IMG/VR virus record: IMGVR_UViG_3300043411_000407
Coordinates: 1 to 34,665 of that record
Origin: a virus
Strand: one strand, 5' to 3'
Length of the DNA stretch: 34,665 nt
Below the pieces are notes generated by a model. The model did not search any database, was not told where the DNA came from, and saw nothing but the letters and a program-made list of their open reading frames with translations. Made by a program: the position numbers and the translations under genes. Position 1 is the stretch's first letter. Every line of letters starts with the position of its first letter. Of the stretch, positions 1 to 34,665 are shown piece after piece.

Positions 1-46
1 TATGTAATACTGGCTTTCAGAGAGGCAATTAGGTCTTTCGGAAAAA

Positions 47-283
47 ATGGAGAAGCATTTTATGACAAACACAGTTTACACATCACTCGAAACTTTTTCA
101 GATATTGTTGCAATGGTAGAAGAACGCGCTCGTTTAATCACTGCAATGAAAGCTGATAAATTGAAGCTGGTAAAATCTAGCCTTGAAATGAAAGTGCAGT
201 CTAGCCGTTATTTCACTACACAAATAAACGCCATAAATGCAAAGATAGAAGGCTTGCAAGGCAAAACCATTATGGGGGTGTAA
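47..283 (+). CDS. Small hypothetical phage protein, helical
   Basis: Encodes 78 residues of unknown function, rich in Lys, Glu and Ala with heptad-like spacing over about residues 20-70, so probably a helical or coiled-coil protein. An alternative ATG at 62 (protein starting MTNTVY) has a GGAG 9-10 bases upstream and may be the true start; the ATG at 47 has GGAAAA close upstream. It is the first gene of the rightward small-gene operon visible in the window, and the next gene starts one base after its stop. It could begin further left only if the window start truncates an upstream start, which I see no sign of. Confidence 0.6.
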   Translation: MEKHFMTNTVYTSLETFSDIVAMVEERARLITAMKADKLKLVKSSLEMKVQSSRYFTTQINAINAKIEGLQGKTIMGV

Positions 284-284
284 T

Positions 285-506
285 ATGACCATCATCACAT
301 CAGAAACCCGCAATCCTACACCTAATTGTAACTTAGATTGGAGGGCACACTTCAAAGACTATGAAGGCGGTGACGTGCAGGGCTTTGGTGCTACACCAGA
401 GCTTGCCACTGAGGACTTGCTAGAGCAAAACCGCTGCGACACTTGCGGGGATATTCACTATCCTGAGCCAGTGCCGTATGCTTGTAAAAATGGGGATGAT
501 GTATGA
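285..506 (+). CDS. Small hypothetical protein with CxxC
   Basis: Encodes 73 residues. Residues 17-45 (an aromatic/acidic stretch, then GFGATPELATEDLLEQ) resemble the short phage proteins in which a one-strand motif is followed by a 'GxTPxxAxxDL' helix. The C-terminal part has CDTCG and one further Cys, a possible but incomplete zinc site. GGGGGTG lies just upstream of the ATG. The stop overlaps the next start as ATGA, so translation is probably coupled. Function unknown. Confidence 0.65.
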   Translation: MTIITSETRNPTPNCNLDWRAHFKDYEGGDVQGFGATPELATEDLLEQNRCDTCGDIHYPEPVPYACKNGDDV

Positions 507-694
507 GGTTGGCACAGATTCAATTTGAAAAGGCTTGGAAAGAGCATTTTGGCAGGGACGAGTTTCTGCAAAAGGATGACGGCTTTTACACTAGTGATGA
601 TACGGCACTAGCCTATTTCTGGTTTGAGAAAGGGCTTGATTGCTACCATGAAAGCCTGAAAGAATCACCTGCTGAAGCAAAGGAAAGCGTATGA
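503..694 (+). CDS. Small hypothetical protein
   Basis: Encodes 63 residues, acidic and aromatic-rich (many Phe, Trp and Tyr), with no motif I recognise. It starts inside the stop of the previous gene (ATGA) and its own stop overlaps the ATG of the next small ORF, again as ATGA. These double overlaps in a compact operon are the main support for it being a real gene. It looks like a soluble early protein of unknown role. Confidence 0.6.
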   Translation: MRLAQIQFEKAWKEHFGRDEFLQKDDGFYTSDDTALAYFWFEKGLDCYHESLKESPAEAKESV

Positions 695-789
695 GTCAAT
701 TCTGGTACGGATGGTTGATGTTTGCACTAGGGTTTTTCTTTTGCCTATGGTGTACAGTTGGATGGTTAAACGAAATAGCTGGAAAGTAA
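691..789 (+). CDS. 32-residue single-pass membrane peptide
   Basis: A short ORF of 32 codons starting in the ATGA overlap with the preceding gene. Residues about 4-26 are almost entirely hydrophobic and aromatic (WYGWLMFALGFFFCLWCTVGW), so one transmembrane helix is very likely. The tail NEIAGK is polar. Small one-helix proteins are common in phage early operons, often with toxic or membrane-modulating roles, but nothing identifies this one. Coupling to its neighbours is the main evidence. Confidence 0.5.
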   Translation: MSQFWYGWLMFALGFFFCLWCTVGWLNEIAGK

Positions 790-793
790 ATTT

Positions 794-1036
794 ATGACCG
801 TTGAGAGGAAAATAGAAAATACCCTGTCATTCTATGATAAGGTACTGGATGAAAAGAATGGGCTTATAAAGCACCTGATGAGCAAGGTTTCTAATTTGCG
901 TGATTGTTTAGAGAGATGCGAAAAGGATTATCATGGAGTCATTACTGTTTGCCGCCATTATTCATTAAACGCATCGTATAAAGACGCAATGGAAACGCGA
1001 GAATATATCAGAAAAATCCTAGAGGAAAATTTATGA
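794..1036 (+). CDS. Small hypothetical helical protein
   Basis: Encodes 80 residues, highly charged with long predicted helices (residues 1-45 look coiled-coil-like) and two Cys in a CLERCEKDYHG segment. GGAAAG upstream gives a ribosome-binding site. It starts four bases after the previous stop and ends in an ATGA overlap with the HTH gene at 1033. No family recognised. Confidence 0.6.
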   Translation: MTVERKIENTLSFYDKVLDEKNGLIKHLMSKVSNLRDCLERCEKDYHGVITVCRHYSLNASYKDAMETREYIRKILEENL

Positions 1037-1215
1037 ACTGGATTAAGCAATGTGAAGAACTATGGGGCGAGCGGTGGAAGTCCACCCTTGCCCTAACTGC
1101 TGGTGTAACCAAGCGTAACGTATTCCGCTGGTTTTCTGGCGAGTATAACATCCCTTCGCGTGTTGAGCAGGGCATTCAAAAGACTTGGCAAATATGGATT
1201 GGTGATAAGTCATGA
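1033..1215 (+). CDS. Small helix-turn-helix DNA-binding protein
   Basis: Encodes 60 residues. Residues 16-40 (STLALTAGVTKRNVFRWFSGE) fit a helix-turn-helix: a helix, a turn at Gly24-Val25, then a recognition helix ending in the RWFSGE seen in many small phage Cro/YdaS-like proteins. It is a candidate transcription regulator. It lies 160 bases upstream of one of the three operator clusters (1374-1408), so it could bind there, although the Cro-like protein at 31628 is an equally good candidate. It overlaps both neighbours by ATGA. Confidence 0.65.
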   Translation: MNWIKQCEELWGERWKSTLALTAGVTKRNVFRWFSGEYNIPSRVEQGIQKTWQIWIGDKS

Positions 1216-1373
1216 CCCCCATATCCATATCAACATACCCCGAAGGGGAATACACCGTGTTAGAATTACGCTGGTTTGATAACCGTTTACGCAAGCCTCA
1301 AAGCGTGAGGGCTGGCATGGATAAGGACAGGGTTTTGGCACTGATAGGGGAATTACAGGAGATGGTGAAATAA
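1212..1373 (+). CDS. Small hypothetical protein
   Basis: Encodes 53 residues with no recognised domain. The N-terminal half looks like a beta hairpin (ISTYPEGEYTVLELRWFDN) and the C-terminal half is a helix. The start overlaps the stop of the HTH gene as ATGA. The stop TAA at 1371-1373 abuts the operator sites at 1374-1408, so this appears to be the last gene of the first rightward segment. Confidence 0.55.
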   Translation: MTPISISTYPEGEYTVLELRWFDNRLRKPQSVRAGMDKDRVLALIGELQEMVK

Positions 1374-1408
1374 TTTTGCACAAAATGAAAGATTCGTGTT
1401 GCGCGAAC
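1374..1408. promoter_or_regulatory. Operator pair of the phage 17-bp family
   Basis: Two copies of the repeated pseudo-palindrome. TTTTGCACAAAATGAAA at 1374-1390 matches the half-degenerate site at 28219. ATTCGTGTTGCGCGAAC at 1392-1408 is, read on the other strand, 15/17 identical to the site at 31540-31556. They sit directly upstream of the gene starting at 1458, in an 84-base gap. They probably bind the same regulator as the clusters at 28186 and 31494. No convincing sigma70 promoter is visible here. Confidence 0.6.
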
Positions 1409-1457
1409 GGGAAAGGTATGTTAGGTTGGGTGTGTAACATGTAATGAGGAGTGAGTT

Positions 1458-1649
1458 ATGGGTAGTAAAGATTACAATTTCAAGCCAAGCAACTGGAATC
1501 TTGAGGAATACATTGCAAGCCGTTACCACGTTTCCCGCATGAAGCGTGAGCAAGCCGCTGATTTAAGACTACAGGCGGATGCCATTGATGATGAGCTACA
1601 AGAATTACAAAAACAACTTGAGGAGAAAAAAGATGGAACTATTGCGTGA
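1458..1649 (+). CDS. Small coiled-coil hypothetical protein
   Basis: Encodes 63 residues; residues 28-58 form a strongly charged heptad-like helix with QADAIDDELQELQKQLEEKK. AGGAG lies 6-7 bases before the ATG. First gene downstream of the operator pair at 1374-1408, so probably repressed through it. It overlaps the next gene by 17 bases. Function unknown. Confidence 0.6.
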   Translation: MGSKDYNFKPSNWNLEEYIASRYHVSRMKREQAADLRLQADAIDDELQELQKQLEEKKDGTIA

Positions 1650-1875
1650 ATATAATCTTAAAGAACGCCTCGCTCAACTTCTTAACGAGTTCAGTCAGGA
1701 AAACGCTAGCAATACTCCTGATTTCGTGCTGGCAAACTATCTTGAGCAGTGCCTTGATGCATTCAACGCGGCAACCCGTGAGCGTGAGAAATTCTATGGC
1801 AGGGTTTGCAATGGTGAAGTGAAGCAATACGCCGATGAAATGCAAGCCACTGAACTTGATGAATTAAGGAGATAA
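1633..1875 (+). CDS. Small hypothetical helical protein
   Basis: Encodes 80 residues from the ATG at 1633, chosen because AGGAGAAAAAAG lies right before it. The frame is open further upstream to an ATG at 1579, but that start is buried in the previous gene without a ribosome-binding site. The product is helical and acidic with one Cys in YLEQCLDAFNAA. Unknown function. The next gene begins three bases after its stop. Confidence 0.6.
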   Translation: MELLREYNLKERLAQLLNEFSQENASNTPDFVLANYLEQCLDAFNAATREREKFYGRVCNGEVKQYADEMQATELDELRR

Positions 1876-1878
1876 AGC

Positions 1879-2097
1879 ATGACACAGGAGCAAATACTTA
1901 GAATCATAAAACAGCATGGTAAATTTTGCGTATCCCTTCGTTGGCGCGATATACCATTGCAAAAGCTATGCAATACGCTCGTAAAGGATAACGTTTTGCA
2001 TAAGGTTGGACGTTTAGGGCGCGAGATTGTTTACGTGGCAAAGGGGCAAAAATACAAAGTTAGTCATAACAGATACTTACAATTGGAGGCGTCATGA
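1879..2097 (+). CDS. Small basic protein, possibly winged-helix
   Basis: Encodes 72 residues, basic. The pattern of a short helix (QEQILRIIKQHG), a second helix (LQKLCNTLVKDNVLHKVG) and a beta-hairpin-like tail (REIVYVAKGQKYKVS) resembles a minimal winged helix. This is only a shape argument. AAGGAGATAAAGC precedes the ATG. The first codons (MTQEQ) are echoed by a short open stretch at 2094 (MTQEAMPERGK, 11 codons) that overlaps its stop. That may be a remnant duplication or a coupling peptide. Confidence 0.55.
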   Translation: MTQEQILRIIKQHGKFCVSLRWRDIPLQKLCNTLVKDNVLHKVGRLGREIVYVAKGQKYKVSHNRYLQLEAS

Positions 2098-2125
2098 CAC
2101 AGGAAGCAATGCCAGAGAGGGGTAA

Positions 2126-2224
2126 ATGATGCACCCAAGGATTAGACCGTTGATATGGTTACTTAGGTTTTTAGGTAGAAACATGTTGCAATTTTTAACA
2201 AAGAAAGGTAGAATAAGACTATGA
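2126..2224 (+). CDS. Possible 32-residue basic amphipathic peptide
   Basis: An open frame of 32 codons beginning with two consecutive ATG codons, very basic (Arg and Lys in MMHPRIRPLIWLLRFLGRN and in the tail). Its stop overlaps the start of the lipoprotein gene as ATGA, which argues for a translated coupling ORF. The putative lipoprotein promoter at 2186-2214 lies inside it. It could equally be untranslated leader. Low certainty. Confidence 0.35.
   Translation: MMHPRIRPLIWLLRFLGRNMLQFLTKKGRIRL
2186..2214 (+). promoter_or_regulatory. Sigma70-like promoter for the lipoprotein gene
   Basis: TTGCAA (2186-2191) and TAGAAT (2209-2214) are separated by exactly 17 bases. They match the -35 and -10 consensus at 4/6 and 5/6. 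The start site expected about 7 bases after the -10 falls on or next to the lipoprotein ATG at 2221, so the transcript could be nearly leaderless. The only purine-rich stretch before the ATG (AAGAAAGG at 2201-2208) is about 12 bases away, which is long for a ribosome-binding site. Confidence 0.5.
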
Positions 2225-2679
2225 AAAAGTTATTTATAATTCCAATATTGCTACTAACCGCCTGCGCTCCACAGCAAGGGCAGAACCGTTATAACGCTGC
2301 TGAAGTTGGCAAGCAAACCGAGCTAGACTACGGCAAGATTCTAGCGGTAAAAACTGTTGAAGTCACAGCCGAAAACAGCGGCTTAGGTAGAAACGCTGGC
2401 ATGGCAGGTGGTGCAATGGCTGGCTATCAAGTAGGCAATGGCAACGGTCAGCTTGCAGGGCTATTGATTGGCGCAGTAGTTGGCGGTATTGTTGGTCACA
2501 TTGCCGAGCAAGAACTAGCTAACACCCGTGGCTATGAGTACATCATTAAAATTGATGGCAAGAAAAAACCCATCAGCGTAGTACAGTTCCAAAACAAGGA
2601 TGATGCTATATTCAAAAAAGGCGATAAGGTTATGGTGCAGGGGTCAGGTGATTATCAGCGTGTTGTAGGGGTTGAGTAA
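2221..2679 (+). CDS. Outer-membrane-type lipoprotein with glycine zipper
   Basis: Encodes 152 residues. It starts with a lipoprotein signal peptide: MKK, a hydrophobic core, and the lipobox LLTAC with Cys15 as the acylated residue. Position +2 is Ala, so export to the outer membrane is expected. Residues about 55-97 are a glycine-zipper segment (GMAGGAMAGYQVG, then GLLIGAVVGGIVGHI) as in the SlyB / Rickettsia 17-kDa antigen families. The C-terminal 45 residues look like a small beta domain. In a phage such a protein would be a cell-surface modifier, for example superinfection exclusion; that is inference. It has its own promoter-like sequence, as expected of a moron. It overlaps the next gene by one base (TAATG). 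Confidence 0.85.
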   Translation: MKKLFIIPILLLTACAPQQGQNRYNAAEVGKQTELDYGKILAVKTVEVTAENSGLGRNAGMAGGAMAGYQVGNGNGQLAGLLIGAVVGGIVGHIAEQELANTRGYEYIIKIDGKKKPISVVQFQNKDDAIFKKGDKVMVQGSGDYQRVVGVE

Positions 2680-2870
2680 TGGCTTGCGGTAGATACGTTG
2701 ATGTTACAAGAGGGCTTGACCTTGGCGATGATAGGATATTATTACCTGTTCGTGCGGCATTAACCCAAATGGGCTGCACTGGTAAAGTATTAAAGCCATA
2801 CAGCGATGAATCTGTGAATTGTTACCGCTGCGAAGACGATAATTGCATTAAGAAACAAAAGGATAATTGA
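2679..2870 (+). CDS. Small cysteine-containing hypothetical protein
   Basis: Encodes 63 residues with five Cys, three of them in CYRCEDDNC near the C-terminus, suggesting a small metal-binding site or a disulfide-rich tail. The start overlaps the lipoprotein stop (TAATG), so the two are probably co-translated. I do not recognise a family. Confidence 0.55.
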   Translation: MACGRYVDVTRGLDLGDDRILLPVRAALTQMGCTGKVLKPYSDESVNCYRCEDDNCIKKQKDN

Positions 2871-2871
2871 T

Positions 2872-2919
2872 ATGGCAAAAGGAACTAAGAAAAAAGGCGG
2901 CAAAGGTAAGGGCTGTTAA
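2872..2919 (+). CDS. Possible 15-residue Lys/Gly peptide
   Basis: A 15-codon frame reading MAKGTKKKGGKGKGC. Lys/Gly-rich micro-ORFs of this kind are often seen just before phage packaging genes. Here the start is one base after the previous stop and the stop overlaps the next ATG (TAATG). Length alone makes it doubtful. Its role, if translated, is unknown. Confidence 0.35.
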   Translation: MAKGTKKKGGKGKGC

Positions 2920-3149
2920 TGGCTAGACCAAGATCACAAACCATGTTTGGCAATGTACTGATGCATCTTGACCCGCCTCTTTATGATTACAAAGAATACA
3001 TAGGTAAATCATTGGCTAGAGAAGAAAAAGGGCTGTATGATTATGACCTTAATATTTTCAAAATCCCGACAAAACTAAAGAAAATGTTTGAATGGAAGCG
3101 TAAGGATGATTTAGAGTTCATGGAATCACTAGGGATTGAATACGTATGA
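2919..3149 (+). CDS. Small hypothetical protein before terminase
   Basis: Encodes 76 residues. It has a Pro/Tyr-rich N-terminal half (LDPPLYDYKEYIGK) and a basic helical segment (TKLKKMFEWKRKDD). Not recognised. Its stop overlaps the small terminase start as ATGA, so it belongs to the packaging transcription unit. It could be a packaging accessory or simply the last early gene. Confidence 0.6.
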   Translation: MARPRSQTMFGNVLMHLDPPLYDYKEYIGKSLAREEKGLYDYDLNIFKIPTKLKKMFEWKRKDDLEFMESLGIEYV

Positions 3150-3568
3150 CATGGGAACTAACACCAGAATTAGAGAATGATATTCTTACCAACCTGGAAA
3201 ATGGAGTTGGGCTACGCAAATGGTGTGAAGTAGAAGGAAGACCAAGCCGATCAACTATATTGCGATGGCAGCGTGAGAATGCAGATTTTGAAGCCAAGTG
3301 CGCGCACGCACGCGAGGCTGCTGGGGAGTTGGCTGCTGAAGAACATTATGAAGTAACAATGGATTGCTTGGCTGGTGTTGTCTCTCCTGATGTTGCTGGG
3401 CGTGTTTTAAGCGCGATGCAATGGAGAGCGGCAAAGCTTGCAAGTAAGAAATTCGGTGAAAGCACGCAAGTTAAGCACGCTGACGCTGATGGCAACAAAC
3501 TGGACATTGTAAGCCTTGTTCAAGCATTGGATGGAACTAGCACTGGTTTGCCTAAAATAGGGGGATAA
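3146..3568 (+). CDS. terS: Terminase small subunit
   Basis: Encodes 140 residues, the DNA-recognition subunit of the packaging motor. Residues 1-45 form a helix-turn-helix region with the CEVEGRPSRSTILRW signature typical of Sf6/P22-type small terminases. A long helical oligomerisation region (about 45-100, AAEEHYEVTMDCL through RVLSAMQWRAAKLASKKFG) follows, and then a flexible acidic tail that would contact the large subunit. The RxLSAMQWRAAKLxPKxFG-like segment is a strong family mark. It precedes the large terminase, separated by an HNH gene. ATGA overlap with the gene before. Confidence 0.88.
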   Translation: MTWELTPELENDILTNLENGVGLRKWCEVEGRPSRSTILRWQRENADFEAKCAHAREAAGELAAEEHYEVTMDCLAGVVSPDVAGRVLSAMQWRAAKLASKKFGESTQVKHADADGNKLDIVSLVQALDGTSTGLPKIGG

Positions 3569-3570
3569 TT

Positions 3571-3681
3571 ATGCAAGTGCCTGATTATTCAAACTTCGGC
3601 AATTATAACGATTATTGCGACCATCGCAAATGGGTTGAATCTAAAAAGGCAAAACTAGGAACAAAAGATGGCAAAAATTAG
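3571..3681 (+). CDS. 36-residue hypothetical protein
   Basis: A short ORF three bases after the small terminase stop, rich in Asn, Tyr and Asp in its first half (PDYSNFGNYNDYCDHRKW) and basic in its second. It overlaps the HNH gene start by 14 bases. No family recognised. Support is positional only: it fills an otherwise empty 100 bases in a packed operon. Confidence 0.4.
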   Translation: MQVPDYSNFGNYNDYCDHRKWVESKKAKLGTKDGKN

Positions 3682-3985
3682 AAATGCTAAATATTTAAGG
3701 TGGAAGAAAAAAAACCAAAAACCTAACACCAACATTAAGGGCTGGTCTGTTATTAGGAAGAATATAATTGAGCGCGATAGTTATATTTGCAGAATATGTG
3801 GCGATGATTTGGATTTACACGTGCATCACATCGATTCAAATAGGTCAAATAATGACAATTCCAATCTTGTGACTCTATGCCGAGACTGCCATATGGCAAT
3901 ACATGAAGAGCGTTACGTTCCTTGGGAGCATGATGATTATCCTTGCCCGTGGGGTGTAATCGAGCCTAACCCGCAGAAACCCTAG
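3668..3985 (+). CDS. HNH endonuclease
   Basis: Encodes 105 residues. It has a classical zinc-stabilised HNH fold: CRIC (Cys41, Cys44), the HVHHID core (His53-His54), Asn66 in NSNL, and CRDCH with a final His79. N-terminal residues 1-30 are Lys/Arg-rich, probably DNA-contacting. HNH proteins next to terminase genes take part in end-cleavage during packaging in several phages. Free-standing homing HNH genes also occur, and its insertion between terS and terL would suit either. The start overlaps the previous small ORF. Confidence 0.88.
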   Translation: MAKIRNAKYLRWKKKNQKPNTNIKGWSVIRKNIIERDSYICRICGDDLDLHVHHIDSNRSNNDNSNLVTLCRDCHMAIHEERYVPWEHDDYPCPWGVIEPNPQKP

Positions 3986-4002
3986 AGCTAGTTTTTTGCA
4001 AA

Positions 4003-5532
4003 ATGAATGAGCAAGAAGCCTATACCAAGCTGCGGGATGAGTACCTATCCAATCAGGAGTGGCGATTAAACAATTTATACCACATCCGCGATAAGAACGG
4101 CGTTAAGGTTATTTTGAAATTCAACTGGGCGCAGCGTTCATTCTTATCAGCAATATGGTATTTTAATGTTATTCTAAAGGCTCGCCAGCTTGGATTCTCA
4201 ACTATCATCTGCATTTACTTCCTTGATTGTTCTTTGTTCAATAGCAATCATAAGTGCGGTATTATTGACTCAGGCATTGATGACGCTAAGAAAAAGCTCA
4301 AGATGATTAAATTCGCCTATGATAATATCCCCGCTTATATTTTGAATAACCCATTAATTGGAATCCCGACAATGACTACAAACGCCGCTGAATTGGTGGC
4401 GTTTAGCAACGGTTCAGAAATATCAGTTGGCACTTCACACCGTGGCGATACCCTGCAAAAGCTTCTTATTAGCGAGTACGGCAAGGTAAGCGCTGCTACA
4501 CCTGAGAAGGCTAGAGAGATTAAAACAGGCGCATTAAATGCCGTTGGTATTGGACAGCAGATATTTGTGGAATCAACTGCGGAGGGTAAGTCAGGTGAGT
4601 TTTACGACCTATGCAAATCAGCTATTAACTTGAAAGATTCAGGTAAAGCCCTAAGCAAGCTAGAGCCTAGATTCCATTTCTATTCATGGTTCGATAATCC
4701 AGAGTATAAGCTTAGTGATGAGGATGTTAACAACATAGTTATCCCCAAAGAAACCGAAGCATATTTAAGTAATTTCAACCTAACCGCCAATCAAAAAGCG
4801 TGGTACGCTGTAAAGGAAAAGATTATGGGTGATGACATGCGTAGAGAATATCCTTCTAATCCATCAGAGGCTTTCGAGGGTTCAACCGAGGGTTCTTATT
4901 ACAAGAAAGAAATGGCAGAGATTAGAAAGAATGGACAAATAAGCTTTGTCCCTTACAATAGGACGCATCAGGTTCACACTTACTGGGATTTAGGCAAAAC
5001 CCGTGACCAAAGCTCAATTATATTCTTTCAGGAGGTTAAGGGCAAAAAGTGTTTTATCGACTATGAAGAAAAAACTAATATCACGTGGGATTCATACGCC
5101 ATTATTCTAAAAGATCGTGGGTATAACTACGGCACGCATTACTGGCCGCATGATGGTAACTTCAATAATGTCACACAAAGCGAGATATTAACTAGCAAGC
5201 AAATGGCGCAAAGGGCTGGTATTAACCCTATTAAAGTTATTCCTGTAACAAAAAGCGTACACGAGGACGTACAGAATTATTGTAAGCCAATGCTAACACA
5301 AGTATGGATGGATGAAAGCAAATGCGCCCTATTAATAACACGATTAGACAATTACAAGCGCAAATGGGACAAGATAAACGCCATGTGGATGAATGAACAC
5401 GCCCACGATGAAGCCTCGCATGGTGCTGATGCTTTCAGGACTTTTGCCGTTCAGCAGTCTAAACATAAAGAAGAAACTGCATCTAAAATAATTGCCCCCG
5501 GTCATTTTGCACAAAGCTCACACCACATGTAG
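4003..5532 (+). CDS. terL: Terminase large subunit
   Basis: Encodes 509 residues, a normal length for P22/Sf6-type large terminases. It is the ATPase-nuclease that pumps DNA into the prohead and cuts the concatemer. The ATPase domain has a Walker A-like ARQLGFST at 60-67, a Walker B-like LLISEYG at 154-160 (catalytic Glu158) and the coupling motif STAEG at 191-195. The RNase H-fold nuclease has its acidic residues at Asp329 (YWDLG), Asp384 (WPHDG) and Asp476 (HGADAF). There is no clear ribosome-binding site; the ATG follows TTTTTTGCAAA. Confidence 0.95.
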   Translation: MNEQEAYTKLRDEYLSNQEWRLNNLYHIRDKNGVKVILKFNWAQRSFLSAIWYFNVILKARQLGFSTIICIYFLDCSLFNSNHKCGIIDSGIDDAKKKLKMIKFAYDNIPAYILNNPLIGIPTMTTNAAELVAFSNGSEISVGTSHRGDTLQKLLISEYGKVSAATPEKAREIKTGALNAVGIGQQIFVESTAEGKSGEFYDLCKSAINLKDSGKALSKLEPRFHFYSWFDNPEYKLSDEDVNNIVIPKETEAYLSNFNLTANQKAWYAVKEKIMGDDMRREYPSNPSEAFEGSTEGSYYKKEMAEIRKNGQISFVPYNRTHQVHTYWDLGKTRDQSSIIFFQEVKGKKCFIDYEEKTNITWDSYAIILKDRGYNYGTHYWPHDGNFNNVTQSEILTSKQMAQRAGINPIKVIPVTKSVHEDVQNYCKPMLTQVWMDESKCALLITRLDNYKRKWDKINAMWMNEHAHDEASHGADAFRTFAVQQSKHKEETASKIIAPGHFAQSSHHM

Positions 5533-5539
5533 TCAATGC

Positions 5540-5578
5540 TTGCGTGTTAGTTCAATATATAGTAAAATACTGTAAAAT
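5540..5578 (+). promoter_or_regulatory. Candidate promoter upstream of portal gene
   Basis: The 64-base gap between terminase and portal is very AT-rich. TTGCGT (5540-5545) and TAAAAT (5563-5568) are 17 bases apart. A second TAAAAT follows at 5573-5578, preceded by TG. The stretch AGTAAAATACTGTAAAAT (5561-5578) has relatives in the gaps at 13567 and 17848, so it may be a shared late-promoter element. Prediction by eye only. Confidence 0.4.
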
Positions 5579-5596
5579 CTTATCATGGGACTAACT

Positions 5597-7966
5597 ATGT
5601 CGGACAAACAGAGTGAAAAAGAGCTTGCTGATAATAAAATAGTTAGCGATATGCTTAGGGATTTTAAGCTATCCTCGGAAGCTGAAGCGGATAACCGCAC
5701 CCGCGCTTTGTTTATTTTAGACTTTATTCGCCCCGGCTCTAAACAGTTTAGCGATGCACAAGTTGCAGCTCGTGGCAACCGCCCCTCTTATTCGTTTAAC
5801 CAGCTCCCTAAGTTTGGCAGACAAGTCATTAACGACCAATGGCAGAACGTACCGCAGATTAAATATGTCCCTAAAAACGACTCAAACGTAGATAAAGCTG
5901 AGGTCTTAGAGGATAAAATCCGTGAGGTGCAAGCACAAGGCTGCGCTCAAACAGCGTATAAACTAGCCATTGCCAACCAGATTAACATGGGCTGGGCTTA
6001 TTTTGCCTTCGGCACGGAATACGATAGCGATGAAACAAACGACCAAAACATTTATATTCGTCAGATTCCTAATCCCTTCCTAGTGTATGACGACCCCGCT
6101 ACTCGTGAACAGGATAGAAGTGACCGCCGTTTTATCATTGAAGTAGAGGACTTGCCGCGTTCAGAATTTAACAGCCAGAACGATAGGGACTACAGCGAGA
6201 GTGAGTTAGTTTCAATTGGCAGTGAATATCCCGATTGGGCAACAATGGGTAAAGACCTCGTTAGAGTAGGACATTACTGGCGTATTGAACATGACAAGGA
6301 AACTGTATGGTTTAATAAGAAAACAGGCGCAAAAGTCATCGAAAAGCCCGATGATAAAGAGAATTATAACGAGCGTGAGATTAAAAAACCACGTGTAATG
6401 TATTACAAATGCACTGCTACAGAATTACTAGAGAAGCGTGAGTGGATTGGCAAACATATTCCGTTCTGCTTTGTAGAGGGCAATAAAAGTATTGTAGACG
6501 GCAAAACCTATTATACCGGTCTTTACGAAGACATGGTATCTACTCAGGTACTCTATAACTACGCAACCAACACCGCTATTGAGCTTGCAGAATCAGCCCC
6601 TATTGCGCCGTTTATTGGTGATTCTAGGGCGTTTAAAGGATATGAGAAGTATTACGACACAGCCAATACGAAAAACTACTCATACCTTCCATTTAATGCC
6701 ATTGACGAGAACGGGAACCCTATCCCCGCCCCGCAGCGTATGCAGAATGGTGCGGATTTAGGGTCGGCAGTATCACTCATTCAAATGGCAGAGCAGAATT
6801 TCTACGGCACTTCTGGTATTTATCCTGCCTCATTAGGGCAACAATCCAACGAGAAATCTGGTAAAGCTATTATTGCACGCCAGAAGGAAGGTGATGTATC
6901 TACCTCTAACTATGCTGATTGTTTTGGTAGGGCTTTGCAATATGGCGGTATTATATTTGAGGATTTGTCTAAAAAGATTTACGATGGTGCGCGTGAAATC
7001 CGTGTGATGAGTGAAGATAAAAAGACCCGTACGGTTAAAATAAACCAAAGCTTCCGTGACGAGAAAACTGGCAAGCCGATGAAGTTTGACATGACCAAGG
7101 GCGAACATGAAGTAAATGTAGTTATTGGTGCGAGTTATTCTACAAAACGTGAAGAAGCCAGAGAAGCGCAGATTCAGCTATTCCAAGCTGCACCACAAGC
7201 CATGCTTCCAGCTCTCCCGATGATTATTCGTAATATGGACTGGCCGGGTGCTGATAAAACCGCCGATGCAGTAGAACGTGGCTTACCTCCTGAATTGCGT
7301 GACCCTGAACAAATGCAAGGGGCTATGAAAGATATCCCTCCTGTTGTGGCACAGCAACTAATGCAAGCGCAACAAATCATCCAGCAGCTTGGTGAGCAAT
7401 TACAACAGGCGCAAGCAGTGGCGAATGATAAACAAGCCGAGCAACAGCTAAAAGTTGGCGAATTGCAAGTGAAAGCGCAATCTGCACAATCACAGGCTGA
7501 AAAAGACCAAGCTGACGCAGCTCTTAAAGCTGCCGAATTACAGTTTGAAAGGGAAAAACTCGCTACAGAATCTGCCCTTGAGCAACAGCGTATAAAGCTT
7601 GAAGAAATCAAATACATGGCAGAGCTTCAAAAACAGCCTAACCCAGAGCCAATTAGCGAGAATGGTAGAAACGTTAGTGAGGATGATATGAACATTGACA
7701 AGCTTGGTATAAACGCACTCCAAGGAATCATGGCTGATAAGCAAGCCGAAGCTGAAAAAGAAGCTATGGAGATGGAGCTTCAAGCCAAAGCTATTCAAGT
7801 ACAGGCAGAGAATATCAGCGTAAACCAACAAAACATGGCTATGTTGCTTGAAATGCTAGCGGCGATGAAGGGTAGCTTCGATACGCTTTCCCTTGATATT
7901 CGCGCCCCTAAAAAAGTTGTACGTGACGCAAATGGAGTAGCCTCTGGCGTTGTAACGGTGGTATAA
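5597..7966 (+). CDS. Portal protein, P22 gp1-like
   Basis: Encodes 789 residues, forming the dodecameric ring at the head vertex through which DNA passes. I start it at 5597 because GGGA lies 6 bases upstream; an in-frame ATG at 5585 lacks a ribosome-binding site and would add four residues. The N-terminal 480 residues match P22-family portals in pattern (RPGSKQFSDAQVAARGNRPS near the start, then PNPFLVYDDPATREQDRSD, and the GLYEDMVSTQVLYNYATNTAIELAESAP region). Residues about 570-700 form a very long Gln/Ala-rich coiled coil, equivalent to the barrel of P22 portal, here extended. It follows terL and precedes the scaffold, as expected. Confidence 0.93.
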   Translation: MSDKQSEKELADNKIVSDMLRDFKLSSEAEADNRTRALFILDFIRPGSKQFSDAQVAARGNRPSYSFNQLPKFGRQVINDQWQNVPQIKYVPKNDSNVDKAEVLEDKIREVQAQGCAQTAYKLAIANQINMGWAYFAFGTEYDSDETNDQNIYIRQIPNPFLVYDDPATREQDRSDRRFIIEVEDLPRSEFNSQNDRDYSESELVSIGSEYPDWATMGKDLVRVGHYWRIEHDKETVWFNKKTGAKVIEKPDDKENYNEREIKKPRVMYYKCTATELLEKREWIGKHIPFCFVEGNKSIVDGKTYYTGLYEDMVSTQVLYNYATNTAIELAESAPIAPFIGDSRAFKGYEKYYDTANTKNYSYLPFNAIDENGNPIPAPQRMQNGADLGSAVSLIQMAEQNFYGTSGIYPASLGQQSNEKSGKAIIARQKEGDVSTSNYADCFGRALQYGGIIFEDLSKKIYDGAREIRVMSEDKKTRTVKINQSFRDEKTGKPMKFDMTKGEHEVNVVIGASYSTKREEAREAQIQLFQAAPQAMLPALPMIIRNMDWPGADKTADAVERGLPPELRDPEQMQGAMKDIPPVVAQQLMQAQQIIQQLGEQLQQAQAVANDKQAEQQLKVGELQVKAQSAQSQAEKDQADAALKAAELQFEREKLATESALEQQRIKLEEIKYMAELQKQPNPEPISENGRNVSEDDMNIDKLGINALQGIMADKQAEAEKEAMEMELQAKAIQVQAENISVNQQNMAMLLEMLAAMKGSFDTLSLDIRAPKKVVRDANGVASGVVTVV

Positions 7967-7967
7967 A

Positions 7968-8366
7968 ATGTTTCAAAGTTTTGCCTTCCAAAGTTTTGCT
8001 TTCCAAACGGTAGGGGCTGGCATAGCAGTGGTCACTGCTGCGCTTAATCCAAATGGAGGAAGTCCTTACCGTGACTATACCCCTTCTTATTATGAAGTAG
8101 AGAATCACAGAAAGAAAATAGAAGCATTTAAGGATTCCGAGCGCGAAGCTGAAATACAGCTTAAATCCGTTCAATACAAAATAGAAGACCTTGAATTAAA
8201 AAGGCTTCGCAACCTAGCTGATGAAACCCTACAACTAGAGCTTATTGCCCTTGTGAAGGAGCAATTCATCATCAATGAAATACTCAAAGAGTTACAGATT
8301 AAGAAAGCGGCGATGATGCGGGAGGAAGACGATATTTTAATTTTACTTATGAGCATGTCATTTTAA
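7968..8366 (+). CDS. Hypothetical protein between portal and scaffold
   Basis: Encodes 132 residues. The N-terminus contains a tandem repeat, FQSFA twice followed by FQ, encoded by two adjacent near-identical 15-base units (7974-7988 and 7989-8003). Residues 45-115 are a charged coiled coil. GGTGG stands upstream and the ATG is one base after the portal stop. It sits between portal and scaffold genes and so may be a head-assembly accessory, but nothing identifies it. Confidence 0.6.
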   Translation: MFQSFAFQSFAFQTVGAGIAVVTAALNPNGGSPYRDYTPSYYEVENHRKKIEAFKDSEREAEIQLKSVQYKIEDLELKRLRNLADETLQLELIALVKEQFIINEILKELQIKKAAMMREEDDILILLMSMSF

Positions 8367-8396
8367 CACTTGAATTTAACAGAAAAGGAATGTATT

Positions 8397-9275
8397 ATGG
8401 AGTCAAATAGCAATGAAGTTACCGCCACGGTGGATACTCAAGCAGCTATTTCGGATAGGTACGAAGTCGAAACGAATATTGTTAGCGAGCCTGAAGCTGA
8501 AAAGCCAAAAGACGAGCCAACAAAGGAAGTTAAACAGGATACAGCCGATAAATCTGATTCAGACACGGAACCTTCCGAGGAACCGAACGAATCAAAAACC
8601 ATTAATCCACGGACTGCTGCGAGAAAAGCTGAGAAAGAGCGACTATTGCGTGAAAATGCCGCTGCTGCTGCGAAAAACAGGGAGCTAGAGGCAGAATTAG
8701 CGAAATATAAGCAACCACAGCCAGAAGCTAAGCCCAAGGATTTATCCAAAGAACCTAACATTCAAGATTACGATGATGCGCTTGAGTATAGCCGCGATAT
8801 TGCCAAGTATGAGGCAGTACAGGCTTTCAAACAAGAAACATCAAAGCTAACCCAGCAGAAACAAGTTCAAGCCTATACTGAAAAGCTAGAAGTTGTGAAA
8901 GCCGATAAGCCTGATTTTGAAGAAAAGGTTGGTGCGTTACTTAATAGCGGTTTAGTAACACCAGATATTGAAGGTGTTATTTTATCCTCGAATATGGGGC
9001 CAGAGCTTAGCTATCACTTCGCACAGTATAATGGTGATTTATTAGCACTTCGTGGCTTACCAAAAGAGCTTCTTCCTAAAGCAATAAAAGAGATTGAATC
9101 TTTTATTAAACAGGGTGGCAATCAACAAGAAAAGCCTCGTGTCACACAAGCATCTCCACCTATTACCCCTCCTTCGAGTACAGGCAGAACAAACCGTTCA
9201 GCAAGTTCATACACGCAAGAGGAAATAGAGAACATGCCGTTATACGAGTACAATAAAATATTTGTTAAAAGATAA
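8397..9275 (+). CDS. Scaffolding protein (probable)
   Basis: Encodes 292 residues from the ATG at 8397, which has AGAAAAGGAA six bases upstream; an upstream TTG-initiated extension is less likely. The protein is acidic and low-complexity over about residues 1-75 (many Glu, Ser, Asp, Thr and Lys). A helical region with coiled-coil tendency follows, then a Pro-rich linker and a short C-terminal helix-turn-helix-like tail (YTQEEIENMPLYEYNKIF). In P22-like phages the C-terminal helix pair of scaffold binds coat. Placement between portal and coat plus this composition make it the internal scaffold. Sequence identity to P22 gp8 is not evident. Confidence 0.72.
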   Translation: MESNSNEVTATVDTQAAISDRYEVETNIVSEPEAEKPKDEPTKEVKQDTADKSDSDTEPSEEPNESKTINPRTAARKAEKERLLRENAAAAAKNRELEAELAKYKQPQPEAKPKDLSKEPNIQDYDDALEYSRDIAKYEAVQAFKQETSKLTQQKQVQAYTEKLEVVKADKPDFEEKVGALLNSGLVTPDIEGVILSSNMGPELSYHFAQYNGDLLALRGLPKELLPKAIKEIESFIKQGGNQQEKPRVTQASPPITPPSSTGRTNRSASSYTQEEIENMPLYEYNKIFVKR

Positions 9276-9300
9276 CCACTAAGGGATTTCCTCTTAGTGG
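9276..9300 (+). promoter_or_regulatory. Stem-loop between scaffold and coat genes
   Basis: CCACTAAG (9276-9283) and CTTAGTGG (9293-9300) form a perfect 8-bp stem with a 9-base loop. It starts immediately after the scaffold stop codon and ends 26 bases before the coat ATG. It has no following T-run, so it is not a standard terminator. It more likely stabilises or processes the mRNA, or limits read-through, to raise the coat:scaffold ratio. Confidence 0.55.
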
Positions 9301-9326
9301 CAACAACCATTAAGAGGATTATTCTT

Positions 9327-10571
9327 ATGTCTAACTCAGTGCCTATTCAAACTATTATCGCGAAACGTATGCTTTCGCGCCTTCAAAACAAACTACCAAT
9401 GACTGCCAATGCAAACAAAGATTTCCAAGCGGAACTCTCTGATTCGCAAAAACGTGCTGGCGGTATCATCAACATCACTAAACCGCCTTTGTTCAATGTT
9501 CGCTCTGGCGAAGTAATGGACATTCAAGACACTATCGTCCCTGCTGTAAGCACAAGCCTCAATATGTTTGGTGTTGACGTTTCTGCTAGCCAACTCGACC
9601 TGCAAATCTCTTATGATGCAGTGCAAAATGGTATGATTGACGGTGTACTTGATGGAGCTGCTTCTGCTTTGGCTGCTAAGATTGAAGCTGATGGCTTCGC
9701 TCTTGCGCTTAAAGTTGCAAACGTTGTGGGTACTCCCGGTACTGCAATTACAAACCCTAACATTCTTGCAACTGCTGGCGCACAGATTACTTCCAACGGC
9801 GGTACTATCGGTGGACGCAACCGTGTTGCTTTGCTTAATAGCTTCCAAAACGCAAGCTTTGCTGGCGGTACACAAGCATTCTTTAACCCAGTAAAAACTG
9901 TTAGCGATGCTTATGCTGATGGATTCCTCGGTCAAGGCTATGGCTTCGATTGTTATGACGAGCCTGTTGCTGGTACGTTCACTTCTGGTACTTACGGTGG
10001 TACGCCACTCACCAACGGTGTTCTCACTGCTGGCAACACTATCGTAACCGATGGATGGACTGTGACTACTACTACCCTAAACGTTGGTGATACGTTTACT
10101 ATCGCTGGCTGCTATAACCGCAACCCGCAAACTGGACTTTCTACTGGTGCGCTTAAAAACTTTGTTGTGGCTACTAAAACAGTTACCGATGGTTCTGGTA
10201 ACTCCACAATCACCATTGGTGAAGATGGCATTATCCTCACTGGTCCACGTCAGAACGTTATCAGTGCAACTGGTACTTCAGTAATTGCAGATAACTCTGC
10301 TATCACTGTGACCTCGGGTGCATCTAACACTACTTCTAAACAATCACTTGTTTATGACAAAAACGCCTTCACATTTGCGATGGTTCCACTTGCTAAGGTT
10401 CCAAGCAACATGGGTGTAATGTCAACTGTTGTGAACGATAAGATGAGCGGTCTGTCTATCTCCATGAAAGAAGGCTACGACATTACGAACAACCAACGTG
10501 TTGTGCGTTTTGACGTACTTTATGCATGGCTGGAAACATACCCGCAAATTGCTGCTCGTATCCTCGGTTAA
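9327..10571 (+). CDS. Major capsid protein, P22 coat family
   Basis: Encodes 414 residues from the ATG at 9327, which has AAGAGGATT nearby; a GTG upstream at 9297 lies in the stem-loop and is rejected. HK97-fold coat proteins of the P22 gp5 family are about 430 residues. The pattern fits: an N-terminal helix, the NVRSGEVMDIQDTIVPAVST segment, the GDTFTIAGCYNRNPQTG stretch characteristic of this family, and the C-terminal VVRFDVLYAWLETYPQIAARIL. The middle (about 190-330) would hold the inserted I-domain. It builds the icosahedral head and lies directly after the scaffold. Confidence 0.9.
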   Translation: MSNSVPIQTIIAKRMLSRLQNKLPMTANANKDFQAELSDSQKRAGGIINITKPPLFNVRSGEVMDIQDTIVPAVSTSLNMFGVDVSASQLDLQISYDAVQNGMIDGVLDGAASALAAKIEADGFALALKVANVVGTPGTAITNPNILATAGAQITSNGGTIGGRNRVALLNSFQNASFAGGTQAFFNPVKTVSDAYADGFLGQGYGFDCYDEPVAGTFTSGTYGGTPLTNGVLTAGNTIVTDGWTVTTTTLNVGDTFTIAGCYNRNPQTGLSTGALKNFVVATKTVTDGSGNSTITIGEDGIILTGPRQNVISATGTSVIADNSAITVTSGASNTTSKQSLVYDKNAFTFAMVPLAKVPSNMGVMSTVVNDKMSGLSISMKEGYDITNNQRVVRFDVLYAWLETYPQIAARILG

Positions 10572-10595
10572 TCAACATAATAAGGAGAATATTTT

Positions 10596-10880
10596 ATGGC
10601 TACTGCTACTTCTACTACTAAAACCTCAAGCCTTACGGCTGGTTTTAACGTTTACCCAGACGGCTCGTTTGTTGATGGTACTTTTACTTGCAACGGCACA
10701 ACCGCTGTAACGGTATCAAATACAAGCCTAGCTGCTGGTCACAGCATTCTTGTTACGCTTGTGACTCCGGGCGGTACTGTTGGTGCACTTCCTGCGGTTA
10801 AAACCCGTACAAACGGTACTGGCTTTACCATCGCTGGTACGGCTTCAGACACTTCAATCTATAGCTATAAACTAATCTAG
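10596..10880 (+). CDS. Small beta-rich virion protein, possible head decoration
   Basis: Encodes 94 residues, Thr/Ser/Gly/Ala-rich with alternating hydrophobic residues, so almost certainly an all-beta sandwich. It is shaped like small capsid decoration or fibre knob proteins (FNVYPDGSFVDGTFTCNGTT, TVSNTSLAAGHSILVTLVTP). ATAAGGAGAAT lies upstream. It directly follows coat, the usual place for decoration proteins. No family is assigned from sequence. Confidence 0.6.
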   Translation: MATATSTTKTSSLTAGFNVYPDGSFVDGTFTCNGTTAVTVSNTSLAAGHSILVTLVTPGGTVGALPAVKTRTNGTGFTIAGTASDTSIYSYKLI

Positions 10881-10882
10881 TT

Positions 10883-11020
10883 ATGGCTAAGAAAGTGTTG
10901 AAAGACGCTGATGCTCAAGAATCGGAGGTGGTGCAAACCATCTCCGAGGAAGAGTACCAACGCCGCATCTTACTTGATGTGAGTGACCCACTTTACATTA
11001 ATCCTTCATACGACAGGTAA
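10883..11020 (+). CDS. 45-residue hypothetical protein
   Basis: A 45-codon ORF two bases after the previous stop and three bases before the next gene. Charged and helical in the middle (ISEEEYQRRILLDVSDPLY), with a basic N-terminus. It is in the tightly packed head operon, which favours it being real. Not recognised; in related phages a small head-completion peptide can occupy this place. Confidence 0.5.
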   Translation: MAKKVLKDADAQESEVVQTISEEEYQRRILLDVSDPLYINPSYDR

Positions 11021-11023
11021 ATT

Positions 11024-11740
11024 ATGGCATATACCGCCCTTAATCTAATTACGGATGTGTTATTGGATATGGGCGTGATTGCCGACCAAGAAACCCCCAC
11101 TGCTGCACAAAGCGTGGGGGCTTTGGTTAAACTTAACGACCTGATTGAATCGTGGAATATTGACCCTTTAAAGCTTTACGGCGCATCACAACGATTAATG
11201 CCGTTTGTGGCTAATCAAGCTTCTTATACTATTGGTGATGGTGGGAATTTAAACATTCCTAGACCAGACGCCATAGATGAAGCATTTGTGCGTAATACAT
11301 TCGCTATTGCAACGCAGCAACAAGATATCCCCATTACAGTCCTCACCGACCAGCAATGGGCAGAAATACCCACTAAAGGGCAAATAGGCTCTTACCCATA
11401 CGCAGTGTGGTTCAACATGACATACCCACTCATTACGGCTTATGTTACCCCTATCCCAACGAGTTCAAACTATAGCCTAATGTTCTTTGACAAAAATCCT
11501 ATTGGCGAATTGACATTAAGCACAGTTTTAACATTCCCGCCTGGATATAAAAGAGCGCTAAAATACGGGCTTTATATCGAGCTTGCGCCTAGCTATCAAA
11601 TTGAAATACCGCAGGGCATAGCTTCGCTTGCTGCGACTTCAAAAGCGTCTATTGATAGGCAAAATACAGAAATAAACGAATTAGAAACAAGCGGCGTAGT
11701 TCGCTATGATATTTACAGCAACACCATAAGGAATTTGTAA
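11024..11740 (+). CDS. Head-to-tail adaptor / tail accessory factor, P22 gp4-like
   Basis: Encodes 238 residues. The N-terminal 75 residues (ALNLITDVLLDMGVIADQETP, LVKLNDLIESWNIDPLKLYG) are characteristic of the P22 gp4 tail-accessory family, with the Asn/Glu-Ser-Trp motif. Then comes a beta-rich region with IPRPDAIDEAFVRN and YPLITAYVTPIP. The protein plugs the portal after packaging and is the platform on which the tail needle and gp10 assemble. The order gp4-gp10 is exactly as in P22. Whether it has the muralytic activity reported for P22 gp4 cannot be seen here. Confidence 0.85.
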   Translation: MAYTALNLITDVLLDMGVIADQETPTAAQSVGALVKLNDLIESWNIDPLKLYGASQRLMPFVANQASYTIGDGGNLNIPRPDAIDEAFVRNTFAIATQQQDIPITVLTDQQWAEIPTKGQIGSYPYAVWFNMTYPLITAYVTPIPTSSNYSLMFFDKNPIGELTLSTVLTFPPGYKRALKYGLYIELAPSYQIEIPQGIASLAATSKASIDRQNTEINELETSGVVRYDIYSNTIRNL

Positions 11741-13144
11741 ATGGAAGCTGGGGTCGTTGGAGGCAGTTCACAGGAGCTATCTTTACCGTTCAACGCTGAG
11801 CGTACCGTAAACATGTATGCAGTTTTAGACCAGCGTGGAAAGAAACCAGCTTCTTTATATTCTCGCCCCGGTAATTCTCAATTTACTTCTGTTGGTGCGG
11901 GTGCTGGACGCGGCGGGTTTGCTTCGACAAATGATAGAGTATTTTCAGTATCAGGTGCAGAATTTTACGAAATATTTGCAGACGGTACTTTTACTTTAAG
12001 AGGCAATCTCAATACAAGCTCTGGCAACATTACAATGGCAGAAAACGGCTTTCAGCTAGCTATTTGTGATGGCAGGGATTTGTATATTTTTACCTACGCA
12101 ACTAACATATTTCAGTGGGTGGTGAGTGCTAATCTTCCGAGTGCGTCAAGTGTGATATTCTTGGGGGGTTATTTTGTTGTAAACCGCTCTCACACAAGCG
12201 GAATATTTCAGATTTCAGCACCTTATGACGGCACTACATGGGGAGCTTTGGACTTCGCAACGGCTGAATCAAGCCCAGACAACTTAGTGAGAGTTGCCAA
12301 CGTGTTCGGACAGTTGTGGCTATTTGGCGATTTAACAATCGAAGTATGGAGCAACACAGGTGCTGCTTCTTTCCCATTCCAACGATTAAACAGTGCGGCT
12401 AACTTAGCGGTAGGTTCGGTAGCCCCCGATTCAATCCTACAAATTGACAACACGGTTTACTGGGTAGGGAAAGATAATAACGGTGCTGGGATAGTTTACA
12501 AAGCGGATGGATTCACCCCGCAAAGACTATCCACGGAAGCTATTGAGATTCGCATCCAATCTGCTCCTAGTATCACCACTTTAAAAGCAATGTCGTATCA
12601 AGAGGCGGGGCATACGTTTTATATCATTACGGGCGGCGGAATGGAAACTGCCCTAGTGTATGATATATCCACTAGATTATGGTGCGAATGGGCGTATTTT
12701 AACAGCAACGGTGACTATGAGTTGCCACTAACAAACTACTTATTTTATGCGTTTGATAAGACCCTAGCACTCGACAGAAACAGCGGGAAAATATACCACC
12801 AAAGCCAAGCTTATTATTCGGATAATGGCGATGAGATTGCATGTGATAGGATTTTCACTCACATTTTTGATAATGGCAATCCGTTCAGAATTAAAAACCT
12901 AGTGATTAACTTTGAAACTGGCGTAGGCAATACAACCATTTCAGACCCAAAAGCCATGCTTTATTTGTCAAATGATGGTGGGAGAACATTCTACACCTAT
13001 TATGAAACTTTCCTTGGAAAGATAGGCAAATTCCTCACTCGTGCGGTGTTTTGGCGGTTAGGAAGACATAGGCAATGTACTTTTCGTGTGAGAGTGACTG
13101 ATTCTGTAAAGCGAGTAATTACAGGAGGGCAGTTCAATGAGTAA
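11741..13144 (+). CDS. Packaged-DNA stabilisation / tail hub protein, P22 gp10-like
   Basis: Encodes 467 residues, the same length as P22 gp10 (about 470). The N-terminal signature QELSLPFNAERTVNMYAV followed by GKKPASLYSRPG is typical of this family. The rest is a beta-propeller-like repeat of short strands with WLFGDLTIEVWSNTG as a conserved centre. It forms the tail hub below gp4 and carries the tailspikes. The start abuts the previous stop and the stop overlaps the next gene by eight bases. Confidence 0.88.
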   Translation: MEAGVVGGSSQELSLPFNAERTVNMYAVLDQRGKKPASLYSRPGNSQFTSVGAGAGRGGFASTNDRVFSVSGAEFYEIFADGTFTLRGNLNTSSGNITMAENGFQLAICDGRDLYIFTYATNIFQWVVSANLPSASSVIFLGGYFVVNRSHTSGIFQISAPYDGTTWGALDFATAESSPDNLVRVANVFGQLWLFGDLTIEVWSNTGAASFPFQRLNSAANLAVGSVAPDSILQIDNTVYWVGKDNNGAGIVYKADGFTPQRLSTEAIEIRIQSAPSITTLKAMSYQEAGHTFYIITGGGMETALVYDISTRLWCEWAYFNSNGDYELPLTNYLFYAFDKTLALDRNSGKIYHQSQAYYSDNGDEIACDRIFTHIFDNGNPFRIKNLVINFETGVGNTTISDPKAMLYLSNDGGRTFYTYYETFLGKIGKFLTRAVFWRLGRHRQCTFRVRVTDSVKRVITGGQFNE

Positions 13145-13556
13145 GATTTCGGACGCGCCGATAGCTGAGAATGTCATTGATGACTCAAAGAAGGCTCGCC
13201 CTGCATGGGTAGAGTTTTTTGCTAACTTAACTCGTGGTGACGTAGGAACTACGTGGACACCTGTAATCACAAGTTTAACCTCGACAGGAACGCCAACGAT
13301 TAGTGGGGTTTATTATCAGAATCAAGGCTTCACGGATTGGGCTGTAAAGATAGTCCCCGCGACAGATACAAGCTCTACTTTGGGAGTGACTACAATTGCA
13401 CTTCCGTTCTCGGTAACAGCCGACACTATTTGCTCGGTAGTAACAGGAACATCTAATTCTACAGGTATTGTAAATGCATCAGCAAAGCTTGCTTATTTGC
13501 CGACATGGACAACGATAACAACACCGATAACAATTACGGGTAGGGTGAAAAATTAG
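13137..13556 (+). CDS. Virion-associated beta-rich protein
   Basis: Encodes 139 residues. The first 35 (SDAPIAENVIDDSKKARPAWVEFFANL) look like an attachment helix as found at the N-terminus of fibre and needle proteins. The remainder is beta-rich (WTPVITSLTSTGTPTISGVYY and onward). It overlaps the tail-hub gene by eight bases, so it is co-expressed with it. It might be the tail needle or a small fibre tip; the length is short for a needle. Unresolved. Confidence 0.6.
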   Translation: MSKISDAPIAENVIDDSKKARPAWVEFFANLTRGDVGTTWTPVITSLTSTGTPTISGVYYQNQGFTDWAVKIVPATDTSSTLGVTTIALPFSVTADTICSVVTGTSNSTGIVNASAKLAYLPTWTTITTPITITGRVKN

Positions 13557-13566
13557 TTAGAATAAC

Positions 13567-13590
13567 AGTAAAATTTAATGTACAATATAT
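13567..13590 (+). promoter_or_regulatory. Promoter-like element before ejection genes
   Basis: In the 46-base gap before the gene at 13603, AGTAAAATTTAATGTACAAT (13567-13586) matches the arrangement at 5561 and 17848 (AGTAAAA, a short gap, TGTA then an A-rich end). TACAAT at 13581-13586 is a good -10 (5/6), with a poor -35 (TTAGAA 18 bases upstream). Candidate late-region promoter, by eye only. Confidence 0.3.
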
Positions 13591-13602
13591 AGGGGAGTTT
13601 TT

Positions 13603-15123
13603 ATGGAAAAAGAGCTAGATGATGTAAAAGAAGTAGCCGAAGCAGGCCGTGGCACGGATAATGTACTAGCACACATGTCGCTTGGTGAAGTTGTTATTCC
13701 CCGAGTTTTTCTTGATGACCCACAAGTAATGGAGTTATTGCAACAGATTTTCCAAGCTGGCGGCGCTGATATGAATCAGTACACCGTTGGTCACGAAGCT
13801 AACTCGATTAATCCTGAAACTGGATATCCTGAGTTTGGTTTTGGTAAGATATTTAAGAAAATTGCAAGCATTGCTTTACCGGCTGCGGCTTCTTTCATAC
13901 CCGGCATCGGTCCAGTTGTAGCGGCTGGATTAGGAGCTGCTGGCGGTGCATTGGGCGGCGGAGGATTAAAGGGGGCGTTGCTAGGGGGTGCATTAAGCGG
14001 AATCGGCGCTGGGCTAGCTGGAAATACCACAAACGCTCTAAAAGGCACATTACTTGGTGGACTAGAAAAATCTATTTCTGGTGGGTTATCGCCAATAGGC
14101 AAAGCAATTAGCGGCGGATTGTCTAGTTTAGGTGATTCAGTAAGCGGCGCATTAGGTGATATTGGTGATTATACTGGATTAAGTGATGTGTATAAATCAG
14201 CCTCCGGAGCTTTAAGCGACATAGGGGGAGGTATTAGCAACACTATAGGAGATGCTTACAATGGAAGTGTTTTGCAAGGAGCATTCAAAAGCGGCGGAGA
14301 TGTGCTTAACTCAATTGGAATAAACACTAGCTCAGATAGCTTAGGAGCCGGTCTTGGAGCTTCAGCGGGTGGTGGACCATCAACTTATGGCACAAATATT
14401 GATTTGCCTTGGAAAAACAGTGTGGCTGATATAGCGACCTCTTATTCACCATCAGCTGATTTCGCTAGCTATAAACTTCCATCATTTGATAATGTTGGTA
14501 GCTCTAATGTCATTACTAATGCTGCAAAGGCAGCTGTATCATCACCATTAACAGGAGTAACGGAAGTGGCAAAAACAAATTACGCATCACCATTGGCAAG
14601 CGCATTGCTTGGTACATTCACCAACAATAAAGCTGAGAGCCAATTATTGAAACAACAACAGGCGAATAAAGCTCTATTTGAGCCTTATTTGAACTTTGAA
14701 TTTAACCCCGGCGATTTAACGCAAGACCCCGGCTATCAGTTCAACCTTGCACAAGGCAACCAAGCCCTTGACAGGCAGCAACTCGCTAAGGGTGGATATT
14801 TCTCAGGAGAAGCATTAAAAGAAGCTCAAAACTTCGGACAAGGCTTAGCTGACAACACCTACAACACTGCATTTAATCGCGCTCTACAGACTAACACGGC
14901 TGGTTTACAAGGCGCAGGGGCAATGGCTGGTATTAATGACAATATCGGTAATATTAAAGCTGGCTCAACTGTAAACACTGGCAACCTCTATAGCGGTGCT
15001 TTGGGTTCTATTTTGGGTGGTGATTCATTCAATAATAGCGGTGCTTTAATGGGTGGAAGCACTGATTTCTTGACCGCACTACAAAGAATGCAATTAGCAA
15101 AACAGCTAGGATTGGCAGCATAA
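13603..15123 (+). CDS. DNA ejection / internal virion protein, glycine-rich
   Basis: Encodes 506 residues. Residues 15-40 hold the AHMSLGEVVIPRVF motif, a variant of the PGEVVIP signature near the start of many podovirus internal and injection proteins. Residues about 75-140 are hydrophobic and Gly/Ala-rich (alternating GAGLGAAGGALGGG-type stretches), consistent with a membrane-active segment. The C-terminal third contains NFEFNPGDLTQDPGYQFNLA, known from a widespread phage structural family. Position after gp10 matches P22 ejection proteins (gp7/gp20/gp16). AGGGGAG lies upstream of the ATG. Confidence 0.72.
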   Translation: MEKELDDVKEVAEAGRGTDNVLAHMSLGEVVIPRVFLDDPQVMELLQQIFQAGGADMNQYTVGHEANSINPETGYPEFGFGKIFKKIASIALPAAASFIPGIGPVVAAGLGAAGGALGGGGLKGALLGGALSGIGAGLAGNTTNALKGTLLGGLEKSISGGLSPIGKAISGGLSSLGDSVSGALGDIGDYTGLSDVYKSASGALSDIGGGISNTIGDAYNGSVLQGAFKSGGDVLNSIGINTSSDSLGAGLGASAGGGPSTYGTNIDLPWKNSVADIATSYSPSADFASYKLPSFDNVGSSNVITNAAKAAVSSPLTGVTEVAKTNYASPLASALLGTFTNNKAESQLLKQQQANKALFEPYLNFEFNPGDLTQDPGYQFNLAQGNQALDRQQLAKGGYFSGEALKEAQNFGQGLADNTYNTAFNRALQTNTAGLQGAGAMAGINDNIGNIKAGSTVNTGNLYSGALGSILGGDSFNNSGALMGGSTDFLTALQRMQLAKQLGLAA

Positions 15124-15124
15124 T

Positions 15125-16063
15125 ATGGCAGTAGATTTAAGCGTATTTGAACGGCAGAAATCAGTGCTTGACCAACAGGCATTGCAGGAAGCTTTTAACT
15201 TGAAAAAGGCTTTGGCCACTGCTGAATTGCAAAAGGCTATGCAACCGAAAGAATTTGACATTGGAAAAGTAGGTGAGCAGGCATTTATAAAGGCTTCGCA
15301 AGGAATGCCATTAAGTCCAACGGAAGCCTCTGCTCTGCAGTATCTTGACGCTAAAACTCCAACATCAGTATTTAATCCTGTAACTGGTGTGATGCAGGAA
15401 AAGCCTAGCTTGCTTGAAAGAGCAAACGTAAGGTTGCCGCAACAATCTGCCCAACCAATGCAAAAGGCATCTCCAAAATTTACATCCGAGCAAAATGCAC
15501 AGTTGAGAGATATATTTGAGCCACAAGATGAATGGGATGCTAAGTATCAGGCGCAATTACAAGCAGCAGCAGGAAACCCAAAATTACAGCAGTCCATCCG
15601 TCAAGAAATGGCGAAGGCACGCACAACTATGAGTGAAGCGGAATCAAAAGCCGCTGGATTTTCTGAGCGCATGTTGCAATCTGAGCCTTCTATTGAAGCC
15701 AATAAAGATGCTGGAATGTCTATGTGGGAAAAAAGCAAAGCGGCTATTCCAGTTGTCGGTAACTATGCTGTATCACCTGAATATCAACAATTTGACCAAG
15801 CGCAGCGTGATTTTATCAACGCTCAGCTTCGTAGAGAATCGGGTGCTGTTATATCGCCAGAAGAATTTGATAACGCTAGAAAGCAATATTTTCCGCAATC
15901 TGGTGATAAGCCAGAGGTATTAGCGCAGAAAAAAGCCAACCGTGAAGCGGCTATTAATTCTATGCGAACGTCTGCTGGTGCAGCTTATAAACCAGCGCAA
16001 CCTGTTACCCTATCAACTGATGCCCCGCAAACCGATTATAAATCTAAATATGGATTAAAATAA
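15125..16063 (+). CDS. Internal virion / ejection protein
   Basis: Encodes 312 residues, Gln/Ala/Lys-rich and helical. Residues about 225-275 contain INAQLRRESGAVISPEEFDN followed by a KQYFPQSGDKPE-like stretch. This block is shared by many podovirus DNA-injection proteins (SPxEFxxARxQYFPxxGD) and is the basis for the call. It lies between two other ejection-type genes, one base after the previous stop and overlapping the next by one base (TAATG). Released with DNA into the host envelope in related phages. Confidence 0.7.
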   Translation: MAVDLSVFERQKSVLDQQALQEAFNLKKALATAELQKAMQPKEFDIGKVGEQAFIKASQGMPLSPTEASALQYLDAKTPTSVFNPVTGVMQEKPSLLERANVRLPQQSAQPMQKASPKFTSEQNAQLRDIFEPQDEWDAKYQAQLQAAAGNPKLQQSIRQEMAKARTTMSEAESKAAGFSERMLQSEPSIEANKDAGMSMWEKSKAAIPVVGNYAVSPEYQQFDQAQRDFINAQLRRESGAVISPEEFDNARKQYFPQSGDKPEVLAQKKANREAAINSMRTSAGAAYKPAQPVTLSTDAPQTDYKSKYGLK

Positions 16064-17688
16064 TGGCTGATTTAGCACGCATAAAAGAGAATGTTGCAAA
16101 GATGGCTGGTATGAATGCACCAGAAGCAGACATTGACGGTTATATTGCCTCTGAAGGGGTAAGCATTAATGACGTGCGCGATTTTCAACCACAGAGCACC
16201 TTTTCATCCCGCATACAAGCAGACTTCCAAAAGCGCAAAGATGCGATGAATCAATCGGCTGAAGATTACGTTGGTGGCAAACAAGGCTTAGCAAGCACTT
16301 ATTTACAAACGGCTGGTGAATTGGGCGGCGGAATATGGGATGTAGGAATTAATACCGCAAAAACAGCTTATGACGCATTACCTGATGCTATTAAACCAAA
16401 GCTAACTGATGATGGTAGGGCTGCGCTTGAAACAGTGAAACAAGGCATTGGCAATGCTATTAATTATGTATCTGATAGCGCGGTTGGTGATGTTGCGCGT
16501 CAAAACCCTGTATTTATGAAAAACGTAGGCGCTTTGGGTAATATTGCTTCAGTAGTGCCAGTAGGTGCGGCTGCTAAGATAGTCGGAAAGCCATTGCTTA
16601 ATGCTGGTGTAAAAAGCGCAACCGTTGCCTCGGATGTTACGAAAGCGGCGGCAAAAACTTTAGTCCCTAATATTAGCGAGGGTATGGCTGATATTGCTTC
16701 GCTCGCGCAAAAATATGAAATACCGCTATCCCTAGACCAAGTATCAGGAAGCCGTGCACTAAAAACTATTCAAAAGGCTGGGCAGGATTTACCATTCTCA
16801 GGGCAGCAAGCTTTTAGAGAAAAGCAATTACTGTCATTGCAAAAGCAATTATTTAAAACAGTTGGTGTCGATGCTGATAGATTCAATACTGCTACGATGG
16901 CAAAAGCTTTTGAAAAAGTTGGCGGTGAATTTGATTCTCTCACCAAGGGAAAGCAATTTAACATAGGTGGTGAATTTATTAATAACGCCGCTCAAACAGC
17001 GGAAGAAGTTGCTTCTACTTATGGCAAAGATGCCGCTGAAATTTACGGACGCGAAGCTCTGAAGGTAATAGATGATTTTGGCTCTGGAGATTCTATATCT
17101 GGTGAACTAATTTCACGTCAACGCGCTAGAATCAATGGACTCGCACGCAAAGCCTCTGACCCGAACATTAAGGGCGCATTGCTTGACCTTGAAAATAATA
17201 TAGTTGATGGAATAACCAGCGGCGACCCAGTATTACAAAACGCATTATCACAAGCAAAAAACCGCTATAAAAACCTTATTGTTTTAGAGCCTATAGCCAA
17301 TAAAGCAAAGGGTGGTTTTATTAGTCCAGCACTATTAAACAACCGTGTTTCTCAGGTTTATAAACGCGCCCATACAATAGGGCAATCTGGTGAAATAGGT
17401 GACTTAGCAAGGATTGGAAGTGAATTATTGCCTGAGCTTGGGGGGTCTGATACAGCGCAAAAACTATTCTTAATGGGTGCATCTGTGCCGACTGGATTTA
17501 TTGCGCCAACTACAACAGCAGTGACACTAGGTGCAAATAAAGCATTCCAATCTGGTGTTAATAGAAATCAAGCATTGGTTGGTAAAGCAATTGAAAAAGC
17601 ACAGGCGGCTAAAATAACAAAACAGGATTTACAAAAGGCATTAGAGGCAAGGAAGCAAAAGACTATTAAAGCCCCCAGTAACCAGTAA
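16063..17688 (+). CDS. DNA ejection protein, P22 gp16-like position
   Basis: Encodes 541 residues, third of the ejection-type trio. It opens with a short helical ADLARIKENVAKMAGMNAPE repeat-like domain found at the N-terminus of several injection proteins. A hydrophobic segment follows near 150-190 (NIASVVPVGAAAKIVG). The middle (about 210-290, IPLSLDQVSGSRALKTIQK) resembles a domain shared by phage injection and lytic proteins, and long helices close it. No lysozyme motif is visible. TAATG coupling with the gene before; a 190-base gap follows. Confidence 0.68.
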   Translation: MADLARIKENVAKMAGMNAPEADIDGYIASEGVSINDVRDFQPQSTFSSRIQADFQKRKDAMNQSAEDYVGGKQGLASTYLQTAGELGGGIWDVGINTAKTAYDALPDAIKPKLTDDGRAALETVKQGIGNAINYVSDSAVGDVARQNPVFMKNVGALGNIASVVPVGAAAKIVGKPLLNAGVKSATVASDVTKAAAKTLVPNISEGMADIASLAQKYEIPLSLDQVSGSRALKTIQKAGQDLPFSGQQAFREKQLLSLQKQLFKTVGVDADRFNTATMAKAFEKVGGEFDSLTKGKQFNIGGEFINNAAQTAEEVASTYGKDAAEIYGREALKVIDDFGSGDSISGELISRQRARINGLARKASDPNIKGALLDLENNIVDGITSGDPVLQNALSQAKNRYKNLIVLEPIANKAKGGFISPALLNNRVSQVYKRAHTIGQSGEIGDLARIGSELLPELGGSDTAQKLFLMGASVPTGFIAPTTTAVTLGANKAFQSGVNRNQALVGKAIEKAQAAKITKQDLQKALEARKQKTIKAPSNQ

Positions 17689-17812
17689 TTAACCCGCGCG
17701 CAACAGAAAATAAAATGGTAGTAATGACATAGAAATAAATAATAAACTTTACCGAACGCCGTAAATACCTACGCTCGTAAATTGGTTTATCTACTTCTTG
17801 TTTACCTACCAT
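17666..17812 (-). CDS. Possible small membrane protein on the opposite strand
   Basis: A 48-codon frame on the minus strand in the 190-base gap before the fibre gene, overlapping the end of the ejection gene by 23 bases. It is basic at the N-terminus (YERRYLRRSVK), followed by a good transmembrane stretch (FIIYFYVITTILFSVA) and a short tail, a convincing small inner-membrane protein. There is no ribosome-binding site (ATATCTATAT precedes the ATG) and no obvious promoter, so I am unsure. If real it is the only leftward gene inside the late block. Confidence 0.35.
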   Translation of the reverse strand: MVGKQEVDKPIYERRYLRRSVKFIIYFYVITTILFSVARGLITGYWGL

Positions 17813-17821
17813 ATATAGATA

Positions 17822-17867
17822 TTTACTAGACTTCTTCTACAAAATAAAGTAAAAATATAGTGTAAAA
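17822..17867 (+). promoter_or_regulatory. Candidate promoter before the fibre genes
   Basis: TTTACT (17822-17827) and TAAAGT (17845-17850) are 17 bases apart, each 4/6 to consensus. Overlapping this, AGTAAAAATATAGTGTAAAA at 17848-17867 repeats the AGTAAAA...TGTA(A/C)AA pattern of the gaps at 5561 and 13567. The fibre gene ATG at 17879 follows with AAAAGGAAT as ribosome-binding site. Confidence 0.35.
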
Positions 17868-17878
17868 AGGAATAAACT

Positions 17879-20008
17879 ATGAGCGTTTTGTTACTCCCCC
17901 CGATATTCCAATTTTTCGACAATAATGGCGACCCATTAGCCAACGGCTTTGTTTATACTTATGCGGCTGGAACGACTACTCCGCTAGCGACTTATACGAA
18001 CAGCTCAGGTACTATTGCCGCCCCTAATCCTATTGAGCTTAATGCGGCTGGACGACCAACTTCAGGAAGCGGTGCAATATGGGGGGAAGGTGCGTATAAG
18101 TTTATCGTAAAGGATTCTAGTGGTGTTCAGGTTGGCGATGCTTTAGACAACGTAACATCATTTACTACCCTTGCAAGCTCAGCAAATGCCTATTTTGAAT
18201 CATTCAGTGGAAACGGAACACAAACAGTTTTTACAACTTCAAGCGATCTAGGCACAGAAGAAAAAGGCTTGATGGTATTTGTGAGTAATGGCTTGCAGGA
18301 AATCGCAGTAAACGGCACATTTGTAAGTGATACAGATTGGACTAAGGGTGCTGGATGGACTATCGCGGCGGGTGTGGCAACGGCTACAGGGGCTATTTCA
18401 ACAGCAATTAGCCAAGTTCCAACTATCCCCCTTGTTGCGGGACAAGCTTACGCCGTAACTTATACCATTACACGTTCGGCTGGCGGCTTAATTCCTTCCC
18501 TTGGTGGGCAGAATGGCACAGAACGCACTGCAAGCGGTACATACCGTGAGATTATCATTGCTGCAGCGACCACCCCTACTGCGTTTACTGGTAACGCTTT
18601 TACAGGCACTTTAGACAGTGTTTCAATCACAAGAGCCGATGCACAAGGTTATGATATTTTATCACCTTCTGCTTATACGATTAACGGAACAACCCTAACT
18701 TTTGCTTCCGCTCCCGCCACTGGAACAAATAACATTTATGTGTTTGCGCCTTCTTTGCTCTTAGGAGCAGCGAGCGCTGCGGCAACGTTAGCGCAAGGAT
18801 ATGCGGCGGCTGCATTGACATCAGAAACAAATGCTGCGGGTAGCGCCTCAAGTGCGGCGGCTTATGCCCTAGCGAAGGTTAAATGGACATATTCCAGCAC
18901 TACAACCATGGCAGACCCTTCTACAGGGAATGTCCGTTTCAATAACGCTACATTGTCAAGCGTTACTGCTATTGCGATAGCCGACCAATCAGCGGATAGT
19001 GGGAATCCTGATTTAAGCGCGTGGATTAATACTTGGGATGACGGAAGCGGCTCAAACCGTGGCACTATTTACGTATTTAAGGACAATAGCAACTTCCGTT
19101 TATATGCTGTAAACAGTGCAAATACCGACAATACCACATGGAATCAAGTATCAGTAACTCATATTTCGGGTTCGGGTTCTTTTACCAACGGTGATGCGCT
19201 TTACTTAGGATTTGCGGCAAGCGGCACGACTACTGTCACAGGCGGCATTACTGCCCTAACAGGTGACGTAACGGCTTCTGGTTCGGGTAGTGTTGCTGCT
19301 ACTATCGCAAACAATGCCGTGACCCTTGCGAAAATGGCAACGCAAGCTGCTCTTACCGTGCTTACAAACGCAACAAACGCAGTGGCAAATCCTACAGCTT
19401 TCGCCCTAGCAGCTAAGCAATTTCTAGTAGGCAATGATGATGGAACGGCTTTAGTGGCTGGTAGTTTTGGTGGCGGGCTTTCAGTAGCAAGCGGCGTAGT
19501 TTCTGGGGCTGGCGTTATTTCTTCAGGCTATTCAGGTAGCGTAAATAACTCATCTTCTGGCTCTGGTGCTGATGTTGACATGACACCTAGCTATACGATT
19601 CCTGCAAACTATCTCACGGCTGGAAAGATTTTGCGTGTTACTGTGCATTATAGGATGACATCTGGTTCTGCCCCGCCAACCATTCTAATGAAATTAAAGG
19701 CTGGGTCAACTGTCCTAGCGACTCATGCAGCAGCAACCCCGCAAGCGAGCATGACTAACGTGCAAGGGTTGATGACTTATTTAATTACGGCAACGGCTGC
19801 GCCAAGCGCCTCGTCTCCGCTTGAATGCGCTGGCACTATTACTACAAATGCTTTCGGGAATACTTTAAATTTAAATACTACGGCTATGCCTGTGAACGTT
19901 GCTACTAATGGTAGTCTTGTCTTGCAAGCGTCTACTCAGTGGAGCGCAGTAGGAACAGGAACAAATACTATTACACTCAGTCAATTCGTTGTAGAGGCAT
20001 TGAACTAA
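17879..20008 (+). CDS. Tail fibre / tailspike-type protein
   Basis: Encodes 709 residues. The N-terminal 100 residues (PPIFQFFDNNGDPLANGFVY, YAAGTTTPLATYT, then a NPIELNAAGRP-like turn and GAYKFIVKDSSG) form the virion-attachment domain common to podovirus fibres and spikes. Next are beta-rich modules: about 145-255 looks like a carbohydrate-binding jelly roll (DWTKGAGWTIAAGVATATGA), about 295-325 is an Ala-rich helical spacer, and the last 160 residues are another jelly-roll-like head. No hydrolase motif was seen, so I favour a binding fibre over an enzymatic tailspike. Confidence 0.78.
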   Translation: MSVLLLPPIFQFFDNNGDPLANGFVYTYAAGTTTPLATYTNSSGTIAAPNPIELNAAGRPTSGSGAIWGEGAYKFIVKDSSGVQVGDALDNVTSFTTLASSANAYFESFSGNGTQTVFTTSSDLGTEEKGLMVFVSNGLQEIAVNGTFVSDTDWTKGAGWTIAAGVATATGAISTAISQVPTIPLVAGQAYAVTYTITRSAGGLIPSLGGQNGTERTASGTYREIIIAAATTPTAFTGNAFTGTLDSVSITRADAQGYDILSPSAYTINGTTLTFASAPATGTNNIYVFAPSLLLGAASAAATLAQGYAAAALTSETNAAGSASSAAAYALAKVKWTYSSTTTMADPSTGNVRFNNATLSSVTAIAIADQSADSGNPDLSAWINTWDDGSGSNRGTIYVFKDNSNFRLYAVNSANTDNTTWNQVSVTHISGSGSFTNGDALYLGFAASGTTTVTGGITALTGDVTASGSGSVAATIANNAVTLAKMATQAALTVLTNATNAVANPTAFALAAKQFLVGNDDGTALVAGSFGGGLSVASGVVSGAGVISSGYSGSVNNSSSGSGADVDMTPSYTIPANYLTAGKILRVTVHYRMTSGSAPPTILMKLKAGSTVLATHAAATPQASMTNVQGLMTYLITATAAPSASSPLECAGTITTNAFGNTLNLNTTAMPVNVATNGSLVLQASTQWSAVGTGTNTITLSQFVVEALN

Positions 20009-20481
20009 TGGCAACCATTAAACACATAAAAACAAATGCCATAACTGATTGGACGCAGCCGCAGTTGGACGACATCATTGCTGGTGGTGCACCGCCTTTG
20101 CCACCTCCAGGCACTACTCTATCACAAGTAGTATTGCCCTCTGATTGGAACGATGACCATACACTTATTCTAGAAGTAGCTGGCAATTTCTTCATCGAAA
20201 CGCCTTCTAATAAAACTATTTACATCATCCCCTCTGCTATTTACGCCGCTACTATTAATACCATCAAAGGCATACAAACGGACAGCGGGACTATCACTGT
20301 TGCGGTGAATATCAACGGCACGCCTGTCACGGGCTTATCCGCTATTGCAGTTACCAGCACTCCCCAAAATGTCACAGCTACGGCAGCGAATACCATTGCG
20401 GTGGGCGATGTAGTGACGGTGGTGCTTTCTGCTAATGCCAGTGCCACAAATTTACGATTCTCAATGGAGGCTACACGATGA
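20008..20481 (+). CDS. Fibre-associated beta-rich protein
   Basis: Encodes 157 residues from the ATG that overlaps the fibre stop (TAATG). It has an N-terminal linker with Pro-rich GGAPPLPPPGT, then LPSDWNDDH, a segment seen in phage tail tip and fibre proteins. A Thr/Val/Ala-rich beta region (TIYIIPSAIYAATINTIKG through the end) completes it. Probably an appendage subunit or fibre tip adaptor. Confidence 0.6.
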   Translation: MATIKHIKTNAITDWTQPQLDDIIAGGAPPLPPPGTTLSQVVLPSDWNDDHTLILEVAGNFFIETPSNKTIYIIPSAIYAATINTIKGIQTDSGTITVAVNINGTPVTGLSAIAVTSTPQNVTATAANTIAVGDVVTVVLSANASATNLRFSMEATR

Positions 20482-20669
20482 CACTAGAAACACCTAACGG
20501 CTGGATGCAATACGACAATCAGATTGGCACATTTCGCGGCATGAAGAATGGCGTGATTTACGGCACATATACCAACGAGATAACCACAGCACAACAGCTT
20601 TCCGATGAAATGGACGCTATGCTCACCATTGAACAAATCGCTGAACTACAAGCAGAGAAGGTAGAATAA
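20478..20669 (+). CDS. Small appendage-operon protein
   Basis: Encodes 63 residues, beginning with a compact beta-like half (GWMQYDNQIGTFRGMKNGVI) and ending with a helix. ATGA overlap with the previous gene. Short proteins of this size sit among fibre genes in many phages as chaperones or connectors; no family is recognised. Confidence 0.55.
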   Translation: MTLETPNGWMQYDNQIGTFRGMKNGVIYGTYTNEITTAQQLSDEMDAMLTIEQIAELQAEKVE

Positions 20670-20670
20670 T

Positions 20671-21516
20671 ATGGGCGCTATTGCAAGTTTAGACCAGCTA
20701 GTAAACACTTTAACGGGTGGTGAAGCTGCGTTTGAGAGTATGTTTTACTTCTCTGACAACCGCATTGGTTCGGGTGCAGGGGCTGCATGTGTGGCTGGAC
20801 AGTGCACATCGCTTTGGACATTTAATGGGTATAACGGGCAAGGGGCGGCTCCGGGTGGTACAGCACGCAATCCTGACAATACAACGCTCGGCGCTATTGG
20901 GCAATCCAACCCTACAGGTGGAAGGCAAAAATATCTTACATGCTTTCCTGCGTACTCAAACTCCGCAGGTGTATTTTCTTTGTATGACCGTCTAGCAGAC
21001 ATAAGTGGTTTATCTGGCACTGTGACGACTGCTCAAAACACCACAAGTCTTGCAGTGACCCGTTACACAGGCACAGAATCCGTTGGCAATCAGATATGGC
21101 TAGAGATATATACCATTGTGGGGGCAACAGCGACAACTGCAACCGTAAGTTATACCAACCAAGCGGGAACATCGGGGCGCACTTCTAAAGCCGTAGTGTT
21201 CGGGGGCACTGGGCGAAGGGAAGCAACGCGCATGATTCGTGTACCCTTAGCAGATGGTGACACAGGGGTGCGCTCTGTTGAGTCTGTAACACTAGCAGCG
21301 TCAACAGTAACCGCTGGTGACTTTGGGGTAGTGATTGCGCGGGAGATTGCAATTGGCATTATCGCAACGGCAGGGGTCGGCTCAATGACTGACCTGCTCA
21401 CTCAATTACCTTCCCTGCCGGAGATTAAGACAGACGCATGTTTGGCGTTATCGTTCCTCGCGGTATCGACAACCTCTCCTAACTTTTTCACGACCCTGAG
21501 CATGGTGGAGGCTTAA
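20671..21516 (+). CDS. Tail appendage protein, copy 1 of a paralogous pair
   Basis: Encodes 281 residues, Gly/Thr/Ala-rich and beta-structured. It shares with the next gene a block of about 90 residues (about 140-230 here), including the near-identical ATTATVSYTNQAGT and SVESVTLAASTV. The ends differ, as expected for distal fibre proteins that vary in receptor contact. Its stop abuts the next ATG. Role in host recognition is inferred from position after the fibre. Confidence 0.62.
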   Translation: MGAIASLDQLVNTLTGGEAAFESMFYFSDNRIGSGAGAACVAGQCTSLWTFNGYNGQGAAPGGTARNPDNTTLGAIGQSNPTGGRQKYLTCFPAYSNSAGVFSLYDRLADISGLSGTVTTAQNTTSLAVTRYTGTESVGNQIWLEIYTIVGATATTATVSYTNQAGTSGRTSKAVVFGGTGRREATRMIRVPLADGDTGVRSVESVTLAASTVTAGDFGVVIAREIAIGIIATAGVGSMTDLLTQLPSLPEIKTDACLALSFLAVSTTSPNFFTTLSMVEA

Positions 21517-22335
21517 ATGGCTATATCCACATATGCAGATTATTTAACGAGGCTAAATCAGACCGTACCGATTCATTTCTATAAAGCGATGATTGCACCA
21601 TCATCTGGATATAGCTCATCGTGGACTAGGGCAAACCTATCAGGGGCAATACCAACTACCAGCGCCGCGTGTGATAATACCCTCACAGGTGCTCTTAATC
21701 TTCAATCGAATATAGGTGATTCAGCGAGCGAGTACGTCATTTCTGGAATTAGTGGGAACGGCGCTTCAATAGGTCAGGTTCTTGTTTGTGACCGTTTAGT
21801 GCATAGTGGCGGATTATCTGGCACTACCACAGGAGCGCAAACCACCAACCTACCTACGGCGGCGCTTACGCGTTATACAAGTGGCGTTGGTGTGATGATA
21901 GGATTAGAGATTTACACCGCCATAGGAACCACAGCGACAACTGCTACAGTGAGCTATACCAACCAAGCGGGAACGGCTGGCAGGACAACAAAAGATATTG
22001 TGATTGGCGCTACAGGAGCGAACGCAGCAGGCAGGATATTGCCATGCCCCCTTCAAGATGGTGATACGGGGGTTTTATCAGTTGAAAGCGTAACCTTGGC
22101 GGCTTCCACAGTATCGGCGGCTGGTAACTTTGGCGTAACGCTATTTAAGCCTCTGTATATGTCGAGCATGTCTGATGCTAACAACACTCCAAACGGCACA
22201 AACTTTCAAAACTCACTAATTAGTGGTGGTATGCAATTTGAGCCTATCTCAAGCGAGGCTTGTTTGATGCAGCTGCTGTTAGGGTCTACTGGCAATAACA
22301 CGGTGTTAAGCATGACATTCATGGAGATTAGCTAA
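21517..22335 (+). CDS. Tail appendage protein, copy 2 of a paralogous pair
   Basis: Encodes 272 residues, paralogue of the preceding gene. The shared block lies at about 125-210 (LEIYTAIGTTATTATVSYTN, GAT, LQDGDTGVLSVESVTLAAST). N-terminal 90 residues and the last 60 residues are diverged. The nucleotide sequence in the shared block is also similar (for example around 21130 and 21935), suggesting duplication not long ago or gene conversion. Ends in a TAATG overlap with the next small gene. Confidence 0.62.
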   Translation: MAISTYADYLTRLNQTVPIHFYKAMIAPSSGYSSSWTRANLSGAIPTTSAACDNTLTGALNLQSNIGDSASEYVISGISGNGASIGQVLVCDRLVHSGGLSGTTTGAQTTNLPTAALTRYTSGVGVMIGLEIYTAIGTTATTATVSYTNQAGTAGRTTKDIVIGATGANAAGRILPCPLQDGDTGVLSVESVTLAASTVSAAGNFGVTLFKPLYMSSMSDANNTPNGTNFQNSLISGGMQFEPISSEACLMQLLLGSTGNNTVLSMTFMEIS

Positions 22336-22490
22336 TGGCTGGCGCACAAGGCAATAGATTCTTTCCTGATGGCATGGCAGTTGAGCTGGGCATGGTTCCT
22401 ATTCAAGCCGTGCCCACCACAGGAACGCAGCAGGTGTTTTGGAGCATGTTTGATGACTTTTTTAGTTATATAGAAGTGGATGCAAACTAA
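22335..22490 (+). CDS. 51-residue hypothetical protein
   Basis: A 51-codon ORF joined to both neighbours by one-base TAATG overlaps. Hydrophobic and aromatic (MVPIQAVPTTGTQQVFWSMF) with an acidic tail. Last gene before the lysis block. Not recognised; it may complete the appendage set. Confidence 0.5.
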   Translation: MAGAQGNRFFPDGMAVELGMVPIQAVPTTGTQQVFWSMFDDFFSYIEVDAN

Positions 22491-23002
22491 TGGAACTGTT
22501 GCAAATCATAGGCGGGATTTTGGCGTGGCGTATACGTGGTGGCATGGGCAATTCACTAGCGCAAAAACTTTTACGTAAGCCCGCTGAATGGGAAATACCA
22601 AACACTTACATCCGCCTGATATGTGCTGCATATTTTGCTCTTTTGCTTCCTTTGGCTATTGATACGCCCATTTACATAGGTTTGTTTTTTGTAGGGGTTG
22701 TGCTTGGATATTTTGGTGGTGAATTTAATCTAGCTTTGAAGGAGAATCGCACGTGGCAGAATTACTTGCGTTTAGCACTCAGAGGCGGGTTTGTGTGCCT
22801 TCCCGCCCTAACCTATGCCGTACTCTCATTGTCACCCAATATCTACCCATTATTGTATGGAGTGGCTTTTGGCTTGCTGCTTCCTGCGTGCTATCTCATA
22901 GGCTTCGCATTGCCAGAGAAAAAAGGCGTAATTAGCCACAGTCAAATTGCTGAGGCTATTTTTGGTGGAATCCTAGCATGGGGGATATTATGGATAAGCT
23001 AA
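22490..23002 (+). CDS. Multi-pass membrane protein
   Basis: Encodes 170 residues with about four or five predicted transmembrane helices (near 40-60, 64-80, 100-115, 120-140, 152-168). The N-terminus (IIGGILAWRIRGGMGNSLAQK) and the C-terminus (AIFGGILAWGILWIS) carry the same GGILAW phrase, hinting at an internal repeat. An RIRGG-type start is known from some phage membrane proteins of unknown function. Start of the lysis cluster by position. It could affect lysis timing or envelope; function is not assigned. Confidence 0.62.
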   Translation: MELLQIIGGILAWRIRGGMGNSLAQKLLRKPAEWEIPNTYIRLICAAYFALLLPLAIDTPIYIGLFFVGVVLGYFGGEFNLALKENRTWQNYLRLALRGGFVCLPALTYAVLSLSPNIYPLLYGVAFGLLLPACYLIGFALPEKKGVISHSQIAEAIFGGILAWGILWIS

Positions 23003-23427
23003 CGAAGCTTGCGAAGTGCAAGAAGAAAATATCCAAAAGAAAAGCGTCCAACATGGCAAAAACCGTAGGCGATATGCAAAAAACCCTGAATAAGCTAATC
23101 AGCGAGGTGAACGCTATGGAGTGCAAATCAGTTGGCGAGCAGATTAATGCTATTATAGCGCGTATTAATGCCGTAGAGAATAACCTGTATGACAAAGGTG
23201 AGATTATACCAGAGGCGGCGGCTTTAATATACGAATCAGAGATGAGTTTATCAGCTATGAGAGCGGATTTAAAAGCCAACCAATTCATTCGCCGTGAGGA
23301 TTTACTGAAAGAAATGGAAAAGCTAGAGCCTGAATTGAGCTTAAGCATAAGTGATATTCTTATGGTTGCTGCAATTGGATTCCTTGGGGGCATCTTAGGA
23401 TGTGCCGCATGGTCTTACTATGGCTAA
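22990..23427 (+). CDS. Coiled-coil protein with C-terminal membrane anchor
   Basis: Encodes 145 residues from the ATG at 22990 (GGGGG six bases upstream; an ATG at 22978 would add four). The body is basic at first, then a coiled coil. Residues 119-144 (SDILMVAAIGFLGGILGCAAW) form a single C-terminal transmembrane helix, a tail-anchor layout. It overlaps the membrane protein before by 13 bases and the next gene by eight. Member of the lysis cluster by context; a spanin-like role is possible but unproven. Confidence 0.55.
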   Translation: MDKLTKLAKCKKKISKRKASNMAKTVGDMQKTLNKLISEVNAMECKSVGEQINAIIARINAVENNLYDKGEIIPEAAALIYESEMSLSAMRADLKANQFIRREDLLKEMEKLEPELSLSISDILMVAAIGFLGGILGCAAWSYYG

Positions 23428-23677
23428 GAAGGATGACGAATTAGAAGAACTAGAACAGAAAATCGAGGTACTTTCGGAATGGAAAGAGAAAGAAGAACGC
23501 GAAAAAGAAGTGAGCCAACGAGTATCAGCGATTACTCGGGTGCGTTGCTATGCTGCAATCTCGACAGGCTCGACATTCCTAGGGATAGTGGGCTATCTCG
23601 CCTCACAGGTAAGCGATGCATTAAACGCTGGATATCGTGCATTTATCAGGGTTTTGCTGGATGGGGGAGCAAAATGA
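23420..23677 (+). CDS. Small coiled-coil/transmembrane protein of the lysis block
   Basis: Encodes 85 residues from the ATG at 23420. The first 38 are an extremely charged helix (KKDDELEELEQKIEVLSEWK and on), followed by one transmembrane stretch (CYAAISTGSTFLGIVGYLA) at about 45-65 and an amphipathic tail. The layout would suit an antiholin or a spanin-like component. Its stop overlaps the next start (ATGA). Confidence 0.5.
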   Translation: MAKKDDELEELEQKIEVLSEWKEKEEREKEVSQRVSAITRVRCYAAISTGSTFLGIVGYLASQVSDALNAGYRAFIRVLLDGGAK

Positions 23678-23883
23678 AAATGGCGTTTTACTCATCTTTA
23701 ATCTTGGTATCATCAGCTATTATCTTTATTGGAGGCGGGTTGCTGCATACCTCCATAGAAATGAACCAAGAAGATATTATTGCCAAAGCTAAGACCGATG
23801 CAATCAATGAATTTCTCAATGACCAGCCCATTGAAGCACTGACTAACATAGTGGTAATGCCAACTAAAAGGGCAGATATATGA
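23674..23883 (+). CDS. Small N-terminally anchored membrane protein
   Basis: Encodes 69 residues: an N-terminal signal-anchor (MAFYSSLILVSSAIIFIGGG) and a short acidic helical domain. ATGA overlaps at both ends tie it to the lysis genes before and after. Shape is like a small inner-membrane spanin subunit or pinholin regulator, but no diagnostic motif is present. Confidence 0.52.
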   Translation: MKMAFYSSLILVSSAIIFIGGGLLHTSIEMNQEDIIAKAKTDAINEFLNDQPIEALTNIVVMPTKRADI

Positions 23884-24311
23884 AATTAAGCCAGCACTTC
23901 GACCTATCAGAATTCACCGTGTCACAAACAGCCGCAAGGCATGGAATTGATAATACTCCTACGCCAGAAGTGCTAGAGAATTTAAAGCGCCTCGCCACTG
24001 CAATGGAAGAGGTTAGGGCATTATTCGGCAAGCCTATCAGAATATCATCAGGATACCGCTGTCAGGAGCTTAATCGCTTAGTGGGTGGGTCTATAGCCTC
24101 TCAGCACATAAAAGGGCTGGCGTGTGACTTTACGGTGATTGGTGTGGAATTGGATGACGTGATGGAGGATATCATTGAGGAGGGTCTAGTTTTTGACCAG
24201 ATCATAAAGGAATTTAATTCATGGATTCACATCTCAATACCTGAGAAAGACGGTTACGAGCGCAAACAGGCTTTAATCATTGATAGGAATGGAACGAGGT
24301 TATACGCATGA
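23880..24311 (+). CDS. Endolysin, M15 family peptidase
   Basis: Encodes 143 residues, a single-domain zinc peptidase of the M15 (VanY-like, peptidase_M15_3) group that would cut peptide crosslinks of the cell wall at lysis. Family motifs: SSGYRCQELNRLVGG (55-69), His76 and Asp83 in SQHIKGLACDF, and the last zinc ligand His117 in SWIHIS. All three zinc ligands are present. There is no signal peptide, so it needs a holin; one lies directly downstream. ATGA overlaps at both ends. Confidence 0.9.
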   Translation: MKLSQHFDLSEFTVSQTAARHGIDNTPTPEVLENLKRLATAMEEVRALFGKPIRISSGYRCQELNRLVGGSIASQHIKGLACDFTVIGVELDDVMEDIIEEGLVFDQIIKEFNSWIHISIPEKDGYERKQALIIDRNGTRLYA

Positions 24312-24739
24312 GTTTTGACCCATTAACAGCCGCTTTTGATATTGGCGGGAAGATATTGGATAAAATATTCCCTAATCCAGCAGAGCGTGACTTGGCAAAG
24401 GCAAGGCTTATTGAGCTTCAAACAAATGGCGAACTTGCAAAGATAGCATCCGAAACGGAACGCTTACGCATAGACGCGGATGACCGTAATAGTGCAAGGC
24501 AGCGTGAAATGACGGTTAGGGATAAGATACCAGCCATTTTGTCTATTGCTATCACGCTTGGGTTCTTTGGGGTTTTGTCATACCTTCTTGTGTATGGCGC
24601 ACCAGAAAAAGGAGGAGAGGCGTTGTTCATTATGCTTGGTAGTTTAGGAACTGCGTGGAGTGGTGTTATAGCGTACTACTTTGGCAGCACATCAAGCAGT
24701 AGTGCAAAGAATCAGATTATTGCCAACATGACTAAATGA
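24308..24739 (+). CDS. Holin, GTA 3TM type
   Basis: Encodes 143 residues. The N-terminal DIGGKILDKIFPNPAERDLA followed by a LIELQTNGELAKIA-like helix is the hallmark of the holin family found in alphaproteobacterial gene transfer agents and phages (GTA_holin_3TM). Residues about 74-95 and 104-126 are transmembrane segments, with a charged loop between. It should form the membrane lesions that release the M15 endolysin. ATGA overlap with the endolysin gene. Last rightward gene before the convergent junction. Confidence 0.85.
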   Translation: MSFDPLTAAFDIGGKILDKIFPNPAERDLAKARLIELQTNGELAKIASETERLRIDADDRNSARQREMTVRDKIPAILSIAITLGFFGVLSYLLVYGAPEKGGEALFIMLGSLGTAWSGVIAYYFGSTSSSSAKNQIIANMTK

Positions 24740-24755
24740 TTCATGCGCTAATTAA
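24739..24755. repeat. 17-bp direct repeat, copy 1
   Basis: ATTCATGCGCTAATTAA, identical to 24890-24906. This copy begins at the last base of the holin stop codon. On the minus strand it reads as the end of the gene at 24892 (Leu-Ile-Ser-Ala-stop). So the 134 bases between the copies may have been inserted or duplicated at the convergent gene boundary. Confidence 0.8.
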
Positions 24756-24759
24756 AAAG

Positions 24760-24800
24760 ACCCGCCAATTTGAGGATACTTTCGCATAGCCTTGGCGGGT
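24760..24800 (-). terminator. Rho-independent terminator for the leftward operon
   Basis: ACCCGCCAA (24760-24768) and TTGGCGGGT (24792-24800) make a perfect 9-bp GC-rich stem. Read on the minus strand the stem is followed by CTTTTT, so it terminates transcripts coming leftward from the early operon. On the plus strand the following bases (ACAATTTGC) are a poor U-tract, though it may also slow the holin transcript. Confidence 0.72.
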
Positions 24801-24889
24801 ACAATTTGCAGGAGGTTGACCTGCTCATGTGCATATCACACACGTCCAACTACAATAATATACCACCAATCTTTTTTAGTGGCAATACA

Positions 24890-24906
24890 ATTCATGCGCT
24901 AATTAA
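24890..24906. repeat. 17-bp direct repeat, copy 2
   Basis: Second copy of ATTCATGCGCTAATTAA, containing the stop codon and last codons of the leftward gene ending at 24892. The region between the copies contains the terminator and no open frame of useful length on either strand. Confidence 0.8.
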
Positions 24907-25050
24907 TGGTGGAATCTCCCCTGTCCCAACTGGATATCGCGATTTGATAACAACGGTTATCTCGTCCCCTTCTTTAGCGTCTACTCTTAATGCCTTCCTT
25001 TTATCTGCATCGTGCAAATCCTCAAAATATAATGTAATTTTCTTTTTCAT
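24892..25050 (-). CDS. Small hypothetical protein, last gene of leftward operon
   Basis: Encodes 52 residues (MKKKITLYFEDLHDADKRK...). I start it at 25050 because this ATG overlaps the stop of the preceding gene as ATGA; a longer in-frame start at 25077 lies inside that gene. Basic N-terminus, beta-like VDAKEGDEITVVIKSRY in the middle. Function unknown. Followed by the 9-bp terminator stem. Confidence 0.55.
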   Translation of the reverse strand: MKKKITLYFEDLHDADKRKALRVDAKEGDEITVVIKSRYPVGTGEIPPLISA

Positions 25051-25244
25051 AAATATTTGCTTTGTTTGTGTTCGCATAACGCATCAACAGCATTAAATAG
25101 TTCATCGGCCAAATGAGAAATTGAATGTTTTTCAAGAAAACGTGCCGCTTCGTAAACTCCATTACCGTGCAAAGCAATATCGACAGCAAGCATAAATATG
25201 CTCCTTTCTTTATTCATCTGTTCTATGTAATATTCAATATTCAT
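25047..25244 (-). CDS. Small hypothetical helical protein
   Basis: Encodes 65 residues from the ATG at 25244 (GGAAAG a few bases upstream). An ATG five codons earlier at 25259 is possible but has no ribosome-binding site. Helical, with GNGVYEAARFLEKHSISHLADELFNA-like heptads. Unknown. Ends in an ATGA overlap with the next gene. Confidence 0.55.
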   Translation of the reverse strand: MNIEYYIEQMNKERSIFMLAVDIALHGNGVYEAARFLEKHSISHLADELFNAVDALCEHKQSKYL

Positions 25245-25262
25245 TTTCTTTCCATCCACTAC

Positions 25263-25640
25263 TCACAACTCCCCCTCCGCAGCTTCAAGAGCGGCTTTGG
25301 CTAGATTTCTAGTTGTAGTTTCTTCGCCATCGTTTGTTAAAACAATATCTATAATATCCTCCACCATCGTCACCATATCATCACTCAGCAGCTTGGCTTT
25401 TAACCCCGCAAGTTGACGCACTTTATCTAGCAGCGAGTCAATCTCTGCTTGTTGCGGGTGCTTTATGCCTTCTGGATGCATTATTTTAAGCATCTCAAGT
25501 CTGAGTTGTTCGCGGCTGGCTTGCCAAAACGTATACGCAAGCGCTGTGTGGCTAGATGAATATCTGCCATCGTATCGTTTCTCGATGGACAGCCTTCCCC
25601 ACTCATTACTTTGCGCTACAGCTTCAAATTCCTGTGTCAT
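25263..25640 (-). CDS. Hypothetical phage early protein
   Basis: Encodes 125 residues from the ATG at 25640, which overlaps the previous stop (ATGA) and has AGAGGG upstream; the frame is open further but those starts lie in the upstream gene. The middle (GRYSSSHTALAYTFWQASRE) resembles a short module repeated in many phage early proteins with a 'W..R' ending. Long acidic helices follow. No function known. Confidence 0.58.
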   Translation of the reverse strand: MTQEFEAVAQSNEWGRLSIEKRYDGRYSSSHTALAYTFWQASREQLRLEMLKIMHPEGIKHPQQAEIDSLLDKVRQLAGLKAKLLSDDMVTMVEDIIDIVLTNDGEETTTRNLAKAALEAAEGEL

Positions 25641-25861
25641 CCCTCTACCCTTTGCTTGGTTTGTTTTGCCACCGCATGGATATAATATTCGATACCTTGT
25701 ATTTTTATCCAAAAATCAAACCCATCCTCTCCTATGCCAGCATCAGATTTTCCATCATCGGATATTGAGCGCAAAGCACCTTCAATTTTATCTCTGTGTG
25801 CAAATGCTGTTGGTGAATCAATCAAACCAAATTCGATTGCTAATTTTCCTAAGTCATTCAT
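25637..25861 (-). CDS. Small hypothetical protein
   Basis: Encodes 74 residues from the ATG at 25861, with AAGGAAG eight bases upstream (a GTG at 25870 is too close to that site). Looks globular and mixed alpha/beta (SDAGIGEDGFDFWIKIQGIEYY). Not recognised. Stop overlaps the next start. Confidence 0.55.
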   Translation of the reverse strand: MNDLGKLAIEFGLIDSPTAFAHRDKIEGALRSISDDGKSDAGIGEDGFDFWIKIQGIEYYIHAVAKQTKQRVEG

Positions 25862-25866
25862 ATATA

Positions 25867-26004
25867 TCACTTCCTTTCTTCTATCCCCGATGGGATAGCA
25901 AATTCAAATATTCGTGGCGTGTATTGTAAGTACGATAAAGTCAGCATCTCTGAGAATACCAGTATCAGCAATGTTATGACAATTTTTTCCAACACACTAG
26001 TCAT
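25867..26004 (-). CDS. 45-residue single-pass membrane protein
   Basis: Encodes 45 residues from the ATG at 26004, which overlaps the previous stop (TAATG) and has GAGGGG upstream. Residues 5-24 (LEKIVITLLILVFSEMLTLS) are a transmembrane helix, followed by a short polar tail. One of several tiny membrane proteins in this operon. Function unknown. Confidence 0.52.
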   Translation of the reverse strand: MTSVLEKIVITLLILVFSEMLTLSYLQYTPRIFEFAIPSGIEERK

Positions 26005-26192
26005 TATCCCCTCGCTTCCTGCTGTGATGTGGTGGGTGAATCTGTATGCTGTTTCTCGCCCCTGCACGCTAAACATTGGCAAACGGCAGGCTTCTTGGCT
26101 TGTTCGTAGGCTTTAATCAGTCGAGCCGCTTCATCCCAACCATAGCCAAGTTGTGCCTGTACTTTTTTCAACGCTTCCTCATCTATCGTCAT
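26004..26192 (-). CDS. Small protein with Cys cluster
   Basis: Encodes 62 residues: a helical first half (MTIDEEALKKVQAQLGYG and on) and a CQCLACRGEKQH segment with three Cys and a His that could bind metal, then a polar tail. The leader GGAAGGAATAGGTT before the ATG is nearly the same as that of the gene starting at 26393. Unknown role. Confidence 0.55.
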   Translation of the reverse strand: MTIDEEALKKVQAQLGYGWDEAARLIKAYEQAKKPAVCQCLACRGEKQHTDSPTTSQQEARG

Positions 26193-26213
26193 AACCTATT
26201 CCTTCCATAACCG

Positions 26214-26393
26214 TTAATCGTTCAGAAAAATTGATTTTCCTGATGTGGTATCCAAACAATAAGAGCCTTCATAATCGCTGGTATTCCGCATTTCAACTTG
26301 TGCGGTAATACATGCTTGTTTTGTGTGCATAGGAACATAAACAACCCCACCAGAATAACCCATTTTCAAAAACAAAACTAATACCCATGTCAT
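26214..26393 (-). CDS. 59-residue protein with hydrophobic N-terminus
   Basis: A 59-codon frame: MTWVLVLFLKMGYSGGVVYV, then a polar segment with two Cys (residues 28 and 44). The N-terminus could be a signal or anchor. GGGAGGGAATAGGTT before the ATG repeats the leader of the neighbouring gene at 26192, which supports translation. Function unknown. Confidence 0.5.
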   Translation of the reverse strand: MTWVLVLFLKMGYSGGVVYVPMHTKQACITAQVEMRNTSDYEGSYCLDTTSGKSIFLND

Positions 26394-26408
26394 AACCTAT
26401 TCCCTCCC

Positions 26409-26567
26409 TTACCAATAACCAAAAATTCTGCCAATCATAGGGATATGAAATACAATCATTGCAACCCCTGAACCCCAATGCATCTCCTGCATTCTACCAT
26501 TATAACAAGCTGCGTGAACAAAGTTTGCAGTGAGATAAACAACATAATAAATATGTACCCAATCCAT
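26409..26567 (-). CDS. 52-residue aromatic-rich membrane protein
   Basis: Encodes 52 residues from the ATG at 26567 with GGGAAGGAATAAT upstream. Rich in Tyr, Trp, His and Met, with two hydrophobic stretches (VHIYYVVYLTANFVHAAC and GVAMIVFHIPMIGRIFGYW), so probably a two-helix membrane hairpin. It starts one base after the preceding gene's stop. Unknown. Confidence 0.52.
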   Translation of the reverse strand: MDWVHIYYVVYLTANFVHAACYNGRMQEMHWGSGVAMIVFHIPMIGRIFGYW

Positions 26568-26568
26568 A

Positions 26569-26742
26569 TTATTCCTTCCCATCAAAAAACTTTGCAACCA
26601 TACCAGCATCAAATCCTATGCCTACTAATGACGATTTAAGCCATTCGTATAGCTCATCATCTAGCTTGATAGCGTGTTTACACAGCTCGCATGATTGCGT
26701 GTTGTCACCGACTTTGTGTGTTATGGTTATGGTTTCAAACAT
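26569..26742 (-). CDS. 57-residue protein with CxxC
   Basis: Encodes 57 residues from the ATG at 26742; GGGAAGGAATAGC upstream is the same leader type as its neighbours. It has CELCKHAIKLDDELYEWLKS, one CxxC that could be half a zinc site. No family recognised. Confidence 0.52.
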   Translation of the reverse strand: MFETITITHKVGDNTQSCELCKHAIKLDDELYEWLKSSLVGIGFDAGMVAKFFDGKE

Positions 26743-26743
26743 G

Positions 26744-26992
26744 CTATTCCTTCCCAAAGTGCTTGCGGATGACACTTAGCACATGACTGCGACTAACTAG
26801 CGGCATCCCAATTCCGTTATCAATTGCCTCAATCTCCGCAATCAACCCATCTACATCGTGAGCGCGTCCTGCTTGGAAGCCGCCGTTAAAACCAATCTCC
26901 ATACAGAATCTCTGGTCGTCGCTCATTGTGCTTAATTTATCACCAAACTTTTTGAGCAGAAACCCCTGAAAATCCTTGCGTATATCAGTCAT
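26744..26992 (-). CDS. Hypothetical phage early protein
   Basis: Encodes 82 residues. The segment FCMEIGFNGGFQAGRAHD resembles the short helix-turn segment (WxxGFxAGxxxD) shared by many small phage proteins of unknown function. A C-terminal helical domain follows. AGGGGATTGAT is the ribosome-binding site. Confidence 0.55.
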   Translation of the reverse strand: MTDIRKDFQGFLLKKFGDKLSTMSDDQRFCMEIGFNGGFQAGRAHDVDGLIAEIEAIDNGIGMPLVSRSHVLSVIRKHFGKE

Positions 26993-26993
26993 A

Positions 26994-27311
26994 TCAATCC
27001 CCTAAAATTTCGCTGCACCCAGCAATTAACCTATCAAAGCGCCCTGTTTCGTTACCCTCTACCATCGCATCTCTACACTGGCGAATGGCGTGGTACATAC
27101 CCGCGTAATGCATATCCTCTTGCCGAACGTTCCATTTGTTTACAACCCTCTCTTTGCTGTAATCTTCCGCTTCGTTCTTGTGCTTCCAAAGCTTACCTTC
27201 ACAATAAACAAGATGAGATGAGCGCTTCAATCCTAAATGTACGTATTCCCTCATAGCGTATTTAGGGGGTTCACGGCATAAAAGGCATTTTGATAATTCT
27301 GGTTCAGTCAT
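26994..27311 (-). CDS. Lar-like zinc-ribbon protein (possible)
   Basis: Encodes 105 residues. The first half has CLLCREPP (CxxC), a second single Cys in VYCEGKLW, and AEDYSKERVVNKWNVR, matching the closing 'A...WN.R' pattern of Lar / restriction-alleviation-like zinc ribbons of phages. The second CxxC of a classical Lar ribbon is reduced to one Cys. C-terminal 40 residues are helical and unrelated. It starts 19 bases after a stem-loop at 27330-27362. Confidence 0.45.
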   Translation of the reverse strand: MTEPELSKCLLCREPPKYAMREYVHLGLKRSSHLVYCEGKLWKHKNEAEDYSKERVVNKWNVRQEDMHYAGMYHAIRQCRDAMVEGNETGRFDRLIAGCSEILGD

Positions 27312-27329
27312 AAATCCCTCAATTCTGGC

Positions 27330-27362
27330 GGCACGGGGGAAGCTACCAACTGACCCCGTGCC
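27330..27362. promoter_or_regulatory. Perfect 9-bp stem-loop in leftward operon
   Basis: GGCACGGGG (27330-27338) and CCCCGTGCC (27354-27362), a perfect GC-rich stem with a 15-base loop in the 56-base gap between the genes at 27368 and 27311. No T-run follows on either strand, so simple termination is unlikely. mRNA processing, stability control or partial attenuation between the two parts of the operon would fit. Confidence 0.55.
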
Positions 27363-27367
27363 ATATG

Positions 27368-27652
27368 TTAATTGTTATTCCTAGTGCTTAGAACCTTGTA
27401 AACTTCATCATATTTAAGCTGCAATACGCGTAAGTCCTCTTTTTCGCTTTCAAGCCTAGAAAGCAATCTGCTGTTCTCTTTCTTAAGCTCTTTCTTAATC
27501 TCATCCATTTGCCTTGACCATTCCCCTTCTGGGCATTGCGTTAGTTCGCCAATTCTATCTAAATATCGGCGAAACTCTTTTTTGTATTCTTCGTGCATAC
27601 GATTCATAATATCATTATGCGCTTTCTCGCTTATGAATTTTGGTAACTTCAT
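27368..27652 (-). CDS. Coiled-coil hypothetical protein
   Basis: Encodes 94 residues, almost all predicted helix: EYKKEFRRYLDRIGELTQC, then a long Glu/Lys/Leu coiled coil over 45-85. ATGA overlap with the membrane protein gene before it suggests that the pair acts together. Unknown. Confidence 0.57.
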   Translation of the reverse strand: MKLPKFISEKAHNDIMNRMHEEYKKEFRRYLDRIGELTQCPEGEWSRQMDEIKKELKKENSRLLSRLESEKEDLRVLQLKYDEVYKVLSTRNNN

Positions 27653-27870
27653 GGGTTACTCCTAACAAAATTATCGTATGTATCTTTGCTTATATACACC
27701 CTGTTATCTTTTAGCGTGTTAGCCATTTCCACCCCATTTGCAGCGCCAAGGCTTATAAATGGAATAGATAAAGCCAATATAAACATTAAAACAAATACCC
27801 AAAACCAAGGGCTGATGCGTTCGCTCTCTTTACAAGCCTTTTTATAGTTTTCTTCCCATGAGTTTTTCAT
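27649..27870 (-). CDS. Small membrane protein
   Basis: Encodes 73 residues: a charged N-terminal 20 residues, a transmembrane segment at about 22-45 (WFWVFVLMFILALSIPFISL), then an exported-looking tail. Positive charges before the helix favour the N-terminus in the cytoplasm. ATGA overlaps both neighbours. Unknown function. Confidence 0.57.
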   Translation of the reverse strand: MKNSWEENYKKACKESERISPWFWVFVLMFILALSIPFISLGAANGVEMANTLKDNRVYISKDTYDNFVRSNP

Positions 27871-28157
27871 TGTCCATCCTCCATTGCGATAATTCTATAA
27901 ACTTCCATAATGCGCTTTTGAATCTCAACCCGTGAATCTTGAATGGCTTCTTGAAGCTCGCCCATAGCATCATCCAATTGTTTTAGATTTTCCTGATTAA
28001 TCCTATCCGCGTACTTCATCATATCATCGAAGTAATAAGTGGAATCCCTATCAAGACGTTGGATTAAGTTAAAAGCTTCAGTGTAATCTTCTGGTTGTTG
28101 CAATTCCTTACCTTCAAGGGCAAAGAATTTTTTTAGTTCTGATTGTGTTGGTATCAT
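27867..28157 (-). CDS. Helical hypothetical protein, first gene of second leftward unit
   Basis: Encodes 96 residues, acidic and helical (LKQLDDAMGELQEAIQDSRV coiled coil). Its leader is AGGAGGCTACCA before the ATG, shared with genes starting at 28733 and 31466, and it follows an operator pair at 28186-28235. So it is the first gene of a separately regulated leftward unit that continues to 24892. No family recognised. Confidence 0.6.
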   Translation of the reverse strand: MIPTQSELKKFFALEGKELQQPEDYTEAFNLIQRLDRDSTYYFDDMMKYADRINQENLKQLDDAMGELQEAIQDSRVEIQKRIMEVYRIIAMEDGQ

Positions 28158-28185
28158 TGGTAGCCTCCTTTGTTTGTATCCTTAT

Positions 28186-28235
28186 ATTCGCATATCACGA
28201 ATGTATTTGCAACAACTATTTTGCACAAAGTGAAA
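28186..28235 (-). promoter_or_regulatory. Operator pair and presumed leftward promoter
   Basis: ATTCGCATATCACGAAT (28186-28202) has perfect inverted 5-bp arms. TTTTGCACAAAGTGAAA (28219-28235) is a weaker relative. Their starts are 33 bp apart, about three helical turns. Both lie in the 82-base gap before the leftward gene at 28157. TTGCAA and TTGTTG on the minus strand between the sites could be -35 elements. The first site would then lie between -35 and -10, where a bound repressor would block polymerase. Confidence 0.62.
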
Positions 28236-28239
28236 AAAG

Positions 28240-28563
28240 TTATCCCCTTCTTTTCTTGTCTTTATCCATGTGATATTGCTCGGTTCCATACTTACGTTGC
28301 CATTCCTTACGCCCTATTGTGTGAATGCCCTCTCCGCCTCGGTGATGGTAATAACAAAGGCAAATGGTCTTATCGTGGTCTTTGCGTCCACCTGCACCAG
28401 TTAGGCAATGGTGAGTTTCTAGGCATATATTGCTATAGCATGGCTCAACCGAGCAACCATAAAGTTTTTGTTGCTCCCACTCAGCATATTGCGCCTGAGT
28501 TGGTTTATTGCTGCGCGTCCTTTTAGGATTTTTAGCCACCACGTCCCTGCCCGTCAAATTCAT
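28240..28563 (-). CDS. Ref-like HNH nuclease (RecA-dependent type)
   Basis: Encodes 107 residues from the ATG at 28563 (overlapping the previous stop as ATGA, GGGGGTGATGAT upstream). The C-terminal half has the pattern of P1 Ref-type RecA-dependent nucleases: a Cys-rich start (GCSVEPCYSNICLETHH), His51-His52, GRKDHD, ICLCYYHH (Cys68, Cys70, His73-His74) and IHTIGRKEW, with KYGTEQY at the end. N-terminus is basic. It would act in recombination with RecA and the phage ERF and exonuclease encoded upstream. Last gene of the first leftward unit. Confidence 0.72.
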   Translation of the reverse strand: MNLTGRDVVAKNPKRTRSNKPTQAQYAEWEQQKLYGCSVEPCYSNICLETHHCLTGAGGRKDHDKTICLCYYHHRGGEGIHTIGRKEWQRKYGTEQYHMDKDKKRRG

Positions 28564-28733
28564 ATCATCACCCCCATAACCCGCCACACCCACGCGCAGA
28601 ATCGCTTTAATCTCATGCTTTCAATAAGCGTACAGCCTCGCACGGTAGGGTAGTAGTGGGTTTTTGTGTGGTTTTTATACGGCTTCAAAACGCAATAATT
28701 TATCCGATTATCCATGATTTCAGCTATACGCAT
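28560..28733 (-). CDS. 57-residue basic hypothetical protein
   Basis: A 57-codon frame between the NinB-like and Ref-like genes. Its leader AGGAGGCTACC is the third copy of the shared ribosome-binding leader. Basic with several Tyr and His (KPYKNHTKTHYYPTVRG) and an aromatic C-terminal helix (FCAWVWRVMGV). Overlaps the Ref-like gene by ATGA. Unknown; a small nucleic-acid-binding partner is possible. Confidence 0.5.
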   Translation of the reverse strand: MRIAEIMDNRINYCVLKPYKNHTKTHYYPTVRGCTLIESMRLKRFCAWVWRVMGVMI

Positions 28734-28742
28734 GGTAGCCTC

Positions 28743-29183
28743 CTATTGATTATAGTTATCCATAAGCCATTTAGCCTCATCCTCATGAGGTTCTGGCACG
28801 TTAAAACCTTTTTCCGCAGCTCGCTTGCGGCATAGCGTCATATACCCCTCTGCTTGTTTCACGCTCAGGTCATTCCATGATAGCCTATCTTCATCTTCTT
28901 CGCCTGTAAGAGCGTTTACAAACGGCTTATTAAACCCTCCAACTGCACGCATAAGGCTGTTGTGCATATCGTCTTTTGAATACCCTGCATAATGCTGGCA
29001 GAACTTATGCACAATCACTGCGAAGTAATACTTGCGCTGCTTATCGCTTGGCGTTTCTTCTGCTGCCCATATCTTTATCTTAATATGCTTGCCAGATAAC
29101 GCAGCAATACGCTCCCCCGCTAGTTTTGATATATAGGGGGGAAGCTTTCCTTCAGGTGATACTACTGCGTTAAGTGGTTGCAT
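28743..29183 (-). CDS. NinB-like recombination protein
   Basis: Encodes 146 residues from the ATG at 29183 (a TTG further upstream is less likely). Central SDKQRKYYFAVIVHKFCQHY followed by the LMRAVGGFN block and DLSVKQAEGYMTLCRKRAAE fits the lambda NinB (Orf) recombination-mediator family, in which a conserved 'xQRKxxF' helix and a C-terminal helix pair contact ssDNA and SSB. Overall identity to NinB looks low. It overlaps the end of the alpha-CTD-like gene by 14 bases. Confidence 0.6.
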   Translation of the reverse strand: MQPLNAVVSPEGKLPPYISKLAGERIAALSGKHIKIKIWAAEETPSDKQRKYYFAVIVHKFCQHYAGYSKDDMHNSLMRAVGGFNKPFVNALTGEEDEDRLSWNDLSVKQAEGYMTLCRKRAAEKGFNVPEPHEDEAKWLMDNYNQ

Positions 29184-29667
29184 GGCTATTATACGCTGCA
29201 AAAGATAAACCAAGTCTATCAAGTTTATTTGAAACCTCTTTTAAGGATTTTCTTCCAAAATTTGGAATTCTTAGCATTTCTCCCTGTGTAAATTTCGTTA
29301 ATTGGTCAACGGTTCTTATGCCATCATTATATAGGCAGTTAATAGACCTCACAGATAAATCAAGCGATGCCACTAAAATCTCGGTGGAGGGAACATCTCT
29401 CTCAACCGTTTTAATATCAACCTCTTTTATAACCACTGGCTTATTAGCGAGAGCCAAAAGGCTTTTAATATTGCGCTGCACTTTATCTTTGTTTTTGTTG
29501 CACATATTATTTATAGTTTGCTTGCAGCAACCATATTTCTGTGCAAGCTCCCCTACAGTCATTTTGTTTTCACCAAAGCCAAAAACGTGCTTCTGCCTAT
29601 TAAACACAACATCAATCGTTCGCTCGACTTGTGTTTTTAGCAAACTCTCTATAATAAACTGTTTCAT
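29170..29667 (-). CDS. Sigma-region-4-like HTH fused to RNA polymerase alpha C-terminal domain
   Basis: Encodes 165 residues from the ATG at 29667, with TAGGAG five bases upstream. Residues about 97-156 closely match the bacterial RNA polymerase alpha C-terminal domain: LDLSVRSINCLYNDGIRTV, then IPNFGRKSLKEV and LDRLGLSF. All seven residues corresponding to E. coli alpha R265, N268, C269, G296, K298, S299 and E302 (here R107, N110, C111, G138, K140, S141, E144) are kept, so it should bind UP-element-like DNA. Residues about 15-58 look like sigma region 4 (VERTIDVVFNRQKHVFGFGE, MTVGELAQKYGCCKQTINNM), an HTH. A soluble factor carrying both upstream-promoter-contacting parts of polymerase would be expected to redirect or titrate host transcription. 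It lies in the recombination operon. Confidence 0.8.
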   Translation of the reverse strand: MKQFIIESLLKTQVERTIDVVFNRQKHVFGFGENKMTVGELAQKYGCCKQTINNMCNKNKDKVQRNIKSLLALANKPVVIKEVDIKTVERDVPSTEILVASLDLSVRSINCLYNDGIRTVDQLTKFTQGEMLRIPNFGRKSLKEVSNKLDRLGLSFAAYNSHATT

Positions 29668-29675
29668 AATTACTC

Positions 29676-29945
29676 CTAAAACCAATAATGTGGGCTGAAT
29701 GGAATCTCATCGGATAGCAACGCACCCGGGCTAGGCTGATAAGCATTAGCCTTTGCTTCGTTGTGGGGTGTTTGCTCCTGCCTAGCCTCTTTCGGTTTAT
29801 ACTTGCCAGAAAACCCCTTTTTCCCCTCTTTTGCCGCCCATAGAGCAAACTCATGCTCTACGCCGTCAATCTTCATATAGCCCTTAAAAAGCGGCTTGTT
29901 GCCCTCTACAGGTCTATTGTCAAATAGTGTAATGTATCCTTCCAT
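29676..29945 (-). CDS. Probable single-stranded DNA-binding protein
   Basis: Encodes 89 residues. The beta-rich first 50 residues (YITLFDNRPVEGNKPLFKGY, IDGVEHEFALWAAKEGK) look like a reduced OB fold as in small phage ssDNA-binding proteins. A disordered Pro/Gln linker follows, and then the acidic DEIPF (79-83) near the C-terminus, like the tip by which SSB recruits partners (consensus DDDIPF). The extra SPHYWF after the tip is unusual. It sits beside exonuclease and ERF genes, matching a recombination SSB. Confidence 0.55.
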   Translation of the reverse strand: MEGYITLFDNRPVEGNKPLFKGYMKIDGVEHEFALWAAKEGKKGFSGKYKPKEARQEQTPHNEAKANAYQPSPGALLSDEIPFSPHYWF

Positions 29946-29946
29946 A

Positions 29947-30564
29947 TCATCCCCTTAGTTTGTTAAGTTGCTCTAGCTTTTCTTCCATTTCAGCAAGGAA
30001 TTTTTCCACCTCGCCTTCAATGGTTGCTATCAGCTCGTCATCACGTTCTACCCGCTGAATTTTAATTTGCAATTCTACGGGCAAGCGCGGGTCGAAGCTC
30101 ACAAAATCACACCATCTCCTGCCAGTGCAAGCCATTTGAAACTGCATTTGGTAAATGTATTTTGTATCAATGCTCGCGCCTAGCAATGTGTCGAGGTGTG
30201 TACTCGTGTTAGGTGCTTTAATCTCAACCAATCCGTCATCGTTTACCAACCCATCAGGCGAAGCCCCCGCGCCTTTAATTCGTGGGTGCGGCACGAAGCC
30301 AGTTAGTTCTACGGCGTTATCAGTTAGGAATTGATACATATCCCGCGCTTTAGGCTCGTTATCCGTTCCCCATTGCATAGCGGCATTGGTGTAGGTTTCT
30401 TGCGAAGCTCCCGTGACACGCTCGACAATAAGAGCCGCCATATAGTTAGCTCTTGATGCGCTATAGCCTGACTTGGTTTTAGCCATAATGTCAGAGATAC
30501 GCGAAGCACCTACGTTGCCGCGCCTGTCATTAAGCCATTGCTCATTCTGCTGCGGGTTTAGCAT
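29947..30564 (-). CDS. YqaJ / lambda-exonuclease-type recombinase
   Basis: Encodes 205 residues, a 5'-3' dsDNA exonuclease of the YqaJ/lambda Exo fold. Motifs: WLNDRRGNVGASRISDIM (10-27) at the start, WGTDNEP (65-71) and the catalytic ASPDGL...LVEIKAP, giving Asp104, Glu114 and Lys116. QMQFQMACTGRRWCDFVSF (Q-motif) follows. It would resect DNA ends to provide ssDNA for the ERF protein encoded just upstream in the same operon. Overlaps the ERF gene by 23 bases. Confidence 0.92.
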   Translation of the reverse strand: MLNPQQNEQWLNDRRGNVGASRISDIMAKTKSGYSASRANYMAALIVERVTGASQETYTNAAMQWGTDNEPKARDMYQFLTDNAVELTGFVPHPRIKGAGASPDGLVNDDGLVEIKAPNTSTHLDTLLGASIDTKYIYQMQFQMACTGRRWCDFVSFDPRLPVELQIKIQRVERDDELIATIEGEVEKFLAEMEEKLEQLNKLRG

Positions 30565-31213
30565 TTTGTACCTTCTTTCTTTTCAGAAGCTCTATAGCCG
30601 TAGCAAAGTCACCTGATTTAATTTTACGCACATCATCAACTTTGAAGTATGCAAGAAAAGCCGCTTTATCTACTTTAAGTTCGTTTACCAGCACGTCAAT
30701 CTCTACGGCTTGCTCGGTGGTGATAGGCTGTGCGCTTTTAACTTCATGTGTGGCATTTTCTGAATCATTATCTCCCTCGGTAGGAATACAGAATGCTTGC
30801 ATACAAGCATACTTAAACGCCGCCGACATCGCCTTGTTTGTGGCCTTATCTCCTGAATCCATAGCCTCGCCATACATGCAGACCTCATGTTTGCTGCCAT
30901 CCCATTTGCTTACAAAATCAAAGCGCATGGTCACGGTGATATAGAATAAAGCGTTACCCTTGCTACTGGTACGTTCTACCACTTCCCGCGATAGACAATA
31001 AGGCAAAACAGTCAATCCAGCTTCCGCAAGGTACGGAGCAAGTGCATTATATACATCATCAATACCACGGAATTTATAGCTTCCGCTATTGCCTGTTTGT
31101 GCGGTTCTATCCTTAGAAATACCTTCTTTTGCCAGCCGTTCAGTTACAAGAGATATTGCTTCGTAAACGGTTAGTTTTTTAGGTTCTTGTTTTTCTTGTT
31201 TCTCGCTAGTCAT
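30542..31213 (-). CDS. erf: ERF-family ssDNA annealing protein
   Basis: Encodes 223 residues. The ERF signature is clear: SYKFRGIDDVYNALAPYLAE (45-64), YITVTMRFDFVSKWDG, and GEAMDSGDKATNKAMSAAFK (115-134) with CIPTEGD following. It is the P22 Erf type, which forms rings and anneals complementary strands during phage recombination and genome circularisation. The C-terminal 50 residues look like a separate helical tail. Overlaps the small gene before as TAATG and works with the exonuclease after it. Confidence 0.93.
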   Translation of the reverse strand: MTSEKQEKQEPKKLTVYEAISLVTERLAKEGISKDRTAQTGNSGSYKFRGIDDVYNALAPYLAEAGLTVLPYCLSREVVERTSSKGNALFYITVTMRFDFVSKWDGSKHEVCMYGEAMDSGDKATNKAMSAAFKYACMQAFCIPTEGDNDSENATHEVKSAQPITTEQAVEIDVLVNELKVDKAAFLAYFKVDDVRKIKSGDFATAIELLKRKKVQNAKPAAE

Positions 31214-31377
31214 TATCGTTTCCCTTCCAGTTGCGTTACATAATCTTGCGGAACTACACCCACACGCTCAACACATGCTTGTGATATGCTGGCAATGCGA
31301 CCATTGTGTAATCCTGCTGCGTATGCCGTGATTAAAATGGTGTAGCATAGCAAAAAACCTAGAATTGCGTTTCTCAT
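31213..31377 (-). CDS. Small membrane-anchored protein
   Basis: A 54-codon frame: MRNAILGFLLCYTILITAYAA (N-terminal transmembrane or uncleaved signal) followed by a short polar domain with a Cys. GGGGG lies upstream. It overlaps the previous gene as ATGA and the ERF gene as TAATG, so it is coupled. Function unknown. Confidence 0.52.
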   Translation of the reverse strand: MRNAILGFLLCYTILITAYAAGLHNGRIASISQACVERVGVVPQDYVTQLEGKR

Positions 31378-31466
31378 AAAACCCCCGCTGCAATAGCTGA
31401 TATATAAACCAATCCGCAGAATAATGCGGTGATTGTAATGTTAAATGTATAGTATAGTGTTTTCAT
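31374..31466 (-). CDS. 30-residue transmembrane peptide, first leftward gene
   Basis: A 30-codon frame that is mostly one transmembrane helix (FNITITALFCGLVYISAIAA). It starts with the shared AGGAGGCTACC leader 28 bases from the first operator, so it is the first gene after the leftward promoter. Such tiny membrane peptides are often found at the head of early operons. Unknown. Confidence 0.48.
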   Translation of the reverse strand: MKTLYYTFNITITALFCGLVYISAIAAGVL

Positions 31467-31493
31467 GGTAGCCTCCTTTTGTTGTCCCCATAC

Positions 31494-31556
31494 ATTCGCA
31501 CAACGTGAATACTAAGTCAAGCACAAAGTGAGAAAAATAATTCGCACAACACGAAT
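31494..31556. promoter_or_regulatory. Triple operator between divergent early units
   Basis: Three related 17-mers start exactly 23 bp apart: ATTCGCACAACGTGAAT (31494), TCAAGCACAAAGTGAGA (31517) and ATTCGCACAACACGAAT (31540). The first and last have near-perfect inverted arms ATTC-GAAT. A leftward TTGACT (-35) lies at 31515-31520, between the sites. Two-turn spacing and a weaker middle site copy the lambda operator plan. This region separates the leftward recombination unit from the rightward Cro-like gene. Confidence 0.75.
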
Positions 31557-31563
31557 AAATATA

Positions 31564-31593
31564 TTGACACTACATAAAGAGCCGTGTTATTAA
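31564..31593 (+). promoter_or_regulatory. Rightward promoter for the Cro-like gene
   Basis: TTGACA (31564-31569, perfect -35) with TATTAA (31588-31593, 4/6) 18 bases later. The third operator (31540-31556) ends eight bases before the -35, where a bound dimer could touch polymerase. The Cro-like gene begins 35 bases after the -10. Confidence 0.5.
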
Positions 31594-31627
31594 TTGGTAC
31601 TAGATATTGTAATTATAGGGGTTAAAA

Positions 31628-31843
31628 ATGCTATTACGCGATTACATGAAAGAAAAAAACATGAGTGCCGTGGGTTTTGGCAAGCTCATGGGATGGTGTC
31701 ACACAAAGGCATGGGAAGTATCTCATAATGGCAAGGATATCCGTTTGAGTGAGGCTATCGAGATTTACGAGAAAACCAAAGGCAAAGTGAAGCCAAAGGA
31801 TATTATTGAGGCTTATAAGGAGTTTTGGAAATACAAGGAATAG
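31628..31843 (+). CDS. Cro-like HTH regulator
   Basis: Encodes 71 residues. The layout is a Cro/YdaS-like domain: LLRDYMKEKNMSAVGFGKLM (helices 1-2), GWCHTKAWEVSHNGK (turn and recognition helix), DIRLSEAIEIYEKTKGKVKP (helices 4-5), then KDIIEAYKEFWKYKE. The 'LSxxxAIxIxxxTxGxVxPxDI' phrase is typical of small phage Cro proteins. AGGGG precedes the ATG. It lies beside the triple operator and is the obvious candidate to bind it. First gene of the rightward early operon. Confidence 0.78.
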   Translation: MLLRDYMKEKNMSAVGFGKLMGWCHTKAWEVSHNGKDIRLSEAIEIYEKTKGKVKPKDIIEAYKEFWKYKE

Positions 31844-32149
31844 CCGCTCTTCCGCTGCGACTTTGGCGGGAATGACCTTGCAAGTAAGGGTGGCTTAGGG
31901 GGTGATAGTATTGCGGGTGTCCGTTGACGCTATCATCCCTGATTAAATACCCCGACCCTAGCTCCTACTAGGGCTACATCCAGTACCTTGCGCTGGGGGG
32001 AAGCAAGGAGTGAGTCACCTGCACTTATCCCTAGTTGCAGTGGTGAGCGAGCTAGGGCGGCATCCCTAGCGTGTTTTGTGATTGGTGTTGTTTGGGGATA
32101 CTGCGTAGCGGGTACTTGAAAGCATCAATCACTAAGCACAGGAGGTGAC
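31844..32149 (+). ncRNA. GC-rich structured non-coding region
   Basis: 306 bases with no open frame over 20 codons on either strand, and 54% GC (129 of 240 counted over 31861-32100) in an AT-rich genome. Consecutive stems: GGGTGATAG with CTATCATCC (31900-31908 / 31930-31938, one G-U); CCCTAG / CTAGGG (31956 / 31968); CCTTGC / GCAAGG (31986 / 32003); TCACC / GGTGA (32015 / 32042); GCTAGGG / CCCTAGC (32051 / 32064); GTGATTG / CAATCAC (32078 / 32126). CCCTAG or its complement occurs five times, so stems can exchange. It may be a free ncRNA or a long regulated leader of the gene at 32150, which has AGGAGGTGAC right before its ATG. It is not a tRNA or tmRNA. Confidence 0.6.
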
Positions 32150-32296
32150 ATGCAGCCAATAGGTAATTATCTGCCAGACTTCAGCAAGCGTTCAAGGATT
32201 GATCTGCTTGAAGACGCTATAATCGCACTTGCCAAGCAAGTGAAGGCATTGGAAAGAAGGCTTTTTAACCTTGAAAATAAAGGGCAGTGCGAATGA
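32150..32296 (+). CDS. 48-residue hypothetical protein
   Basis: A 48-codon ORF with a very strong ribosome-binding site (AGGAGGTGAC). The second half is a coiled-coil-like helix (IIALAKQVKALERRLFNLEN), the first half is short and basic. It overlaps the RusA gene as ATGA. It follows the structured region and may be what that leader controls. Function unknown. Confidence 0.58.
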   Translation: MQPIGNYLPDFSKRSRIDLLEDAIIALAKQVKALERRLFNLENKGQCE

Positions 32297-32721
32297 AACA
32301 AACCCTCACAATCCAAGGATGGCATCCAGTATCAGTAAACAAGCTTTTAAATAAGCACCACATGGAAGCATACAAGCTAAAAAAATCGGATGCACGAATA
32401 ATAGCACATTATGCCAAGCAACAAGGATTAGTAAAAGCGACAGGTAAGCGCATATTGCAAGTGGTTTACACACTAAAGAAAGGGCAAAGAGGGTGTGACC
32501 CCGATAATTATAACAAAAGTTTATTAGATGGGCTTAAAAACGCTGGGTTGATAGTTGATGATAATAGGCATTATTTAGAGCAACTAACTCCGCAATTTCA
32601 CCGCTCTGTTATTTGCGCCACTACTATTTACCTAACTGACATAGAGGAGCTACCACCCTCTCCTTTCCTAACAGCTCCCCCCACTAACCCTGTACGCACA
32701 AAAAAGAAACCAAAGAGATAA
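32293..32721 (+). CDS. rusA: RusA-family Holliday junction resolvase
   Basis: Encodes 142 residues from the ATG at 32293 that overlaps the previous stop. RusA resolves four-way junctions as a dimer with three catalytic acids. Here they appear in CDPDNYNKSLLDGLKNAG (Asp69, Asp71) and IVDDNRHY (Asp89/Asp90), in the same arrangement as E. coli RusA D70, D72, D91. The Lys-rich, Pro-rich tail is longer than usual. It would resolve replication or recombination intermediates before packaging. Confidence 0.85.
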   Translation: MKQTLTIQGWHPVSVNKLLNKHHMEAYKLKKSDARIIAHYAKQQGLVKATGKRILQVVYTLKKGQRGCDPDNYNKSLLDGLKNAGLIVDDNRHYLEQLTPQFHRSVICATTIYLTDIEELPPSPFLTAPPTNPVRTKKKPKR

Positions 32722-32723
32722 CA

Positions 32724-33065
32724 ATGAAAAAACAGGGCAAGAAATGGAGTGATACAGACGTTACCGTGCTTATGTACTTAGTAGATAGGCAAATGAAGCA
32801 AAACGGATATGTTGACTTTAAACTAATGGAGGAGAAGTTTCAACGCACCGCCGATAGCTGCAATTCAAAAGCATGTTCACTGGGTTTATTGTTTCATAAG
32901 TATAAAGAAAAAGCTCCAGAAAAAGCGTCAAAACCTAAGTATGATTTAATCGACCTACCTAACCATAAAAACAATTTATTCATAGACTATTGGGAAGGTA
33001 AGCCTAATCCAGTTAGAGTTAATTATCCTGCGGTGTGGGAAGTATTGAGGAGGAAGAAAGTATGA
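32724..33065 (+). CDS. Myb/SANT-like putative DNA-binding protein
   Basis: Encodes 113 residues. Residues 5-57 (KKWSDTDVTVLMYLVDRQMK, FKLMEEKFQRTADSCNSKAC) have the spacing of a Myb/SANT or GcrA-like helical domain: a Trp at the start, an acidic pair, a 'FxRTxxxCxxKxxxLGL' recognition segment. The C-terminal half is basic and Pro-rich. Suggests DNA binding in replication or regulation. Two bases after the RusA stop, ATGA overlap with the next gene. Moderate certainty. Confidence 0.5.
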   Translation: MKKQGKKWSDTDVTVLMYLVDRQMKQNGYVDFKLMEEKFQRTADSCNSKACSLGLLFHKYKEKAPEKASKPKYDLIDLPNHKNNLFIDYWEGKPNPVRVNYPAVWEVLRRKKV

Positions 33066-33235
33066 ACAAATCAACAATGGAGAGTAAAATGGATAAAATT
33101 GAACTTCAAAAAGAAATCTTTGTATTGGCTGCATTCAGTGTGGCTAAAAATATCAACAAAGAATCGCAACCAGAATTTGTGAATGAATTGGCTGTAAAGC
33201 TAAAGAATTTCGCAGAGGATTATGTCAATGCCTAA
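33062..33235 (+). CDS. Small helical hypothetical protein
   Basis: Encodes 57 residues from the ATG overlapping the previous stop (ATGA). Alternating charge and hydrophobic residues give a helical bundle feel (IELQKEIFVLAAFSVAKNIN, VNELAVKLKNFAEDYVN). Unknown. Overlaps the next gene by eight bases. Confidence 0.52.
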   Translation: MNKSTMESKMDKIELQKEIFVLAAFSVAKNINKESQPEFVNELAVKLKNFAEDYVNA

Positions 33236-33383
33236 ATCTTCATTTGATATAGAGTTTGATGTGCTTGAGAGAATAAAGTGCTTTCCTTGGTTATTGCTAC
33301 AAAGAGAAAATGGCGAATATTTTTGGAGCAAAGAGCCAGTAAAGGGATGTAAGTTTATAAGGCGCAGTAGAACACCTGAATAA
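33228..33383 (+). CDS. 51-residue hypothetical protein
   Basis: A 51-codon ORF with mixed composition (IEFDVLERIKCFPWLLLQRE, YFWSKEPVKGCKFIRRS). No ribosome-binding site beyond the overlap with the preceding gene. It is followed by a 143-base gap containing the structured leader. Not recognised. Confidence 0.5.
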   Translation: MPKSSFDIEFDVLERIKCFPWLLLQRENGEYFWSKEPVKGCKFIRRSRTPE

Positions 33384-33385
33384 TC

Positions 33386-33524
33386 CACTTGCAATCAAGT
33401 GATAGTTGTGTATGGTGTAATGAATGCTCGAAAGAGCATGGTGAGGGACGGTAGGCATACCGCTATTTATCGGCTCGATAGATTTTCCCTCACCTCAATT
33501 AACCGAGCCGAAGAAAGAGCCGAA
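33386..33524 (+). promoter_or_regulatory. Pseudoknotted leader before the replication gene
   Basis: The 143-base gap before 33527 contains many perfect complementary segments. CACTTG / CAAGTG (33386 / 33396). ATGCTC-GAAA-GAGCAT (33424-33439, GNRA tetraloop). CGGTA / TACCG (33449 / 33458). GGTGAGGGA (33440-33448) pairs with TCCCTCACC (33486-33494), and TCGGCTCG (33470-33477) pairs with CGAGCCGA (33504-33511). The last two pairings interleave, which is an H-type pseudoknot. GAGCCGAA is repeated at 33505 and 33517, the second copy directly before the ATG, so the 5' arm could instead mask the start. Looks like a cis-acting RNA controlling translation or an origin element. Confidence 0.6.
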
Positions 33525-33526
33525 TT

Positions 33527-34228
33527 ATGGATTGGTATCCCTTCTATCCTGCTTTGTATCGCGCCCATACGATGCATCTAACAGCCGAGCAGGACGGCAT
33601 TTACAGACGACTTATAGATTACTACATGGAATCACGGCAACCATTGCCTGATAACGACTTTGCATTGGCTAGAATTGCAGGGGTTGATAATGACTGCTTC
33701 AAGCATGCTTCAAGCATCCTACGAGCATTCTTCGAGCAAAGAGATGGGGTATTAAACCACAAGAAATGCGATGAATTGCTAGACGAGCAAGATTCTAAGT
33801 CAAAATTTTATGCAAAAAGAGCGAAAAAAGCAGCATCAATAAGACACGGCAAAACAAAGGATTTATGCTTGAAGCATGCTACTAGCAATAGTGAAGCAAT
33901 GCTTGGTGATGCTACAATAACAATAACAGAAACAACAAGAGATAATAAGAAAGAAAGTATAGATATTGCGCTAATCGCGCCCAAGCAACCAATTAAAAGA
34001 AAATCTCGTATTTCAGAAGATTGGGTTTTGCCTAGGGAGTGGGGGGAGTGGGCAGAGAGGCAAGGACTTGCTGGTGAGGAAATACTGAAAGAAGCTGAAA
34101 AGTTTAGGGATAGGCAAATATCACAAGGGGCTTCTTACGTTGATTGGAGTGCCACTTGGAGAAACTGGATTAGAAACCACATTGAATGGAGTAGTAAAAA
34201 TGGAAGCGTACACACCAAGGTCAAATAG
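33527..34228 (+). CDS. Replication protein, DUF1376/YdaU-like
   Basis: Encodes 233 residues. N-terminal 1-95 (MDWYPFYPALYRAHTMHLTA, GIYRRLIDYYMESRQPLPD, then LARIAGV) is a YdaU/DUF1376-type winged-helix domain, common in phage replication-initiation proteins. After a Lys/Ser linker, residues 170-220 (EWGEWAERQGLAGEEILKEA, then SYVDWSATWRNWIRNHIEW) match the C-terminal 'KFxxxxxxxGxxxxDWxATWRNWI' domain that such proteins share. It would bind the origin and help load the host helicase. It overlaps the next gene by 29 bases. Confidence 0.82.
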   Translation: MDWYPFYPALYRAHTMHLTAEQDGIYRRLIDYYMESRQPLPDNDFALARIAGVDNDCFKHASSILRAFFEQRDGVLNHKKCDELLDEQDSKSKFYAKRAKKAASIRHGKTKDLCLKHATSNSEAMLGDATITITETTRDNKKESIDIALIAPKQPIKRKSRISEDWVLPREWGEWAERQGLAGEEILKEAEKFRDRQISQGASYVDWSATWRNWIRNHIEWSSKNGSVHTKVK

Positions 34229-34616
34229 CAGTAAAAGAAGCTCAAAAGAGCAAATTTCAGATGCATTTAACGACCTTCACTATAAATGGCGCGATGGTAT
34301 GGATATAACCAGCTATCGCAAGGAAAAATACCAGCACGAAGGTTTGATGGTTAGGATGCACACCTTTATGGATGATAACTTGCTCGATATAGGTGCAAAG
34401 CTTATTGATGCTGGCAAGGCAACTCATAATTCTATCGTGGCTTGGCTTTCATGTTGTGAGTATAGCGAATATCCAAACGAAATACGGATATACACGCGCA
34501 GCCAGTGGTTTGCGGAAAGAGCGGCTAATATGTTTGGCGCGGCGATTTATGAAATAACAAAAAAGCCAGTGCGTTTTATGTTCAATCAATCGGTAAAAGA
34601 TAGGGTGGCAGCGTAA
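34200..34616 (+). CDS. DnaA-domain-I-like protein (possible replication partner)
   Basis: Encodes 138 residues from the ATG at 34200 inside the end of the replication gene. The C-terminal 55 residues (SIVAWLSCCEYSEYPNEIRI, WFAERAANMFGAAIYEITKK) have the pattern of DnaA domain I, the module that contacts helicase and DnaA partners: a Trp helix, a beta pair, a long helix and a final strand. N-terminus is a basic Ser/Lys stretch. No AAA+ or DNA-binding DnaA domains are present. Following a DUF1376 gene, this may substitute for a helicase loader. The assignment rests on pattern only. Confidence 0.5.
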   Translation: MEAYTPRSNSSKRSSKEQISDAFNDLHYKWRDGMDITSYRKEKYQHEGLMVRMHTFMDDNLLDIGAKLIDAGKATHNSIVAWLSCCEYSEYPNEIRIYTRSQWFAERAANMFGAAIYEITKKPVRFMFNQSVKDRVAA

Positions 34617-34665
34617 AATCTAACAGTGAAAATAAATGCAAGATAATTGAAAATAGTCGTTGACA
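34617..34665 (+). other. Window end, non-coding
   Basis: 49 bases after the last stop. AT-rich, without an open frame of useful length. The last six bases are TTGACA, a perfect -35 box, so a rightward promoter for the next gene may begin here with its -10 outside the window. Confidence 0.3.

Follow-up and report, generated by a model that had tools for sequence, protein, structure and literature searches.

A phage-encoded protein that joins a helix-turn-helix to an RNA polymerase alpha C-terminal domain

Why would a phage carry the C-terminal domain of the RNA polymerase alpha subunit (alpha-CTD) without the rest of that subunit? The question is raised by a short gene, here called P0001 (positions 29170-29667, minus strand), in a 34.7-kb IMG/VR virus record, all 34,665 nucleotides of which were analysed (the window). 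Translation, Pfam searches and an AlphaFold (AF2) model show that its 165 amino acid product consists of an N-terminal helix-turn-helix (HTH), a linker and an alpha-CTD. The record encodes a P22-like head module with terminase, portal, scaffold, coat and ejection proteins, and the phage is a P22-like podophage. Since the closest terminase from a cellular genome, a 51% match, belongs to an uncultured alphaproteobacterium, the host is probably alphaproteobacterial, although this is a weak assignment. Elsewhere in the window, the ORF at 34140-34616 adjoins a DUF1376 replication gene and contains, by eye, a DnaA-like segment in its C-terminal part.

An alpha-CTD encoded within a recombination operon

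The gene lies inside a recombination operon, as a sequence-only reading of this DNA had proposed. On the minus strand, an Erf-family annealing protein (30542-31213; PF04404, 4e-21) is followed by a YqaJ-family exonuclease (29947-30564; PF09588, 7e-27), an SSB-like protein (29676-29945; phrog_18154, 7e-6), P0001, a NinB/Orf-like recombination mediator (28743-29183; phrog_72, 6e-8), and then an HNH-type gene with small ORFs. The P0001 start codon follows the stop codon of the SSB-like gene at a distance of 8 nt and has AGGAG 5 nt before the ATG, within a ribosome-binding site region at 29668-29677 (minus strand); at its other end the stop of P0001 overlaps the NinB/Orf-like gene by 14 nt, measured from the likely ATG of the latter. 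The profile score, the ribosome-binding site and the operon spacing rule out a chance ORF.

The C-terminal half of P0001 is a genuine RNA polymerase alpha-CTD. Residues 93-150 (29218-29391, minus strand) matched the Pfam profile RNA_pol_A_CTD (PF03118) in hmmscan with an E-value of 7e-22 and 77.4 bits against a curated cut-off of 23.8 (4.6e-23 for the six-frame match), the top PDB sequence match was a bacterial RpoA chain (8e-14), and the domain is 54-57% identical to bacterial alpha-CTDs. Residues 101-150 were modelled by AlphaFold with a pLDDT of 96-98, and Foldseek placed the model on the B. subtilis alpha-CTD (1z3e_B) at 0.7 angstrom over 62 columns (TM 0.89 by target); its further matches included the Caulobacter alpha-CTD bound to AT-rich DNA, as well as the complex of alpha-CTD, sigma region 4 and UP DNA (3n97). 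The profile match and the fold thus bear out the earlier assignment of an alpha-CTD to the C-terminus of this ORF, and the seven DNA-contact residues named at that time were each found exactly at the position given. These are R107, N110, C111, G138, K140, S141 and E144, equivalent to E. coli alpha R265, N268, C269, G296, K298, S299 and E302, such that all seven UP-element contact residues are present. A generic helix-hairpin-helix (HHH_5) was rejected, with no match at E <= 1 in Pfam; similarity to helix-hairpin-helix proteins without an alpha-CTD match, the result that the sequence-only reading had said would speak against it, did not occur.

In fold, sequence and the seven UP-element contacts, P0001 resembles the host alpha-CTD (E. 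coli RpoA 249-329). Unlike host RpoA, however, it is phage-encoded, has an HTH fused on and lacks the alpha N-terminal dimerisation/assembly domain, with RpoA equivalogs scoring 50-69 bits against cut-offs of 228-523. Because the assembly domain is absent, P0001 is not an RpoA alpha subunit. Compared with the E. coli domain, D259 and most of the 287 determinant are also altered. In alpha-CTD, D259 and E261 make up the 261 determinant, which contacts sigma region 4. The acid at E261 is kept in P0001 as D103, and the one at E273 as D115; the D259 position is occupied by S101. With its sigma-contact patch half kept (D103, S101), contact between P0001 and polymerase is possible but not assured.

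The N-terminal helix-turn-helix and its possible targets

Residues from about 33 to 63 of P0001 (29479-29571, minus strand) are a helix-turn-helix. Pfam returned weak generic HTH matches for the N-terminus, the segment is collinear with three phage relatives (L006, L007 and L063), and its pLDDT in the AlphaFold model is 72-89. This model has helices at 38-45 and 49-75, the second being long, and a 28-residue helix in front of them; modelled on their own, the N-terminal 92 residues gave a poor result (pLDDT 51).

The earlier description of the N-terminus as sigma-region-4-like stood in part. By its own sequence P0001 has no match to Sigma70_r4 (PF04545) at E <= 1 in Pfam, and hhalign with the single sequence gave 1.7% for sigma region 4, 4% for LacI, 17% for SpoIIID and 45% for phage HTH-alpha-CTD relatives. 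The HTH is nonetheless collinear with relatives of sigma-region-4 type: L006 and L007, themselves HTH-alpha-CTD phage proteins, align with P0001 over its residues 20-156, L006/L063 reach 96.8% against sigma region 4 in hhalign, and L063 matches Sigma70_r4 at 6e-10. A family profile including P0001 gave 78% against sigma region 4 in hhalign, driven by L006/L063, and in the PDB matched RpoH (1e-5) and SigA chains (from 2e-4), a match likewise driven by relatives. The sigma-region-4 reading is therefore supported indirectly, by this collinearity and by the recurrence of Sigma70_r4 together with RNA_pol_A_CTD in phage proteins, and we class the P0001 HTH with those found in HTH-alpha-CTD phage proteins, with a possible origin in sigma region 4. 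It has no close homologue, so that no conserved target can be deduced for it.

Candidate sites for an HTH protein do occur in the window. Upstream of the P0001 operon are three operator-like repeats of the ATTCGCACAACGTGAAT type at exactly 23-nt spacing (31494-31557), in the interval that separates the left operon from a divergently oriented gene for a 71-aa HTH protein (31628-31843). Single-mismatch copies are found at 1392-1408 and 28186-28202, and sites of this type total 8 matches against 1.8 expected. The arrangement at 31494-31557 looks like an OL/OR-type control region, but no CI-like repressor gene was recognised in the window. A promoter scan performed no better than shuffles. P0001 could accordingly be imagined as an autoregulator or repressor whose HTH sits on phage operators and shuts off early promoters, with the alpha-CTD only stabilising the complex. 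The excess of operator-like sites at the operon head, at 28186 and at 1392 would suit such a role, but nothing ties P0001 to them and the adjacent 71-aa HTH protein is their more natural ligand, making this a very unlikely explanation.

Free alpha-CTD proteins in other phages

A scan of viral contigs with P0001 as a single protein found no relatives; an alpha-CTD alignment was therefore used instead. A degenerate alpha-CTD pattern was scanned across 2.9 million viral contigs, yielding 133 confirmed loci, of which 80 were analysed. Among conserved positions the pattern fixed only G296, N294 and surrounding residues, leaving R265, N268, K298, S299 and E302 outside it. These 80 loci contained 61 distinct free alpha-CTD proteins including P0001, all passing E 1e-3 for RNA_pol_A_CTD and forming 46 clusters at 70% identity. 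Related free alpha-CTD proteins are thus common in uncultured phages. Most matches in a collection of phage genomes (H1, H2 and probably similar records) were rejected as phage evidence, being bacterial rpoA contamination; L004 and L005 (MT836419, MT837142), and probably similar OR84xxxx records, are pieces of bacterial chromosome within that collection, and the two were discarded because they carry a full rpoA beside ribosomal protein genes.

The R265 equivalent is invariant in the phage proteins (46/46 clusters), followed by E302 (95%), S299 (88%), N268 (79%) and K298 (73%), and dN/dS was 0.13-0.32 for seven pairs of relatives. These results show purifying selection on the alpha-CTD module in phages, across many architectures. 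In about half the domain is C-terminal, behind another domain, and in about 17 clusters it is N-terminal and followed by a C-terminal extension. Sigma70_r4 is found in 8 of the 61 proteins, above the cut-off in L013, L028, L039, the L063 group (L063/L072/L074) and L077 and below it in L047, such that the two domains occur together in five or more groups of phage proteins. Like P0001, the above-cut-off proteins hold an HTH and an alpha-CTD in one short phage protein; their HTH is clearly sigma region 4, an identity that the sequence of P0001 does not show by itself. The 334-aa L077 protein (3386-4390) has the order DUF6891, alpha-CTD, Sigma70_r4, and in L047 the alpha-CTD and Sigma70_r4 are reversed in the same way. 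A second family scan with the L039/L028 sigma-region-4 type recovered just those two loci.

Other phage proteins share the alpha-CTD module but differ in what is joined to it: Ruegeria phage V16 AWY09459 combines it with a MazG-like pyrophosphatase and Bacillus phage Goe8 QDP42789 with an unknown domain of ~150 aa. The C-terminal part of the V16 protein (L003, 4001-4789) is labelled pyrophosphatase in the RefSeq copy and is MazG-like by eye. Closest host sequences lie in different phyla, with L044 85% identical to an alphaproteobacterial alpha-CTD, L058 80% identical to that of E. coli, and L028, L039 and the Goe8 protein closest to Firmicutes; this suggests several separate captures, although a domain of only 58 residues cannot support a firm tree. 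Across 115 genomes from one alphaproteobacterial class, nearly every alpha-CTD match was rpoA and short extra copies were rare (e.g. L209), a near-absence indicating that the free alpha-CTD is mainly a phage use. L209 (1432-2127) encodes a 231-aa free alpha-CTD protein in an alphaproteobacterial MAG, between malate dehydrogenase-like and phosphomannomutase-like genes.

The recombination setting of P0001 was weighed against these loci. P0001 might be a DNA- or junction-binding accessory of the Erf/YqaJ/NinB system, its polymerase ancestry being incidental, as had been raised earlier as an alternative. Its placement within the Erf-YqaJ-SSB-NinB operon is real and includes a translational overlap, and genes within two places of other phage alpha-CTDs encode DNA polymerase, RecE-like exonuclease, RecT, helicase, primase, resolvase and terminase. 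However, an alpha-CTD is missing from the nearest full-length relative found for this phage (36.4 kb, with an 87% identical terminase), whose operon reads Erf, a 129-aa gene and a NinB-like gene (labelled by position and visual similarity), and across 80 Erf-bearing loci no alpha-CTD turned up within about 4 kb. The P0001 gene is thus accessory, being missing from a close relative, and a dedicated recombination role is not favoured. A YqaJ homologue was picked up by phmmer at just one further alpha-CTD locus, 3 kb off, and what is conserved in the domain are minor-groove duplex contacts, not junction features. The neighbours of phage alpha-CTD genes are mostly early-region genes and may merely mirror that location, and we read no specific link from them. 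We regard the recombination accessory as quite improbable.

A candidate transcription adaptor

Taken together, we give about an even chance to P0001 being a DNA-binding regulator of transcription that works early in infection and settles on AT-rich promoter DNA beside or instead of the host alpha-CTD. Its HTH would read a specific DNA site, and the captured alpha-CTD would grip the AT-rich minor groove in the way the host domain grips UP elements. From a site immediately upstream of the -35 region, P0001 would act as a detachable alpha-CTD that adds contacts at phage promoters, possibly also touching sigma region 4 there, and on UP-type DNA it could displace the host alpha-CTD. The solved structure of alpha-CTD and sigma region 4 on UP/-35 DNA (3n97) illustrates how both domains can sit side by side. 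We infer from these features that P0001 binds DNA, contacts polymerase and has an effect of activation and not repression; it may plausibly recruit polymerase to phage promoters.

The regulator is made plausible by the identity and fold of the alpha-CTD, the invariant equivalent of R265, which is the central UP-element contact of alpha-CTD (PMC2988021, PMC3828302), the second DNA-binding domain, the acids kept as D103 and D115, the purifying selection among relatives, the near-absence of free alpha-CTDs from the alphaproteobacterial genomes, the suggested repeated captures, and the existence of relatives with true Sigma70_r4. Counting against it, D259 is S101 in P0001 and just 18 of the 46 phage clusters keep both the D259 and E261 acids; P0001 lacks the alpha N-terminal domain that would tether it to polymerase; its gene is among recombination, not transcription, genes; and its HTH has no close homologue.

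Phages are known to act on this part of the host enzyme by other routes. T4 ModA/Alt ADP-ribosylate alpha R265 (PMC2988021) and phiKMV Rac induces cleavage by which the alpha-CTD is lost (PMC7552054). These proteins, together with T4 MotA/AsiA (sigma appropriation), act at the sigma-region-4 or the alpha-CTD part of host polymerase, as proposed for P0001, but they are unrelated to it and modify, remove or block parts, whereas P0001 supplies a copy. P0001 might serve as an UP-element decoy that competes with the host alpha-CTD at strong host promoters (e.g. rRNA) and thereby reduces host transcription, in a non-enzymatic parallel to T4 ModA and phiKMV Rac. All UP contacts are kept in P0001, phages disable the host alpha-CTD by other means (PMC2988021, PMC7552054), and the relatives L037 and L064, at 81-84 aa, are scarcely more than an alpha-CTD. 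A decoy would nevertheless have no need of an HTH, yet many relatives carry an HTH, sigma region 4, MazG-like or other domains, and high protein levels would be needed against two tethered alpha-CTDs per polymerase. On balance we find the decoy unlikely.

The annotation of phage alpha-CTD domain proteins is already known: Erythrobacter phage L02 ORF40 is annotated as a phage alpha-CTD protein (PMC9127768) and BFVD contains entries named as phage alpha-CTD domain proteins. These have a free alpha-CTD in common with P0001, which differs in having its own HTH N-terminus without close homologue. A literature search covering few subscription journals or preprints found no functional study of phage alpha-CTD proteins.

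More broadly, and only tentatively since we hold it to be somewhat doubtful, phages of several host phyla may have repeatedly excised the host alpha-CTD and fused it with HTHs of the sigma-region-4 type or of other types. The products, P0001 being one, would be free promoter-reading adaptors that present -35- and UP-reading contacts on a single small protein, and would retarget host polymerase or replace an alpha-CTD disabled in the course of infection. T4 and phiKMV-like phages disable the alpha-CTD, while phages of the P0001 type supply their own copy, in many architectures and under selection. If it is true that P0001-type proteins redirect polymerase, they would represent a simple and undescribed route to reprogram host transcription, and would offer a testable natural separation of the alpha-CTD from polymerase.
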